Assembly (NCBI RefSeq): GCF_001315015.1 | Contig: NZ_CP012914.1 | Span: 186,001 to 250,000, forward strand | Direction of reading: 5' to 3' | Source: Azospirillum brasilense | GTDB lineage: Bacteria; Pseudomonadota; Alphaproteobacteria; Azospirillales; Azospirillaceae | DNA length: 64,000 bases | Shown: positions 1 to 64,000 of the stretch, one piece after another | How positions within the stretch are numbered: position 1 is the stretch's first letter | Layout of the letters: the number at the start of each line of letters is the position of its first letter | Position numbers and translations under genes: made by a program | The notes under the pieces: generated by a model | Seen by the model: only the letters and a program-made list of their open reading frames with translations | Database searches by the model: none | Told to the model about the DNA's origin: nothing

Positions 1-437
1 CGATGATGGCCGACTTCATCCTGGCCGCCGACACCGCCAAGTTCGGCCAGCCGGAGATCACCATCGGCACCATCCCCGGCGCCGGCGGCACGCAGCGCCT
101 GACCCGCTTTGTCGGGAAGTCCAAGGCCATGGAGATGTGCCTGACCGGCCGCCTGATGGACGCCGCCGAGGCCGAGCGCGCCGGCCTCGTCAGCCGCATC
201 GTGCCGGCGGCGGAGCTGGTGGACGAGGCGGTGAAGGTCGCCGAGAAGATCGCCAAGCTCTCGCGCCCGGTCGTCATGATGGCCAAGGACGCCGTCAACG
301 CCGCCTACGAGACGACCATGTCCGAGGGCATCCGGGTCGAGCGCCGAATCTTCCACTCGACTTTCGCCACCGAAGACCAGAAGGAAGGCATGGCCGCCTT
401 CGCCGAAAAGCGTCAGCCGGATTGGAAGCATCGCTGA
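1..437 (+). CDS. Enoyl-CoA hydratase, C-terminal part (5' end outside window)
   Basis: The frame is open from the window edge, so this is the C-terminal 144 or so residues of a crotonase-fold enzyme; the Met codons at 3 and 6 are internal. Enoyl-CoA hydratases add water to trans-2-enoyl-CoA in beta-oxidation. The visible part has the family stretch [17 protein letters not shown], which carries the catalytic Glu region and the Gly-rich oxyanion area, and the C-terminal trimerisation helices ending in [12 protein letters not shown], typical of short-chain EchA/PaaF-like members about 258 residues long. The substrate cannot be told from this fragment. It is followed by a GC hairpin and then rpsT, an order common in alphaproteobacteria. 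Confidence 0.93.
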
Positions 438-448
438 CATCCCCCGAC

Positions 449-475
449 TCCTCCCCCGTATCTAGCGGGGGAGGA
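449..475 (+). terminator. GC-rich hairpin after enoyl-CoA hydratase gene
   Basis: TCCTCCCCC (449-457) pairs perfectly with GGGGGAGGA (467-475) around a 9-base loop, 11 bases after the stop codon. There is no clear T run, so termination is inferred. The CTCCCCCG..GCGGGGGAG core resembles the hairpin core of the repeat family seen at 36121, 57439 and 59593, so it may be a remnant of such an element. Confidence 0.5.
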
Positions 476-536
476 CCAGAAATCCGTCAAGATCTCGTAA
501 TCTTTCCTTTGCCGAAAAACAGTGTTGGACGGTGCC

Positions 537-565
537 TTGACTCCCATTCGGCTGGAGCGTATAAG
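537..565 (+). promoter_or_regulatory. Sigma-70 promoter of rpsT
   Basis: TTGACT at 537-542 and TATAAG at 560-565 are separated by exactly 17 bases, close to the housekeeping consensus. Transcription would start near 572, giving a leader of about 39 bases before the rpsT ATG at 611. Confidence 0.75.
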
Positions 566-610
566 GCCCCCTCGCACTGGGACAGGCGTGTCGTCCGGAG
601 TAGGGTTTTC

Positions 611-871
611 ATGGCCAATCATAAGTCTGCTGAAAAGCGCATTCGTCAAACCGCGCGTCGTACGGAGATCAACCGTAACCGCGTCAGCCGTATCCGTACC
701 TTCGTGAAGAAGGTCGAGACGGCGATCTCGTCCGGCAACAAGGCTGAAGCCGCTGAGGCTTTCAAGGCCGCGCAGCCGGAAATGATGCGTGGAGCCTCCA
801 AGGGCGTTCTGCATAAGAACACCGTGTCGCGCAAGCTGTCGCGCCTGTCGGCCCGCATCAAGGCTCTCTGA
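611..871 (+). CDS. rpsT: 30S ribosomal protein S20
   Basis: Encodes 86 residues, the usual size of bacterial S20, a primary 16S rRNA-binding protein of the small subunit. The protein is very basic, starts [13 protein letters not shown] and ends in the conserved [18 protein letters not shown] helix. The ATG at 611 was chosen because it gives this canonical N-terminus; the frame stays open further upstream but without family similarity. It is a single-gene unit with its own promoter (537-565) and a strong intrinsic terminator (888-920). The gene pair rpsT-dnaA is a recurrent neighbourhood in Rhodospirillales and related orders. Confidence 0.97.
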
Positions 872-887
872 GTTTACTCGGCGTTAT

Positions 888-920
888 AAAGCCGCGCACC
901 AGGTCTGGGCGCGGCTTTTT
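888..920 (+). terminator. Intrinsic terminator of rpsT
   Basis: The stem AAGCCGCGC (889-897) / GCGCGGCTT with a loop of about 11 bases runs directly into TTTTTGCGTTTTTG. This is a classic rho-independent terminator placed 17 bases after the rpsT stop. Confidence 0.88.
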
Positions 921-1490
921 GCGTTTTTGATAAGTACAGTCTCCGTTCTTTCCGAGTCCTCCGGCAGAACTCCGGTGGGACAGGGGATCGCGGCTGCTGG
1001 GCGGCGATTCGCTCCCGGCGGTCCTGGTCTTTCGTGAGGGCAGGGGCGCGTTTCGGAGGGGTTGCGTGATTTTTGCCGCAGTCCGGACCGTTCGCTTTCT
1101 GTCCTATTGCCACGGCGAGGGCGGCTGATTAGACTTTCGATCCGTTGGGAATGGCGCACTGATGTTGCCTTTAATGTCACGCGCCGTTTGCTAAAGGACG
1201 GAGACGTTCAAAGCGGCGGGCAACGCTGCGGGACGCTCAAGAAGCTCGACTCAACCCGTTGCTCCTGGAGCGATGCTTTTCTTAAAACTCGACGTGGCTA
1301 AGGCGGAGTCCAACTTCGCCGAAGGGATAGTATTGCCGCCCAGTTGGGAGGCATCCACTGTTGGAGTCTTCAGGAGAGGAACGTTTTGAAGGCGCGGGGC
1401 CTAAGTTAAGGGGTCCGGGTTCAGTCGGGCGGGACGGTGCCCCCTGCGGCGCGGGGCCGTCCGGGGGGAAAGGAGCGGGGTAGGGGAAGC
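921..1490. other. Long leader/intergenic region before dnaA
   Basis: About 570 bases hold no convincing gene: the open frames here lack family similarity and start signals. A candidate sigma-70 promoter lies at 1107-1135 (listed separately). No good match to the DnaA box TTATCCACA was seen on either strand, so an origin is not supported by this reading. Two purine-rich stretches just before dnaA (AGGAG at 1471-1475 and AGGGGAAG at 1482-1489) can serve as ribosome binding sites. Confidence 0.5.
1107..1135 (+). promoter_or_regulatory. Candidate promoter for dnaA
   Basis: TTGCCA (1107-1112), a 17-base spacer and TAGACT (1130-1135) match the sigma-70 consensus at 5/6 and 4/6 positions. If used, the dnaA mRNA would carry a leader of about 350 bases. 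Support is by pattern only. Confidence 0.35.
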
Positions 1491-3035
1491 ATGTCGGTCG
1501 GCGCGTCGTTGGATCAGCAGTGGGCCCGCATCCGGGGCCGCCTCAAGGACGAGGTGGGCGAGATCGCCTACCGCAGCTGGCTGCAGCCGCTTTCCTTCGC
1601 CGGCATCCGCGGCGGGGAGGTGCGCATCGTCGTGCCCACCCGCTTCATGCGCGACTGGGTGCTGACCCACTACGCCGACCGCATCCGCAACCTGTGGGCC
1701 GGCGAGAATCCGGACGTCCTGTCCATCGACGTCGTGGTCGCCTCCGCCAACGCCCCGTCCATGCTGATGCCGGACGAGGACGCGGGCGAGCCGTCGCGCG
1801 ACTCCGCTCCGGCCGACGGCGCCGGCGGCGGCGGCCCGGTTCCCCAGGCGCCCGCCCCGCGGGCCGCGGCGCTCAGCCAATCCGCTCCCTATGGGGCCGC
1901 CTCCTACGGGGCCAATTCCTACATCGGCTCATCCTATTCGGCGGGACCGCCCTCCTTCGCGTCGGACGAGTCGCCCACGGCGGTCGCCTCGGTGCTGGAG
2001 GACCGGACCGACATCTCGGCGCCGTTGGACCCCCGCTTCACCTTCGAGAATTTCGTGGTCGGCAAGCCGAACGAGCTGGCCCACGCCGCCGCCCGGCGCG
2101 TCGCCGACGCCACCTCGGTCACCTTCAACCCGCTGTTCCTCTACGGCGGGGTCGGGCTCGGCAAGACGCACCTGATGCACGCCATCGCCTGGCAGATCCG
2201 GCGGAACGATCCGAACCGCAAGGTGATCTACCTGTCGGCGGAAAAGTTCATGTACCAGTTCATTCGGGCGCTGCGCTTCAAGGACACCATGGCCTTCAAG
2301 CAGCAGTTCCGCTCGGTGGACGTGCTGATGATCGACGACGTGCAGTTCATCAGCGGCAAGGACAGCACCCAGGAGGAGTTCTTCCACACCTTCAACGCGC
2401 TGGTGGACCAGAACCGTCAGGTCATCATCTCCGCCGACAAGAGCCCGTCCGACCTGGAAGGCATGGAGGAGCGGCTGCGCTCCCGCCTCGGCTGGGGCCT
2501 CGTCGCGGACATCCACCCGACCACCTACGAGCTGCGGCTGGGCATCCTGCAGGCCAAGGCGGACGCGCTGAACGCGGCCATCCCGCTGAAGGTTCTGGAG
2601 TTCCTCGCCCACAAGATCACGTCCAACGTGCGCGAGCTGGAAGGGGCGCTGAACCGCATCGTCGCGCACGCCGAGCTGGTCGGGCGGGCCATCTCGCTGG
2701 AATCGACGCAGGAGGTGCTGCACGACCTGCTGCGCGCCAACGACCGCCGCGTCACCATCGACGAGATCCAGAAGCGGGTGGCGGAGCATTTCAACATCCG
2801 CGTCGCCGACATGCATTCGGCCCGCCGCGCCCGCGCCGTGGCCCGCCCGCGCCAGGTCGCCATGTATCTCGCCAAGCAGCTCACCGCCCGCTCCCTGCCG
2901 GAGATCGGGCGCAAGTTCGGCGGGCGCGACCACACCACCGTGATGCACGCGGTGAAGAAGGTGGAGGAGTTGCGCACCACCGACCCCGCCTTCGCCGAGG
3001 ACGTCGAGCTTCTCCGCCGCATGCTGGAGAGCTGA
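1491..3035 (+). CDS. dnaA: Chromosomal replication initiator protein DnaA
   Basis: A 514-residue DnaA, the AAA+ ATPase that melts the replication origin. Order: N-terminal DnaB-interaction domain (about 1-80, with SWLQPLSF), a low-complexity Ala/Ser/Pro/Tyr linker (about 90-170), an AAA+ core with Walker [10 protein letters not shown] (219-227) and Walker B MIDDVQF (about 280-286), then the C-terminal DNA-binding domain with the signature [12 protein letters not shown] from residue 476. ATG 1491 was chosen over the in-frame GTG at 1437 because it follows purine-rich Shine-Dalgarno-like sequence and gives the expected domain-I start. The linker is longer than in E. coli, as is common in high-GC alphaproteobacteria. 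Confidence 0.97.
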
Positions 3036-3234
3036 CGGCTTCGAGGCGGTCCCTCGGGCCGTTACAGGCCGATGAAGTTTGCGCCCACTCCCGCTTGAGC
3101 CATGGACGGCGCCCGGATATCGCGGCACAGTTGCCGCTGCGGCGGAGTCCGGCTGGACCGGCCCCGCGGCCGGCCCCGCGATGGGCATGGCCGGCATGAT
3201 TTCGGGCCAATAAGAAAAGGGGAGAGCAGGTGCC

Positions 3235-4419
3235 ATGACCAAGGTTCCGGAAACCACCAGCCTGGAACAGCGCTCCAGCGCCGAGACGCAGCGCGCCGCC
3301 AAGGGCTTCACCCGCCGCCTGCTGCTCCAGGGGACCGCCGCCGCCGCGGGCGTCGCGGCGGTCGGCCCCTTCATCCTGCGCGAGGGTCGCGCCGCGTCGG
3401 GCAGCGTCAAGATCTTCTCCTGGGCCGGCTACATCAGCCCGGACATGCTGGCCGACTTCGAGAAGAAGACCGGCATCAAGGCCAGCCTGACCGAATACGG
3501 CACCAACGACGAGCTGCTGAACCAGCTCAAGGCCACCGGCGGCGCCGGCTTCGACATCATCCACCCCACGGTGGACCGCGTGCCGAACTATGTGGAGTTC
3601 GAGCTGGTCCAGCCGCTGGACGAGTCGAAGGTCAAATGGGACGGCTGCCTGAAGTCGGCGGTCGAGGGCTCCGCCGCCATGGGCGGCGTGGTCGGCGGCA
3701 AGCGCTTCTTCGCCCCCGCCGACTGGGGGACGGAGGCCATCGCCTACGATCAGGCCAAGGCGCCGCTGACCTACGGCACGGCCAGCTACGGCGACCTGTG
3801 GAAGCCGGAGCACGCCGGCAAGGTGACGGTGCGCGGCCATTCCGGCCTGATCGGCATCGGCCTGTGGCTGGAAGGCCAGGGCAAGCTGCCCCACCCGATC
3901 CGCGAGCAGTTCAAGGACGAGGCGAAGGCGCGCGCCAACTTCGACGCGATCCTCCAGGTGGCTGCGGCCAACAAGAAGGCGATCGGCCAGTTCTGGTCGA
4001 ACGAGAACGAGGCCCAGGGCGCCTTCCGCACCAACGGCTGCGTGATCGGCCAGACCTGGGATTCGTCCGCGGTCGCCCTGCGCAAGGAGGGCCTGCCGAT
4101 CCGCTTCCTGGCGCCGAAGGAAGGCGCGCTGGCCTGGATGGAAGGCTTCGCGATCCCGGCCAAGGCGGCGAACCTGGAGCAGGCCTACGCCTGGATCAAC
4201 TGGTTCTACACGCCGGAGGCGGGCGCCCTCTACACCAACCATTCCGGCATCTCCAGCACGGCGGTCGGCGCGGAGGCGCATCTGTCCGACCTGAACAAGC
4301 AGTTCTTCGCCGACGCCTATCCGGGCGACGCGCTGCAGAAGCTGTGGTGGTGGCCGATCCAGGAGGCCTGGTACGTCTCCATCCGCAACGAGTACCAGGA
4401 CCGCTTCCTGGCCGCGTGA
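3235..4419 (+). CDS. Polyamine ABC transporter substrate-binding protein, Tat signal
   Basis: A 394-residue periplasmic binding protein of the PotD/PotF type for spermidine/putrescine-like ligands. The N-terminus has a twin-arginine motif (TRRLLLQG, residues 26-33), an Ala/Val-rich hydrophobic stretch and a likely cleavage near residue 54, so it should leave by the Tat route. The mature part opens with VKIFSWAGYISPDMLADFEK and has the family pattern of a closed aromatic binding cleft. GGGGAGAGCAGG lies just before the ATG. The ATPase (4621) follows after a 124-base palindromic repeat, and the two permeases lie beyond an opposite-strand copper cassette at 8484 and 9399. Exact polyamine specificity is not visible. 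Confidence 0.9.
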   Translation: MTKVPETTSLEQRSSAETQRAAKGFTRRLLLQGTAAAAGVAAVGPFILREGRAASGSVKIFSWAGYISPDMLADFEKKTGIKASLTEYGTNDELLNQLKATGGAGFDIIHPTVDRVPNYVEFELVQPLDESKVKWDGCLKSAVEGSAAMGGVVGGKRFFAPADWGTEAIAYDQAKAPLTYGTASYGDLWKPEHAGKVTVRGHSGLIGIGLWLEGQGKLPHPIREQFKDEAKARANFDAILQVAAANKKAIGQFWSNENEAQGAFRTNGCVIGQTWDSSAVALRKEGLPIRFLAPKEGALAWMEGFAIPAKAANLEQAYAWINWFYTPEAGALYTNHSGISSTAVGAEAHLSDLNKQFFADAYPGDALQKLWWWPIQEAWYVSIRNEYQDRFLAA

Positions 4420-4445
4420 GTGCGACCCTCTCCCGTCCCGATTGT

Positions 4446-4569
4446 CCCCTCTCCCCTCCGGGGAGAGGGTTAGGGTGAGGGGGATGCGCTTTTGCCGGAC
4501 GCACCGTCACGCGCAACCCCCTCACCGGCCCTCCGGGCCACCCTCTCCCCAGAGGGGAGAGGGCTAAGG
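4446..4569 (+). repeat. 124-base palindromic intergenic element, copy A
   Basis: Ends in GC-rich hairpins: CCCTCTCCCC-GGGGAGAGGG on the left and CCCTCTCCCCAGAGGGGAGAGGG on the right. Inner inverted segments (GGTGAGGGGG versus CCCCCTCACC) flank a variable core of about 33 bases. The same 124-base unit occurs in inverse orientation at 30757-30880; by eye only about 7 positions differ, almost all in the core. It sits between the binding-protein and ATPase genes of the polyamine transporter and could act as a transcription attenuator or mRNA stabiliser. Confidence 0.85.
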
Positions 4570-4620
4570 GCGGCGACGTGTGATCGCCCCACAAGGGATT
4601 GACCTTCCAATCAGGTGCCT

Positions 4621-5682
<1,062 letters not shown>

Positions 5683-5688
5683 CGCCGC

Positions 5689-7305
5689 TCAGCGACCCAC
5701 CGGGACAACCGCGCGGAAGGGCACCTTTTCGAAGTCGCTGACCAGCGCGTCCAGCCGCACCGCCCAGGATCCGGCCACCGGCAGGGTGATGCCGTCCGAC
5801 GCATAGACGCCGGGCGCGACCTTGGGCAGGGGGCGGGTGATGCCCTCGATCCTGGCGGTGGGCAGGGCCAGCTCCGCCGACACCTCCAGCGCGTCGAGCG
5901 GCGCGCCGTCCGGTCCGGTCAGGCGCATCTCAACTCGGTTCGCTCCCGGCGTCGCCGGGGTCACCGTCACGATGGCGGTGCGCCCGCGCGCCACGACCGC
6001 GGTGCTGAAGCCCGCCGGCTTCTCGGCGAAGACCGGCAGGGACTCGGTGCGCGGCGGCGGCGTGGTGCCCAGCCCGGCGGTGAACAGCACGACCAGCGCG
6101 GCCACCACCATCTCCGTCTGGACGCTGGCGCGCAGCCGGGCCGCTCCCTCGGTCCCCATGGTCTCCAGCCGTGGGGTCAGCCGCCAGCGGTTGAGGGCCG
6201 CCAGCCCCAGCAGGGCCAGGGCGCAAACGATTTTGCCGGACCAGATCTGGCCGTAGGCGGTGGTCAGGATGGCGCGCGGGTCGGCGATCTGCAACACGCT
6301 CAGCCCCGCCCCGGCGAGCAGAAGCACGGCCACCGCCGGAACCGCGATGGCGGAGAAGTGCCGGACCAGCCGCAGCGACTCGGCCGGCGGCTCCGTCCGC
6401 AGCAGCACGGCCAGCGGCCAGAAGCCGCCGATCCAGAAGGCCACCGCGAGTCCGTGCAAGGCGACCAGCGGCACGCTGAGCCAGCGCGGCTCCGCCGTCG
6501 CGGCGTGGCCGGTGGCGGCCAGCGCCAGCGCCGCCCCGACCGCCCCGATGACCAGCAGGACGCGGCCCGCCGTCCCCCGCTCTTCCAGCGCCAGCCCCAG
6601 GGCGGTGGCGATCAGGCCGAGCAGGGCCAGGAGGACGCTCGGCCCCGCCGTGCTCGTCAGGCCGGCGATCCAGGGTGGAGCGGTGGCCAGGGCGGACAGG
6701 GGCGCGCCTTCCAGCACCGCGCCGGCCAGCCCGGCGTTCAGCACCGCCACCAGGGCGGCGACGCCGACGCCCAGGCACAGGCCGGGGCGCAGGCGGCGGT
6801 TCAGCGGACTCCACCGCCCCGCCACCAGCACCAGGAACAGCCCGCCGCCGACCGCGGCGAGCAGGCTTCCGTAATGGAGCGCCCGGACCGCGGCGGCGGC
6901 CAGCAGCGTGGCCGGCGGCGTCGCCCCGCCCAGCGCCGCCGGTCGTTCCGGCTCCGCACCGATCCCGAAGAGGAGCGATCCGGCGACCGGATGGCCGTCC
7001 GCTGAGCTGACGCGGTAGCTGAGGACATGGGTCCCCACCGCCAGCCCGCCGGGCAGCGCGACGCGCAGCGCCCCGTCCCCGGCGGCCGGTGCGGGCAGGG
7101 GAAGCGTCACACCGCCGGGGCCGATCAGCGTCACCGACACCGGCCGCACCGGCTCGTTGAAGCGCAGCACGGCCTCGGCGGGCGGGCTGTCGAGCCGCGC
7201 CCCGTCCTCCGGAGCGCTCTCGACCAGCACGGCATGCGCCAGGGCCGGCACGGACAGGGACAGCAGCATCAGGGCGGCGACCCACCCCACGACCAGCCGG
7301 CGCAT
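5689..7305 (-). CDS. CopC-CopD fusion copper transport protein (YcnJ-like)
   Basis: A 538-residue fusion. Residues 1-23 are a signal peptide whose removal exposes His24 (ALA|HAVLVES), the N-terminal copper ligand typical of CopC. The CopC domain runs to about 118 and includes the conserved SADGHPVAGS. A CopD-type membrane domain with about eight hydrophobic helices follows (about 130-430), then a C-terminal periplasmic beta domain (about 440-538) like that at the end of Bacillus YcnJ. The family is linked to copper import across the inner membrane. It is the last gene of a minus-strand unit DUF2946-ycnI-copCD, 15 bases after ycnI. Confidence 0.9.
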   Translation of the reverse strand: MRRLVVGWVAALMLLSLSVPALAHAVLVESAPEDGARLDSPPAEAVLRFNEPVRPVSVTLIGPGGVTLPLPAPAAGDGALRVALPGGLAVGTHVLSYRVSSADGHPVAGSLLFGIGAEPERPAALGGATPPATLLAAAAVRALHYGSLLAAVGGGLFLVLVAGRWSPLNRRLRPGLCLGVGVAALVAVLNAGLAGAVLEGAPLSALATAPPWIAGLTSTAGPSVLLALLGLIATALGLALEERGTAGRVLLVIGAVGAALALAATGHAATAEPRWLSVPLVALHGLAVAFWIGGFWPLAVLLRTEPPAESLRLVRHFSAIAVPAVAVLLLAGAGLSVLQIADPRAILTTAYGQIWSGKIVCALALLGLAALNRWRLTPRLETMGTEGAARLRASVQTEMVVAALVVLFTAGLGTTPPPRTESLPVFAEKPAGFSTAVVARGRTAIVTVTPATPGANRVEMRLTGPDGAPLDALEVSAELALPTARIEGITRPLPKVAPGVYASDGITLPVAGSWAVRLDALVSDFEKVPFRAVVPVGR

Positions 7306-7320
7306 GCGTTTTTCCTTCCC

Positions 7321-7860
7321 TTACGGCTTGGCGGTCAGGGTGACGCCGGGGGCCGGCTCCTTGACGTCATGGTCGGTCTTGCCCGGCTCCGGGATCTCGA
7401 TCCAGCGGTGTACGCCGGTCTCGCACTCCTGCACCACGGGGAAATAGACCACGGTGCCGGGGTCGGCGTCGGGCAGGCGGGCGCGGAAGACGAACTCGTC
7501 GTAATGGGCGTCGGGCAGCGAGCCGCCGGTCCAGGCGATCTCGGTAACGCCCTTGCTCAGCGACTCGCCGTAGTAGTCGTAGGCCTTGGCGTATTGGCCT
7601 TCCTTGGTCGTCAGGGTCCAGCCGGGCTTGGGCATCGGTTTCACCGCGATGACCCCCTCTGGGATCTGCACGCGCAGGGCGATGGTGGGGGAGGCGCCGC
7701 AGCCATGGCCGACGCGCAGCACGCCCTTGTAGGTGCTGGCGGCCGGGGCCTGCTTGGTCTCCAGCGTGGTGTGGGCGAGGGCGGCGGAACCAGGAAGAAG
7801 ACCGGGCAGGCAAGCGAGGACGGCAGCGGCCAGCAGGGCGCCGCGGGTGTTGCGGAACAT
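7321..7860 (-). CDS. YcnI-family copper-binding protein (DUF1775)
   Basis: A 179-residue exported protein. A signal peptide ends at about residue 29 (ALA|HTTLETKQA), so the mature protein begins with His, the residue that forms the mono-histidine copper site in YcnI. The DUF1775 fold is supported by YKGVLRVGHGC, the VQIPEGV strand and WTGGSLPD. Known YcnI proteins bind Cu(II) in the periplasm or cell envelope and lie beside CopCD fusions, as here. No membrane anchor follows the domain, so it is probably soluble in the periplasm. Start 7860 gives the signal peptide. Confidence 0.9.
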   Translation of the reverse strand: MFRNTRGALLAAAVLACLPGLLPGSAALAHTTLETKQAPAASTYKGVLRVGHGCGASPTIALRVQIPEGVIAVKPMPKPGWTLTTKEGQYAKAYDYYGESLSKGVTEIAWTGGSLPDAHYDEFVFRARLPDADPGTVVYFPVVQECETGVHRWIEIPEPGKTDHDVKEPAPGVTLTAKP

Positions 7861-7898
7861 GGGAAGTCTCCGGTGTGGGTCTGTCTGAGGGGGTCGGT

Positions 7899-8324
7899 TC
7901 AGACACCCACCGGAGGCGCTCTGGCGGAGAAGGCGCGCGGGGGTCGCCCGGCCCCGGCCTCGTCGTCCACGGGCAGCGGAACGGCGGCCAGCACGATCCC
8001 GACCGGCGGCAGCGGGGCCGGCGCCATGGCCGGACCGAACAGGGACCCGCCGCCCAGCGACAGGCAGATCGGGCAATAGGTGACGTGGCCCGGCGTGCCA
8101 TCCGGGACGGAATCATGATTCGCGTGCGATGCGGCGGAGGCGTCGGGCGCGGCGCTGGAATGGCAGATCGAGCCGGCCATGGCGATCTGTGCCGACTCCG
8201 CCAGCACCCTGGCCAATGGCGCCGGGATGTGGGTGGCCATGACCAGGGCGTGGAAGACCAGCACCAGCGCGGCGACCCACGCTGTTGCCTCCCTCATCAC
8301 GCCGGATGTCCGCCATGCACGCAT
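7899..8324 (-). CDS. DUF2946 family protein, probably copper-linked
   Basis: A 141-residue protein with one N-terminal hydrophobic segment (WVAALVLVFHALVMATHIPA) and a Cys/His region: a Cys after SI, several His, then YCPICLSLGG, the pattern of DUF2946. Function is not established; members often sit in copper gene clusters, and here it is first in the unit with ycnI (38 bases downstream) and copCD. The start could be 8324 or the Met codon at 8297, which gives a tighter signal peptide. Binding of metal by the CPxC and His residues is inference. Confidence 0.75.
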   Translation of the reverse strand: MRAWRTSGVMREATAWVAALVLVFHALVMATHIPAPLARVLAESAQIAMAGSICHSSAAPDASAASHANHDSVPDGTPGHVTYCPICLSLGGGSLFGPAMAPAPLPPVGIVLAAVPLPVDDEAGAGRPPRAFSARAPPVGV

Positions 8325-8483
8325 GGCGTCACTATGGGCACAGTCCAGGGACCGAAAAAAGGCAATAAAATTGTGGTTATTTGAAGTCTCTGGTCTTTTG
8401 CCGGGGCATAGCCTCGCTTGCGCTCTGGACCGGGGTCGTGAGAGGCTTTCGATCCTAGAATCTCGGCGGGTGGGGGTTTGGTC

Positions 8484-9368
8484 ATGGGCGGCGTGCTGCG
8501 CCGGTACGGTCCGGTTCTGACCGCGGCGATCCTGCTGGCGGTGGCCGTGTGGCTTCTGCTGCTGGTCGTGCTGCCGCAATTGCTGATGGTGGACTTCTCC
8601 TTCCGCCCGTCGCTGCCGCCCAGCAAGGCCGGCGGGCCGGAGGACGTCTACACGCTGCGCAACTACGCGACGCTGTGGACCAACCAGATCCATCTGGCGA
8701 TCTTCCTCAAGACGATCTGGGCGAGCAGCCTCGTCACCGCGGTGACGCTGGCGGTCTGCTACCCCGTCGCTTTCTACATGGCGCAGGTGGCGCCGCGGCG
8801 GCGCCTGCCGCTGCTCGTGTTGATGCTCGTCGTGCCCTTCTGGATCAACGAGCTGCTGCGCACCTTCGCCTGGTACATCATCCTGGCCTTCAACGGGCCG
8901 CTGAACGCGCTGCTCGTCGGGCTGGGCATTTTCTCGGAGCCGCAGCGGCTGCTCGGCGGCGACGCCGGGGTGATCATCGGGATGGTCTACGTCTACATCC
9001 TCTTCATGGTGTTCCCGATGATGAACGCCATGGAGTCGCTGGACCGCAACCAGATCGAGGCCGCGCGCGACCTGGGGGCGGGGTGGCTGCGCATCCACCG
9101 CCGCATCGTCATCCCCCACGCCAAGCCGGGCATCGCGGTCGGCTGCATCATGACCTTCATGCTGGCGGCGGGCAGCTACGCCGTGCCGGCCCTGCTCGGC
9201 GGACCGCAGAGCCGCTGGTTCACCGAGGTCATCTACAACTGGTTCTTCGAGGGCGGGAACTGGAACCAGGGGGCGGCCTACGCCTTCATCCTGCTGATCC
9301 TGTGCGTCGCCTTCATCCTGCTGATGATGCGGCTGTTCCGCGTCGGCCTCACAGACATCGCCAAGTGA
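8484..9368 (+). CDS. Polyamine ABC transporter permease 1 (PotB-like)
   Basis: A 294-residue inner-membrane permease with about six hydrophobic helices. The cytoplasmic coupling loop EAARDLGAGWLRIHRRIVIPHAKPG (from residue 192) is the EAA motif that docks on the ATPase. N-terminal sequence PQLLMVDFSF is typical of PotB/PotH proteins. ATG 8484 was chosen over a TTG two codons upstream. The gene restarts the polyamine operon after the opposite-strand copper cassette, so it may need its own promoter in the 8325-8483 divergent region. A 17-base tandem repeat covers its last codons and stop. Confidence 0.9.
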   Translation: MGGVLRRYGPVLTAAILLAVAVWLLLLVVLPQLLMVDFSFRPSLPPSKAGGPEDVYTLRNYATLWTNQIHLAIFLKTIWASSLVTAVTLAVCYPVAFYMAQVAPRRRLPLLVLMLVVPFWINELLRTFAWYIILAFNGPLNALLVGLGIFSEPQRLLGGDAGVIIGMVYVYILFMVFPMMNAMESLDRNQIEAARDLGAGWLRIHRRIVIPHAKPGIAVGCIMTFMLAAGSYAVPALLGGPQSRWFTEVIYNWFFEGGNWNQGAAYAFILLILCVAFILLMMRLFRVGLTDIAK

Positions 9369-9394
9369 TGGGTATTGCCAAGTGACGGGTATCG
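9361..9394 (+). repeat. Two 17-base tandem units at the end of permease 1
   Basis: CCAAGTGATGGGTATTG (9361-9377) is followed directly by CCAAGTGACGGGTATCG (9378-9394), 15 of 17 bases the same. The first unit carries the TGA stop of permease 1; the second lies in the short spacer before permease 2. Because 17 is not a multiple of three the copy does not extend the protein. Confidence 0.85.
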
Positions 9395-9398
9395 CGCC

Positions 9399-10208
9399 AT
9401 GACCGCCGCAAGTTTCCGCCGCTGGGTCACCGGGGCCTATCTGGTCCTGTTCTTCGGTTATCTGTTCCTGCCGCTGGGGATCATGGCGGCGGCGACCTTC
9501 AACAGCAGCCGCTTCCCGACCGTCACCCCCTGGATGGGCTTCACGCTGCAATGGTTCGGCGCCCTGTGGGCCGATCAGCGCATGTGGCAGGCGCTGGGGA
9601 CCAGCCTGCTGGTCGGGGCGGGGGTGATCGCCGTGGCGGTGCCGCTGGGGCTGGCGGCGGCGCTGCTGCTCGACCGGCTGCACAGCCGGGCGCGGACCTT
9701 CCTCTACGCCGTGATGGTGTCGCCGCTGCTGACGCCGGGGGTGATCGTCGGCATCTCCACGCTGGTCTTCTGGCGGGAGTGGTTCGGGGTGACCGGCGGC
9801 CTGTTCCTGACGATCCTGGCGCAATCCAGCTTCATCGCGGCCTACGCGATGCTGCTGTTCCTGGCGCGGCTGCAACGGTTCGACCAGACGCTGGAGGAGG
9901 CGGCGCTGGATCTGGGCGCCACCCACGGGCAGGTGTTCCGGCGGATCACGCTGCCCTATCTGACGCCGGCCATCCTGTCGGCGTCCTTCCTGGCCTTCCT
10001 GCAGAGCTTCGAGAACTACAACACGACGTTGTTCGTCCGCGGGCTGGACACCACGCTGACGGTCTACATCGCCTCGAAGGTGCGCACGGGCCTGACACCC
10101 GCGGTCAACGCGCTGTCGCTGATCCTGATCGCGCTGACCATCCTGGGCGCCGTCGTCTACGAAATCCTGCGCCGGCGCGAAGCGCGCCGGCAGCCGGACC
10201 CCGCGTGA
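9399..10208 (+). CDS. Polyamine ABC transporter permease 2 (PotC-like)
   Basis: A 269-residue permease with about six helices and the EAA loop EAALDLGATHGQVFRRITLPYLTP from residue 167. PotC/PotI-like proteins pair with PotB/PotH in the membrane. ATG 9399 is 30 bases after the permease 1 stop, with the intervening bases mostly filled by the 17-base tandem repeat; no strong Shine-Dalgarno is seen, so translation may be coupled. Together with 3235-4419 and 4621-5682 it completes a four-gene importer. Confidence 0.9.
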   Translation: MTAASFRRWVTGAYLVLFFGYLFLPLGIMAAATFNSSRFPTVTPWMGFTLQWFGALWADQRMWQALGTSLLVGAGVIAVAVPLGLAAALLLDRLHSRARTFLYAVMVSPLLTPGVIVGISTLVFWREWFGVTGGLFLTILAQSSFIAAYAMLLFLARLQRFDQTLEEAALDLGATHGQVFRRITLPYLTPAILSASFLAFLQSFENYNTTLFVRGLDTTLTVYIASKVRTGLTPAVNALSLILIALTILGAVVYEILRRREARRQPDPA

Positions 10209-10219
10209 CGGCGGCACTT

Positions 10220-10241
10220 GAAGCGGATGTTCATCCGCTTC
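10220..10241 (+). terminator. Perfect hairpin after permease 2
   Basis: GAAGCGGATG (10220-10229) and CATCCGCTTC (10232-10241) form a 10-base-pair stem with a TT spacer, 11 bases after the permease stop. A second hairpin, GGCCGC-ACAT-GCGGCC, follows at 10261-10276. Neither has a T run, so termination is inferred. Confidence 0.5.
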
Positions 10242-10307
10242 GGACCGCGACGGCGGTCCCGGCCGCACATGCGGCCGAAGCCCGCCGGCGAATGAGGCGT
10301 TAAAAAC

Positions 10308-10330
10308 TAAAGCGAACGAAGTTCGCTTTA
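10308..10330 (-). terminator. Intrinsic terminator overlapping the stop of the 80-residue gene
   Basis: TAAAGCGAAC (10308-10317) and GTTCGCTTTA (10321-10330) pair perfectly around GAA. Read on the minus strand the stem is followed by GTTTTT. The first arm contains the TAA stop of the gene at 10328-10570, so stop codon and terminator are one element. Confidence 0.85.
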
Positions 10331-10570
10331 TTCTTCGCTCTCGTCCGCGTCCGCTTCGATCTGGGCGGCCAGATCGCGCAGCATGTCGATGACGTCCTCG
10401 TGGCTGGTCTCGTCCACGGCGGTGTTCACGGCGGCCTCGATCATGGCGACGGCGATGTAGGGGCCGAGGACCCCGCCTTCCTTGATCGCCGCCTCGAGAT
10501 GCTTCTCGGCGACCGACAGGGCCTTCTCGAAGAGGGCCTCGGCCGTCTGGTTGGTGCTGTCCTTGCTCAT
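10328..10570 (-). CDS. Small acidic protein of unknown function
   Basis: An 80-residue, strongly acidic, Ala-rich, probably all-helical protein without signal peptide or membrane segment. It is not recognised. The codon pattern matches neighbouring genes, and the well-formed terminator on its stop codon argues that it is a real single-gene unit. The sequence AEALFEKALSVAEKHLEAAIKEGG looks amphipathic, and the tail QIEADADESEE is very acidic. It may be a conserved soluble protein of Rhodospirillales; no role is proposed. Confidence 0.7.
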   Translation of the reverse strand: MSKDSTNQTAEALFEKALSVAEKHLEAAIKEGGVLGPYIAVAMIEAAVNTAVDETSHEDVIDMLRDLAAQIEADADESEE

Positions 10571-10733
10571 CTTGCGGTCCGTTGCGGGTGTTATGGTGCG
10601 ACTCCTATAACACCGCCCCGCCCGGGTTGGCGCGGCAAATCGGGACGCTGCGGGGAATGACCGTCATGCCCGGGCTTGCCCCGGCCCGCGCCACCGGCCA
10701 CATTCGGCCCGAACCATCATACGACAGGCGACC

Positions 10734-11150
10734 ATGACCGATCCGACCCGCCCCGACCTCTACCGTTTCTGGATCGCCGAGCATGTGCGCTTCGCCGACC
10801 TCGACGCGCTCGGCCACGTCAACAACAACGCCATCGGCGTGTATTTCGAGCAGAGCCGCGTGTCGCTGGTCCATGACTGCGGCGGCTTCCGTGGCGAGTC
10901 GCCCTGGACCGTGGTGCTGGCGCGCAGCATCATCGACTACAAGGCGGAGCTGCTGTTCCCGGCAAGCATCCGTGTCGGCGCGCGGGTGGCGAAGGTCGGC
11001 AACACCTCCGTCGTGCTGGGTGCGGCGATCTTCGACGGCGACCGCTGCATCGCCGTGCAGGAGGCCGTCTGCGTCATCGTCGACAAGGACAGCCACCGTC
11101 CGACCCCGGTGCCGGCCGACCTGCGCGACGCCCTGGCCCGCTACGTGTGA
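10734..11150 (+). CDS. Acyl-CoA thioesterase, 4HBT hot-dog family
   Basis: A 138-residue single hot-dog domain. The motif FADLDALGHVNNNAIGVYFE (residues 19-38) is the 4-hydroxybenzoyl-CoA thioesterase/YbgC signature with the catalytic Asp followed by GHVNN. Family members hydrolyse acyl-CoA thioesters in the cytoplasm; the acyl group is not predictable here. A GACAGGCG stretch precedes the ATG. The multicopper oxidase gene begins 7 bases after its stop, so the two may be cotranscribed, though no functional link is apparent. Confidence 0.88.
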   Translation: MTDPTRPDLYRFWIAEHVRFADLDALGHVNNNAIGVYFEQSRVSLVHDCGGFRGESPWTVVLARSIIDYKAELLFPASIRVGARVAKVGNTSVVLGAAIFDGDRCIAVQEAVCVIVDKDSHRPTPVPADLRDALARYV

Positions 11151-11157
11151 GGACGCC

Positions 11158-12573
11158 GTGCCGCCCTTTCTCCCGCTGACCCGCCGCGATCTGCTGATCG
11201 GCTCCGCCCTGCTGGCCGGGGCCGGCCTGCTGCCGCGCGCGGCCCGCGCGGCGGTGGGGGAGGGGACGGCGGTCAGCCTGTCCGCCGGCCCGGCCCGCGC
11301 CAATCTGGCGGGGGCGGGCTTTCCCGACACGGCGGTCTGGGCCTATGACGGGCGGATTCCGGGGCCGGAGCTGCGCTTCCGCCAGGGCGACACGGCGCGC
11401 ATCGCCTTCGCCAACGCGCTGCCGGAGCCGACGACCATCCACTGGCACGGCCTGCGCGTCCCCAACGCCATGGACGGGGTGCCCGGCCTGTCGCAGCCGC
11501 CGGTGCCGGTGGGTGGGCGGTTCGACTACGAGTTCCCGCTGAAGGACGCCGGCACCTTCTGGTACCACCCGCACGTCAACAGCGGGGTGCAGGTGGCCCA
11601 CGGCCTGACCGGCGCCTTCATCGTGGATGAGCGCGAGCCGATCCGCGTCGACCGCGACCTGCTCTGGCTGCTCGGCGACTGGCGTCTGACGAAGGAAGCG
11701 GAACTGGCCGGCGGCTTCGGCCACCCCATGGACGCCACCCACGCCGGGCGCATCGGCAACACCGTCACCATCAACGGCGCGGTGCGGGACAGCGTGCCGG
11801 TCCGTGCCGGAGAGCGCGTCCGTCTGCGCCTGATCAACGCGGCGAACGCCCGCGTCTTCGCGCTCGACTTCCAGGGGCACACGCCGCGGGTGATCGCGCT
11901 CGACGGCCAGCCGGTGACGCCGCACGCCCCGCCGGACGGCAAGGTGGTGTTGGGACCCGGCCAGCGCGCCGATCTCGTGATCGACATGGAAGGCAGGCCG
12001 GGCGAGGGGTTCGACGTGGTCGACGGCTTCTACCCGCGCATGGCCTACCGGCTGACCCGGCTGACCTACGGCGACGAGGCGCCTCTGCGCGATTCGCCTC
12101 TGGACGCCCCGATCGCGCTGGCCGCCAACCCGCTGCCCGAGCCTGACCTTTCCGGAGCCGTCCGTCAGGATGTGGTTCTGGATGGCGGGATGCACGGCGC
12201 CATGCCGAAGACCGCCGGGCCGCGCGGCCCCTTCTGGGCGCTGAACGGCGTGGCCGCCATGAACCATCAATCCATGGGCCATCACCTGGAGCCGCTCATC
12301 ACCGTCAAACGCGGTCAAACGCAGGTGACGGCTTTCGTCAACGAGACCGGCTGGTGGCACCCCATGCACCTGCACGGCTTTCCCTTCCGCGTCCTCTCGC
12401 GCAATGGCCGGCCGGCCGAGCACCGCGAGTGGCGCGACACCATCCTGCTCGGCCCCCGTGAAACGGCCGAGATCGCCTTCGTGGCCGAAGAGGCCGGCGA
12501 CTGGATGCTCCACTGCCATGTTCTGGAGCATCAGGAGACCGGCATGATGGCCGTCCTGAGAGTGACCGCGTGA
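11158..12573 (+). CDS. Tat-exported multicopper oxidase
   Basis: A 471-residue three-domain multicopper oxidase. The GTG start at 11158 is preceded by TGAGGA over the upstream stop and gives a Tat signal (TRRDLLIGSALLAGAG...ARA). All copper-binding motifs are present: HWHGLR (from His95), WYHPHVNSG, HPMHLHGF, and HCHVLEHQETGMM (from His452), so type 1, 2 and 3 sites look complete. Such enzymes oxidise Cu(I), metal ions or phenols in the periplasm with oxygen as acceptor. No Met-rich CueO-type insert is seen. Nearby copper genes (5689-8324) fit a copper-handling role, but the substrate is inference. It overlaps the next gene by 4 bases. Confidence 0.9.
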   Translation: MPPFLPLTRRDLLIGSALLAGAGLLPRAARAAVGEGTAVSLSAGPARANLAGAGFPDTAVWAYDGRIPGPELRFRQGDTARIAFANALPEPTTIHWHGLRVPNAMDGVPGLSQPPVPVGGRFDYEFPLKDAGTFWYHPHVNSGVQVAHGLTGAFIVDEREPIRVDRDLLWLLGDWRLTKEAELAGGFGHPMDATHAGRIGNTVTINGAVRDSVPVRAGERVRLRLINAANARVFALDFQGHTPRVIALDGQPVTPHAPPDGKVVLGPGQRADLVIDMEGRPGEGFDVVDGFYPRMAYRLTRLTYGDEAPLRDSPLDAPIALAANPLPEPDLSGAVRQDVVLDGGMHGAMPKTAGPRGPFWALNGVAAMNHQSMGHHLEPLITVKRGQTQVTAFVNETGWWHPMHLHGFPFRVLSRNGRPAEHREWRDTILLGPRETAEIAFVAEEAGDWMLHCHVLEHQETGMMAVLRVTA

Positions 12574-13922
12574 AACGACCCGCCCCCAAACACCGCCCGT
12601 CCCCCCGCAGCGGCGAATCCCGCACCGCTCCCCGTGTTGCCCCCAGGATCGCCGAGGTGACCGTCACCGAGGTCGGCGCCCGCGGCGACGGCATCGCCAG
12701 CTTCGAAGACGCCAAGCTTTTCGTGCCGCTGACCGTCCCCGGCGACCGCGTGCGGGTGGCCGTGAAGGAGGCCGCCAACGCCAAGGGAGACGGTCTGCGC
12801 GCCGACCTGCTCGAAATTCTGGAGCCCGGCCCCGGACGCGCCGCGCCGCCCTGTTCCCATTTCGGAACCTGCGGCGGCTGCACGCTCCAGCATATGGAGG
12901 ACGCCGCCTACGCCGCCTGGAAGGTCGGGCTGGTGCAGGGCGCGCTGGCCCGCGTCGGGCTGGGCGACACGCCCCTTGAGCCGTTGTCGCGGACGCCGCC
13001 AGCGGCGCGCCGCCGCGCCCGCTTCGCCGCGCTGAAGCGGGGGCGTCGCGTCTGGCTCGGCTTCAACGAGCGGATGAGCCACCGGCTGACCGACCTGGCG
13101 GAGTGTCCGGTGCTGCGGCCCGGCCTGTTCGCCCTGGTGGAGCCGCTGCGCGGGCTGCTGCTGTCGGTTCTGCCGGACGGCGGCGGCTGTGACGTGATCG
13201 CCACCGATCTGGAGGGCGGGATCGACCTTGTGCTGGTCGGCCCGCGCAGCCTGGACCGCGCGGCGCGGGAACGGCTGGTGGCCTTCGGCGAGGCGGAGGG
13301 GGTGGCCCGCATCTCCTGGCAGGCCGATGAAAGACAGCCGGATGGGCGGGGTACGCCGGAGCCCATCGCCCACCGCCGTCCGCTGGCGGTGTCCTTCGCC
13401 GGCCTGCCGGTCACCCCGCCGCCCGGCGCCTTCCTCCAGGCGAGCGCCGAGGGGGAGGCCGCGCTGGTCGCCGCCGTCCTCGCCAACATCGGGGAGCCGA
13501 AGCGGGTCGCCGACCTGTTCGCCGGTCTGGGCACCTTCGCGGTCCCGCTGGCCCAGCGGGCGGCGGTCCATGCGGTGGAGGGGGACGCCCCGGCGCTGGC
13601 CGCGCTGAACAAGGCGGCGGGGGCGCTGCGCCTGACCACGGAGCGGCGCGACCTGTTCGAGAATCCGCTGACGGCGAAGGAGTTGGCGCGGTTCGACGCG
13701 GTGGTCTTCGACCCGCCGCGCGCCGGGGCCGCCGCCCAGGCGCAGGCGCTGGCCGGCTCGAAGGTGCCGCGGCTGGTGGCGGTATCCTGCAACCCCGCGA
13801 CCTTCGCCCGCGACGCCCGGACGCTGGTGGACGGCGGCTACGTGTTGAGCCGCGTTTACCCCGTGGACCAGTTTCTGTGGTCGGCCCATGTCGAGGTCGT
13901 CGGGGTGTTCAGCCGCCCGTAG
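12570..13922 (+). CDS. TrmA/RlmD-family RNA (uracil-C5)-methyltransferase
   Basis: A 450-residue SAM-dependent enzyme that forms 5-methyluridine in rRNA or tRNA. A TRAM-like N-terminal domain is followed by an Fe-S cluster motif (Cys95, Cys101, Cys104, and Cys179 further on), the SAM site DLFAGLGTFAVPLA, and the catalytic SCNPATFARD loop with Cys407. This layout is that of RumA/RlmD; which uridine is modified cannot be read from sequence. The GTG start overlaps the oxidase stop (GTGA), so translation is probably coupled. It converges on the gene at 13991 with a shared hairpin between. Confidence 0.9.
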   Translation: MKRPAPKHRPSPRSGESRTAPRVAPRIAEVTVTEVGARGDGIASFEDAKLFVPLTVPGDRVRVAVKEAANAKGDGLRADLLEILEPGPGRAAPPCSHFGTCGGCTLQHMEDAAYAAWKVGLVQGALARVGLGDTPLEPLSRTPPAARRRARFAALKRGRRVWLGFNERMSHRLTDLAECPVLRPGLFALVEPLRGLLLSVLPDGGGCDVIATDLEGGIDLVLVGPRSLDRAARERLVAFGEAEGVARISWQADERQPDGRGTPEPIAHRRPLAVSFAGLPVTPPPGAFLQASAEGEAALVAAVLANIGEPKRVADLFAGLGTFAVPLAQRAAVHAVEGDAPALAALNKAAGALRLTTERRDLFENPLTAKELARFDAVVFDPPRAGAAAQAQALAGSKVPRLVAVSCNPATFARDARTLVDGGYVLSRVYPVDQFLWSAHVEVVGVFSRP

Positions 13923-13938
13923 GGTCCGCGAGGAAGAT

Positions 13939-13979
13939 CAGGAAGGCGCGAGGGTCATCAACAGCCTCGCGCCTTCCTG
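13939..13979. terminator. Bidirectional hairpin between convergent genes
   Basis: CAGGAAGGCGCGAGG (13939-13953) and CCTCGCGCCTTCCTG (13965-13979) form a perfect 15-base-pair stem with an 11-base loop between two convergent stop codons. It lacks a long T run but its position supports two-way termination. Confidence 0.75.
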
Positions 13980-13990
13980 GTGAGTCACCC

Positions 13991-15199
13991 TCAGTCCAGC
14001 TGCATCACGATGGCCTTGAGATAGGCCGACTCCGGCAGATGCGGATGAACCGGATGATCCGGCCCGGCCCCGGCGCTGCGCAGGATGCGCCCCGTCCGCC
14101 CGGCGTCGTGCAGGCCGCGGGCGACCTGCTCGGCGAAGGTCGGCGGGTCGACGTTGTGGCTGCAGGACGCGCAGAGCAGGAAGCCGCCCGGCGCGGTGAT
14201 CTTCGCCGCCAGACGGGTCATCTTGCGGTAGGCGCGGCAGCCGACGGCGAGGTCCTTCTTCGACTTCACGAAGGCCGGCGGGTCGGCGATGACGATCTCG
14301 AACGTCTCGCCCTCGGCGTTCAGCCGCTCCAGCTCGTTGAAGGCGTCGGCGCGGCGCGCCTCGAAGCGGTCGGCCACGCCGTTGGCCTCCGCGGCGCGGG
14401 TGGCGTTGTCCAGCGCCCCCTGCGAGCGGTCGACCGACACCACCGACGACGCGCCCTCGACGGCGCAGAGCACGCCGAAGCCGCCGTTGTAGCTGAAGAA
14501 GTCGATGGCCCGCTTGCCCTTCGCCAGCTTGGCGATGAAGGCGCGGTTGTCGCGCTGGTCGTAGAACCAGCCGGTCTTCTGCCCGCCCAGCGGGTCGGCG
14601 AAGAAGGTGGCGCCGTTCTCCTCCAGCCGGATCGGGCCGTCGATCTCGCCCTTCACCAGCCGGCTTTCCTCGGGCAGCCCCTCCAGCGCGCGCTGGGTGC
14701 TGTCGTTGCGCAGGATGACCGCGCGCGGGGCCAGCACCTCGTCGATGGCGGCCAGGATGGCGTCGATCCGCTGGTCCATGAAGACGCTGTTGGCCTGCAC
14801 CGTCACCACGTCGCCGTAGCGGTCCACGATCAGTCCCGGCAGCCCGTCGGCCTCCGCGTGGACGACGCGGTAGTAGGGCCGGTCGAACAGCGCGTCGCGC
14901 ATCGCCACGGCGTTCCTCAGCCGCCCGGCGAGGAAGGCGTGGTCGACCACCGTCGCCGGGTCGCCGGAGAGCATCCGCGCGGCGATCAGGGTGTGCGGGT
15001 TGAAGGTGGCGATGCCCAGCGGTTTCCCGCCGGGGTCCAGCAGGCGCACCGGGCTGCCCGGCGGGATGGCCTTGGCCGCCGTGTCCATCTGGACTTCGTT
15101 GGAATAGACCCAGGGGTGGCCGTGCAGGACGCGCCGCTGGCGGCCGGCCTGCAGATGGATCGCCCGGTATTTGACGGGGGTGGTGGGGGTGTCGGTCAT
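13991..15199 (-). CDS. rlmI: RlmI-like 23S rRNA (cytosine-C5)-methyltransferase
   Basis: A 402-residue protein with an N-terminal PUA RNA-binding domain (about 5-80, RRVLHGHPWVYSNEV) and a C-terminal class I methyltransferase domain with the SAM loop FFSYNGGFGVLCA, ADPPAFVKSKKDL, and the Cys-containing ASCSHNVDP near the end. This is the RlmI/YccW architecture, which makes m5C in 23S rRNA. ATG 15199 was chosen, since AGGATG lies about ten bases upstream and the PUA domain begins soon after; an upstream in-frame ATG at 15235 is less likely. The symbol is by family resemblance. Confidence 0.87.
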   Translation of the reverse strand: MTDTPTTPVKYRAIHLQAGRQRRVLHGHPWVYSNEVQMDTAAKAIPPGSPVRLLDPGGKPLGIATFNPHTLIAARMLSGDPATVVDHAFLAGRLRNAVAMRDALFDRPYYRVVHAEADGLPGLIVDRYGDVVTVQANSVFMDQRIDAILAAIDEVLAPRAVILRNDSTQRALEGLPEESRLVKGEIDGPIRLEENGATFFADPLGGQKTGWFYDQRDNRAFIAKLAKGKRAIDFFSYNGGFGVLCAVEGASSVVSVDRSQGALDNATRAAEANGVADRFEARRADAFNELERLNAEGETFEIVIADPPAFVKSKKDLAVGCRAYRKMTRLAAKITAPGGFLLCASCSHNVDPPTFAEQVARGLHDAGRTGRILRSAGAGPDHPVHPHLPESAYLKAIVMQLD

Positions 15200-15314
15200 G
15201 ATGGCGCATCCTAGCCGCTCGCGCCCGCCGAGCAAACGGTCACGTCGCCGGAGTCGTGGGAAACGGCGCGTGGATTCGCGGAATGGGACGGGGACCCGAC
15301 GCCTCCGGCGCGGT

Positions 15315-15845
15315 TTACGGGATGCCGAGCGGGCTTTCCGCCTGCGACCGATGCGCGCGGTTGTCGTTGGCGCCGTCCATCGCCTTGCACAGCCGCAAGG
15401 TTTCCGTGCGGTGCCCGTCCTGGTGGAAGCAGGTCAGCAGCGACCCGCGCGACCCGGCCGCCCCGGCCAGCAATTCCGGCAGCGCGGTGTGAATCGCCGC
15501 GCATCCGTGACCGCGCGCCAAACGATCCATGGAGTGCAGCAAAGTCTCCGCCGGGCCCGTCATGTCGAACAGGTCGAGCACCACGAAATTCTCCACGGCC
15601 AGAATTCGGCCGTGGCGAAGATGCTCCGCAATAGCGTATGAGAAAAGTCCATGGAGGTACCCCCGTGCGTTCTGCACGGTCATGATGCCCGACGGCGTCG
15701 CGGGGGTATCAACCGGCCCGATAAGTGCTGCGGCAAATGCGCGCCATTGCTCCACCGGCAGGTCCGGGAAGATGGCCCGCACCAGCGGATAGGCCTGGTC
15801 GATCTGACGCTGACCGAGAGGTTTCGCGATGAAGCTTTCGTCCAT
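15315..15845 (-). CDS. Unrecognised cytoplasmic protein beside the cbb3 oxidase genes
   Basis: A 176-residue protein without signal peptide or membrane helix. The pattern of strands and helices (GYLHGLFSYAI, RILAVENFVVLDLFD, LARGHGCAAIHTALPE, then FHQDGHRTETLRLCK) resembles a GNAT-type acyltransferase fold, but no acetyl-CoA loop is convincing, so the assignment is weak. ATG 15845 was chosen; an open frame continues upstream through the regulatory region. The gene is divergent from ccoN and the FNR/FixK box at 15903-15916 lies 58 bases before its start, so it may be controlled by oxygen together with the oxidase. Confidence 0.6.
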   Translation of the reverse strand: MDESFIAKPLGQRQIDQAYPLVRAIFPDLPVEQWRAFAAALIGPVDTPATPSGIMTVQNARGYLHGLFSYAIAEHLRHGRILAVENFVVLDLFDMTGPAETLLHSMDRLARGHGCAAIHTALPELLAGAAGSRGSLLTCFHQDGHRTETLRLCKAMDGANDNRAHRSQAESPLGIP

Positions 15846-15902
15846 GCCCGTCCGACCGCGTGAAGGACGGTGAACGATGGCAGGCACCGGTAAGACCGGT
15901 CG

Positions 15903-15916
15903 TTGACGTAGATCAA
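15903..15916 (+). promoter_or_regulatory. FNR/FixK box between the divergent gene and ccoN
   Basis: TTGAC-GTAG-ATCAA matches the FNR/FixK palindrome TTGAT-N4-ATCAA at 9 of 10 positions. A -10-like TACACAT starts at 15935, about 30 bases from the box centre, as in class II activated promoters; transcription would start near 15950, giving a ccoN leader of about 140 bases. Confidence 0.85.
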
Positions 15917-16091
15917 TGTTGCAAGGTCCACCCCTACACATATTGGGATTATTGGAGGCAGGCGCAACCGGCGTCCGCATAAGAAGTGCATCGTATGTGA
16001 ACCTGCCCCCCTCCTTAACAGTACGTACCCAGCGGTGGTGCAACCTCAGAGGGAGCGGCCCGAGCCGCCCGGGGCAAACGGGAGAGATTGA

Positions 16092-17588
16092 ATGACATCA
16101 GCGACTCTGACGCCAGGGGCCGCCCTGGGCAGCCAGCGGGTGTCGGAAAATGTGCGTTACTACGAAGACGCCGTCCGACTCTTCGTCATCGCTGCAGTGT
16201 TCTGGGGCGTCGTCGGCTTCCTCGCCGGCGTCTTCATCGCGCTGCAGCTCGCTTTTCCGGCGCTGAATCTCGGCCTTGAGTGGACGAGCTTCGGGCGCCT
16301 GCGGCCGGTCCACACCTCGGCCGTGATCTTCGCGTTTGGCGGCAACGTCCTGTTCGCCACCTCGCTCTACTCCGTGCAGCGCACCAGCCGCCAGTTCCTG
16401 TTCGGCGGCGAGGGCCTCGCGAAGTTCGTCTTCTGGAACTACAACATCTTCATCGTCCTGGCGGCGCTCAGCTACGTGCTCGGCTACACCCAGGGCAAGG
16501 AGTATGCAGAGCCGGAGTGGATCCTCGACCTCTACCTGACGGTCATCTGGGTCCTCTACGCCATCCAGTTCGTCGGCACGGTGATGACCCGCAAGGAGTC
16601 GCACATCTACGTCGCCAACTGGTTCTTCATGGCGTTCATCCTGACCGTCGCGATCCTCCACATCGGCAACAACGTCAACGTCCCGGTGTCGCTGACCGGG
16701 ATGAAGTCCTACCCGTTCGTCTCGGGCGTGCAGAGCGCCATGGTGCAGTGGTGGTACGGCCACAACGCGGTCGGCTTCTTCCTGACCGCCGGCTTCCTCG
16801 GCATCATGTACTACTTCGTTCCGAAGCGCGCGGAGCGGCCGGTCTATTCGTACCGCCTGTCGATCGTGCACTTCTGGACGCTGATCTTCCTCTACATCTG
16901 GGCCGGCCCGCACCACCTGCACTACACGGCCCTGCCGGATTGGGCGCAGACGCTGGGCATGACCTTCTCGGTCATGCTGTGGATGCCGTCCTGGGGCGGC
17001 ATGATCAACGGCATCATGACCCTGTCGGGTGCCTGGGACAAGCTGCGCACCGACCCGGTCCTGCGCTTCCTCGTGACGTCGGTGGCCTTCTACGGCATGT
17101 CGACCTTCGAGGGCCCGCTGATGTCGGTGAAGCCGGTCAACGCCCTGTCGCACTACACCGACTGGACGATCGGCCACGTGCACTCCGGTGCGCTCGGCTG
17201 GGTGGCCTTCATCTCCTTCGGCGCGATCTACTATCTGGTCCCGGTCCTGTGGAAGCGCTCGCAGCTCTACAGCCTGCGTCTGGTCAGCTACCACTTCTGG
17301 ACCGCCACCATCGGCATCGTGCTCTACATCACCGCCATGTGGGTGTCGGGCATCATGCAGGGCCTGATGTGGCGCGCCTACGACAACCTCGGCTTCCTCC
17401 AGTACTCGTTCGTCGAGACGGTCGCGGCCATGCATCCCTTCTACGTGATCCGTGCGCTGGGCGGCGTCCTGTTCCTGGCTGGTGCCCTGATCATGGTCTA
17501 CAACCTGTGGCGCACGGCCAAGGGTGACGTCCGCATCGAGAAGCCCTATGCCTCCGCCCCGCACAAGGCGGCGGTCGGTGCGGCCTGA
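16092..17588 (+). CDS. ccoN: cbb3-type cytochrome c oxidase subunit I
   Basis: A 498-residue, about twelve-helix catalytic subunit of the high-affinity cbb3 oxidase, which reduces oxygen at a haem b3-CuB centre and pumps protons. Seen are [13 protein letters not shown] (low-spin haem His), [27 protein letters not shown] (CuB His pair) and [14 protein letters not shown] (haem ligands), all typical of CcoN. GGGAGAG precedes the ATG. It is the first gene of ccoNOQP, with the FNR/FixK box 176 bases upstream. Length and motifs match the family throughout. Confidence 0.97.
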
Positions 17589-17607
17589 CGCCGGAGGAAC
17601 TGAGAAA

Positions 17608-18348
17608 ATGGCTGAGGAAAAAAAGGGCTTTAGTCACGACACGATCGAGCGGAACACGCTTCTGCTCATCGTCCTGATCCTGATCACCGTGTCGATCGGC
17701 GGCCTCGTCCAGATCGTCCCGCTGTTCACGATCGAGTCGACGATCGAGAAGGTGGATGGGGTCCGTCCCTACTCGCCGCTCGAACTGGCTGGCCAGAACA
17801 TCTACTTCCGCGAAGGCTGCTACAACTGCCACAGCCAGCAGATCCGTCCGTTCCGCGACGAGGTGGAGCGCTACGGTCACTATTCGCTGGCCGCGGAAAG
17901 CATGTACGACCATCCCTTCCAGTGGGGCTCCAAGCGCACCGGTCCGGACCTGGCCCGCGTGGGTGGCAAGTACTCCAACGACTGGCAGGTGGCCCATCTG
18001 GTCGATCCGCGCGCCGTGGTGCCGGAATCGATCATGCCGGGCTACGCCTGGATGAAGGACCGTCCGCTGAAGTACACCGACATCCAGGATCACATGAAGA
18101 CCCTGCGCATCGTCGGCGTCCCCTACACGGACGAGCAGATCGCCAGCGCCAAGGCCGACCTCGAAGCGCAGAAGAACCCGGACGCCGACACGGCCGGTCT
18201 GATGAAGCGCTACCCGAAGGCCGTCGTGGCGAACTTCACGGGCAACAAGGGCGTCACCGAAATGGACGCGCTGGTGGCCTACCTGCAGGTCCTGGGCACC
18301 ATGGTGGACTTCACCAAGTACCAGTCGCCCAAGCAGCTCCAGCAGTAA
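17608..18348 (+). CDS. ccoO: cbb3 oxidase mono-haem cytochrome c subunit
   Basis: A 246-residue membrane-anchored c-type cytochrome. One N-terminal helix (about 18-40) is followed by a periplasmic domain with the haem motif CYNCH (Cys71, Cys74, His75) and an axial Met in SIMPGYAW (Met143). It passes electrons from CcoP to CcoN. GGAGG at 17592 sets the start at ATG 17608, 20 bases after ccoN. Length is normal for CcoO. Confidence 0.96.
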
Positions 18349-18361
18349 CCGGGAGGGATCC

Positions 18362-18523
18362 ATGGACTTGGATTCGATCACTGTCGCCCTGCGGTCCTTC
18401 TGGACCGTCTGGCTGGCCCTGCTCTTCACCGGCATCGTGGTCTACGCCATGTGGCCAGGCAACCGGGGCAAGTTCGAAGACGCCTCCCGGATCCCGCTCA
18501 AGGAAGATGGTCAGGAGTTTTAG
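18362..18523 (+). CDS. ccoQ: cbb3 oxidase small subunit CcoQ
   Basis: A 53-residue protein with one membrane helix (about 14-31, FWTVWLALLFTGIVVYAMW) and a short polar tail KFEDASRIPLKED, typical of CcoQ/FixQ. It stabilises or protects the assembled oxidase in other species. GGGAGGG precedes the ATG. The gene lies between ccoO and ccoP with spacers of 13 and 3 bases. It is short enough to be missed by length-limited gene calling. Confidence 0.93.
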   Translation: MDLDSITVALRSFWTVWLALLFTGIVVYAMWPGNRGKFEDASRIPLKEDGQEF

Positions 18524-18526
18524 GCC

Positions 18527-19414
18527 ATGGCACAGAAAGAAAAGGACGCCCTTTCCGGCGTCGAGACCACCGGCCACGAGTGGGACGGCCTGCGGGAGCT
18601 GAACAACCCCCTGCCCAAGTGGTGGCTGTACATCTTCTACGTCTGCATTGCGTGGTCCCTCGTCTACTACGTGCTCTACCCGGCCTGGCCGCTGGGCAAG
18701 AGCTACACGAAGGGCCTGCTCGGCTACTCGCAGCGCGAGGAGCTGGTGCAGAAGGTCGCCGACGGCAAGAAGGCCCAGGAAAAGTACCTGACGGCCATCG
18801 CGGCGACCTCGGTCGAGGACATCCAGAAGAACAAGGACCTCCTTGCCTTCGCGATGGCCGGCGGCCGCTCCTACTTCAACGAGAACTGCGCGGCCTGCCA
18901 CGGCGCCGGCGGTCAGGGCGCCAAGGGCTTCCCGACGCTCGCCGACGACGTGTGGCTGTGGGGCGGCACCACCGCCGACATCTACAAGACCATCCAGCAC
19001 GGCATCCGTGCGGATGACGGCGACACCCGCGGCACCGTCGGCATCGGCATGACCGCCTTCGGCCGGGACGGCATCCTGAACCGTGACCAGATCGGTCAGG
19101 TCGCCGAGTACATCCTGTCGCTGAACAAGCGCTCGACCGACGCCGCCGCCGCGGAGAAGGGCAAGACCGTCTACGACGAGAACTGCGCCGCCTGCCACGG
19201 CGAGAACGCGCAGGGCTCGCTCGCGGTCGGCATGGAGGTCGGCGCTCCGCCGCTCGTTACGGCCAACTGGCTGTATGGCGGCGACAAGGCCACGCTGGTC
19301 CAGACCATCACGAACGGCCGCGCCGGCGTGATGCCCGCCTGGTCGAAGCGTCTGGACGACGCGACGATCAAGTCGCTGGCCGTCTACGTGCACAACCTGG
19401 GCGGCGGCAAGTAA
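18527..19414 (+). CDS. ccoP: cbb3 oxidase di-haem cytochrome c subunit
   Basis: A 295-residue subunit with an N-terminal cytoplasmic part, one membrane helix (about 32-52, WWLYIFYVCIAWSLVYYVL) and two cytochrome c domains with CAACH at 121-125 and 220-224. Both domains have downstream Met candidates for the sixth ligand. CcoP takes electrons from soluble cytochrome c or the bc1 complex. It ends the ccoNOQP unit, with a good terminator 67 bases later. Confidence 0.97.
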   Translation: MAQKEKDALSGVETTGHEWDGLRELNNPLPKWWLYIFYVCIAWSLVYYVLYPAWPLGKSYTKGLLGYSQREELVQKVADGKKAQEKYLTAIAATSVEDIQKNKDLLAFAMAGGRSYFNENCAACHGAGGQGAKGFPTLADDVWLWGGTTADIYKTIQHGIRADDGDTRGTVGIGMTAFGRDGILNRDQIGQVAEYILSLNKRSTDAAAAEKGKTVYDENCAACHGENAQGSLAVGMEVGAPPLVTANWLYGGDKATLVQTITNGRAGVMPAWSKRLDDATIKSLAVYVHNLGGGK

Positions 19415-19480
19415 GCCGTCCAGACAGGAGGAACCGGCCGGGGAGGGGGACGCCCCCCTGGCGGGTCCGCCGGACTTCGG

Positions 19481-19515
19481 TGCCGGGGAGGCGACTCCCC
19501 GGCATTTTCTTTTTC
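19481..19515 (+). terminator. Terminator of ccoNOQP
   Basis: TGCCGGGGA (19481-19489) pairs with TCCCCGGCA (19496-19504) and is followed by TTTTCTTTTT. It separates ccoNOQP from ccoGHIS, which then has its own FixK-like site. Confidence 0.85.
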
Positions 19516-19601
19516 CGGGCGGCTTGTTGTCCGGCCCGCGATGGCTGCGTCGAGGTGGGTGGTGGTGCTCCGATCCGCCCCCGAATCCGCCCCCGAATCC
19601 T

Positions 19602-19615
19602 TTGATCCAGCGCAA
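19602..19615 (+). promoter_or_regulatory. FixK/FNR-like site before ccoG
   Basis: TTGATCCAGCGCAA fits the relaxed FixK box TTG(A/C)-N6-(T/G)CAA and has one perfect FNR half-site. A -10-like CATAGT lies at 19639-19644, about 33 bases from the centre, the distance expected for an activated promoter. Just before it, two GAATCCGCCCCC-like units form a short tandem repeat (about 19572-19600). Confidence 0.6.
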
Positions 19616-19720
19616 TGCCCCTGTGACGTTCTGCCGCCATAGTCCCCTCGCCACGGCCGAACCATGTCGGCATGGCCAAGCCGCCCGCGCGGCGGTCGCC
19701 AGACGAATAAGGGCGAGGTC

Positions 19721-21268
19721 ATGAACACGACCACCGAACAGCAACCGCCTCGAAGCGACCGACTGGGAAGCGACCGGTTGGAACGCCCGGCCTTCGGTGA
19801 CGCGCCCGCCGCTGCCCCACCGAAGGCGCAGCGTCGCGCGTCGCGCTCCATGTATCAGAAGCACGCCAAGGTCTATCCCAAGGCGGTGCACGGCACCTTT
19901 CGCCGTATCAAATGGGCGGCGCTGGCGGTTCTCCTGGCGATCTACTACGTGCTGCCCTGGGTCCGCTGGGACCGCGGGCCGAACGCCCCCGACCAGGCGG
20001 TGCTGCTCGACCTCGCCAACCGCCGCTTCTACCTGTTCTTCGTGGAGCTGTGGCCGCAGCAGATCTATTACCTGACCGGCGCGCTGATCCTGGCGGCGCT
20101 GGGCCTGTTCCTGGCGACCTCGCTGGCGGGCCGCGTCTGGTGCGGCTACGCCTGTCCGCAGACGGTGTGGACCGACCTCTATGTCTGGGTCGAGCGGCTG
20201 GTCGAGGGTGACCGCGGCGAGCGCATCCGCCTCGACCAGGGCGGCTGGACCGCCCGGAAGGTCGGGCGCAAGGTCTTGAAAAACCTGATCTGGCTGCTGA
20301 TCGCGCTGGCGACCGGGGGCGCCTGGATCTTCTACTTCACCGACGCGCCGACCCTGCTGGGCGAGATGCTGCGCTTCGAGATGTCCTCGACCGCGCTCGG
20401 CTTCATCGGCCTGTTCACCGCCACCACCTATTTGCTGGCCGGCTTCGCGCGGGAGCAGGTCTGCACCTACATGTGCCCGTGGCCGCGCTTCCAGTCGGCG
20501 ATGATCGACGAGGACAGCCTGATCGTCACCTACCAGGACTGGCGCGGCGAGGGCCGCAGCCTGCTGCGCAAGTCGCAGAGCTGGGAGGAGCGCAGGGCCG
20601 AAGGTCTGGGCGACTGCATCGACTGCTTCAACTGCGTCCAGGTCTGCCCCGCCGGCATCGACATCCGCGACGGGCTGCAAATGCAGTGCATCGGCTGCGG
20701 CCTGTGCATCGACGCCTGCGACGAGATCATGACCAAGGTCGGGCGGCCGACCGGCCTCATCACGTTCGACACCCAGACCAATCAGGTGGCCGTCGCCACC
20801 GGCGGGCAGCCGGTGCCCTTCCGCCTGCTGCGCCCGCGCACGATTCTCTACACGCTGATGATGCTGGTCATCGCCGGCGGCATCGGGGTCGGGCTGCTGC
20901 TGAAGCCGGGGCTGGACATCAGCGTCCTGCGCGACCGCGCGCCGCTGTTCGTGGCGCTGTCCGACGGGTCGGTGCGCAACGCCTACACCTTCAAGATCTC
21001 CAACATGACCCGCGACCCGCGCGCCTACACGCTGGCGGTCTCCGGGGTGACGGGGGCCAGCCTGTCGGTGGCTGGCGACGGTCAGGACGAGCAGGCCGAC
21101 AACCAGCGCCTGACCGCCGATCCGGACATGGTGGCGACCTACAGAATTTTCGTGACCGCGCCGCGCACCGGTTTGCAAGGCGCCTCCCAGCCCCTTACCT
21201 TCAGGCTTACCTCGGCCGATGGTGAGGTGGCGACCTATGACTCCGTCTTCATGGGGCCGGCCAACTGA
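19721..21268 (+). CDS. ccoG: cbb3 oxidase assembly ferredoxin CcoG (FixG/RdxA)
   Basis: A 515-residue membrane protein needed for cbb3 oxidase maturation, shown in related bacteria to reduce copper for the CuB site. It has about five helices, conserved CGYACP and CTYMCP motifs, and two [4Fe-4S] clusters: Cys299, 302, 305, 309 and Cys323, 326, 329, 333. The C-terminal part (about 400-515) is a periplasmic Ig-like domain. ATG 19721 has GGGCGAGG upstream; the frame continues further but without similarity. It begins the ccoGHIS unit with a FixK-like site 106 bases upstream. Confidence 0.94.
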   Translation: MNTTTEQQPPRSDRLGSDRLERPAFGDAPAAAPPKAQRRASRSMYQKHAKVYPKAVHGTFRRIKWAALAVLLAIYYVLPWVRWDRGPNAPDQAVLLDLANRRFYLFFVELWPQQIYYLTGALILAALGLFLATSLAGRVWCGYACPQTVWTDLYVWVERLVEGDRGERIRLDQGGWTARKVGRKVLKNLIWLLIALATGGAWIFYFTDAPTLLGEMLRFEMSSTALGFIGLFTATTYLLAGFAREQVCTYMCPWPRFQSAMIDEDSLIVTYQDWRGEGRSLLRKSQSWEERRAEGLGDCIDCFNCVQVCPAGIDIRDGLQMQCIGCGLCIDACDEIMTKVGRPTGLITFDTQTNQVAVATGGQPVPFRLLRPRTILYTLMMLVIAGGIGVGLLLKPGLDISVLRDRAPLFVALSDGSVRNAYTFKISNMTRDPRAYTLAVSGVTGASLSVAGDGQDEQADNQRLTADPDMVATYRIFVTAPRTGLQGASQPLTFRLTSADGEVATYDSVFMGPAN

Positions 21269-21314
21269 TCCCGACCGGCTCTTCGCGCTGCATTCACCAA
21301 AGGTCAAGACGACG

Positions 21315-21839
21315 ATGACGCTGTCCACCGACGCCGGAACCCGCCGCACCCCGCCCCGCCGGACCGGCCGCCAGCCCGGCTGGTACATCCCCTGGATCTT
21401 CGTGGCCGGATTCGCCGTCGTGATCGCGGTCAACGGCGTGATGCTGCACTTCGCCCTGTCGAGCTGGACCGGCGTCCAGACCGAGCAGCATTTCATGAAG
21501 GGCCTGAAGTACAACGAGGATCTGGCCGGCGCCCGCGCCCAGGCCGAGCGCGGCTGGAAGGTCGCCACCGACTTCACCAGCACCGAGGCGCAGAAGGGCA
21601 TCCTGGCGCTGACGCTGCACGACAAGTACGGCAACCTGCTGAAGGACGCCGAGGTCAAGGTCGCCTTCATCCGCCCGACCAGCGAGGGCCACGACGTGCG
21701 CCTCGACCTGCCCTATCTGGGCGAGGGCCGCTTCGCCGCCCCGGTGGCGCTGCCGCTGCCCGGCCAGTGGGACCTGCGCGTGGAAATCCACCATTCCACG
21801 GGCGACTACCAGGACGAACAGCGCCTCTTCGTCAAGTAA
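21315..21839 (+). CDS. ccoH: cbb3 oxidase assembly protein CcoH (FixH)
   Basis: A 174-residue protein with an Arg/Pro-rich N-terminus, one helix (about 23-43, YIPWIFVAGFAVVIAVNGVM) and a periplasmic beta domain with the FixH features SSWTGVQTEQ and GLKYNEDL. CcoH supports late assembly of the oxidase. ATG 21315 was chosen because it gives the short cytoplasmic tail of the family; the open frame reaches back into ccoG. It lies 46 bases after ccoG. Confidence 0.9.
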   Translation: MTLSTDAGTRRTPPRRTGRQPGWYIPWIFVAGFAVVIAVNGVMLHFALSSWTGVQTEQHFMKGLKYNEDLAGARAQAERGWKVATDFTSTEAQKGILALTLHDKYGNLLKDAEVKVAFIRPTSEGHDVRLDLPYLGEGRFAAPVALPLPGQWDLRVEIHHSTGDYQDEQRLFVK

Positions 21840-21887
21840 GCGTCCCGTCCTCAAGATTACGGCACACCAGCACACGGGTTTCGTGAC

Positions 21888-24356
21888 ATGACCGTCTGCC
21901 TCCACTGCGGGCAGGAGCATCCCGAGGGCACCGGCACCACCGCCTCCGACGGTACCGGCCCCTTCTGCTGCACCGGCTGCGCGGCGGCCTACGACCTCGT
22001 CCGCGGGCTCGGGCTGGAACGCTATTACGAGCGGCGCTGCGTCGATCCCGCGGCCCGGCCGTTGCGCCCGGACGGCGAGGCGCCGCCGCTCGACTACGCC
22101 CCCCACGCCAAGCCGGGCACCGACGGCACCGCCTCGCTGCACCTGATGATCGACGGGCTGCAATGCGCTGCCTGCGTCTGGCTGATCGAGACGGCGCTGG
22201 CCCGCCAGCCGGGGGTGACCCACGCGCGGCTGAACATGACCACGCGCCGCCTGTCGGTGACGTGGCGCGCGGCCGAGACCGACGCCAACACGGTCGTCGA
22301 CACCGTCGCCCGCATCGGCTACCGCGCCGTGCCCTTCGATCCGGAACGGCTGGGCGACGCTCAAGCGAAGACGGAGAAGGAGCTTCTGCGCTCGCTGGCC
22401 GTCGCCGGCTTCGGCGCCAGCAACGTGATGCTGCTGTCGGTGTCGGTCTGGGCCGGTCACGCCACGGGCATGGGATCCGCCACCCGCGACCTGATGCACT
22501 GGCTGTCGGCGCTGGTCTGCATGCCGGCCATCGCCTACGCCCTGCGGCCCTTTGCGCGTTCGGCCTTCCAGGCGCTGCGCCGCGGGCGGACGAACATGGA
22601 CGTGCCGATCACCATCGGCGTCCTGCTCGCCACCAGCATGAGCCTGTTCGAGACGATCAACAGCGGCCAGCACGCCTATTTCGACGGCGCGATGATGCTG
22701 CTGTTCTTCCTGCTGATCGGGCGCTACCTCGACCAGCGGGCGCGTGGCCGGGCCCGCTCGGCGGCGGAGCAGCTTCTCGGCCTGCACGCCACCTCGGTGA
22801 CCGTGCTGAACGAGGACGGACGCAGCGCCATCGTCCCGCCGGATCAGGTCAGCCCCGGCTCCACCATCCTGGTGGCGGTGGGCGAGCGGGTCGCGGTGGA
22901 CGGCACGGTGGCCGACGGCGTGTCCGACCTCGACACCGCCCTGATCACCGGCGAGACGGTGCCGGGCAGCGTGCGCCCCGGCGACCGCGTGTTCGCCGGC
23001 ATGCTCAACCTCACCGCCCCGCTGCGCGTGACCGTCACGGCGGTGGGCGAGGGCACGCTGCTGGCCGAGATCGTCCGGCTGATGGAGGTGGCGGAGCAGG
23101 GCCGCGCCAAATACGTCGCCATCGCCGACCGCGTGTCACGCCATTACGCCCCGGTCGTCCATGTGGCGGCGCTGGGCACCTTCCTGGGCTGGCTGCTGCT
23201 CGGCGGGCTACCCTGGCAGGACTCGCTGATGAACGCGGTGGCCGTGCTGATCATCACCTGCCCCTGCGCGCTTGCGCTGGCCGTGCCGGTGGTGCAGGTG
23301 ATCGCCAGCGGGCGGCTGATGCGGCAGGGCATCCTGCTGAAGACCGCCACGGCGCTGGAGCGGCTGGCCGTCATCGACACGTTGATCTTCGACAAGACCG
23401 GCACGCTGACCGAGGGGCGGCCCGTCCCGCATCTCGACGGCGTGGCCGAGGATGACCTGCGCCTCGCCGCCACGCTCGCCGGGGCCAGCCGCCACCCGCT
23501 GGCCCGCGCCCTGACCCGCGCGCTGCCCAATGTACCCGTCGCCGCCGGCGTGCGGGAGATCCCCGGCGCCGGCCTCGCCCTGGATGACGCTGGTGGGGAA
23601 ATCCGGCTGGGCAGCCGCGCCTTCACCGGCGCGCCGGACACGGCGGAGGACGCCGCGGGACCGGAGCTGTGGCTGGCCCGCCCCGGCGCCGTCCCGGTGC
23701 GCATCACCTTCCTCGACGCGCCGCGCGCCGACGCCGCGGCGGTGGTGCGCGGGCTGAAGGCGCGGGGCCTCGACGTCCGGCTGCTGTCCGGCGACCGCCG
23801 TGGTGCTGTGGCCGCGGTGGCCGCGCAGCTCGGCATCGAGGACTGGCGGGCCGGCCAGACGCCCGCCGACAAGACCGCCGTCCTCGACGCGCTCGCCGCC
23901 GAGGGCCGCAAGGTGCTGATGGTCGGCGACGGGCTGAACGACGCCCCGGCGCTGGCCGCGGCCAGCGTGTCGATGTCGCCGTCCACCGCGGTGGACGTCA
24001 GCCAGACCGCCGCCGACGTGGTGTTCCAGGGCCGCCGCCTGCGCCCCATCCTGGAGGCGTTCGAGGTGTCCCGCCGCTCCGGGCGGCTGGTGCGCCAGAA
24101 TTTCGGCATCGCGCTGGTCTACAACCTGTTCGCGGTGCCCATCGCCATGGCGGGCATGCTGACGCCGCTGTTGGCGGCGCTGGCCATGTCCTCCTCCTCC
24201 CTGATCGTTATCGCCAACGCCCTGCGGCTCAGCCGCGGCGCGGTGACCAAGGACCTGACCGATGACCGAGCTTCTCTATCTGATCGCGATCGCGCTGAGC
24301 CTGGGGCTGATGGGCCTGGGGGCGTTCCTGTGGGCTCTCAAGTCCGGGCAGTTTGA
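21888..24356 (+). CDS. ccoI: Copper-exporting P-type ATPase CcoI (FixI)
   Basis: An 822-residue P1B-type ATPase that delivers copper for the cbb3 oxidase. N-terminal Cys cluster (Cys4, 7, 27, 28, 31), a heavy-metal domain with CAAC (Cys93, Cys96), the transmembrane metal site CPC (458-460), the phosphorylated Asp502 in DKTGTLT, and the hinge GDGLNDAPALA are all present. The last 32 codons overlap ccoS in another frame by 95 bases; the tail there is Arg/Asp-rich and unlike the family, so the conserved protein ends near the ccoS start. This overlap is unusually long for the pair. Confidence 0.95.
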   Translation: MTVCLHCGQEHPEGTGTTASDGTGPFCCTGCAAAYDLVRGLGLERYYERRCVDPAARPLRPDGEAPPLDYAPHAKPGTDGTASLHLMIDGLQCAACVWLIETALARQPGVTHARLNMTTRRLSVTWRAAETDANTVVDTVARIGYRAVPFDPERLGDAQAKTEKELLRSLAVAGFGASNVMLLSVSVWAGHATGMGSATRDLMHWLSALVCMPAIAYALRPFARSAFQALRRGRTNMDVPITIGVLLATSMSLFETINSGQHAYFDGAMMLLFFLLIGRYLDQRARGRARSAAEQLLGLHATSVTVLNEDGRSAIVPPDQVSPGSTILVAVGERVAVDGTVADGVSDLDTALITGETVPGSVRPGDRVFAGMLNLTAPLRVTVTAVGEGTLLAEIVRLMEVAEQGRAKYVAIADRVSRHYAPVVHVAALGTFLGWLLLGGLPWQDSLMNAVAVLIITCPCALALAVPVVQVIASGRLMRQGILLKTATALERLAVIDTLIFDKTGTLTEGRPVPHLDGVAEDDLRLAATLAGASRHPLARALTRALPNVPVAAGVREIPGAGLALDDAGGEIRLGSRAFTGAPDTAEDAAGPELWLARPGAVPVRITFLDAPRADAAAVVRGLKARGLDVRLLSGDRRGAVAAVAAQLGIEDWRAGQTPADKTAVLDALAAEGRKVLMVGDGLNDAPALAAASVSMSPSTAVDVSQTAADVVFQGRRLRPILEAFEVSRRSGRLVRQNFGIALVYNLFAVPIAMAGMLTPLLAALAMSSSSLIVIANALRLSRGAVTKDLTDDRASLSDRDRAEPGADGPGGVPVGSQVRAV

Positions 24357-24447
24357 CGATCTCGACGGGGCGGCCCACCGCATCCTGTTCGACGACGAGC
24401 CGCCGCGCCCGAACGCCGAGCCGCCGAGCCCCCCGAAAGGGCGCTGA
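24262..24447 (+). CDS. ccoS: cbb3 oxidase maturation protein CcoS
   Basis: A 61-residue protein with one N-terminal helix (about 4-25) followed by the CcoS signature GAFLWALKSGQFDDLDGAAHRILFDD. CcoS is needed for cofactor insertion into the oxidase in related bacteria. The gene lies inside the 3' end of ccoI in a different frame (95-base overlap). The Pro-rich tail is common in high-GC species. Confidence 0.94.
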   Translation: MTELLYLIAIALSLGLMGLGAFLWALKSGQFDDLDGAAHRILFDDEPPRPNAEPPSPPKGR

Positions 24448-24579
24448 TTGGCCGCTCCGGCGGGCCGCTCATAAGGCATTCGTATGGCAATTCGGCCACG
24501 GTCTCTGTGAGCACCGTTGCGAAACGGACCGAATATGACGATTATGGAAGCGTTGTACGGCTAAGGGTTGGGTCATGCC

Positions 24580-25317
24580 ATGCCACCCTTTGACATGGGG
24601 CGCGCCCGCGAAAAGGGCGCGGCGAGTGAAATGAATCCCTGCGGGGCCTGTCCCGTGCGCAGTCTCACCGTCTGCGCCGCCCTGGACCCCGAGGAACTGC
24701 GCCGTCTCGCCGACATCCTCCAGACCTCCCGCGTCGAGGCCGGACAGACCCTGTTCAGCGAAGGCGACGCGGCGGACGCGCTCTACAACGTCACCGCCGG
24801 CACCGTGAAGCTCTACAAGCTGCTGCCGGACGGGCGCCGCCAGATCACCGGCTTCCTCGTCACCGGCGACTTCCTGGGGCTGGCCGTCAACGACAGCTAC
24901 GCCTACACCGCGGAAACGGTCACGGCGGCGACGCTCTGCCGCTTCCCGCGCAAGAAGATCGACGCGCTGATGGACGAGTTCCCGAAGATGCAGCGCCGTC
25001 TCTTCTCCATGGCCTCGAACGAGCTGGCGGCGGCGCAGGACCAGATGCTCCTGCTCGGCCGCAAGACGGCGAAGGAGAAGATCTGCTCCTTCCTGCTGAT
25101 GCTGTCCCAGCGCGCCGCCCGGCGCGGTCACAAGGAAAACCCCGTCTACGTGCCGATGAGCCGGGCCGACATCGCCGATTACCTGGGCCTGACCACCGAG
25201 ACGGTCAGCCGCACCTTCACCCAGCTGAAGACCGCCGGGGCCATCTCGCTGCAGGAAGGCAACAAGGTCCTGATCAGCGACATGGACGCCATCTACGACA
25301 TGGCCGAGGGCTGCTGA
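24580..25317 (+). CDS. FNR-type oxygen-sensing transcription regulator
   Basis: A 245-residue Crp/Fnr regulator. Cys21, Cys24 and Cys32 (motif CGACPVRSLTVC) with Cys120 are the four ligands expected of an oxygen-labile [4Fe-4S] cluster. A cyclic-nucleotide-type beta-roll is followed by a long dimer helix and a HTH with ETVSR (Glu207, Ser210, Arg211), the residues that read TTGAT half-sites. Starts at TTG 24568, ATG 24580 or ATG 24631 are possible; 24580 follows AAGGG. It is downstream of ccoS and is the natural candidate to act at the box at 15903. FnrL or FixK-like naming cannot be settled by sequence alone; the Cys set favours FnrL. Confidence 0.9.
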   Translation: MPPFDMGRAREKGAASEMNPCGACPVRSLTVCAALDPEELRRLADILQTSRVEAGQTLFSEGDAADALYNVTAGTVKLYKLLPDGRRQITGFLVTGDFLGLAVNDSYAYTAETVTAATLCRFPRKKIDALMDEFPKMQRRLFSMASNELAAAQDQMLLLGRKTAKEKICSFLLMLSQRAARRGHKENPVYVPMSRADIADYLGLTTETVSRTFTQLKTAGAISLQEGNKVLISDMDAIYDMAEGC

Positions 25318-25336
25318 GCCTCCTTTCGGACACGGA

Positions 25337-25353
25337 ATGATCGCTTCGATCAT
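25337..25353. promoter_or_regulatory. Short inverted repeat before malic enzyme gene
   Basis: ATGATCG (25337-25343) and CGATCAT (25347-25353) pair perfectly around CTT, 20 bases after the fnr-type gene. It could be a weak terminator or an operator for the malic enzyme gene; nothing else distinguishes the two. Confidence 0.35.
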
Positions 25354-25535
25354 CGTTCGTGATCTGATATGTCGTATTCCAGGAAAAATTCGCATCTTTC
25401 GTGCGATCCCGCTCTGGCGGGACGCGCCCGCGCGGGCTAACATCCGCCGCCCGACCGGCCGGAACCGAGAACAACAACGACGGCCGGCCCAAAGAAGAAC
25501 GGCTGCAACAGCCTACGCTCAGGAACCGAACCCCG

Positions 25536-27806
<2,271 letters not shown>

Positions 27807-27830
27807 GCGAAGGACGCTGTTCTCGGACGA

Positions 27831-27873
27831 CGCGCGGGCCGGGCATGTCCCCGGCCCGCGCGTTAATCTTTTG
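27831..27873 (+). terminator. Intrinsic terminator of maeB
   Basis: A perfect 13-base-pair stem, CGCGCGGGCCGGG (27831-27843) with CCCGGCCCGCGCG (27850-27862), is followed by TTAATCTTTTG, 24 bases after the stop. Confidence 0.9.
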
Positions 27874-27960
27874 TGACGCCCGCTCACCGGCTTGCGGGAT
27901 GGTGTAAAAGCGGAGTTCCGTCTCCAAAACCGTCCGCATGACGCACGAGAAGCGCCGTCC

Positions 27961-29466
27961 ATGATTCCCAAGCCGATGCCGCCCCTCCGGTTGATCCTCG
28001 CCGCCGCGCTGGTGCTGGCGCCGCTGCTGCCGGCCTTGTGGGGGCTGTGGCGGCAGGGGACGATCGGGCCGCTGGTGGCGCTTCTGGGGGGGCTGGCCGG
28101 GGTCGGCGGGGTGGCGCTGATGATCCAACTGTATTTCCGCGACCTGCGGACGGTGGCCGCCCACGCGGCACAGCTCGCCGCCGGCCCGACAGAGCCCGTG
28201 CCCTCCCTGCCCGTCACCGCCTCCCGCCCGGTGCGGGCGGCGGCGGCGGCGGCGGTGCGGCTGCATCGGGTGATGAACGCCCGCACCGAACTGGCGCTGG
28301 CCCAGCTCGAAGCCAACGAATCCATCATCGAGGCGCTGCACGACCCGCTGGTCCTGGTGGGGGTGGAGCGGCAGGTGGCGCGGGCCAACCAGGCGGCGCG
28401 CGCCCTGTTCGGCGACCGCATCCTCGACCGCGACCTCGCCGCCTCGCTGCGCAACCCGGCGGTGCTGGAGGCGGTGGACGCCGTCCTGAAGGGCGGTGCC
28501 TCGCGCATCCTGGAATTCAGCCTGCCGGTGCCGGTGGAGCGCATGTTCGAGGTGCGGGTCAAGCCTTTCCAGCGGCGCGTCCCCCGCCCGGCCCTGGGCG
28601 AGGACGGAGTGCCCGCCGGGACCGTGCCGGGGCGGATGGTCATCCTGACGTTGCACGACATCACCGCGCTGCGCCGGTCGGAGCAGATGCGCGCCGACTT
28701 CATCGCCAACGCCAGCCACGAGCTGCGCACGCCGCTGTCCTCGCTGCTCGGCTTCATCGAGACGCTGCGCGGCCCCGCCCGCGAGGATCTGGAGGCGCAC
28801 GAGCGCTTCCTGTCGATCATGCAGGACCAGGCCAGCCGCATGGCCCGCCTCGTCAACGACCTGCTGTCGCTGTCGCGGATCGAGCTGGACGAGCACATGC
28901 CGCCCGCCGGTAAAGTCGACGTGCTGGACCGGCTGGACGGGGTGATGGCGGCGCTGGAGCTGAAGGCGGCCAGCCGCCGCATCCGCCTGACGCTGGAGGC
29001 GCCGGACGGCCTGCCCGCGGTGGTCGGCGACGAGGACCAGCTCACCCAGGTCTTCCAGAACCTCGTCAGCAACGCGATCAAATACACGCGCGAGAACACC
29101 GACGTGACCGTCGCCGTATCGCTCGCCGACGGCGTGGCGGTCGGGGTGTCCGGCCCGGCGGGCCGCGGCGGACGGGGGATGCAAATGGTCGCCGTCGCCG
29201 TGCGCGACCAGGGGGAGGGCATCGCCCGTACCCATCTGCCGCGCCTGACCGAACGCTTCTACCGCGTCGACGCCGCGCGGTCGCGGGCGATGGGCGGCAC
29301 GGGGCTGGGGCTGGCCATCGTCAAGCACATCGTCAACCGCCACCGCGGCCGCCTGACCATCGAAAGCGCGGTCGGGGTGGGCAGCACCTTCACGGTCTAT
29401 CTGCCGGCGGCCTCGGAGGAGTCGGGAGAGGGCCGCGCCGCGGAGCCCGCGCGGCGCCAAGCGTAG
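27961..29466 (+). CDS. phoR: Phosphate regulon sensor histidine kinase PhoR
   Basis: A 501-residue membrane kinase that phosphorylates PhoB under phosphate limitation. Two N-terminal helices (about 9-29 and 38-58), a PAS-like domain (about 110-240, NESIIEALHDPLVLVG), the dimerisation box NASHELRTPLSSLLGFIE with His253, and an ATPase domain with LVSNAIKYT, VRDQGEGI and GGTGLGLAIVK follow. There is no large periplasmic loop, as in PhoR. A CGG-rich run encodes Ala around residue 93-98. ATG 27961 begins at the first membrane helix. It heads the phosphate gene cluster; the cognate phoB lies at the far end. Confidence 0.93.
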   Translation: MIPKPMPPLRLILAAALVLAPLLPALWGLWRQGTIGPLVALLGGLAGVGGVALMIQLYFRDLRTVAAHAAQLAAGPTEPVPSLPVTASRPVRAAAAAAVRLHRVMNARTELALAQLEANESIIEALHDPLVLVGVERQVARANQAARALFGDRILDRDLAASLRNPAVLEAVDAVLKGGASRILEFSLPVPVERMFEVRVKPFQRRVPRPALGEDGVPAGTVPGRMVILTLHDITALRRSEQMRADFIANASHELRTPLSSLLGFIETLRGPAREDLEAHERFLSIMQDQASRMARLVNDLLSLSRIELDEHMPPAGKVDVLDRLDGVMAALELKAASRRIRLTLEAPDGLPAVVGDEDQLTQVFQNLVSNAIKYTRENTDVTVAVSLADGVAVGVSGPAGRGGRGMQMVAVAVRDQGEGIARTHLPRLTERFYRVDAARSRAMGGTGLGLAIVKHIVNRHRGRLTIESAVGVGSTFTVYLPAASEESGEGRAAEPARRQA

Positions 29467-29506
29467 AGGTTGCGTCTACCCCGTCCGGCGTGACCGAAAG
29501 TGGGCG

Positions 29507-29539
29507 TCGTCATGAAACTGTCATAAAACCGTAATCAGC
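29507..29539 (+). promoter_or_regulatory. Triple Pho box before pstS
   Basis: Three 11-base units run head to tail: TCGTCATGAAA (29507), CTGTCATAAAA (29518) and CCGTAATCAGC (29529). The middle one is a near-perfect PhoB half-site (CTGTCAT plus A/T). A -10-like GACTAGTGT lies near 29554. PhoB from 35391 is the expected binder. Confidence 0.85.
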
Positions 29540-29657
29540 GCGTCGCGGACCCCGACTAGTGTCCGCCCCGCAAGCCGCCCGCCCCTGGGGGAAGCGGCAC
29601 GGGGTTGAACCATCGCGTTCCCCGGAAAAGGGGCAACCGGACCATCGGAGGGATACC

Positions 29658-30701
29658 GTGAATTCCAAGAAGCTCGCCGTCACCGCCGCTGCGGTCGTCG
29701 CCATGACCGCCGCCTTCGCGGGTGCTGCGAACGCCCAGTCGCGCGACCAGATCCGCGCCGTCGGCTCCTCGACCGTGTTCCCATTCACCACGGCGGTTGC
29801 CGAGGCCTTCGGCAAGGGCGGCAAGTTCAAGACCCCGGTGGTCGAGTCGACCGGCACCGGCGGCGGCCTGAAGCTGTTCTGCGCGGGCGTCGGCCCGCAG
29901 CACCCGGACGTCGCCAACGCGTCGCGCCGCATCAAGAAGTCCGAGGTCGAGCAGTGCGCCGCCAATGGCGTCGCCCAGATCACCGAGCTGAAGGTCGGCT
30001 TCGACGGGATCGCGCTCGCCTACTCCAAGCAGGCCCCGCACACCGACCTGACCACCCAGATCCTGTGGAAGGCGCTGGCCAAGGACGTGCCGGTCGACGG
30101 CAAGATGGTCGCCAACCCCTACAAGAAGTGGTCGGACATCGACCCGAAGCTCCCGAACAAGGAGATCGAGGTCCTCGGCCCGCCCCCGACGTCCGGCACC
30201 CGTGACACCTTCAACGAGCTGGTGATGCTCGAAGGCTGCAAGAAGGTCGCCGAGGTGAAGGCCGCGGTTGCCGACGAAAAGGCCCGCGAGAAGGCCTGCA
30301 TGACCATCCGCGAGGACGGCGGCTACGTCGAGGCCGGCGAGAACGACAACCTGATCGTCCAGAAGCTGACCGCCAACCCGGACGCCTTCGGCGTGTTCGG
30401 CTACAGCTTCTACGACCAGAACCGCGACAAGCTGCAGACCGCCAAGATGGACGGCGTCGAGCTGTCGCCGGAAGCGGTCCAGGCCGGCAAGTACGAGCTG
30501 TCGCGCCCGCTGTTCATCTACATCAAGAACGCCCACGCCGGCGTCATCCCGGGCATCCGCGAGTTCATCGCCGAGTACACCTCGGAGCGCGCGATGGGCG
30601 AGGAAGGCTACCTGGGCGACAAGGGCCTGATCTCCATGCCGAAGGCGGAGCGCGACGCCGCCCGCACCTCGGCGACCAACCTCACCCCGCTCCAGCTCTG
30701 A
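29658..30701 (+). CDS. pstS: Phosphate-binding periplasmic protein PstS
   Basis: A 347-residue protein with a Sec signal peptide (1-26, ANA|QS). The mature part begins at the phosphate loop VGSSTVFPFT, and the second ligand segment is TSGTRDTFNELV; Cys pairs (FCAG, QCAA, GCK, ACM) could form disulfides. It captures phosphate for PstCAB. The start is GTG 29658, 6 bases after GGAGGG. Pho box units lie 119-151 bases upstream. A 124-base palindromic repeat follows the gene and may lower expression of the membrane genes relative to pstS. Confidence 0.95.
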   Translation: MNSKKLAVTAAAVVAMTAAFAGAANAQSRDQIRAVGSSTVFPFTTAVAEAFGKGGKFKTPVVESTGTGGGLKLFCAGVGPQHPDVANASRRIKKSEVEQCAANGVAQITELKVGFDGIALAYSKQAPHTDLTTQILWKALAKDVPVDGKMVANPYKKWSDIDPKLPNKEIEVLGPPPTSGTRDTFNELVMLEGCKKVAEVKAAVADEKAREKACMTIREDGGYVEAGENDNLIVQKLTANPDAFGVFGYSFYDQNRDKLQTAKMDGVELSPEAVQAGKYELSRPLFIYIKNAHAGVIPGIREFIAEYTSERAMGEEGYLGDKGLISMPKAERDAARTSATNLTPLQL

Positions 30702-30756
30702 CCGGCTGACGGCACCGGCGGCTCTCCTCGGAGGGCGCGGCGATAGCGTTTGGTCA

Positions 30757-30880
30757 CCTTAGCCCTCTCCCCTCTGGGGAGAGGGTGGCCCGGAGGGCCG
30801 GTGAGGGGGTTGCGCAAGGCGGTTCGTCCGGCACAAGCGCAACCCCCTCACCCTAACCCTCTCCCCAGAGGGGAGAGGGG
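30757..30880 (-). repeat. 124-base palindromic intergenic element, copy B (inverted)
   Basis: The reverse complement of copy A at 4446-4569, with the same length. The outer hairpins CCCTCTCCCCTCTGGGGAGAGGG and the GGTGAGGGGG arms are identical or nearly so; differences cluster in the central 33 bases. It lies between pstS and pstC, where a stem-rich RNA could act as a partial terminator or protect the pstS mRNA. Confidence 0.85.
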
Positions 30881-30971
30881 ACCATGGATGCCATCGCGCC
30901 CCTGAAAGGTGGAACGCCGGTTTCCCGTTCGTGCCAGGAGCCAATTCTCAGCCCATTTCCGGCGGTTTCGC

Positions 30972-32354
30972 ATGCAGCTCACGGTACTGCTCATCATTCT
31001 GGCCCTGCTCACAGTGATCGGTTACCAGATGGGCCGGTCGCGTGCCGTCGCCTCCGTCGGCGGCCGCGTCGTCGAGCTTCATTCGGTGCCGTCCTACCAC
31101 GGCTTCTACGTCGCCCTCTGGGCGGGGCTTCCGGCCCTGCTGCTCTTCGCCTTCTGGGGGGCGTCGGAAGGCTGGCTGGTCATGCAGATGGTCCTGTCCG
31201 GCCTGCCGGACCGGCTGGTCAACGGCGACGCCCAGTCGCTTGGCCTGCTGCGCGCCGACATCCTCAACCTCGCCCACGGCGTCGCCACGGGCCGCGAGCC
31301 CGACCCTGAGGTGGTCGCCGCGGCGGAGCGTTATCTGCGGCTGCACGCGCTCGGCGACTGGAGCCTTCTGGTCATCGGCTGCTGCATCGCCATCGGCGGC
31401 CTGCTCTACGCCCGCGGTCGGATCGACCCCGACCTGCGCGCCCGCAACCGGGTGGAACGCACGGTCAACATCGCGCTGGTCATCTGCTCGCTGGTCGCCA
31501 TCCTGACCACCATCGGCATCGTGCTGTCGCTTCTGTTCGAGGCGATCCGCTTCTTCGCGGTGGTCAACCCGCTGGACTTCCTGTTCGGGACGCACTGGAG
31601 CCCGCAGATGGCCATGCGCGCCGACCAGGTGGGCTCCAGCGGCTCCTTCGGCGCGATCCCGCTGTTCGCCGGCACGCTGCTGATCACCGGCATCGCCATG
31701 GCGGTGGCGGTTCCGGTCGGGCTGATGGCGGCCATCTTCATGTCGGAATACGCCAGCCCGGGCCTGCGCACTTGGCTGAAGCCGATCCTGGAGGTGCTGG
31801 CGGGCATCCCGACCGTGGTCTACGGCTTCTTCGCCGCCCTGACCATGGCGCCCTTCGTCCGCGACGTGGGCAACAGCCTGGGGCTGAGCGTCAGCTCGGA
31901 ATCGGCGCTGGCCGCCGGCTTCGTGATGGGCGTGATGATCATCCCCTTCGTCAGCTCGCTGTCGGACGACGTCATCAACGCGGTGCCGCAATCCTTGCGC
32001 GACGGCTCCTATGGGCTGGGCGCCACCAAGTCGGAGACGATCCGGCTGGTCGTGCTGCCCGCCGCCCTGCCGGGCATCGTCGCCGCCGTCATGCTGGCGG
32101 TCAGCCGCGCCATCGGCGAGACGATGATCGTCACCATGGCCGCCGGCCTCACCGCCAACCTGACCGCCAACCCGCTGGACGCCGTGACCACGGTGACGAC
32201 GCAGATCGCCACGCTGCTGGTCGGCGACCAGGAGTTCGACAGCCCCAAGACGCTGTCGGCCTTCGGGCTGGGCCTCGTCCTGTTCGTCGTGACCCTCACC
32301 CTCAACATGGTCGCCCTCCGGGTGGTCCAGAAGTATCGAGAGAAATATGACTGA
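30972..32354 (+). CDS. pstC: Phosphate ABC transporter permease PstC, long form
   Basis: A 460-residue permease, about 150 residues longer than E. coli PstC. The extra N-terminal part has three hydrophobic segments (about 1-17, 45-65, 135-155) and a soluble loop; the typical permease domain with six helices begins near 170. The coupling loop LRDGSYGLGATKSETIRLVVLPAALPG is intact. ATG 30972 was chosen as it starts directly with a membrane helix; an upstream GTG at 30909 would add a basic tail. It overlaps pstA by 8 bases, so the two are translationally coupled. Confidence 0.93.
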   Translation: MQLTVLLIILALLTVIGYQMGRSRAVASVGGRVVELHSVPSYHGFYVALWAGLPALLLFAFWGASEGWLVMQMVLSGLPDRLVNGDAQSLGLLRADILNLAHGVATGREPDPEVVAAAERYLRLHALGDWSLLVIGCCIAIGGLLYARGRIDPDLRARNRVERTVNIALVICSLVAILTTIGIVLSLLFEAIRFFAVVNPLDFLFGTHWSPQMAMRADQVGSSGSFGAIPLFAGTLLITGIAMAVAVPVGLMAAIFMSEYASPGLRTWLKPILEVLAGIPTVVYGFFAALTMAPFVRDVGNSLGLSVSSESALAAGFVMGVMIIPFVSSLSDDVINAVPQSLRDGSYGLGATKSETIRLVVLPAALPGIVAAVMLAVSRAIGETMIVTMAAGLTANLTANPLDAVTTVTTQIATLLVGDQEFDSPKTLSAFGLGLVLFVVTLTLNMVALRVVQKYREKYD

Positions 32355-33645
32355 CCTCGTGGAACAGGATACGCGGGCCATGTCGGTCGCCGTCACCAAG
32401 TCGCGCTACCAGAGCGAGGAATTCTCCGCCCGCCTGCGCCGCCGCTACGCCGCGGAGCGCCGGTTCCGGATCGCCGGGATGCTCGCCGTCGGGGTTGCGT
32501 CCCTGATGCTGGTGATCCTGCTGGGCTCCATCGTCAGCAAGGGCTACACCGCCTTCTGGCAGGCGCAGATCCGGCTTGAGGTGACCCTGGACAAGCAGCA
32601 TGTCGAGGAGCGGAACTACACCGCCCTCGTCCGGCAGGCGCTCTACGCCCAGGTCCCGGCGGCCACCGACCGCGCCACCCGCCGCTCGCTGAACGACCTG
32701 CTGTCCTCCGGCGCGCCGTACGAGCTGGAGGCGATGGTCAACGCCAACCCCTCCCTCGTCGGCACCACGCAGACGGTCTGGGTCCGCGCCGACGACGAGA
32801 TCGACCAGTTCATGAAGGGCTTCATCCGGCGCGACGTGCCGGAGAGCGAGCGCCGGCTGAACGACGTCAAGATCGCCGCCATCGACGCGCTGGTTGCCAA
32901 CGGTTCCATCCGCAGCACCTTCAACACCACCCTGTTCACCGCCGGCGACAGCCGCGAGCCGGAACAGGCGGGCATCCTGGGGGCCGTCGTCGGTTCCGCC
33001 CTGACGTTGGTGGTGACCATGCTGCTGTCGGTGCCGATCGGCATCGCCGCCGCGGTCTATCTGGAGGAGTTCGCGCCGAAGAACCGCTGGACCGACCTGA
33101 TCGAGGTGAACATCAACAACCTTGCCGCGGTGCCGTCGATCATCTTCGGCCTGCTCGGTCTCGCGGTGTTCCTCGGCTTCTTCGGGCTGCCGCGCTCCGC
33201 CCCGCTGGTCGGCGGCCTGGTGATGGCGCTGATGACCCTGCCAGTCATCATCATCGCCTCGCGCGTCGCGCTGAAGGCGGTGCCGCCGTCGATCCGCGAG
33301 GCCGCGCTGGGCGTCGGCGCCTCGCCGCTGCAGACGGTGACGCACCATGTCCTGCCGCTGGCCCTGCCGGGCATCCTGACCGGCACCATCATCGGCATGG
33401 CCCGCGCGCTGGGCGAGACGGCGCCGCTGCTGATGATCGGCATGGTGGCCTTCATCGTGGACATTCCGGGCGGCCTGACCGACAGCGCCACGGCCATCCC
33501 GGTGCAGATCTACATGTGGGCGGACAGCCCCGAGCGGGCCTTCACGGAGCGCACCTCCGCGGCGATCCTGATCCTGCTCGCCTTCCTCATCCTGATGAAC
33601 GGCCTGGCCGTCTTCCTGCGCAAGAAATTCGAGAGGCGTTGGTAA
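32347..33645 (+). CDS. pstA: Phosphate ABC transporter permease PstA, long form
   Basis: A 432-residue permease with an N-terminal extension of the DUF3333 type: cytoplasmic basic start, one helix (about 38-60) and a periplasmic stretch to about 215, followed by the standard domain with the coupling loop [27 protein letters not shown]. It pairs with PstC to form the phosphate channel. Start ATG 32347 overlaps the pstC stop. The extended forms of both permeases occur together in alphaproteobacteria. Confidence 0.93.
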
Positions 33646-33649
33646 CCCC

Positions 33650-34468
33650 ATGAGCGTCCAGACCCACATCCCGGCCACGGCCATGGCTTCGCGTCCCGCC
33701 GCCGGCATCCACGGCACCAAGATGGTCGCCCGCGACGTCAAGGTGTTCTACGGGGCCAAACAGGCGCTCAAGGGCATCAACCTGGAGATCCAGGAAAACC
33801 GCGTGATGGCGCTGATCGGCCCGTCCGGCTGCGGCAAGTCGACGTTCCTGCGCTGCCTGAACCGCATGAACGACACCATCGAGAACTGCCGCGTCGAGGG
33901 GCTGATCGCGCTCGACGGCGAGGACGTCTACGGCAAGAACATCGACGCCGTGCAGCTCCGCGCCCGCGTCGGCATGGTCTTCCAGAAGCCGAACCCGTTC
34001 CCGAAGTCGATCTACGACAACATCGCCTACGGCCCGCGCATCCACGGCATCGCCAGCCACCGCGACGAGATGGACGAGATCGTCCAGACCTCGCTGAAGC
34101 GCGCCGGCCTGTGGAACGAGGTGAAGGACCGCCTGCGCGAGCCGGGCACCGGCCTGTCCGGCGGCCAGCAGCAGCGTTTGTGCATCGCCCGCGCCATCGC
34201 CGTCAGCCCCGAGGTGATCCTGATGGACGAGCCCTGCTCGGCGCTCGACCCCATCGCGACGGCCCACATCGAGGAGCTGATCGACGAGCTGCGTGAGAAC
34301 TACACGATCGTCATCGTCACCCACAACATGCAGCAGGCGGCCCGCGTCTCCCAGAAGACCGCCTTCTTCCACCTGGGCGACATGGTGGAGTGCGACGACA
34401 CCGAGGAAATCTTCACCAACCCGCGGGACGAGCGCACCCAGGGCTACATCACCGGCCGCTACGGCTGA
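33650..34468 (+). CDS. pstB: Phosphate ABC transporter ATP-binding protein PstB
   Basis: A 272-residue ABC ATPase with Walker [10 protein letters not shown] (57-65), LSGGQQQR, Walker [13 protein letters not shown] and the switch [12 protein letters not shown], all diagnostic of PstB. It starts 4 bases after pstA with GAGGCG over the end of that gene. Residues 1-22 are a low-similarity extension. It also takes part with PhoU in signalling phosphate status to PhoR. Confidence 0.97.
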
Positions 34469-34513
34469 TCCCCGGCATCGCCACTACTCTTCCATCAGCG
34501 AAGGACGTGAAGC

Positions 34514-35359
34514 ATGAGCAACGAACACATCGTGCGTTCCTTCGCGCACGAACTTGAACGCCTGTCCAACCTGATCACCCAGATGGGCGGCGTCGCCGAA
34601 GCGCAGGTGGACGCCGCCGTGAAGGCGGTGGCCCGCCGCGACGTCGCGCTGGCCGCCCAGGTCATGCAGGCCGACCAGCGCATCGACGCCTACGAGCGCG
34701 ACATCGACGCCGAGGCCGTGCGCCTGCTCGCCCTGCGCCAGCCGCTGGCCCAGGACCTGCGCGAGATCGTGTCGGCGCTGAAGATCGCGTCGGACCTGGA
34801 GCGGATCGGCGACTACGCCTCCAACATCGCCAAGCGCTCGCTGGCGCTGGCCCAGGTGCCGGTGGTGCGCCCGGCGGTGGCGATCCCGCGCATGGGGCGG
34901 CTGGTCGAGTCGATCATGAAGGACGTGCTGGACGCCTACATCGAGCGCGACGTCCGGCGCGCCATCGCCGCCTGGGAGCGCGACGAGGAGCTGGACGACC
35001 TCTACACCAGCCTGTTCCGCGAGGTCCTCACCTACATGATGGAGGATCCGCGCAACATCACGCCCTGCACGCACCTGCTGTTCATGGCGAAGAACCTGGA
35101 GCGGATCGGCGACCACGCCACCAACATCGCCGAGACCATCCACTATCTGGTGGTCGGCACGACGCTGCGCGCCGCGCGTCCGAAGAACGACGGCAGCAGC
35201 TTCGCGGTGGTCGAGCCGGGCGGTTCGGTCATGGATGCGGCCACGGAGTCGGTGGAGCGGGGGCCAGTGGAGCGGGGGCCAGTGGAGCGGGGGCCAGTGG
35301 AACGGGGATTGCCGCGGGACGGCGGCCCGGATAACGATGGAGCGGGACATGCCGCGTGA
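34514..35359 (+). CDS. phoU: Phosphate signalling regulator PhoU with repetitive tail
   Basis: A 281-residue protein. Residues 1-225 are the two three-helix bundles of PhoU with the metal-site motifs SDLERIGDYASNIA and KNLERIGDHATNIAE. PhoU dampens the PhoR signal and Pst activity when phosphate is plentiful. The C-terminal 50 residues are extra compared with E. coli PhoU and contain the repeated pentapeptide VERGP, coded by 15-base tandem repeats (35252-35308). The tail is Gly/Pro/Arg-rich and probably disordered. AAGGACG precedes the ATG. Confidence 0.94.
   Translation: MSNEHIVRSFAHELERLSNLITQMGGVAEAQVDAAVKAVARRDVALAAQVMQADQRIDAYERDIDAEAVRLLALRQPLAQDLREIVSALKIASDLERIGDYASNIAKRSLALAQVPVVRPAVAIPRMGRLVESIMKDVLDAYIERDVRRAIAAWERDEELDDLYTSLFREVLTYMMEDPRNITPCTHLLFMAKNLERIGDHATNIAETIHYLVVGTTLRAARPKNDGSSFAVVEPGGSVMDAATESVERGPVERGPVERGPVERGLPRDGGPDNDGAGHAA
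35252..35308 (+). repeat. 15-base tandem repeat in phoU 3' end
   Basis: GTGGAGCGGGGGCCA occurs three times without change (35252, 35267, 35282) and a fourth, altered unit begins at 35297. The repeat codes for (V)ERGP units. A looser copy of the following sequence (GAACGGGGATTGCCGCGGGACGGC near 35299, and again from about 35340, 19 of 24 bases alike) extends the repetition toward phoB. Confidence 0.9.
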
Positions 35360-35390
35360 CGGCGAGACGCGCAGTGGGAGCGGGACAAGC

Positions 35391-36095
<705 letters not shown>

Positions 36096-36120
36096 GCGAA
36101 ATGCGCCAAGCGCCGGCCTT

Positions 36121-36228
36121 GCCCCCTCCCTAACCCTCCCCCGCTGACGCAGGGGAGGGGATTGTTTCCCTCTCCTGCGAAGCGGGGGAGGGAAGGGGCC
36201 CACGCGCAAGCGTGGGAAGGGTGGGGGC
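36121..36228 (+). repeat. GC-rich palindromic element, family 2, copy A
   Basis: A 108-base element starting GCCCCCTCCC and ending GGGTGGGGGC. Inside are CCCTCCCCCGCT / AGCGGGGGAGGG arms, a central CAGGGGAGGGG / CCCTCTCCTG pair, and a small extra hairpin CCCACGC-GCAA-GCGTGGG near 36199-36216. Related copies: 57439-57524 (inverted) and 59593-59699 (same direction). It lies between the phoB stop and a convergent gene and may end both transcripts. Confidence 0.85.
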
Positions 36229-36247
36229 TCCGTGTGCAATGCGAAAG

Positions 36248-36529
36248 CTACCCCTCCAACAGCCCCACCGCCTCCCGCAAAATTTCCACCTTCGGGCCGA
36301 ATCGCTTCACCGGGTCGCTGTCCTCGATGAAGCCGATCATCATGCGCAGGGCGTGCGCCACCCGCGGGGCGAGGTCGGGATGCGCCGTCACATGCTGCGC
36401 CAGATGGGCCAGCGCGTCCCGGTAGGGGTGGCCCTCGAATCCCTCCGCGGCGATCGCCTCGAAGCGGTTCGCGTGCTCGATCACCAAGCTGTGGTCCACC
36501 GGGCTGTGGTCGTCGGTCATCGCGCTCAC
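36248..36529 (-). CDS. Small protein of unknown function next to DsrE-like gene
   Basis: A 93-residue soluble, His-rich, helical protein. Not recognised. The start may be GTG 36529, which overlaps the upstream stop as GTGA, or ATG 36520. It ends with KVEILREAVGLLEG, an amphipathic helix. The overlap with the DsrE-like gene suggests co-translation and a shared task. No catalytic motif is evident. Confidence 0.65.
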   Translation of the reverse strand: MSAMTDDHSPVDHSLVIEHANRFEAIAAEGFEGHPYRDALAHLAQHVTAHPDLAPRVAHALRMMIGFIEDSDPVKRFGPKVEILREAVGLLEG

Positions 36530-36963
36530 ACGAAGAGGATCGCGCCGGTCTTCGGCGCGTCGTTCAGAAAGGTGACGACGCCGCCGGTCTTCACCGGCAC
36601 GTCGGGGCGCAACTGCACACCGGCAGGCAGGCCGAGCGCGCGCAGCCCCATTTCGCAGGCCATGACCGTGACCTTCAGCATCACGCAGGCCTCCAGCAAC
36701 TCTTCGAAGCCGGCCAGTCCGTTGGCGGTGAAGGCGGCGTCGCGCTCCGCCGGGCGGCTGCCGTCGTCGGCGGGGTCCAGCCGGTGCCAGCCCGGCGCGC
36801 CGTCGGCGTCTCCGGCCAGCAACGTGTTCAGGGCGCGGCCGGTGAAGAACAGCGTGACCTTGCGGTTGGTCGCCGCCGCGGCGCTGGCCATCACCAGGGC
36901 GTAGTGCACCCGGTCGAAGCCGCCCGCGAACAGGACGATGGACAGGTTTTCAGGACCTTCCAT
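36526..36963 (-). CDS. DsrE-family protein
   Basis: A 145-residue protein with the DsrE/DsrF-like Rossmann pattern: SIVLFAGGFDRVHYALVMASAAAATNRKVTLFFTGRAL at the N-terminus and a middle segment EACVMLKVTVMACEMGLRALGL with two Cys. Members of this fold carry sulfur as a persulfide on Cys or act in sulfur relay. Here Cys in EACVML or in MACEMG are candidates. It lies 23 bases after the MoeB-type gene on the same strand, which supports a sulfur-transfer link by context only. Confidence 0.8.
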   Translation of the reverse strand: MEGPENLSIVLFAGGFDRVHYALVMASAAAATNRKVTLFFTGRALNTLLAGDADGAPGWHRLDPADDGSRPAERDAAFTANGLAGFEELLEACVMLKVTVMACEMGLRALGLPAGVQLRPDVPVKTGGVVTFLNDAPKTGAILFV

Positions 36964-36986
36964 GGGGGGAGCCTCTCAGCCGCCGC

Positions 36987-37775
36987 TCAGTGGGCGGACA
37001 GGTCGTGGATGGTCGGGTGGGCGCCGCACAGCGGGCAGTCGGGGTCGCGGCGCACCGTGATGCGCTGGAACGAGGCGTGCAGCGTGTCGAGCATCATCAG
37101 GCTGCCCGACAGGCCCTCGCCGATGCCCATGATCTCCTTCAGCACCTCGGTCGTCTGGAGCGAGCCGACGAAGCCGGCCAGCGCCCCCAGCACGCCGCCC
37201 TCGGAGCAGGAGGGCACCAGCCCGCGCGGCGGCGGCTCCGGGAACAGGCAGCGGTAGCAGGGGTGCGGATCGCCGAGATGCGCCTTGAAGGTGGACACCT
37301 GCCCGTCGAAGCGCAGGATCGCCGCCGACACCAGCGTCTTACCCGCGAAGTAGCAGGCGTCGTTTAGGAGGAAGCGCGTGGCGAAATTGTCCGACCCGTC
37401 GGCCACGATGTCGTAGCGGCCGATCAGGTCCAGCGCGTTGTCCTTCGTCAGGCGCATCTTGTGCACCTCCACCGCTACGTCGGGGTTCAGCGCGCGGATG
37501 CGGGCGGCGGCGCTCTCCACCTTCGGAACGCCGAGCGACGACTCATCGTGGATCACCTGCCGTTGCAGGTTGGACAGGTCCACCGTGTCGTCGTCGATGA
37601 CGCCGATGGTGCCCACCCCCGCCGCGGCGAGGTAGAGCAGCAACGGCGCGCCGAGCCCGCCGGCTCCGACGACAAGGACGCGGGCGCGCAGCAGCGCCTC
37701 CTGCCCGACGCCGCCGACCTCCGGCAGGATGATGTGGCGGGAATAGCGGTGGAGCTGGGTGTCGGTGAAATCCAT
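36987..37775 (-). CDS. moeB: ThiF/MoeB-family sulfur-carrier adenylyltransferase
   Basis: A 262-residue enzyme that adenylates the C-terminal Gly of a sulfur carrier such as MoaD or ThiS. ATP-binding GAGGLGAP (from residue 37), DDDTVDLSNLQRQ, catalytic Cys190 (VPSCSEGG) and the zinc pairs Cys173/Cys176 and Cys247/Cys250 are all present. MoeB is the best match by length and lack of a rhodanese domain; ThiF cannot be excluded. It heads the minus-strand unit with the DsrE-like gene and its small partner. Confidence 0.88.
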   Translation of the reverse strand: MDFTDTQLHRYSRHIILPEVGGVGQEALLRARVLVVGAGGLGAPLLLYLAAAGVGTIGVIDDDTVDLSNLQRQVIHDESSLGVPKVESAAARIRALNPDVAVEVHKMRLTKDNALDLIGRYDIVADGSDNFATRFLLNDACYFAGKTLVSAAILRFDGQVSTFKAHLGDPHPCYRCLFPEPPPRGLVPSCSEGGVLGALAGFVGSLQTTEVLKEIMGIGEGLSGSLMMLDTLHASFQRITVRRDPDCPLCGAHPTIHDLSAH

Positions 37776-37848
37776 GATCCGCAGAATAGCGCGGAACGCC
37801 CCATGCCGCGCAAGCCCCTCGCTCAGGCTCCCGCCGCAGGCGGCGGCG

Positions 37849-38661
37849 TCAGGCGAGCAGGCTCATCTTGTAGGGGGTGGTCTTCGCCTTGCTGGACGAC
37901 TTGTTCGCGTCCTCCGCCGCCCACTGCTTCAGCCGGGCTTCGCGCTCCCGCATGATCTTGTCGAACGGGCGTTCCTCGCTGTTGTCGTCGGGCGACTTGG
38001 CGACCTTCTGGACGAAGTTCAGCTGATAGGGGATTTCGCCGATCACGTTCTTCGGCGGAACGATCACCAACTCGTACTGGCCGGGTTCGATCTTGAAGCT
38101 GGGCTTCTTCAGCATGTCCCCACCCGACTTGGCCGGGTCCATCGTGTCGCCGGAGGCCACGACCTTGCCCTCCTTGCTCATGAGGGCCCAGCGCGTCAAG
38201 GGAAGGGACATGTTGCCGACGAACTCGCCGCCCTGGGCGACGGTCAGCGTGTGCTTCTGGACGCCTGGATCCTTGCCGACGACGGCGCGGGCGATGCCCT
38301 TCATCTGGGCGCCGGTCCCCACCATCATGATGTTCTGGCGTTCGGTGACGTCCAGCGTGTATTCGCGCTCGTTCACCCCGCGGACGGCCTGAGAGATGAC
38401 CGCCGTGTAGGTGCCGGGGCCGAGCTTCGCGCTGGCCTCCGCCGCCTCGTTCTTCGCCTTGGCCTCGGCGACGACCTTGTTGTTCTGGTCGACGATCTTG
38501 ATGTTGGTGTTGATGTCGGCGATTCGGAAATTGAATTCGCCGGCCTTCGACACCGTGAACTGGCGGTAGTCGGTGGACGCGAGGTTGGAGTCCAATTCGT
38601 TGGTGATGCCGCGGAACTGGAACCAGTTCATCGTCGAGGCATTCGGAATCGCGACGCCCAT
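37849..38661 (-). CDS. Unrecognised 270-residue beta-rich protein with strong promoter
   Basis: No family is recognised with confidence. The protein has no signal peptide, no membrane helix and no Cys. It appears to hold two similar beta-sandwich units (about 20-105 and 110-215), each with phrases like KAGEFNFRIADINTNIKIVD and PGTYTAVISQ, or GGEFVGNMSLPLTRWALM and PGQYELVIVPP, recalling bacterial pre-peptidase C-terminal (PPC) domains. A charged C-terminal helix (SEERPFDKIMREREARLKQW) and a Lys/Ser-rich tail follow. Amino acid use is less Ala/Arg-biased than neighbours. A near-consensus promoter (38784-38812) gives a leader of about 115 bases. Start ATG 38661 or 38631. Confidence 0.75.
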   Translation of the reverse strand: MGVAIPNASTMNWFQFRGITNELDSNLASTDYRQFTVSKAGEFNFRIADINTNIKIVDQNNKVVAEAKAKNEAAEASAKLGPGTYTAVISQAVRGVNEREYTLDVTERQNIMMVGTGAQMKGIARAVVGKDPGVQKHTLTVAQGGEFVGNMSLPLTRWALMSKEGKVVASGDTMDPAKSGGDMLKKPSFKIEPGQYELVIVPPKNVIGEIPYQLNFVQKVAKSPDDNSEERPFDKIMREREARLKQWAAEDANKSSSKAKTTPYKMSLLA

Positions 38662-38783
38662 GGTGGCCTCCCCCGCTGGTCCTGTGCCGTCAGCTCCGCA
38701 TCGTCGGGCGCCCGTGGCGAAAGCCGGGCCATCGCCTGTAACGGCGGAGCCGCGCCGGCCGAAACTCCCGGCGCAGACAGGTT

Positions 38784-38812
38784 AGATTAATAAAATCCAA
38801 TCTTTTTGTCAA
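38784..38812 (-). promoter_or_regulatory. Near-consensus sigma-70 promoter of the 270-residue protein gene
   Basis: On the minus strand TTGACA (38807-38812), a 17-base A/T-rich spacer and TAATCT (38784-38789) are read; the -35 is perfect and the region is one of the few A/T-rich stretches in the window. Transcription would begin near 38777. Confidence 0.8.
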
Positions 38813-38925
38813 AGCGCCGCCCGATGCCAGGGGCGGGTACAAAGACCGGACGGATCCCACTCTACAGCAGGATGCGCGGCGGCGCAATATTCGCCGCCCG
38901 GTTGCGCAGGAACATGCGCTGGAAA

Positions 38926-38963
38926 CCCCTCTCCCATAGCCGCGGGCGGCCGTGGGAGAGGGG
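38926..38963 (-). terminator. Hairpin after cysK
   Basis: CCCCTCTCCCA (38926-38936) pairs with TGGGAGAGGGG (38953-38963) around 16 bases, 9 bases beyond the cysK stop. Followed on the minus strand only by GTTTCC, so termination strength is uncertain. Confidence 0.6.
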
Positions 38964-38971
38964 GGACCGGT

Positions 38972-39931
<960 letters not shown>

Positions 39932-39965
39932 TTTTCACTCCTCCGGTGTGTGGTATTTTCCCACT

Positions 39966-39984
39966 TTCCACAGCGTGTGTGGAA
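39966..39984. promoter_or_regulatory. Inverted repeat upstream of cysK, candidate Rrf2 operator
   Basis: TTCCACA (39966-39972) and TGTGGAA (39978-39984) flank GCGTG, 35 bases before the cysK start. The second arm belongs to GTGTGTGGAATTTA, and a related GTGTGTGGTATTTT lies 27 bases away (39947). The local sequence is A/T-richer than its surroundings. Confidence 0.5.
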
Positions 39985-40006
39985 TTTAACCGTTTTCCGG
40001 GTGGGA

Positions 40007-40461
40007 TCAAATCGTAAAATCGATGCGGTCTTCGGTCTCGCTCTCCACCCCGGCGGTGCGGGCGCGCAGGCAGAGATCCTCGATGGTGATGTCGTCGAGC
40101 TTCTTCATGCATTCCTCCTGAAGCTCGTTCCACAGAGGGCGCACGACCTTGTGCCCCAGGATGGAACCCGCCGGCTCCTCGATGGGGTCGGTCGCGGTCT
40201 CCATGGAGCGGACGACCTTCACGATCTCGCCCAGCGTGATCCGCCGGCGCTCGCGGGCCAGCCGGTAGCCGCCGCGCGGCCCGCGCACGCCGGCCAGGAC
40301 GCCGTCGCGGACGAGCTGCTGGAGAACCTGCTCCAGATAGCGCTTGGGAATGCCCTGGCGGCGCGTGATCTCGCCGGACTGCACGGGTTCGGTGCCGGCG
40401 TTGTAGGCGATGTCCAGAACCGCCTCGATCGCGAACATCAGCTTCTTGGAGATGCGGAGCA

Positions 40462-40462
<1 letters not shown>
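40007..40462 (-). CDS. Rrf2-family transcription regulator, IscR-like fold without Fe-S cysteines
   Basis: A 151-residue Rrf2 protein. Winged-helix N-terminus with SGEITRRQGIPKRYLEQVLQQLVRDGVLAGVRGPRGGY, the Rrf2 signature. The region 87-104, where IscR has its three cluster Cys residues, has none; the only Cys are 118 and 131. This is more like CymR/CysK-linked regulators of sulfur metabolism than IscR. Located directly before cysK on the same strand and overlapping dut by one base. Control of cysK is inferred from position. Confidence 0.88.
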
Positions 40463-40952
<490 letters not shown>

Positions 40953-40956
<4 letters not shown>

Positions 40957-42209
40957 GGAATGGTCTCCTGGAGGGCGGGGGTGGAGGGTGGATTGAAATG
41001 CCGGGCGATGGCCTCGGCCAAGCGGGCGGCCACGGCGTCCTTGCCCATGGTGGGCCAGTCCTCGGCGCCGTCGGCGCGGATCAGATGGACAGTGTTGTCG
41101 GCCCCGCCGAAGGTGGTGGTGCCCGGCGACACGTCGTTGGCGACGATCCAGTCGCAGCCCTTGCGGATGCGCTTGGCGGTCGCATAGTCCACCACGTTGC
41201 CGGTCTCCGCGGCGAAGCCGACAACCAGCGCCGGGCGGCGCGGCCCCGGCTGGGACAGGGTCGCCAGGATGTCGGGATTCTCGGCCAGGGTCAGGCTCGG
41301 CGGGCCGCCGCCGTCCTTCTTCAGCTTGCGGTCCGATTCGCCGGCCACACGCCAGTCGGCGACGGCGGCGGCGCAGACCGCGATGTCCGCGGGCAGAGCC
41401 GACTCGCAGGCCGCCAGCATCTCCCGCGCCGTCTCGATGGGGCGCACGGTGCAGCCGGCCGGGTCGGGCAGGCGGGTCGGGCCGGTGACCAGCGTCACGT
41501 CGGCGCCCAGCCGCCGCAGCGCCTCGGCGATGGCGTGGCCCTGCTTGCCGGAGGAGCGGTTGGCGATGTAGCGCACCGGGTCGATGGGCTCCACCGTCGG
41601 GCCGCTGGTGACCAGGGCGCGCTTGCCGGCCAGCGGCCTGGGCGCGTCCAACTCCTCGAAATGGGCGGCGATGGCCTGGACGATCTCCATCGGTTCGGCC
41701 ATGCGCCCGAATCCGTACTCGCCGCAGGCCATCTCCCCCTTGTTCGGGCCGACCCGGCGCACGCCGCGCTTCTCCAGGAGCGCCAGATTGTCGCGGGTCG
41801 CCGGATGCTCCCACATGCGGACGTTCATCGCCGGGGCGACGAGCACCGGCTTGTCGGTGGCCAGCAGCACGGTGGCCGCCAGATCGTCGGCCATGCCGGC
41901 GGCCATGCGGGCCAGCAGGTTGGCGGTGGCCGGGGCGACGACCAGCAGGTCGGCGTCGCGCGACAGCTGGATGTGTCCCATCTCCGATTCGTCGGTCAGG
42001 GACCACAGGTCCTGGTAGACGGTGTCCTCGGTCAGCGCCTGCACGGACAGCGGCGTGACGAACTGGGTCCCGGCCCGGGTCAGGACCGCGCGCACGCGCA
42101 CGCCCCGCTCCTTCAGGCGGCGGATCAGCTCCAGGCTCTTGTAGGCCGCGATGCCGCCCGCGATGACGAGCAGGATGCGCTTGCCGGACAGCACGGATGT
42201 TTCGGCCAC
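40953..42209 (-). CDS. coaBC: Bifunctional phosphopantothenoylcysteine decarboxylase/synthetase
   Basis: A 418-residue fusion for two steps of coenzyme A synthesis. The CoaC part (1-190) is a flavin-dependent decarboxylase with active-site His79 (MGHIQLS), PAMN (126-129) and Cys162 in [10 protein letters not shown]. The CoaB part (about 190-418) joins phosphopantothenate to cysteine and has [21 protein letters not shown] and the KLKKDGG loop. The start is GTG 42209. Because CoaB uses cysteine, its placement upstream of an rrf2-cysK pair is metabolically sensible. Confidence 0.96.
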
Positions 42210-42489
42210 GGGGGTCCGCCTCTCCTTGCTATGGATTTTGTAGAATTCAGATATTCCATCACGACACCCGGTACAAGCGTCCTTCGCTGATCCTCACAGC
42301 GAATCCGGTGTGAAATGCACATCCATGATGGGTGTGTGAAACCGCGGGCGTGATATTTCGTTGCGCGGCCGCATCCCAGGTCTTTCGTCTCCGGCCCATC
42401 ATCGCGTAGAGTGCATTTTTAAGGATTTGCTGATAACCAGGGCAATCCGATGGCCTTTTCCGCATTTTTCCTTTGAATCCATACGGTCC

Positions 42490-43926
<1,437 letters not shown>

Positions 43927-44310
43927 TTCCCGGTCGCGTCGGGAGTCTCATCCCCCCGCTCTTGTCCTCGCGCCTCTGGTCCTGCCGAAGCATAGACTTC
44001 GTGTGCGTTCAATTCACGCAAGACCATCGAAAGTCTTGCCGTGCCGGGACCTGCCGCCATCGGCTTATTTCCAAATGACCGGTCTGGCCACATTGGGCAT
44101 ATGCCGTGAAGCCGCCTTGCCGGTTCCGGTGCCATCCGGCTAGCCTCCCCTCGCGTTGCTTTGCTTGCGCTTCCGCGTGGCGCCACACCGGACCGCTACA
44201 CCGGATCGCCGGACATGACCGCCACACCGTCCATCGTCCTTCGCCGGCCCCTTGCGCCCCGCGGCGCGGACCGGCGGCAGCCCCCCGACCGAGGAGCAGG
44301 AGTTCGCCTT
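43927..44310. other. Intergenic region before cold-shock gene
   Basis: A 384-base region with no supported gene. It probably includes the long 5' leader usual for cold-shock genes; GAGGAGCAGGAG at 44291-44302 is a strong ribosome site for the gene at 44311. No clear promoter or terminator could be fixed. Confidence 0.5.
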
Positions 44311-44520
44311 ATGACCACCGGCACCGTCAAATGGTTCAACACCACCAAGGGATATGGCTTCATCGCGCCGGAGGCCGGCGCCAAGGACGTGTTCGTGCAC
44401 ATCACGGCCGTGCAGAAGTCGGGTCTTCACGCCCTGTCCGAGGGCCAGCGCGTCGAGTTCGAGGTGGCGCGCGGCAACAACGGCAAGGACGCCGCGGTCA
44501 ACATCAGCGTCATGGAGTGA
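44311..44520 (+). CDS. Cold-shock domain protein, CspA family
   Basis: A 69-residue single cold-shock domain that binds single-stranded RNA/DNA. RNP1 KGYGFIAP and RNP2 VFVHI are intact, and the start MTTGTVKWFNTTKG is typical. The ATG has GGAGCAGGAG upstream. The family serves as RNA chaperones; whether this member is cold-induced cannot be told, although the long non-coding region before it is suggestive. It converges on the hybrid kinase gene with 9 bases between stops. Confidence 0.94.
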   Translation: MTTGTVKWFNTTKGYGFIAPEAGAKDVFVHITAVQKSGLHALSEGQRVEFEVARGNNGKDAAVNISVME

Positions 44521-44529
44521 AGCCGCGCG

Positions 44530-47500
44530 TCATGACGTGACGTAGCCGCGGAGCCGGTAGGCCTCCACGGCTTCCCGGGTGAGGCGGGGGATGTCGCGGC
44601 ACAGCGACGTCACCTCACCCACCGCGTTGCTCCGGCAGGCCAGTTCCAGCGCCCGGGCGGCCGCCGACAGGTTGCGCGCGCCGAAGGTCCCCGCGGTGCT
44701 CTTCAGCGTGTGGGCCTCCTTCGCCAGCCCGGCGAGATCGGCCGGGCCTCCCCCCGCCGCTTCCGCGCCGCCGCGGGCGATCCTCTCAGCCCGCTCCAGC
44801 GTCTCCTCCACGAACTGGCGGATGACATCGGCCAGAAGTTCCGCATCGAGATCATGGGCGAGCTGTTGCAGGACCTCCATGTCCAAAACGCCTTTCTCCG
44901 GCGTGCCCGTATCCGCAACGCCCGCCGGGGTGGCGTCCAGCCAGCGGGAAACCGTCTCCAGCAGATGCGGGCGGTCGATGGGCTTGGCGACATGCCCGTT
45001 CATCCCGGCGGCCAGACAGCGTTCGCGGTCACTGTCCATGGCGTCGGCGGTCATGGCGATGATCGGGACGGTGCCGGCCGGCGGCGGCAGGACGCGCAGC
45101 CGGCGGGTGGCGGTCAACCCGTCCATCTCCGGCATGGCGAGGTCCATCAGGACCAGCCCATAGGGCGACGGGCCGGCCGCCGCGGCCTCCAGCGCTTCCA
45201 GCGCTTCCCGTCCGTTGTTGGCGATGTCCACCCGATAGCCGGCGCCGCGCAACAGCAGGGCGGCGACCATCTGGTTCGTCGGGCTGTCCTCGACCAGCAG
45301 AATCCGCTGGCCCGTTCCGGCGGCGAGCGGGGCGGCCGGGCTTTGCGCAGGCGGCGGCGCGGCGGGCGGCGCCTCCGCCACGCTCCGCCCGGTCACGGCG
45401 GCGAGCAGGCGTGAGGGCCGGGCGGGCTTCGTCACCGTGGCGTCGGCGCCGTTGCCGTCCCCTCCCGCGGTCCGGTGCGGCAGGGCGAGACGGACGATCC
45501 GCCCCACGCCCCGTGCGCGCAGCCGGTCGGGCAGCGAGCCGGCGACCGGGGTCTCCACGCTGCCGATCACCGCGATGCCGGCGGCGGGCAGGGTGCCGGC
45601 GTCCAGCCCGGCCACCATCGCCACCACGTCCGGCGCGCTGACCGTGGCTCCCCAGGAATGGAGCTGCTCGGCCAAAGCCCGCCGGGCGACGGGGTTGGAT
45701 TCCAGAAGCAGAACGGTCTCCCCGGCCAACGGCGGTTCCGCCGCGGCGGCCCGCGCCCTCCCGGACTCCAGCGGCCCGGACCCCAGAGGCCCGGACCCCA
45801 GAGGCAGGGTGAACCAGAAGCGGCTGCCCTGGTCGGGGGTGCTGTCGAAACCGATACTCCCCCCCATCATCTCCACCAGCCGCTTGGAAATCGCCAGCCC
45901 CAGCCCGGCGCCGTCGTGGCGCCGCGACAGGCGGGGATGCACTTGGGAGAATTCAGTGAAGAGGTCGGCCCGCGCGTCCTGCGGAATGCCGATGCCGGTG
46001 TCGGTCACCTCGAATCGCAGGCGCGGCGGCGCTTGGCCGCCACCGTCCTGGTCCGACTCCACTGTCGACAGGGTGACGGCGACGCCGCCGCGGTCGGTGA
46101 ACTTCACGGCGTTGCCGACAAGGTTCAGCAGGACCTGCCTTACCCGCCCCGAGTCGCCGCGCAGCATCGCCGGCAGGCCGCCGGGGATGCAGACGGCCAG
46201 TTCGATCCCCTTGGCGAAGGCGCGGGGAGCCTGCAACTCGGCCACGCTTTCCACCACCTCGGCCGGGGAGAAGCAGCCCGACTCCAGGGTCAGCTTCCCG
46301 GCCTCCATCTTGGAGATGTCCAGGATGTCGTTCAGCATGGACAGCAGCGCCTCCGCCGACTCGCGGGCGGTGCGGGCGTAGGCGCGCTGCTCCTCGCCCA
46401 GCGGGCCGTCGAGAAGCAGCCCCAGCATGCCCAGGACGCCGTTCATCGGAGTGCGGATCTCGTGGCTGATGGTGCGCAGGAACTCCGACTTGGCGCGGCT
46501 CGCCAGCTCCGCCTGCTCCTTGGCGAGGCGGAGCTGCGCTTCCGCAAGGCGGTGGGCGGTGATGTCGCGAAAGGACACCATCGCCATCGTCCGCCCGCGG
46601 TAGGGCACGTAGCGGGTTTCCCCCTGCACGGTCAGCCGTTCGCCGTTGCGGCGCAGGCAGATGGTTTCAAAGGGGGTTTCTTCGTGGGCGCGGATGCGCT
46701 GCCAGTTGAGTTCACGGTCCTCCGGCGCCATCAGGGCGGTGATGGACAGCCCCGTCAGTTCGTCCGGCGGATAGCCCAGGATGGCGGCGGCGGCCCGGTT
46801 GGCGTCGGCGATCACCCCCTGCTCATGCACCAGGATGCCGTCGATGGCGGCGTCCGACAGTTTGCGGAAGCGGTCCTCGCTCTCCCGCAGAGCCCGCTCC
46901 ACCCGGCGGTGATCGGTGATGTCCGTGTAGGTCATCAGGACCGAGCGGTCGGGCAGGAAGCTGGCGGTGATCTCCAGGACCCGGCCGTCGGGGCGCGTGC
47001 GCTCGATGCGGCTGACTCCCTCGGGACGCAGGTTGGTCAAATGGCGGGCGACGATCTCCGCCGTATCGCCGGGGCCGAACTCGCCGCGCTCGGCCATGAA
47101 GCGCAGGAAGCCGGGCATGCTCAGGCCGGGATGGAGCGCGTCGTCCGGCAGGTCGAGCATCTCCCGCAGGCGCCGGTTGCAGGTCAGGAAATGATAGTCC
47201 GCGCTCCACACCACGAGGCCCTGCGACATGGCGCTGAAGGTGGCCTCCAGCAGGTCGGACTTGTGGGCCAGTTCCTGCTCGCGCCGTTTCAGCTCGCTGA
47301 TGTCGGTGCGCAGCCCGACATAGCCGCCGTCGCTGGTCCGCCGCTCCTCGATCTTGAACCAGCGCCCGTCGCCGATCCGCAGCACTTGCGGCCCCTGCGG
47401 GTTGCGGTGCCGCTCCATCTCCCGCTCGACCCAGCGGTCGATGTCGCCGGGGCCGCAGTCGGGGTAATGGCCGGCGGCGGCGGCGCGGCGGATCAGCGAT

Positions 47501-47892
47501 TCGAAGGTGATGCCGGGCTCCAGAGGCCCCAGCGGAGCGTAGATCTCGCGGAAACGGGCGTTGCATTGGACCAGCCGGTCATCCGCGTCGAACAGGGCAA
47601 AGCCCTCGTTGACGACCTCGATGGCCTCGGACAGGCGGCGGTGGGCGTCCGCCGCCCGGCTGTCGGCGGCGCGGGCCTCCGCTTCGGCGCGCCGGGTAGC
47701 CTCCCGCTCGCGCAGCACCGCCAGGGCCATCACCACACCGGCCAGCCCGATCCCGAAGAAGGGCCAGATCAGCTCGTCCGTCCCATGCTCCAGAAGATGC
47801 TGCAGCGTGTGCAGCGCGCTCGCCATCAGAAGGAGGAGCGCGACCAGGGTGAGCCAGCTCCAACGGCGCAGCCGGCGGGGGTGGAACGGCAT
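44530..47892 (-). CDS. Hybrid sensor histidine kinase with PAS domains, two receivers and HPt
   Basis: An 1120-residue membrane kinase. Two helices (about 12-30 and 45-62), a coiled coil, three PAS-type domains (about 90-210, 215-330, 340-450), the kinase box [11 protein letters not shown] with His477, an ATPase domain ([16 protein letters not shown]), a first receiver-like domain, a second receiver with Asp917 ([13 protein letters not shown]), and an HPt domain with His1061 ([12 protein letters not shown]). The first receiver has VIGS where the acceptor Asp is expected, so it looks inactive. The linker before it has [10 protein letters not shown], coded by a 15-base tandem repeat (45773-45802). 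Start 47892 lies 32 bases after the permease stop; an earlier ATG at 47949 would overlap it. Confidence 0.9.
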
Positions 47893-47923
47893 TCGGCGCT
47901 CCGCATCGGACGAGGCGAAAACG

Positions 47924-48910
47924 TTACGGCTTTTGCGCCTCCGGAGCAACGAATCCGGGGGCGGCGCGCAGCCGGCCGACGGCGCGGCGGCGGCCCAGCA
48001 GGCCGTGGCGCGGCCCGAACAGGACGGCCAGCGCCAGGATCAGCCCGGATGCCACGGCGATCATCCCCGCCGCGTTCAGCGAGTGGGAGGCCCCGAGCAG
48101 CATCGGCCCGAAGGCGGCGGCGCCATAGCCGGCCAGCGCCGCCAGCACTCCCAGCGCGACGCTGAGCAGGATCTGCGCGGCCAGCCGGTCGGTCAGCAGG
48201 CGCGCCGCGGCGGGCGGGGCGATCAGCATGGCGATGACCAGGATGGAACCCACCGCCTCGAAGGCGGCGATGGCGGTGGCCGCCACCAGAAGCACCACCC
48301 CGTAATGGAACAGCCCGGCCGGGATGCCCAGCGTGGAGGCCAGCGCCGGATCGAAGGTGGTGATCTTCAGCTCCTTGTAGAACAGCCCGACCAGGGCGAC
48401 GCAGAGCGCGAAGACCGCGGCCAGCGTCAGCACCTCCCGCGGCAGGGCCGCCCACACCGCCGGGTCGGCCAGCGACGCCCAGCCCTTGGGGGCCAGCCAC
48501 AGGATGGTCTCCAGCTGGCCATAGAGCACGCAGTCGGCGTCGAGATCGACGCCGCCGGCCGACGCCTGCTCGATCATCACCACGCCGGCGGCGAACATCA
48601 CGGTGAAGACGACGCCCATGGCGGCACCGGACTCCAGCCGGCCCAGCCGCCGCACCGCCTCGATCAGCAGGCCGGCCAGCGCCGCGGCGGCCAGCGCGCC
48701 GAGCATCATCGGCAGCGTCTCCCGCGTGCCGGCGACCAGGAAGCCGCCGACGATGCCGGGCAGGATGGCGTGGCTGACCGCGTCGCCCATCATCCCCTGG
48801 CGCCGCAGCACCAGGAAATTGCCGACCAGCGCGCAGGCGGCGCAGGCCAGCACCGCGGCGAGCAGGGCGGGGGCGTCGATCTGCAGGAATTCCTGGACGT
48901 CGGGCATCAT
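47924..48910 (-). CDS. Manganese/zinc-type ABC transporter permease 2
   Basis: A 328-residue membrane protein of the ABC-3 family (TroD/MntB/ZnuB type) with about eight helices. RRQGMMGDAVSHAILPGIVGGFL and LVIAMLIAPPAAARLLTDRL are family hallmarks. It forms the channel together with the permease at 48907. ATG 48910 overlaps that gene's stop (ATGA). Metal specificity is taken from the binding protein and remains uncertain between Mn, Zn and Fe. Confidence 0.92.
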   Translation of the reverse strand: MMPDVQEFLQIDAPALLAAVLACAACALVGNFLVLRRQGMMGDAVSHAILPGIVGGFLVAGTRETLPMMLGALAAAALAGLLIEAVRRLGRLESGAAMGVVFTVMFAAGVVMIEQASAGGVDLDADCVLYGQLETILWLAPKGWASLADPAVWAALPREVLTLAAVFALCVALVGLFYKELKITTFDPALASTLGIPAGLFHYGVVLLVAATAIAAFEAVGSILVIAMLIAPPAAARLLTDRLAAQILLSVALGVLAALAGYGAAAFGPMLLGASHSLNAAGMIAVASGLILALAVLFGPRHGLLGRRRAVGRLRAAPGFVAPEAQKP

Positions 48911-50112
48911 GACGGGGCGCTCCGTTCCTCCAGCAGCCGGACCATGTCGCCGGGCAGGACCGAGTCGATGGGGTCGACGCCCCAGTTGGCGTGGGCGGGC
49001 AGCAGGGCCGGGTAGTCGGCCAGGAACCGCTCCCACAGCCGGCGGTCGCGCGCCGCCGCGCGGGCGGCGGTCTGGCCGGCCGGGGTCAGGGCGCCGTCCC
49101 GGGCATAGCCGCGCAGGCGCAGCCAGAGCGCCGTCGCGCCCTCCACCGGCCGGCCGTCCAGCAGGTCGGTCAGGGCGCGCCGCTCCGCGAAGGTCAGGCG
49201 CAGCCGCCCCTGGCGCAGCGCGGCGGCGACCAGCCCGCGCGCCGGGGCGAACAGGAAGCTGAGCAGGAAGAAGCCCCCGGCGACCAGGACGATCACCGCC
49301 CCCGCCGGCAGCTTGGGCAGCAGGGCCGACAGGGTGGCGCCGAGCCAGCCGGACAGCGCACCGATCACCGCCGCGGCGACGGTCAGGGCGGGCAGCCGGT
49401 CGGTCCAGAAGCGGGCGGCGGCGGGCGGGATGATCAGGAGCGCGACCACCAGGATCAGCCCCACCGTCTGGAGCCCGATCACCGTCACCAGCGTCGCCAG
49501 ACCCATCAACACGAGGTCGAGCGCCCCCACCGGCCAGCCTTGCACGGCGGCGAATCCGGGGTCGAAGGCCAGCACCCGCAGCTCCTTGAACAGCAGGGCG
49601 ACGGCCAGCGCCGCCCCAGCGGCCAGCAGGCCGATGGCGATGGCCTCGCCCTGCGCCATGGCGGCGGTCTGGCCCAGGATGAAGGTCTTCAGCCCGGCCT
49701 GCCCGCCCAGTTCCAAATTCTGGATGACGCTGAGCAGCACGACGCCCAGCCCGAAGAAGACCGACAGCACCGCGCCGATGGCCGAATCCTCGGTCAGCCG
49801 GGTGAACCGGGACAGCGCCTGCACCGTCAGCAGCCCGACCACCCCGCTCGCCACCGCCCCGGCCAGCAGCAGCAGCAGCGAGCGCTCCGGCAGGCCGAGC
49901 GCCGCCCCGACCAGGAAGGCGACGGCGATGCCGGGCAGGGTGGCGTGGCTCAGCGCGTCGCTGACCAGCGCGCGGCGGCGCAGCAGCAAAAAGGTGCCGA
50001 CCGTCCCGCCGGCCAACCCCAGCGCGGCGGTCCCGGCGACCACCACGGCGCTGTTGAAGCCGGACTGGAAGGTCAGGATGCGCAACGCCTCCTCGAACAT
50101 GGGATCGATCAT
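48907..50112 (-). CDS. Manganese/zinc-type ABC transporter permease 1 with DtxR-like tail
   Basis: A 401-residue ABC-3 permease. The membrane part (1-290) has RRRALVSDALSHATLPGIAVAFLV and VVALLIIPPAAARFWTDRL. The last 110 residues are soluble: a winged-helix-like stretch (TFAERRALTDLLDGRP...RLRGYARDGALTPAG) followed by RRLWERFLADYPALLPAHANWGVDPIDSVL, which resembles the DtxR/MntR dimerisation and metal-binding domain. Such tails occur in TroC-like permeases and could sense cytoplasmic metal. Start ATG 50112 overlaps the ATPase stop. Confidence 0.9.
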   Translation of the reverse strand: MIDPMFEEALRILTFQSGFNSAVVVAGTAALGLAGGTVGTFLLLRRRALVSDALSHATLPGIAVAFLVGAALGLPERSLLLLLAGAVASGVVGLLTVQALSRFTRLTEDSAIGAVLSVFFGLGVVLLSVIQNLELGGQAGLKTFILGQTAAMAQGEAIAIGLLAAGAALAVALLFKELRVLAFDPGFAAVQGWPVGALDLVLMGLATLVTVIGLQTVGLILVVALLIIPPAAARFWTDRLPALTVAAAVIGALSGWLGATLSALLPKLPAGAVIVLVAGGFFLLSFLFAPARGLVAAALRQGRLRLTFAERRALTDLLDGRPVEGATALWLRLRGYARDGALTPAGQTAARAAARDRRLWERFLADYPALLPAHANWGVDPIDSVLPGDMVRLLEERSAPS

Positions 50113-50927
50113 GACGCCTCCGCCCCCAATGTCCCCAATGCCGCCGGGGCCGGCATCGGCCGCCCGCCGTAGGTGCGGGACAGCAGATCGGGCGTCATCA
50201 CCCGTGCGACCGGCCCCTGGGCGACCACGCGGGTGTTGAGCAGCAGGGCGTGGTCGAAATAGTCGCTGACCGTCTGAAGATCGTGGTGGACGCAGATCAC
50301 CGTGCGCCCGGCGGCGTCGAGGTCGCGCAGCACCTGGAGCACCGCGCGCTCCGTCGCCGCGTCCACCCCGGCGAAGGGCTCGTCCATGAAATAGAGCTGC
50401 GCCTCCTGGGCCAGCGCGCGGGCCAGGAAGACGCGCTGCTGCTGACCACCGGACAGCTGGCCGATCTGGCGCTTGGCGAAGTCGGCCATGCCCACCCGCT
50501 CCAGCGCGTGCAGCGCGGCCTCCTTGTGGGCGCGGGTGACCGGGCGGAACCAGCCGATCTTCCCGTAGCGGCCCATCGCCACCACGTCGAGCGCCGAGAC
50601 GGGGAAGTCCCAGTCCACGCTTTCGCGCTGCGGCACATAGCCGATTAGGCGGCGCTGCCTGGCGATCGGGCGTCCGAACACCTCGACCGTGCCCGACACG
50701 CTGGGGACCAGCCCGAGGCACGCCTTGATCAGGGTCGATTTGCCCGCGCCGTTCGGTCCGACCACGGCGATCAGCCCGCCCGGCGGGGCGGCGTAGTCGA
50801 CGTTCCACAGCACCGGCCGGCGGTGGTAGGCGACGGTCAGGCCGCGGATCTCCAGGGGCGGCGGCCCGATGGGCGAGGCCTCCTCGGGGGCGGTGCGGCT
50901 GCCGGGGGTGCGCCAGAGATACTGCAT
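50109..50927 (-). CDS. Manganese/zinc-type ABC transporter ATP-binding protein
   Basis: A 272-residue ABC ATPase with Walker A GPNGAGKST (57-65), [15 protein letters not shown], Walker B LYFMDEPFAGVD and a switch His in CVHHDLQTV. YVPQRESVDWDFPVSALDVVAMGRYG is typical of the MntA/TroB/ZnuC group. GAGGAACGG precedes the ATG. It is 22 bases after the binding-protein gene and overlaps the first permease gene. Confidence 0.94.
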   Translation of the reverse strand: MQYLWRTPGSRTAPEEASPIGPPPLEIRGLTVAYHRRPVLWNVDYAAPPGGLIAVVGPNGAGKSTLIKACLGLVPSVSGTVEVFGRPIARQRRLIGYVPQRESVDWDFPVSALDVVAMGRYGKIGWFRPVTRAHKEAALHALERVGMADFAKRQIGQLSGGQQQRVFLARALAQEAQLYFMDEPFAGVDAATERAVLQVLRDLDAAGRTVICVHHDLQTVSDYFDHALLLNTRVVAQGPVARVMTPDLLSRTYGGRPMPAPAALGTLGAEAS

Positions 50928-50949
50928 GGTCCGTTCCTCCTCCGCCGCG

Positions 50950-51969
50950 TCAGCGCTGCGCCAGGGCGAGCTTGCCCTGGAAGCCGTCGGCCGGCGCCTC
51001 GCCGCCCAGCGCGCGGGCGATGGTCGTCACATTGTGGTCGATCATGCCGATGTAGGTGCCTTCGTAGCTGCCCGGCGCGCCCATGGCGTCGGAGAACAGG
51101 GCGCCGCCCAGCGTTACGCGGTGGCCGCGCGCGCCCGCGCCTTCGACCAGCGCGCGGACGTTGCGGTCGGACACGCTGGTTTCCGGGAAGACCGCCGGCA
51201 CGCCGCGGTCCGCCAGCAGCGCGGCCAGCTCCTCGATGATCCGCAGCCCGGCTTCGGATTCCGTGCTGATCCCCTGGATGCCGCGCACCTCGATCCCGTA
51301 GGCGCGGCCCAGATAGTTGAAGGCGTCGTGGGCGGTGACCAGCACGCGGGCCTTGCCAGGGATGGAGGCCAGGATGCGGCGGGCGTACGTGTCGAGTCGC
51401 GCCAGTTCCGCCCCGTACGCGTCGGCGTTGCGGGCGTACGTCTCGGCACCCGCGGGGTCGAGTCGCGTCAGCCCGTCGCGGATGGACGGCAGGGTGCTCG
51501 CCCAGATCCCCACATCCATCCAGATGTGCGGATCATGGGCGCCCTCGAACTCCGGCGGGCTGAGCAACCGCTCCTTGGGCACCGCATCGCCCAGTGCCAC
51601 CACCGGCTTGCCGGACTCGCGCAGCCGGTCGAAGGCGGCGGTCATCTTGCCTTCCAGATGCAGGCCGCTGATGAACACCGCATCGGCCCGCAGCAGCTTC
51701 ACCGTGTCGGAGCGGGTGGGCTTGAACAGGTGCGGATCGACGCCTTCGCCCATCAGCGCCTCCACCGCCGCCCGGTCGCCGGCCACCGCCCGCACGAGGT
51801 CGGCGACCATGCCGGTGGTCGCGACGATCTTCGGGCGCTCGCCTTGGGGCCGTTCACCCTCGGCCCGCGCCGCTCCCGGCAGCAGCAGGGCGGCGGCCAA
51901 GCCCATGATGGCAATAAACTTCGTCAGGCTCTTCGTCGCGAAGGTTTTTGAACATATGTTCATATTCAT
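50950..51969 (-). CDS. Manganese/zinc-type periplasmic metal-binding protein
   Basis: A 339-residue cluster A-I (TroA/MntC/ZnuA) binding protein. After a basic start and signal peptide (to about residue 36, ARA|E) come the metal-site segments DPHLFKPTRSD, DPHIWMD, HDAFNYLGRAYGIEV with GISTESEAG, and PETSVSDRNV. The absence of a long His-rich loop favours manganese over zinc. Possible starts are ATG 51969 or 51963; a perfect 14-base palindrome (51949-51962) covers the first codons. First gene of a four-gene unit with tight overlaps. Confidence 0.9.
   Translation of the reverse strand: MNMNICSKTFATKSLTKFIAIMGLAAALLLPGAARAEGERPQGERPKIVATTGMVADLVRAVAGDRAAVEALMGEGVDPHLFKPTRSDTVKLLRADAVFISGLHLEGKMTAAFDRLRESGKPVVALGDAVPKERLLSPPEFEGAHDPHIWMDVGIWASTLPSIRDGLTRLDPAGAETYARNADAYGAELARLDTYARRILASIPGKARVLVTAHDAFNYLGRAYGIEVRGIQGISTESEAGLRIIEELAALLADRGVPAVFPETSVSDRNVRALVEGAGARGHRVTLGGALFSDAMGAPGSYEGTYIGMIDHNVTTIARALGGEAPADGFQGKLALAQR
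51949..51962. promoter_or_regulatory. Perfect palindrome over the start of the metal-binding protein gene
   Basis: TGAACATATGTTCA is a perfect 14-base inverted repeat in an A/T-rich island. It lies just inside the coding start, where a bound metal regulator of the Fur, Mur, Zur or MntR kind could block transcription or initiation. A loosely related ATGAATATATGAA lies upstream near 52041-52053. Confidence 0.5.
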
Positions 51970-52131
51970 TGGTCCCGACAAAGATCGGCAAGGTTAGGGC
52001 GGGCGGACCAAGTAAACGGGGCGGAGTGCATTTGCGTTCCATGAATATATGAAGCGCCTCTCCGGCCTTGCAAGGCGGTTCGTGACGATCCGTGTCTTAC
52101 CGAACGGGGTGGAGTGCGCTACAGTGGCGGG

Positions 52132-52875
52132 ATGATCGTGCTCTTTACGGATTTCGGGCTGTCCGGCCCCTACACCGGGCAGATGAAGGCGGTGCTGGCG
52201 CGAATGGCGCCGGGTCTGCCGGTCATCGACCTGTTCGCCGACGCGCCCGCCTTCGACCCGCAGCTCTCGGCCTATCTGCTGGCCGCCTACGCTCCGGAAT
52301 TCCCGGCGGACAGCGTCTTCCTCTGCGTCGTCGACCCCGGCGTCGGGACCGACCGCCGCCCGCTGGTGGTGGAGGCCGACGGGCGCCGCTTCGTCGGGCC
52401 GGACAACGGCCTGTTCGAGCTGCTGCGGCGGCGGGCCGGGTCGGTGCGCGCCTGGAGCATCGGCTGGCGGCCCGAGCGGCTGTCGGCCAGCTTCCACGGG
52501 CGGGACCTGTTCGCCCCGGTGGCGGCCAGCCTGGCCATGGGGAACCCGGTCGCGCTGGAGCCCGTCGATCCGGCCGGCCTCGCGCGGCCCGACTGGCCGG
52601 ACGATCTGGCGCGGATCGTCTATGTGGACGTTTATGGCAACGCCATGACCGGCCTGCGCGCCGACCGGCTGCCGGAGAACGCGGTGCTGCGGGCCGGCGG
52701 GCGCACGGTGCGCCGGGGCCGGACCTTCGCCGACGTCCCGGTGGGGGAGGCGCTGTGGTACACGAACTCCAGCGGTCTGGCGGAGATCGCCGTCAACCGG
52801 GGCCGCGCCGACCGTGACGTTGGGCGCGGCTTGGGCGGGCTGGCCGTGGGCACGCCGGTGGAGGTCGTCCTATAG
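52132..52875 (+). CDS. SAM hydrolase / SAM-dependent halogenase-like protein (DUF62)
   Basis: A 247-residue protein of the SAM hydroxide adenosyltransferase family, which splits S-adenosylmethionine to adenosine and methionine. It starts MIVLFTDFGLSGPYTGQMKA and has VVDPGVGTDRRPL, PDNGLFE, SFHGRDLFAPVAA and YVDVYGNAMTG, all family landmarks including the Asp-Arg-His-type water-activating residues. ATG 52132 matches family starts; GTG 52114 is possible. Its stop overlaps the convergent receiver gene by 6 bases. Substrate chloride or fluoride use is unlikely without the halogenase insert. Confidence 0.88.
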   Translation: MIVLFTDFGLSGPYTGQMKAVLARMAPGLPVIDLFADAPAFDPQLSAYLLAAYAPEFPADSVFLCVVDPGVGTDRRPLVVEADGRRFVGPDNGLFELLRRRAGSVRAWSIGWRPERLSASFHGRDLFAPVAASLAMGNPVALEPVDPAGLARPDWPDDLARIVYVDVYGNAMTGLRADRLPENAVLRAGGRTVRRGRTFADVPVGEALWYTNSSGLAEIAVNRGRADRDVGRGLGGLAVGTPVEVVL

Positions 52876-53268
52876 CCCGTCCAGGCAGCGGTCGAGCAGC
52901 GCCAGATCCACGGGGCGGGCCAGCACGGTGACCGGGCTGTTGCCCGGCTCAGCGTCCAACTGGGCGTCCGGCGCGCCGGCGGTCAGGATGATCCGGGTGT
53001 GCGGGTAGAGCATGCAGGCCAGCGCCGCGGCCCGGTCCCCCTCGTCCTCCAGCCGGTGGCGGCGGAGCAGGGCGACGGCAGACCCCTCGACCCCGATGAG
53101 GTTCAGCGCCTCGAAGCCGCCGGACACCGTGGACACGATGAAGCCGCGCTCGGCCAGATGGCGGGCCAACTCGTCCCGCTGGCCGGGATCGTCGTCGGCG
53201 ACGACGGCGCTGCGGCCCACCTGGCCGGGCGGGCGGATGTCGGCATCGATGGAAAAGCCGGTCGTCAT
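52870..53268 (-). CDS. Stand-alone degenerate receiver-like protein
   Basis: A 132-residue protein with receiver-fold features: an acidic triplet Asp25-27 (VVADDDPGQRDEL), GGFEALNLIG, and ARPVDLALLDRCL at the end. The expected acceptor Asp at about residue 70 is replaced by Arg (ALLRRHR) and the conserved Lys by Arg118. It is probably not phosphorylated and may act as an adaptor. Convergent with the SAM hydrolase gene. Confidence 0.7.
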   Translation of the reverse strand: MTTGFSIDADIRPPGQVGRSAVVADDDPGQRDELARHLAERGFIVSTVSGGFEALNLIGVEGSAVALLRRHRLEDEGDRAAALACMLYPHTRIILTAGAPDAQLDAEPGNSPVTVLARPVDLALLDRCLDGL

Positions 53269-53378
53269 GGGGGTCTCACCACGGGCTTCCCTGAACTTCA
53301 GGGGCCTTGAACCTCAAGAGTTTTCTACGCCACGCGGATGCCGGTTGCAAATCCCCATGGCCGGCACGCGCCGCCCGA

Positions 53379-53410
53379 TCAGCGGATCTTGACGTCAGCG
53401 GATCTTGACG
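53379..53410. repeat. Exact 16-base tandem duplication at the HAD gene stop
   Basis: TCAGCGGATCTTGACG occurs at 53379-53394 and again at 53395-53410. On the minus strand each unit codes VKIR followed by TGA-type stop sequence; the gene ends in the first unit it meets and the second is left as untranslated sequence. Confidence 0.92.
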
Positions 53411-54093
53411 ACGGTGGGGCGGTCGACGATGGACAGCATGGGCAGGTCGCTGGGCCGGTTGCCGTACGCCCAGGTCTCGCCGAAGGGGCCGTTGGCGGCG
53501 ATCCAGCCGCGCACCCGCTCCAGCTTGTCCAGCCGGACGCAGTTGCCGGTGCACAGCCGCCCGGTCAGGGTGTTGTCCTCCACCTCCATCCCGGTGGCGA
53601 GCAGGTCATCGACGTCCAACCCGCGCAGCAGGGCCGGCATGTAGACGTCGAGCGCCCCGGTGGCAACGACCACCCGGCGCCCCTCGCGCCGGTGCATCTT
53701 CAAAGTCTCGACCAGCGGGGCGTGCCAGCGGATGCGGTGGACCAGCCGTTCCGCGGCGGCCAGCGCGTCGGCCACCGGAACGCCGCGCAGCGTCCGGCGC
53801 AGCAGGATGGTCTTGACCGACCCCGGAAAATCCACCCCCGGCCCGCGCCCGCGCGCGTGGCGGTGCAGGCCGGAGCGCAGGGCGTCCAGGAAGGCCAGCC
53901 GGGCGCGGTTGCGCCCGATGACCTCGCCGATGAACATCAGCAGGCTGTCGCCGTGGATCAGCGTCCCGTCGAAGTCGAAGAAGGCCACCCCCGGCGCGAT
54001 GGAGGCCAGGGGGCCGGCGCCATGCGTGGTGGGGCTTCCGGTGGAGGGACCGGAGGCGATGGCGTCGAAAACGGGAGTGGCGCTGGTCTGCAT
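53395..54093 (-). CDS. HAD-IB family phosphatase
   Basis: A 232-residue haloacid dehalogenase-type hydrolase. The nucleophile motif FFDFDGTLIHGDS gives Asp40 and Asp42; VVVATGALDVYMPAL is motif II and AYGNRPSDLPML is motif IV with the metal-binding Asp. The length and cap type match HAD-IB enzymes such as phosphoserine phosphatase-like and 1-acyl-glycerol phosphate-linked proteins. The first 35 residues are low in complexity and not conserved-looking, so a later start is possible. Substrate unknown. Confidence 0.85.
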   Translation of the reverse strand: MQTSATPVFDAIASGPSTGSPTTHGAGPLASIAPGVAFFDFDGTLIHGDSLLMFIGEVIGRNRARLAFLDALRSGLHRHARGRGPGVDFPGSVKTILLRRTLRGVPVADALAAAERLVHRIRWHAPLVETLKMHRREGRRVVVATGALDVYMPALLRGLDVDDLLATGMEVEDNTLTGRLCTGNCVRLDKLERVRGWIAANGPFGETWAYGNRPSDLPMLSIVDRPTVVKIR

Positions 54094-54161
54094 GCGCCCT
54101 TATCCGGCGGAACGAGCCGCGTCACAAGCCAAATGCGTTGAGCGGAGCCGTCCTGGGCAAC

Positions 54162-54404
54162 TTAGTGCAGCGACGGGCTGGGGCAATCATCCGCGTCCTC
54201 CGCGTCGATGAGCATCTCGCCCACGGCGATTTCTCCGGCGCATTCCTCCAGCCCGGCCTTCACGGCGATCAGGAGGTTGATGATCTCGCCGTTGTCCTGT
54301 TCCAGGATGCGCAGGCGCTCCTCCAGCTTGTCCAGACGGCGGGTGACGCTGTCGGTCAGCCGGTCGAGGCGGGCGAGAACCGGGTCGTTGTTCGTGTCGT
54401 CCAT
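54162..54404 (-). CDS. Small coiled-coil protein of unknown function
   Basis: An 80-residue soluble acidic protein. The heptad pattern in LARLDRLTDSVTRRLDKLEERLRILEQDNGEI predicts a coiled coil through residues 10-45, then a helix and an acidic tail with DAEDADDCPSPSLH. Not recognised. It may oligomerise; a lone Cys sits near the end. No partner is evident next to it. Confidence 0.65.
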   Translation of the reverse strand: MDDTNNDPVLARLDRLTDSVTRRLDKLEERLRILEQDNGEIINLLIAVKAGLEECAGEIAVGEMLIDAEDADDCPSPSLH

Positions 54405-54566
54405 GGCGGCGGTTGATCCGTCGGTGATTCGTGTGCGTTCCTGAAGCTAGGACCACGCACCGCCTCTGGACAGACCCGCGCCCGGCGCAACCCGCAATTG
54501 ATGGGATTATCGTCCGGATGGTGCCCGACGAGTCCCAAAGGACTCAGGAACGGGCACGCCCGGGCG

Positions 54567-55001
54567 TTACTCCCCCTCCGACGTGGTGGTGCGGCGGCGC
54601 AACGGAACACCATACAATTCGAGCCTATGGCCGAGCAGTTCATAGCCCAATTCGCGGGCTATGACTTCCTTCAGCCGTTCGAGATCTTCATTCTGGAACT
54701 CCACCACCTTTCCGGATTCGAGATCGATCAGGTGATGATGGTGCTCCGACCCGGCTTCCTCGTAGCGGGCGCGGCCGTCGCCGAAGTCCAGCCGGTCGAT
54801 GACGTTCGCGTCCTCGAACAGGCGCATCGTGCGGTAGACGGTGGCGATGGAGATGCGCGGGTCGATGGTGGATGCCCGGCGGTGGACCTCCTCCACATCG
54901 GGGTGATCGGCGGCCTCCGACAGCACGCGCGAGATCACGCGGCGCTGGTCGGTCATCTTCAGCCCTTTCTCGATGCAGAGCTGTTCGAGGCGCGAAGGCA
55001 T
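54567..55001 (-). CDS. fur: Fur-family metalloregulator
   Basis: A 144-residue Fur protein: winged helix with MTDQRRVISRVL and SIATVYRTMRLFEDANVI, the hinge metal site FGDGRARYEEAGSEHHHHLID (His87-90) and a C-terminal dimer domain. The CxxC pairs for structural zinc are absent, as in many alphaproteobacterial Fur/Mur proteins that answer to iron or manganese. It could regulate the metal importer at 47924-51969. Symbol is by family; Mur is an alternative. Confidence 0.88.
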   Translation of the reverse strand: MPSRLEQLCIEKGLKMTDQRRVISRVLSEAADHPDVEEVHRRASTIDPRISIATVYRTMRLFEDANVIDRLDFGDGRARYEEAGSEHHHHLIDLESGKVVEFQNEDLERLKEVIARELGYELLGHRLELYGVPLRRRTTTSEGE

Positions 55002-55194
55002 GGAAGTCCCCTTGTTGTCGTCTCATTGGCGCGCGCGGTTCAGCCCGGTCTGGCTTGGCACCTGTGGCTCCGGCCGCGCGTTGGCCGCCGTCCCTCCCCG
55101 GCACGGCCACCCAAAAGCCCGAGCACCATACTGTGATTCGGAACCATTCACAAACGCCGACGTTTGGTGTCGGCTTACGGAAAGGGCGCGCGCC

Positions 55195-56136
55195 ATGATG
55201 ACCCTGGACATCCACCACACCACCACCTACCGCTACGCCAATCCGGTGACCTTCGGCGACCATCGCCTGATGTTCCGGCCCCGCGACAGCCACGATCTGC
55301 GGTTGATCGAGACGGGGCTGGTGATCAGCCCGCCGCCGGCCTCCGTCCGCTGGCTCCACGATGTCTTCGGCAACTCCATCGCGGTGGCGAGCTTCGACCA
55401 GCCGGCGACGGAGCTGCGCTTCGAAAGCCACATCCGGGTCGATCACTACCCGATGGGCGAACTGGAGTTTCCCATCGAGGACTACGCGCGCTCCTATCCC
55501 TTCAGCTATTCCGCGGAGGAGGTGCCGGATCTGGCACTGACCACCCAGCGGCATTATCCGGACCCTGAGCATCTGGTGGACGAATGGGCCCGGCAGTTCG
55601 TGACGCTGGGCGAGGGCGGGCCGCCCGACACGCAGGACATGCTGGTGTCGATGACCCGGGCCATCAAGGAGACCTTCACCTATCAGGCCCGCGACCTGGA
55701 AGGCACCCAGAGCCCGGTGGACACCCTGACGTGGAAGAGCGGCTCCTGCCGCGATTTCGCGCTTCTGATGATGGAGGCCGTGCGCTCGCTGGGCTTCGCG
55801 GCGCGCTTCGTGTCCGGTTACCTCTACGATCCCGCGCGGGACGGGCAGGAGGGGGCGATGACCGGCGGCGGGGCGACCCATGCCTGGGTGGAGATCTACC
55901 TGCCCGGCTGCGGCTGGGTGGAGTTCGACCCGACCAACGGCATCATCGGCGGCAAGAACCTGATCCGCGTCGCCGTCGCCCGCGACCCCTCGCAGGCAGT
56001 GCCGCTCGGCGGTTCCTGGACCGGCGCGCCAGCGGATTTCCTTGGCATGACGGTGGACGTGCAGGTCACCGCGACCGGTGGGGCGGGTGCCGGCGGCGCT
56101 CCGCAAAACCCGATGCCGGCGGCTGGCGCGGCCTGA
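55195..56136 (+). CDS. Transglutaminase-like cysteine peptidase-fold protein
   Basis: A 313-residue protein with an N-terminal beta domain (DIHHTTTYRYANPVTFGDHRLMFRPRD) and a transglutaminase-like core with the catalytic triad Cys185 (SGSCRDFALL), His229 (THAWVEIYLPG) and Asp245 (EFDPTNG). No signal peptide is seen. Members of this group are often linked to peptide or polymer modification of unknown substrate. Start ATG 55195 follows GGAAAGGG. It is divergent from the Fur-family gene. Confidence 0.88.
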   Translation: MMTLDIHHTTTYRYANPVTFGDHRLMFRPRDSHDLRLIETGLVISPPPASVRWLHDVFGNSIAVASFDQPATELRFESHIRVDHYPMGELEFPIEDYARSYPFSYSAEEVPDLALTTQRHYPDPEHLVDEWARQFVTLGEGGPPDTQDMLVSMTRAIKETFTYQARDLEGTQSPVDTLTWKSGSCRDFALLMMEAVRSLGFAARFVSGYLYDPARDGQEGAMTGGGATHAWVEIYLPGCGWVEFDPTNGIIGGKNLIRVAVARDPSQAVPLGGSWTGAPADFLGMTVDVQVTATGGAGAGGAPQNPMPAAGAA

Positions 56137-56170
56137 TACGGCAACCAATTGCAAACGAACGTCTGGCAGA

Positions 56171-57433
56171 ATGGAGGGTCCGGGGCTGTTTCGGTTCCGG
56201 CCTGACCGTCCCATCCGACAGACGAGGCTGCGTCACCCCGTGCTCGATCCCGATCCGACCAGTCCCGCCCCCAGCGGCACACCGGAAACGGAGGCTGCCC
56301 CCGTCCTGGTCGCGGCCCTGCTGGCCGTCCGTGAGCCGCCCGTCGGGCCGGACGCGCCCTGCCGCGCCCTGCGCGATCGGCTGGCCGCCCAGCCCGACCT
56401 GCCGGCGCTCGCCGTGACGGCGGAGGACGGGCGCATTCTGGGGCTGGTGGACCGTCTGGCGCTGGCGGGGGTTGCCGATCCGGAGGCGCCCGCGGGGACG
56501 GCAATGGACCCGGCGCCGCTGCTGGTCGAGGCCGACCTGCCGCTCTGCGAGGTCGCGCGGCGGATCATGCAGGACAATCCCGGCGCGCTGGCTTCCGGCT
56601 TCGCCGTTCTGGAGGACGGGCGGTATTTCGGCATCGGGTCGGGGGTGGCCCTGCTGGCGCGGACGGACGAGCAGATCATCCAGCGGACCCGCCAGCTCGA
56701 CGAGGCCCGCCGCGCCGCCGAGCGCGCCAACCGCGCCAAGACCGCCTTCTTCGCCTGCATGAGCCACGAGATCCGCACCCCGCTGAACGCCATGATGGGC
56801 TTTGCGGAACTGCTGGAGAAGGAGGTACTGGGGCCGATTTCCAACCCGCTCTACCGCGACTACGCCCGCGACATCGCGGAAAGCGGTCGTCATCTGATGG
56901 ACCTCATCAACGACCTGCTCGACCTGTCGAAGGCCGAGGCCGGGCGGCTGGAACTGGCCGAATCCCTGGTGGACGTGCCGCGCGTCGCCGTGGGCAGCGC
57001 CCGGCTGCTGTCCGACCGCGCCGGGCGGGCCGGGGTCGGCATCGAGACGGACCTGCCGCCCGATCTGCCGCCGCTGCGCGCCGACGAGCGCAAGCTGCGG
57101 CAGATGCTGCTGAACCTGCTGTCCAACGCGGTAAAATTCACGCCGCCCCACGGGGTGGTCACCCTGAACGGCCGCGTGGCGGCGGACGGGACGCTGTGCC
57201 TGTCGGTGCACGACACCGGCATCGGCATGACCGCCGACGAGCTGGAAAAGGCGCTGGAACCCTGGGGCCAGATCGACAGCGCGCTGGGCCGCAACCACAT
57301 CGGCACCGGTCTGGGCCTGCCCCTGACCAAGCGGCTGGTGGAGCTTCATGGCGGGAGGCTGGACATCGACACCGCCCCTGACCGCGGCACCACCATGACG
57401 CTGGTCTTCCCGGCGGAGCGGGTGGGGGGATAA
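56171..57433 (+). CDS. Soluble sensor histidine kinase with CBS-like N-terminal domain
   Basis: A 420-residue kinase without membrane helices. Residues about 60-165 (LAVTAEDGRILGLVDRLAL ... GFAVLEDGRYFGIGSGVALL) look like a pair of CBS-like units. Then a short coiled coil, the kinase box MSHEIRTPLNAMMGFAELL with His199 and an ATPase domain with NLLSNAVKFT, VHDTGIGM and GTGLGLPLTKRLVELHGG. The start is uncertain: ATG 56171 or GTG 56240, which has GAGG upstream. No response regulator is adjacent, so the partner is unknown. Confidence 0.83.
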   Translation: MEGPGLFRFRPDRPIRQTRLRHPVLDPDPTSPAPSGTPETEAAPVLVAALLAVREPPVGPDAPCRALRDRLAAQPDLPALAVTAEDGRILGLVDRLALAGVADPEAPAGTAMDPAPLLVEADLPLCEVARRIMQDNPGALASGFAVLEDGRYFGIGSGVALLARTDEQIIQRTRQLDEARRAAERANRAKTAFFACMSHEIRTPLNAMMGFAELLEKEVLGPISNPLYRDYARDIAESGRHLMDLINDLLDLSKAEAGRLELAESLVDVPRVAVGSARLLSDRAGRAGVGIETDLPPDLPPLRADERKLRQMLLNLLSNAVKFTPPHGVVTLNGRVAADGTLCLSVHDTGIGMTADELEKALEPWGQIDSALGRNHIGTGLGLPLTKRLVELHGGRLDIDTAPDRGTTMTLVFPAERVGG

Positions 57434-57438
57434 GCGTC

Positions 57439-57524
57439 GCCCCCACCCCGGCCCTCCCCCGCTGCGCGGGAGAGGGAGAAAAGTTCCCTCCCCTGCGAGA
57501 GCGGGGGAGGGTTAGGGAGGGGGC
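57439..57524 (-). repeat. GC-rich palindromic element, family 2, copy B (inverted, short)
   Basis: The reverse complement matches the elements at 36121-36228 and 59593-59699 in its outer GCCCCCTCCCTAACCCTCCCCCGCT arm and central region. It is 86 bases because it lacks the extra CCCAxGC..GCxTGGG hairpin of the other two. It lies between convergent stop codons of the kinase gene and htpG. Confidence 0.85.
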
Positions 57525-57537
57525 AACGGGGGGCGGG

Positions 57538-59427
57538 TTACGCCAGCCCCTTCTCCATCGCGCTCGCCAGACGGCGGGCGAAGGCGGCGGGGTCGGGCAG
57601 GGCCTCGCCCTCCACGATGCGCGCCTGGTCGAGCAGCAGCCACGCCGCGTCGTCCAGCGAGGTCGCCGCGCCGCTCGCCTTGGCGCGCTCGGCGAGGCGC
57701 TTGATCAGCGGGTGGGCGGGGTTGACCTCCAGGATGCGCTTGGCCGCCGGGGCGTCCATGCCGAGCTGCTTGTGCTGCTTCAGCAGGCGCTCCAGATGCA
57801 TGTCCATGTCGTTCTCGTCGGCGACGAGGCAGACGGCGCTGTCGGTCAGGCGCTCCGACGGCCGGACGTCCTTCACCACGTCCTGGAGCGTCAGCTTCAG
57901 CAGGACCAGCAGGTCGGTCAGCTCGCCTTCGGAGGCCTTCTCCTCGGCCGGCTTCTCCTCGCCGCCCTGGATCTTGCCGAGATCGGCGCCGCCGCGGGTC
58001 ACCGACTTGAAGGGCTTGTCCTGGAAGCTGCCGACCGACGGCACCCAGAACTCGTCCACCGGGTCGGTCAGCAACAGCACCTCGACGCCCTTGGCCTTGA
58101 AGCCTTCGAGCTGCGGGCTGCGCTTCAGCGTCTCGATGTCGTCGCCGCTGATCGTGAAGATGGCCTCCTGGCCCTCCTTCATGCGGCCCAGATACTCCTC
58201 CAGCGAGACCAGACCGTCACCGGCGGTGCTGCGGAAGCGCATCAGCTTCAGCAGATCGTCCCGGTGCTCGTAGTCGTCGTAGAGGCCTTCCTTGAGGACG
58301 GCGCCGAAATTTTCCCAGAAGGCCGCGTATTCCTCCGCCTTCTCGGTGTCGCGGGCCTTCTTGCCCAGCTCCGACAGGACGCGGCGGGTGATGCCGGCGC
58401 GGATCTTGGCCAGCATCGGGTTGTGCTGGAGCATCTCGCGGCTGATGTTCAGCGGCAGATCCTCGCTGTCCACCACGCCGCGCAGGAAGCGCAGGTAGGG
58501 CGGCAGCAGACCTTCCGCCGAATCGGTGATGAAGACGCGCTTGACGTACAGCTTCACCCGGTGGGCGCGCTTGGGGTCGAACAGGTCGAACGGCTTGGAG
58601 GACGGCACGAACAGCAGGTTCGTGTATTCGATGGCGCCTTCGGCCCGCCAGTGCAGGGTCAGCCACGGATCGTCGAAGGCGTGCCCGACATGGTGGTAGA
58701 ATTCCTTGTACTGCTCCGCCGTGATCTCGTTCTTGGAGCGCATCCACAGGGCCGACGCGCTGTTCAGCGGCTTGGCCTCCTCGCCGTCGCCGAACAGGAT
58801 CGGGATGGCGATGTGGTCGGAGTATTTGCGGACGATGGCGGAGAGGCGGTGCTCCTCCAGATACTCGTCGTCGCCCTCGCGCAGGTGCAGCGTGATTTGC
58901 GTGCCGCGCGGCAGGTCGGCCACGTCGGAGATGGTGAACTCGCCCTTGCCGTCCGACAGCCAGCGCCAGCCCTGCGTCTCCCCGGCCTTGCGGGTCAGCA
59001 CCTCCACCCGGTCGGCGACCATGAAGGCGGAGTAGAAGCCGACGCCGAACTGGCCGATCAGATTGACGTCCTTCTTGGCGTCGCCCTCCTTCGCGCTGTC
59101 CTTCAGGTTGCGCATGAAGGCGGCGGTGCCGGAGCGCGCGATGGTGCCGAGGTTCTCGACCAGATCCTCGCGGTTCATGCCGATGCCGTTGTCGGCCACG
59201 GTGAGGGTCCGCGCCTCCTTGTCCACGATCAGCCGGACCTTCAGGTTCGGGTCGTCGGCGGACAGTTCGGGCTGCGTCAGCGCGGCGTAGCGCAGCCGGT
59301 CGCAGGCGTCGGAGGCGTTGGAGACCAGCTCGCGCAGGAAGACTTCCTTCTCGCTGTAGAGCGAGTGCGCGACGATGTCGAGCAGGCGGCTGACCTCGGC
59401 CTGGAAGCTGAGCCGTTCCTCGGTCAT
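57538..59427 (-). CDS. htpG: Molecular chaperone HtpG (Hsp90)
   Basis: A 629-residue bacterial Hsp90. The N-terminal ATPase domain has ELVSNASDACDRLRY, VADNGIGMNREDLVENLGTIA and IGQFGVGFYSAFMVAD; the middle domain has LPLNISREMLQHNP; the C-terminal dimer domain ends near the stop. It is a cytosolic ATP-driven folding chaperone. Start ATG 59427 with AAGGATG upstream. A likely heat-shock promoter lies at 59503-59534, and the 5' leader has a 15-base tandem repeat. Confidence 0.97.
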   Translation of the reverse strand: MTEERLSFQAEVSRLLDIVAHSLYSEKEVFLRELVSNASDACDRLRYAALTQPELSADDPNLKVRLIVDKEARTLTVADNGIGMNREDLVENLGTIARSGTAAFMRNLKDSAKEGDAKKDVNLIGQFGVGFYSAFMVADRVEVLTRKAGETQGWRWLSDGKGEFTISDVADLPRGTQITLHLREGDDEYLEEHRLSAIVRKYSDHIAIPILFGDGEEAKPLNSASALWMRSKNEITAEQYKEFYHHVGHAFDDPWLTLHWRAEGAIEYTNLLFVPSSKPFDLFDPKRAHRVKLYVKRVFITDSAEGLLPPYLRFLRGVVDSEDLPLNISREMLQHNPMLAKIRAGITRRVLSELGKKARDTEKAEEYAAFWENFGAVLKEGLYDDYEHRDDLLKLMRFRSTAGDGLVSLEEYLGRMKEGQEAIFTISGDDIETLKRSPQLEGFKAKGVEVLLLTDPVDEFWVPSVGSFQDKPFKSVTRGGADLGKIQGGEEKPAEEKASEGELTDLLVLLKLTLQDVVKDVRPSERLTDSAVCLVADENDMDMHLERLLKQHKQLGMDAPAAKRILEVNPAHPLIKRLAERAKASGAATSLDDAAWLLLDQARIVEGEALPDPAAFARRLASAMEKGLA

Positions 59428-59449
59428 GGTGTCATCCTTGATCGTTCTT

Positions 59450-59479
59450 GTTGGTGGTGGGCTTGTTAGTGGTGGGCTT
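59450..59479 (+). repeat. 15-base tandem repeat in htpG leader
   Basis: GTTGGTGGTGGGCTT (59450-59464) and GTTAGTGGTGGGCTT (59465-59479) differ at one base; a third, decayed unit follows. It lies within the untranslated leader between the candidate promoter and htpG, and the htpG ribosome site is about ten bases away. Confidence 0.8.
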
Positions 59480-59502
59480 GCCGGTGGGTCCGGAGGACGG
59501 CG

Positions 59503-59534
59503 CAGATATGTGCGAGCGCGCCGCCCCATGCAAG
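59503..59534 (-). promoter_or_regulatory. Candidate sigma-32 promoter of htpG
   Basis: On the minus strand CTTG (59531-59534), an 18-base spacer and CACATATCTG (59503-59512) resemble the alphaproteobacterial heat-shock promoter CTTG-N17/18-CYTATNTNNG, with two mismatches in the -10 region. Confidence 0.5.
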
Positions 59535-59592
59535 AGCGATCGGCTGGCGTTGCACTGGAGTTTCGCAACCGGAGTGGGTGGGGGAAAGTATT

Positions 59593-59699
59593 GCCCCCAC
59601 CCTGACCCTCCCCCGCTATCGCAGGGGAGGGGATCAACTCCCTCTCCTGCGCAGCGGGGGAGAGAAGGGGCCCATGCGCAGCATGGGAAGGGTGGGGGC
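59593..59699 (+). repeat. GC-rich palindromic element, family 2, copy C
   Basis: A 107-base element in the same direction as 36121-36228, beginning GCCCCCACCC and ending GGGTGGGGGC. Its extra hairpin reads CCCATGC-GCA-GCATGGG, a compensatory C-G to T-A pair change relative to CCCACGC-GCAA-GCGTGGG in copy A. It lies upstream of htpG and downstream of the 541-residue gene. Confidence 0.85.
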
Positions 59700-59717
59700 A
59701 AAAGCCGCCCCCAAGCC

Positions 59718-61343
59718 TCAGCGCTTCTTGCCCTGGGTCGGTTCCAGCTCCGGCGCCGGCTGGCCCATGCCCATCAGAGCGCTCATATCCGCCCCGTTCA
59801 ACAGGAACTGGCCGGTCTCGGTGACGTCGATCTTGTAGCTGCGCACGTCGTTGCCGGCGTCGTCCTTGGAGGCCTGCCCGAAGGCCTGGAGCATGGCGAT
59901 CACGCCCAGCGCGTTCTGGGTGCTCTCGTCGGCCTTCTTGCCCGGCTTGGGCTGCATCGCCTTGGTGGCGGCGTCCAGGCCGCGCAGAAGCACGGTGCTG
60001 CTGCCCACGGCGCCGAAGGCCGAGTTGGCGGCCATGCGCATGGCGCCGGTCATGGTGCCGGAGGTCGCCGGGGTGTTGACGACGAAGCGGTCGATGCGCA
60101 GCTCCGTCCCGACCTCCGCCATGGCGCCCATCAGCCGGTTGCCGATGGCGGCCATCGCCGCTTCGTCGGTCCCGTCGTCCGGCAGGGCGGCTTCCTCCTC
60201 GCCCTCTTCCTCATCCTCCTCGCCCGCGGCGGCCTGGGATTCGGCCAGCGCGGCGAGGTCGGCGAAGGCCCGCCACAGCGAGGCGGTCGGCAGCTTCGCG
60301 GTGCTGAGCTGGATGTCCAGCTTTTCCGGCATGAAGGCCTTCGGCGCCACCTCCGGCTCCAGCGTCAGGCCGCTGGACTCGATCCCGAAGGTGGTCGAGG
60401 CCATCGGCTTGTCCAGATCCTCGGCGCTGCCGCGCAGGACGAGCTGGCCGAGGGCGAGGCGGGTGCCGTCCTCCGGGTTCAGGGCCGTCAGGCCGGACAG
60501 GCGGACGCGCCCGCTGGCCCCGCCCATCAGGTTCTGCATCAGCGGGATCAGCTCCGCCGCCGGGGGCTGGGTGCCGGCCAGGGCGTGGGTCTGGGTCAGC
60601 CGCTGCATGGCGTCGGCGCGGGCGAGGTCGACGCGGGTGTAGGTGCCCTCCATCGTCAGGCCGCCGAGGTTCAGCACCTCCTTCTTCGTCTCGTCGAGGA
60701 AGCGCAGGTTGCTGACGGACAGGGCGCCCGGCCCGCTCCACAGCGGGGTGCCGGCGGCGGCGGTGCCGTCGGGCTTCAGCTCCCCGGCGACGGTGATGGC
60801 GCCGACGGTCAGGGCGCTCTCGTCCTTCTTGCCCTTCTTGCCCTTGCGGTCGCTGGTGACCGACAGGTCGCCAAGCTCGGCGTCCATGGACAGCGCCGTC
60901 TCGTAGGTGCCGGACCACAGGGCGCTGATGCGCTGGCGGCCCAGCTTGACGGTGGCCGACGGCTTGCCGTTGTCCAGGATGGCGACGCGGTCGGGCAGGG
61001 TGGCGGTGACGGCGTGGGTGTTGCCGTCCTGCGGCTTCACCGTCAGGCGGATGGTGCCGATGTCGGCGGTGGTGCCGTCGTCCGACACCGCGGTCAGGGC
61101 GGGCAGCGCCACCTCGTAATGGTCGCCCGCCGGGGTCGCCACCGGCTCGCCGCTCCAGCGCAGCTCGGTCTCGTCGCCCTCGCTCTTGGGGAACCAGCGG
61201 GCCAGCCCGTCCTTCAGCGCGGCGGCGAGCGCCCTGGCCCCGTCCTCGGTCACCGGGGGCGCCTCCGCGCGGGCGGCGGGCGGCAGCGCCAGGGTTGCGA
61301 GCATCAGCGCGGCGGCGAGCGGACGGGCGGGAAGACGGCGCAT
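59718..61343 (-). CDS. Exported protein of unknown function with acidic tract
   Basis: A 541-residue protein with a signal peptide (1-26, ARA|EA) and no further membrane helix. The rest is a long series of beta-rich segments (TVKPQDGNTHAVTATLPD, LSVSNLRFLDETKK, LTLEPEVAPK) that recall AsmA-like or DUF945/DUF2125-type envelope proteins, but none is a firm match. A run of Glu/Asp lies near residues 374-384, coded by CTC/TTC-rich sequence, and a Lys-rich GKKGKKD near 165. It ends in PTQGKKR. Single gene, no clear partner. Confidence 0.8.
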   Translation of the reverse strand: MRRLPARPLAAALMLATLALPPAARAEAPPVTEDGARALAAALKDGLARWFPKSEGDETELRWSGEPVATPAGDHYEVALPALTAVSDDGTTADIGTIRLTVKPQDGNTHAVTATLPDRVAILDNGKPSATVKLGRQRISALWSGTYETALSMDAELGDLSVTSDRKGKKGKKDESALTVGAITVAGELKPDGTAAAGTPLWSGPGALSVSNLRFLDETKKEVLNLGGLTMEGTYTRVDLARADAMQRLTQTHALAGTQPPAAELIPLMQNLMGGASGRVRLSGLTALNPEDGTRLALGQLVLRGSAEDLDKPMASTTFGIESSGLTLEPEVAPKAFMPEKLDIQLSTAKLPTASLWRAFADLAALAESQAAAGEEDEEEGEEEAALPDDGTDEAAMAAIGNRLMGAMAEVGTELRIDRFVVNTPATSGTMTGAMRMAANSAFGAVGSSTVLLRGLDAATKAMQPKPGKKADESTQNALGVIAMLQAFGQASKDDAGNDVRSYKIDVTETGQFLLNGADMSALMGMGQPAPELEPTQGKKR

Positions 61344-61515
61344 GAGGAATCCCTTAGGGTGGAGCGCGCCAGGGTAGACGGGATAACCGGCGCCCGTCCA
61401 TCGGCCCGAGGTTTTATACCGTTTCCGGAAGAGTTCGGCCCCGGATGGGCGTTGCAGCATGGCACGGCCGCCCTGACGCTTGCATTGCCGGTCCCCAGGC
61501 CCAAAACTTACGCTT

Positions 61516-64000
61516 ATGACCTCTGTCCTTTCTTCGTCCGGGGGCGGTCTGGGTGCGGGTGGCCGGGTGGTCGCCGTGCTGGGGCCGACCAACACCGGGA
61601 AAACCCATCTCGCCATCGAGCGCATGCTCGGCCATCGGACGGGGATGATCGGCTTTCCGCTGCGCCTGCTGGCCCGCGAGAACTACGACCGCATCGTGTC
61701 GATCAAGGGCAAGAGCGCCGTGGCCCTGGTGACGGGGGAGGAGAAGATCCTGCCGCCCAGCCCGTCCTACTGGGTGTGCACGGTGGAATCCATGCCGCTC
61801 GACCGGGCGGTGGACTTCCTGGCGGTGGACGAGGTCCAGCTCTGCGCCGATCCGGAGCGCGGGCACATCTTCACCGACCGGCTGCTCAACGCGCGCGGGC
61901 TGGTGGAGACGATGTTCCTCGGCTCCGACACGGTGCAGCCGCTGATCCGCCGGCTGGTGCCGCGCGCCGAGTTCATCAGCCGGCCGCGCTTCTCGCAGCT
62001 CACCTACGCCGGCTACCGCAAGCTGACCCGCCTGCCGCCGCGCTCTTGCGTCGTCGCCTTCTCGGCGACCGACGTCTACGCGCTGGCCGAGATGATCCGG
62101 CGCCAGCGCGGCGGCACGGCGGTGGTGCTGGGGGCGCTGTCCCCGCGCACCCGCAACGCCCAGGTCGGGCTCTATCAGGCGGGCGAGGTCGACTATCTGG
62201 TGGCGACCGACGCCATCGGCATGGGGCTGAACATGGACGTCGACCATGTCGCCTTCGCCCGCATCGTGAAGTTCGACGGCTTCGCCCCGCGCCGCCTGCG
62301 CGCGCCGGAAGTGGCGCAGATCGCCGGGCGGGCCGGGCGGCACATGCGCGACGGCACCTTCGGCACCACCGACGAGGTGGGGGAGCTGGAGGCCGACGTG
62401 GTCGACCGCGTCGAGAACCACCAGTTCGAGACGATCAAGACGCTGATGTGGCGCAACAGCAAGCTGCGCTTCGACACGCCGGGCTTCCTGCTGAAGTCGC
62501 TGGAGGAGCGCCCGCCGATCCCCGAGCTGCTGCGCGCCCGCGACGCCGACGACCATCTGGCGCTCCAGGCGCTGGTCCGCGACCATGAGGTGATGGACCT
62601 CGCCAAGGGCCGCGACAACGTGCGCCTGCTCTGGGAGGTCTGCCAGGTCCCCGACTTCCGCAAGGTGCTGTCGGACGCCCACACCCGGCTGCTCGGGCAG
62701 ATCTTCCGGCAGCTGCGCACCGGCATCGGGCGGCTGGACGAGGATTGGGCGGCCAAGCAGATCGCCCGGCTCGACCGCACCGAGGGCGACATCGACGCGC
62801 TGGTCGCGCGCATCGCCCACATCCGCACCTGGACCTACATCTCCAACCGGCCCTCCTGGCTGACCGACCCGGTGCATTGGCAGGCGCGCACCCGCGCCAT
62901 CGAGGACAAGCTGTCCGACGCCCTGCACGAGCGGCTGACGCAGCGCTTCATCGACCGCCGCTCGGCCACGCTGGTCCGCACGCTGAAGGATGGGCGGGAG
63001 CTGATCGGCGGCGTGCGCGCCGACGGCGAGGTGGTGGTGGAGGGCCACCCGGTGGGCCGGCTGGAGGGCTTCCGCTTCGTCCCCGACGCCCCGGAGCGCT
63101 CGGAGGAGGCCAAATCCCTGCTGACCGCCGCCCGCCGCGCGCTGCGCGAGGAGGTGGCGTCCCGCCTGCGCGCCTTCGAGCAGGAGCCGGACGACGTGTT
63201 CGCCCTCGGGCCGGACGGGGTGCTGACGGCGGACGGGTTGGCGGTGGCCCGGCTCGGCCCCGGCCCGTCGGTGCTGACCCCGGCGGTCCTGCCCTTCGAC
63301 GAGGGGCTGCTCGACCAGGGGCAGCTCGACCGCGTCCGCGTCCGGCTGGAGCGCTGGCTGAAGGACCGCGTCGCCGCCCGGCTGCGCCCCCTGCTGGCGC
63401 TGCGCGATGCGGCTGATCTCACCGGCACCGCGCGTGGGCTGGCCTTCCAGGTCGTCGAGAACATGGGGGCGATGCCCCGCGCGCCGGTCGCCCCGCTCGT
63501 CGAAGGGCTGGAGAAGGCCGACCGCAAGGCGCTGTCCCGACACGGGGTGCGGCTCGGCGTGTCGCACCTCTACCTGACGGCGCTCGCCAAGCCGGGGGCG
63601 GTGGAGCTGCGCGGGCTGCTGTGGGCGGTGAAGCACCGCCTGCCCCTGCCGGTGCCGATCCCGCCGCCGGGCCGCGTCTCGGTGGAGGCGACGGGCGCGC
63701 CGCCCGCCTTCTGGGAGGCCATCGGCTACCCGGCGGCGGGGCCGCGGGCGCTGCGGGTGGACATGCTCGACCGGCTGGAGACCGAGCTGCTGACCGCCGC
63801 CAAGGAGGGTCGGACGGTGGCCGAGCCGGCGCTGGCCCAGATGATCGGCGCCAAGCCGGACGAGCTGGGGGCGGTGATGAAGGGGCTTGGCTACACGCGT
63901 TCCGTGGCGGAGGATGGGGCGGTCTCCTGGCGCCGCCGCCGCAACCCGCGCCACAAGCCCCGCCGCGAGGCCCCCGTCAACGCCGACCACCCCTTCGCCA
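61516..64000 (+). CDS. SUV3-like ATP-dependent RNA helicase (3' end outside window)
   Basis: An open frame of 828 codons reaching the window edge without a stop. It is the bacterial counterpart of mitochondrial SUV3: Walker A GPTNTGKTH (from residue 23), DEVQ box (105-108), LGSDTVQPLI, DAIGMGLNMDV and QIAGRAGRHMRDGTFG. The C-terminal half is helical and carries the family's extra domain. SUV3-type helicases unwind RNA 3' to 5' and support RNA decay. The start ATG 61516 precedes RVVAVLGPTNTGK by fifteen codons. A minus-strand gene ends its transcription divergently at 61343. Confidence 0.92.
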   Translation, partial: MTSVLSSSGGGLGAGGRVVAVLGPTNTGKTHLAIERMLGHRTGMIGFPLRLLARENYDRIVSIKGKSAVALVTGEEKILPPSPSYWVCTVESMPLDRAVDFLAVDEVQLCADPERGHIFTDRLLNARGLVETMFLGSDTVQPLIRRLVPRAEFISRPRFSQLTYAGYRKLTRLPPRSCVVAFSATDVYALAEMIRRQRGGTAVVLGALSPRTRNAQVGLYQAGEVDYLVATDAIGMGLNMDVDHVAFARIVKFDGFAPRRLRAPEVAQIAGRAGRHMRDGTFGTTDEVGELEADVVDRVENHQFETIKTLMWRNSKLRFDTPGFLLKSLEERPPIPELLRARDADDHLALQALVRDHEVMDLAKGRDNVRLLWEVCQVPDFRKVLSDAHTRLLGQIFRQLRTGIGRLDEDWAAKQIARLDRTEGDIDALVARIAHIRTWTYISNRPSWLTDPVHWQARTRAIEDKLSDALHERLTQRFIDRRSATLVRTLKDGRELIGGVRADGEVVVEGHPVGRLEGFRFVPDAPERSEEAKSLLTAARRALREEVASRLRAFEQEPDDVFALGPDGVLTADGLAVARLGPGPSVLTPAVLPFDEGLLDQGQLDRVRVRLERWLKDRVAARLRPLLALRDAADLTGTARGLAFQVVENMGAMPRAPVAPLVEGLEKADRKALSRHGVRLGVSHLYLTALAKPGAVELRGLLWAVKHRLPLPVPIPPPGRVSVEATGAPPAFWEAIGYPAAGPRALRVDMLDRLETELLTAAKEGRTVAEPALAQMIGAKPDELGAVMKGLGYTRSVAEDGAVSWRRRRNPRHKPRREAPVNADHPFA

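Follow-up and report, generated by a model that had tools for sequence, protein, structure and literature searches.

A nearly genus-specific Azospirillum protein with two predicted PPC-like domains, encoded between cysK and moeB/thiF

Introduction

As secreted binding appendages, PPC-type domains are familiar above all from secreted proteases; like CBD domains, they are usually extracytoplasmic and typically extracellular. Within a 64,000-nucleotide stretch of the Azospirillum brasilense genome (the window, to which coordinates without a contig name refer), one gene is predicted to encode two such domains in tandem, in a stand-alone protein without a signal peptide that is near-universal in this plant-growth-promoting genus. 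Does this protein represent a cytoplasmic use of the fold, or is it a Sec-independent secreted binder? A preliminary description of the window had called the gene an orphan and the best single-gene candidate for new biology there. The first label holds insofar as the protein belongs to no known family, but it misses that related proteins occur throughout the genus and that a second family is probably a distant cousin. The second is overstated, for the same reasons and because the fold is known. What our comparisons and models describe is a genuine gene, nearly confined to one genus, whose (predicted) fold is known and whose setting is unusual.

Results

The focal gene (37849..38661, minus strand; ORF call) encodes 270 amino acids, arranged as two PPC-like domains and a C-terminal helix. 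Its ATG start is supported by a Shine-Dalgarno-like site, GGGGGAGG (38667..38674, minus strand), which has a G-rich counterpart at a similar position in most related loci, and by the reading frames of some relatives, which are closed 5 to 10 codons upstream. As first described, the protein is free of cysteine and has no recognizable export signal: no hydrophobic, signal-peptide-like stretch was found at its N terminus in a check that consisted of hydropathy alone, with one signal-peptide sequence as the control. The lack of cysteine is only a weak sign of export, since CysK, the next-door protein, is likewise Cys-free in 24 of 24 homologs. No Pfam or NCBIfam model matched above its cut-off, which agrees with the earlier statement that no family is known. 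A PDB search with the single sequence returned nothing at E ≤ 1, and the best PHROG match (E 0.026) was to a PHROG without known function. No PADLOC model of anti-phage defense matched at E ≤ 0.1.

A single-protein search of 145 genomes found the focal gene in 44 of the 45 Azospirillum genomes, our own included; one genome, G022, lacks it. One sister-genus genome, G052, carries a distant copy with 25% identity. A 27-row family profile (A1), which contains the G052 row, detected nothing in 36 of the order's 37 genomes from other genera and nothing in 383 further genomes sampled from the class, among up to six candidates scored per genome in the latter set. The 11 loci recovered from a named collection were from Azospirillum and one record labeled Roseomonas genomospecies 6; in a ThiF tree, this record clusters with A. 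brasilense. Plasmid and phage collections gave no match at E ≤ 0.01, and a plasmid or phage origin was rejected on this result. A weak match in the own genome (C3:554186) is, by eye, a repeat-rich histidine-kinase-like ORF and was judged a chance match. Of the eight nearest relatives tested, seven give a dN/dS ratio of 0.20 to 0.36 and one gives 0.54; five farther relatives give 0.41 to 0.73. By these ratios, the gene is under purifying selection. For four neighbor genes compared in two genomes, dN/dS is 0.02 to 0.29, and the dN of the focal gene is 1.3 to 20 times theirs.

The preliminary description had proposed that a PPC-like beta unit is repeated twice, and this is supported by both profiles and models. 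The profiles made from each half align almost end to end (hhalign probability 97.8 to 98.1%, E about 7e-13, 24 to 26% identity), so the internal duplication is real: judged by their profiles, the halves are homologous and arose by duplication inside the gene. Domain 1 (residues 12 to 109; 38335..38628, minus strand) is supported by AlphaFold2 and VIA-align, and domain 2 (residues 110 to 222; 37996..38334, minus strand) by homology to domain 1 and a solo prediction. The AlphaFold2 model of the whole protein, built on a 12-row alignment whose other rows are 73 to 96% identical, is of moderate confidence (pLDDT 69, pTM 0.55) and has two beta-rich domains followed by a helix (residues 232 to 252), with low-confidence ends. 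In the PDB, Foldseek matches it best (E 1.3e-10) to the tandem collagen-binding domain of ColG, which shares the tandem arrangement of the focal protein; the two superpose poorly over both domains together (TM 0.29, rmsd 16), so that the domain arrangement is uncertain.

Taken singly, each half is predicted to adopt a jelly roll of the PPC/collagen-binding type. For domain 1, VIA-align gave Z scores of 11.6 with Tk-SP (3afg; 90 residues, 2.0 Å), 11.4 with the ColG CBD (1nqj; 88 residues, 2.4 Å), and 11.2 with the PPC domain of the Bacillus anthracis collagenase (5sv5; 88 residues, 2.3 Å). Domain 2 predicted alone (pLDDT 81) had 5sv5 as its top Foldseek match (E 3.5e-5) and Z scores of 9.4 with 5sv5 (93 residues, 2.5 Å), 8.8 with 1nqj, and 7.3 with 3afg. 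Enterotoxin C-terminal domains, which have the same general fold, scored ahead of PPC domains for domain 2 (Z 10.8; 104 residues, 2.8 Å); at 12 to 15% identity, we read these matches as a shared fold rather than a functional hint. A viral fold library returned generic beta-rich matches only.

At the sequence level, the focal protein had no match to PF04151 at E ≤ 1 and thus stays below the curated cut-off; one of the 27 family members had one, at E 0.0094. In a PDB search with the A1 profile, the ColG domains appeared below significance, at E 0.54, behind an unrelated protein at 0.079. The profile and structure searches that the preliminary description had suggested thus lead to no family above cut-off but to a known fold, predicted to be of the PPC/collagen-binding type. 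In our models, the protein resembles PPC by fold, yet it lacks the sequence match and falls outside that family. Compared with the known domains (PF04151; ColG s3a-s3b, 5iku and 1nqj; 5sv5; Tk-SP, 3afg), both halves have the same predicted jelly roll at 16 to 19% identity. Unlike PF04151 proteins, however, the focal protein has no attached protease, signal peptide, or Pfam PPC match; rather than being the appendage of a secreted peptidase or other secreted protein with a signal peptide (judged by hydropathy), the ORF stands alone, with no match to a catalytic domain. It also differs in being nearly restricted to one genus and in its extra conserved C-terminal helix.

This helix (residues 230 to 252; 37906..37974, minus strand; alignment and AlphaFold2) is the best-conserved region, with a mean identity to the window protein of 0.61 over 25 genus rows; by the same measure, the two domains reach 0.57 and 0.54, the N terminus 0.48, the tail 0.18, and the linker 0.12. 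Residues E239, R240, and R243 are invariant in all 27 rows, G052 included, and the genus motif, KxxRERxxR[LM]xxWA, looks amphipathic by eye. No second copy of the helix was found in the own genome at E ≤ 10. The extreme C terminus is not conserved: it is hydrophobic in some members, G052 among them, and reads ...STKA in other rows. As for type I secretion, there is thus no conserved C terminus, and by eye, no exporter or other secretion gene was recognized beside the focal gene in the inspected loci. Domain 1 is acidic and domain 2 basic in the window protein; head-to-tail electrostatic assembly was considered on this ground and dropped, as the polarity is not kept across the 27 rows.

All genes of the locus lie on the minus strand. 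Upstream of the focal gene are cysK, for cysteine synthase A (38972..39931; TIGR01139, 446.6 bits with a cut-off of 350.95), and the gene of an Rrf2-family regulator (40007..40462; TIGR00738 and PF02082 over cut-off). Downstream are genes for a MoeB/ThiF-family adenylyltransferase (36987..37775; NF004281 and PF00899 over cut-off), a DsrE-like protein (36526..36963; PF13686 over cut-off), and a small conserved protein without a family match at E ≤ 1e-5 (36248..36529). By tblastn, this order is shared by the window and 24 of 25 other Azospirillum genomes, a test that left out 18 further carriers of the gene; the exception, G010, retains just the downstream genes within 4 kb.

We also examined 17 loci without the focal gene, from 16 sister-genus genomes and G022. 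In six of them (five sister-genus genomes and G022), cysK lies directly beside moeB/thiF, with match ends 81 to 178 bases apart; in another locus the gap is 486 bases, three have other ORFs in between, and seven have no nearby cysK match. The simplest reading of these gene orders is that the focal gene was inserted at the cysK-moeB/thiF junction in the Azospirillum lineage, rather than lost repeatedly. G022 and G010 branch early within the genus in the ThiF tree, with modest support, so that loss in G022 and later gain are indistinguishable. In G052, the distant copy has another location, next to a gene that looks rRNA-methyltransferase-like by eye. The junction ORFs of the three sister-genus loci (L114, L117, and L109) are antitoxin/PIN-like, HicB-like, and permease-like by eye and unrelated to the focal gene; given their presence, the junction may be permissive for gene gain.

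One report describes, as the neighbors of cysK-A in A. brasilense Sp7, an Rrf2-type regulator (spelled Rfr2) and, on the downstream side, a hypothetical protein (PMC12811640). These are the same neighbors as those of the focal gene, and the hypothetical protein is very likely its counterpart. In the papers examined, this is the only form in which the gene appears. A literature search combining Azospirillum with "pre-peptidase C-terminal" returned no paper.

A promoter-like TTGACA-N17-TAATCT (38784..38812, minus strand; consensus match and conservation) starts 151 bases 5' of the focal ATG, with the -35 element at 38812-38807 and the -10 element at 38789-38784. The preliminary description had noted a perfect -35, a 17-base spacer, and an A/T-rich island, all of which we find: the island has 37% GC, compared with 69% for the window, and is among the most AT-rich 40-mers there. 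Ranked among the strongest-looking promoters, it indeed ties with three others for second among the five window sites scoring at least 9 of 12, and it is the only one of these with a perfect -35. Calling the -10 good was generous, as it matches TATAAT at three of six positions, and a stricter scan consequently finds no site here. Genus-wide conservation is, on our sequence comparisons, more convincing than the match to the consensus. A TTGAC-N17-TANNNT motif precedes the gene in 42 of 45 loci, with 0.03 of 45 expected from mononucleotide shuffles, and the distance to the start ranges from 80 to 165 bases in relatives; many of these loci are from close relatives, so the 42 are not independent cases. 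Judged by this conservation, the sigma-70-type promoter of the focal gene is real.

The focal gene is probably transcribed separately from cysK, since a strong terminator-like hairpin (38926..38963, minus strand; z -4.8) directly follows cysK and precedes the focal unit. By raw energies, without a shuffle control, the 80-nt folds after cysK range from -30.8 to -54.1 kcal/mol in 25 loci with the focal gene and from -20.2 to -75.3 kcal/mol in 10 loci without it, 7 of the latter at -33 or lower. The hairpin is thus not tied to the focal gene, and these stable folds differ in sequence among relatives with or without the gene. Neither the 5' leader (z -0.5) nor the stretch after the focal stop codon (z -0.85) has structure standing out from its composition. 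High expression had also been expected, but codon adaptation is average: the CAI of 0.735 ranks 16th among 44 window genes picked heuristically, next to a ribosomal-region mean of 0.724, the reference being every picked minus-strand ORF shorter than 330 aa from a single ribosomal stretch, a few non-ribosomal genes included. Very high expression thus finds no support in codon usage. The accessible text of three proteome-related papers (PMC12811640, PMC12826043, and PMC4264754) holds no entry that could be mapped to the focal protein.

Two further proteins of the own genome, of 238 and 233 aa (C2:1215520-1216233 and C2:1149472-1150170), led to a second family, A3, with two or three copies in each of 44 of the 45 Azospirillum genomes and members in 29 of 385 class genomes, own genome and profile members included. 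Aligned with domain 2 of the focal family, its profile scores 90.5% (hhalign, E 1.4e-6), limited to 64 columns; a common origin beyond the shared fold is likely by this comparison. A PDB search with the A3 profile had the ColG collagen-binding domains as its top match, below significance (E 0.0076). Like the focal protein, A3 proteins are signal-less and Cys-free (10 of 10 rows), but their profiles suggest one PPC-like domain between a long N-terminal and a C-terminal segment, whereas the focal protein has two after an 11-residue N terminus.

The two families also differ in their surroundings. Flagellar genes accompany A3 in 13 of 24 stretches of 8 to 13 kb, about half, compared with none of 26 focal loci of 8 to 11 kb, in a test whose flagellar queries were derived from the same A3 stretches. 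The 13 are L161, L162, L163, L159, L160, L104, L164, L167, L102, L107, L108, L170, and L171; the last two were chosen because FliF is near, and leaving them out gives 11 of 22. The two A3 stretches of the own genome (L098 and L099) have no flagellar gene. Pfam confirmed flagellin, FlbT, FlaF, FlgE-like, and FliK identities in three A3 stretches, and A3 is possibly an undescribed flagellar accessory. In L161 and L162, A3 directly follows flagellin-flbT-flaF. A TPR protein is near A3 in 7 of the 24 stretches. By eye, A3 is divergent from or close to ECF-sigma-like genes in L100 and L101, and also in L102 and L108; these may be the A. brasilense rpoE8 and rpoE6 loci, whose products, according to the accessible text of one report, regulate fliC2 and an operon of unknown function (PMC12826043). 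G022 (L126) is the only one of the 45 genus genomes that lacks both the focal gene and A3, and it has two FliF matches, so co-loss of the focal gene with flagella was rejected.

Discussion

The reading that we favor, with about even confidence, is that the focal protein is a non-enzymatic, Azospirillum-specific binder that joins tandem PPC-like domains to a docking helix and forms its own unit. The two PPC/collagen-binding-type jelly rolls would form the binding part, the C-terminal helix would dock to a partner or drive self-assembly, and transcription would proceed as a separate unit from the conserved sigma-70-type promoter, behind the hairpin at the cysK end. A binding protein is the likely overall reading; we infer that it binds rather than catalyzes and that the helix is an interaction element. 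The protein might also leave the cell by a Sec-independent route, as suggested by the PPC fold and by the cousin family A3 in flagellar clusters, although we give export without a Sec signal less than even odds. The cytoplasmic location assigned in the preliminary description is likewise uncertain, given the usual extracytoplasmic place of PPC-type domains.

Two alternatives differ mainly in where the protein would act. It could be a surface or matrix protein exported by a type I or flagellar-type pathway and serving adhesion or flocculation, a tentative proposal that falls somewhat short of an even chance. Export would suit the typically extracellular PPC/CBD domains, the fast evolution of the gene, the flagellar clusters around A3, and the hydrophobic C termini in part of the family; it is harder to reconcile with a C terminus that is not conserved, with inspected loci in which no export gene was recognized by eye and none of 26 has a flagellar gene, and with G022, which has flagellar genes without the focal gene. 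Alternatively, the protein could stay entirely in the cytoplasm as an adaptor or chaperone-like factor, acting with its sulfur-related neighbors (CysK, MoeB/ThiF, and DsrE-like) under the Rrf2 regulator. Such a role would explain why the gene lies between cysK and moeB/thiF in 24 of 25 tested genomes, and it would suit the nature of these neighbors and the lack of a recognized export signal. Yet cysK and moeB/thiF are adjacent without it in five sister-genus genomes and G022, so these neighbors can do without it; its own promoter behind a terminator-like hairpin, its high dN relative to theirs (two genomes), and the placement of the G052 copy elsewhere also make a cytoplasmic partnership unlikely.

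Unrelated ORFs (named by eye) at the same junction in three other genomes would fit a domesticated mobile or phage gene that settled in a permissive spot and has little function now. This is very improbable: the plasmid and phage collections searched hold no homolog, and the gene persists in 44 of 45 genus genomes, has a conserved promoter, and shows dN/dS below 1. Returning to the binder, we can also picture, as a speculation that we would not expect to hold, an undescribed, signal-less, Cys-free PPC-like superfamily in Alphaproteobacteria. Its single-domain branch would be a flagellar accessory, perhaps exported by the flagellar apparatus, and its tandem branch, with the C-terminal helix, would have been captured beside cysK in Azospirillum to become a genus-wide surface or matrix protein of these root colonizers. 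Inactivation of cysK-A is reported to increase both flocculation and biofilm formation by A. brasilense (PMC12811640); because the focal gene adjoins cysK-A, possible effects of that inactivation on the neighboring focal unit deserve a check.
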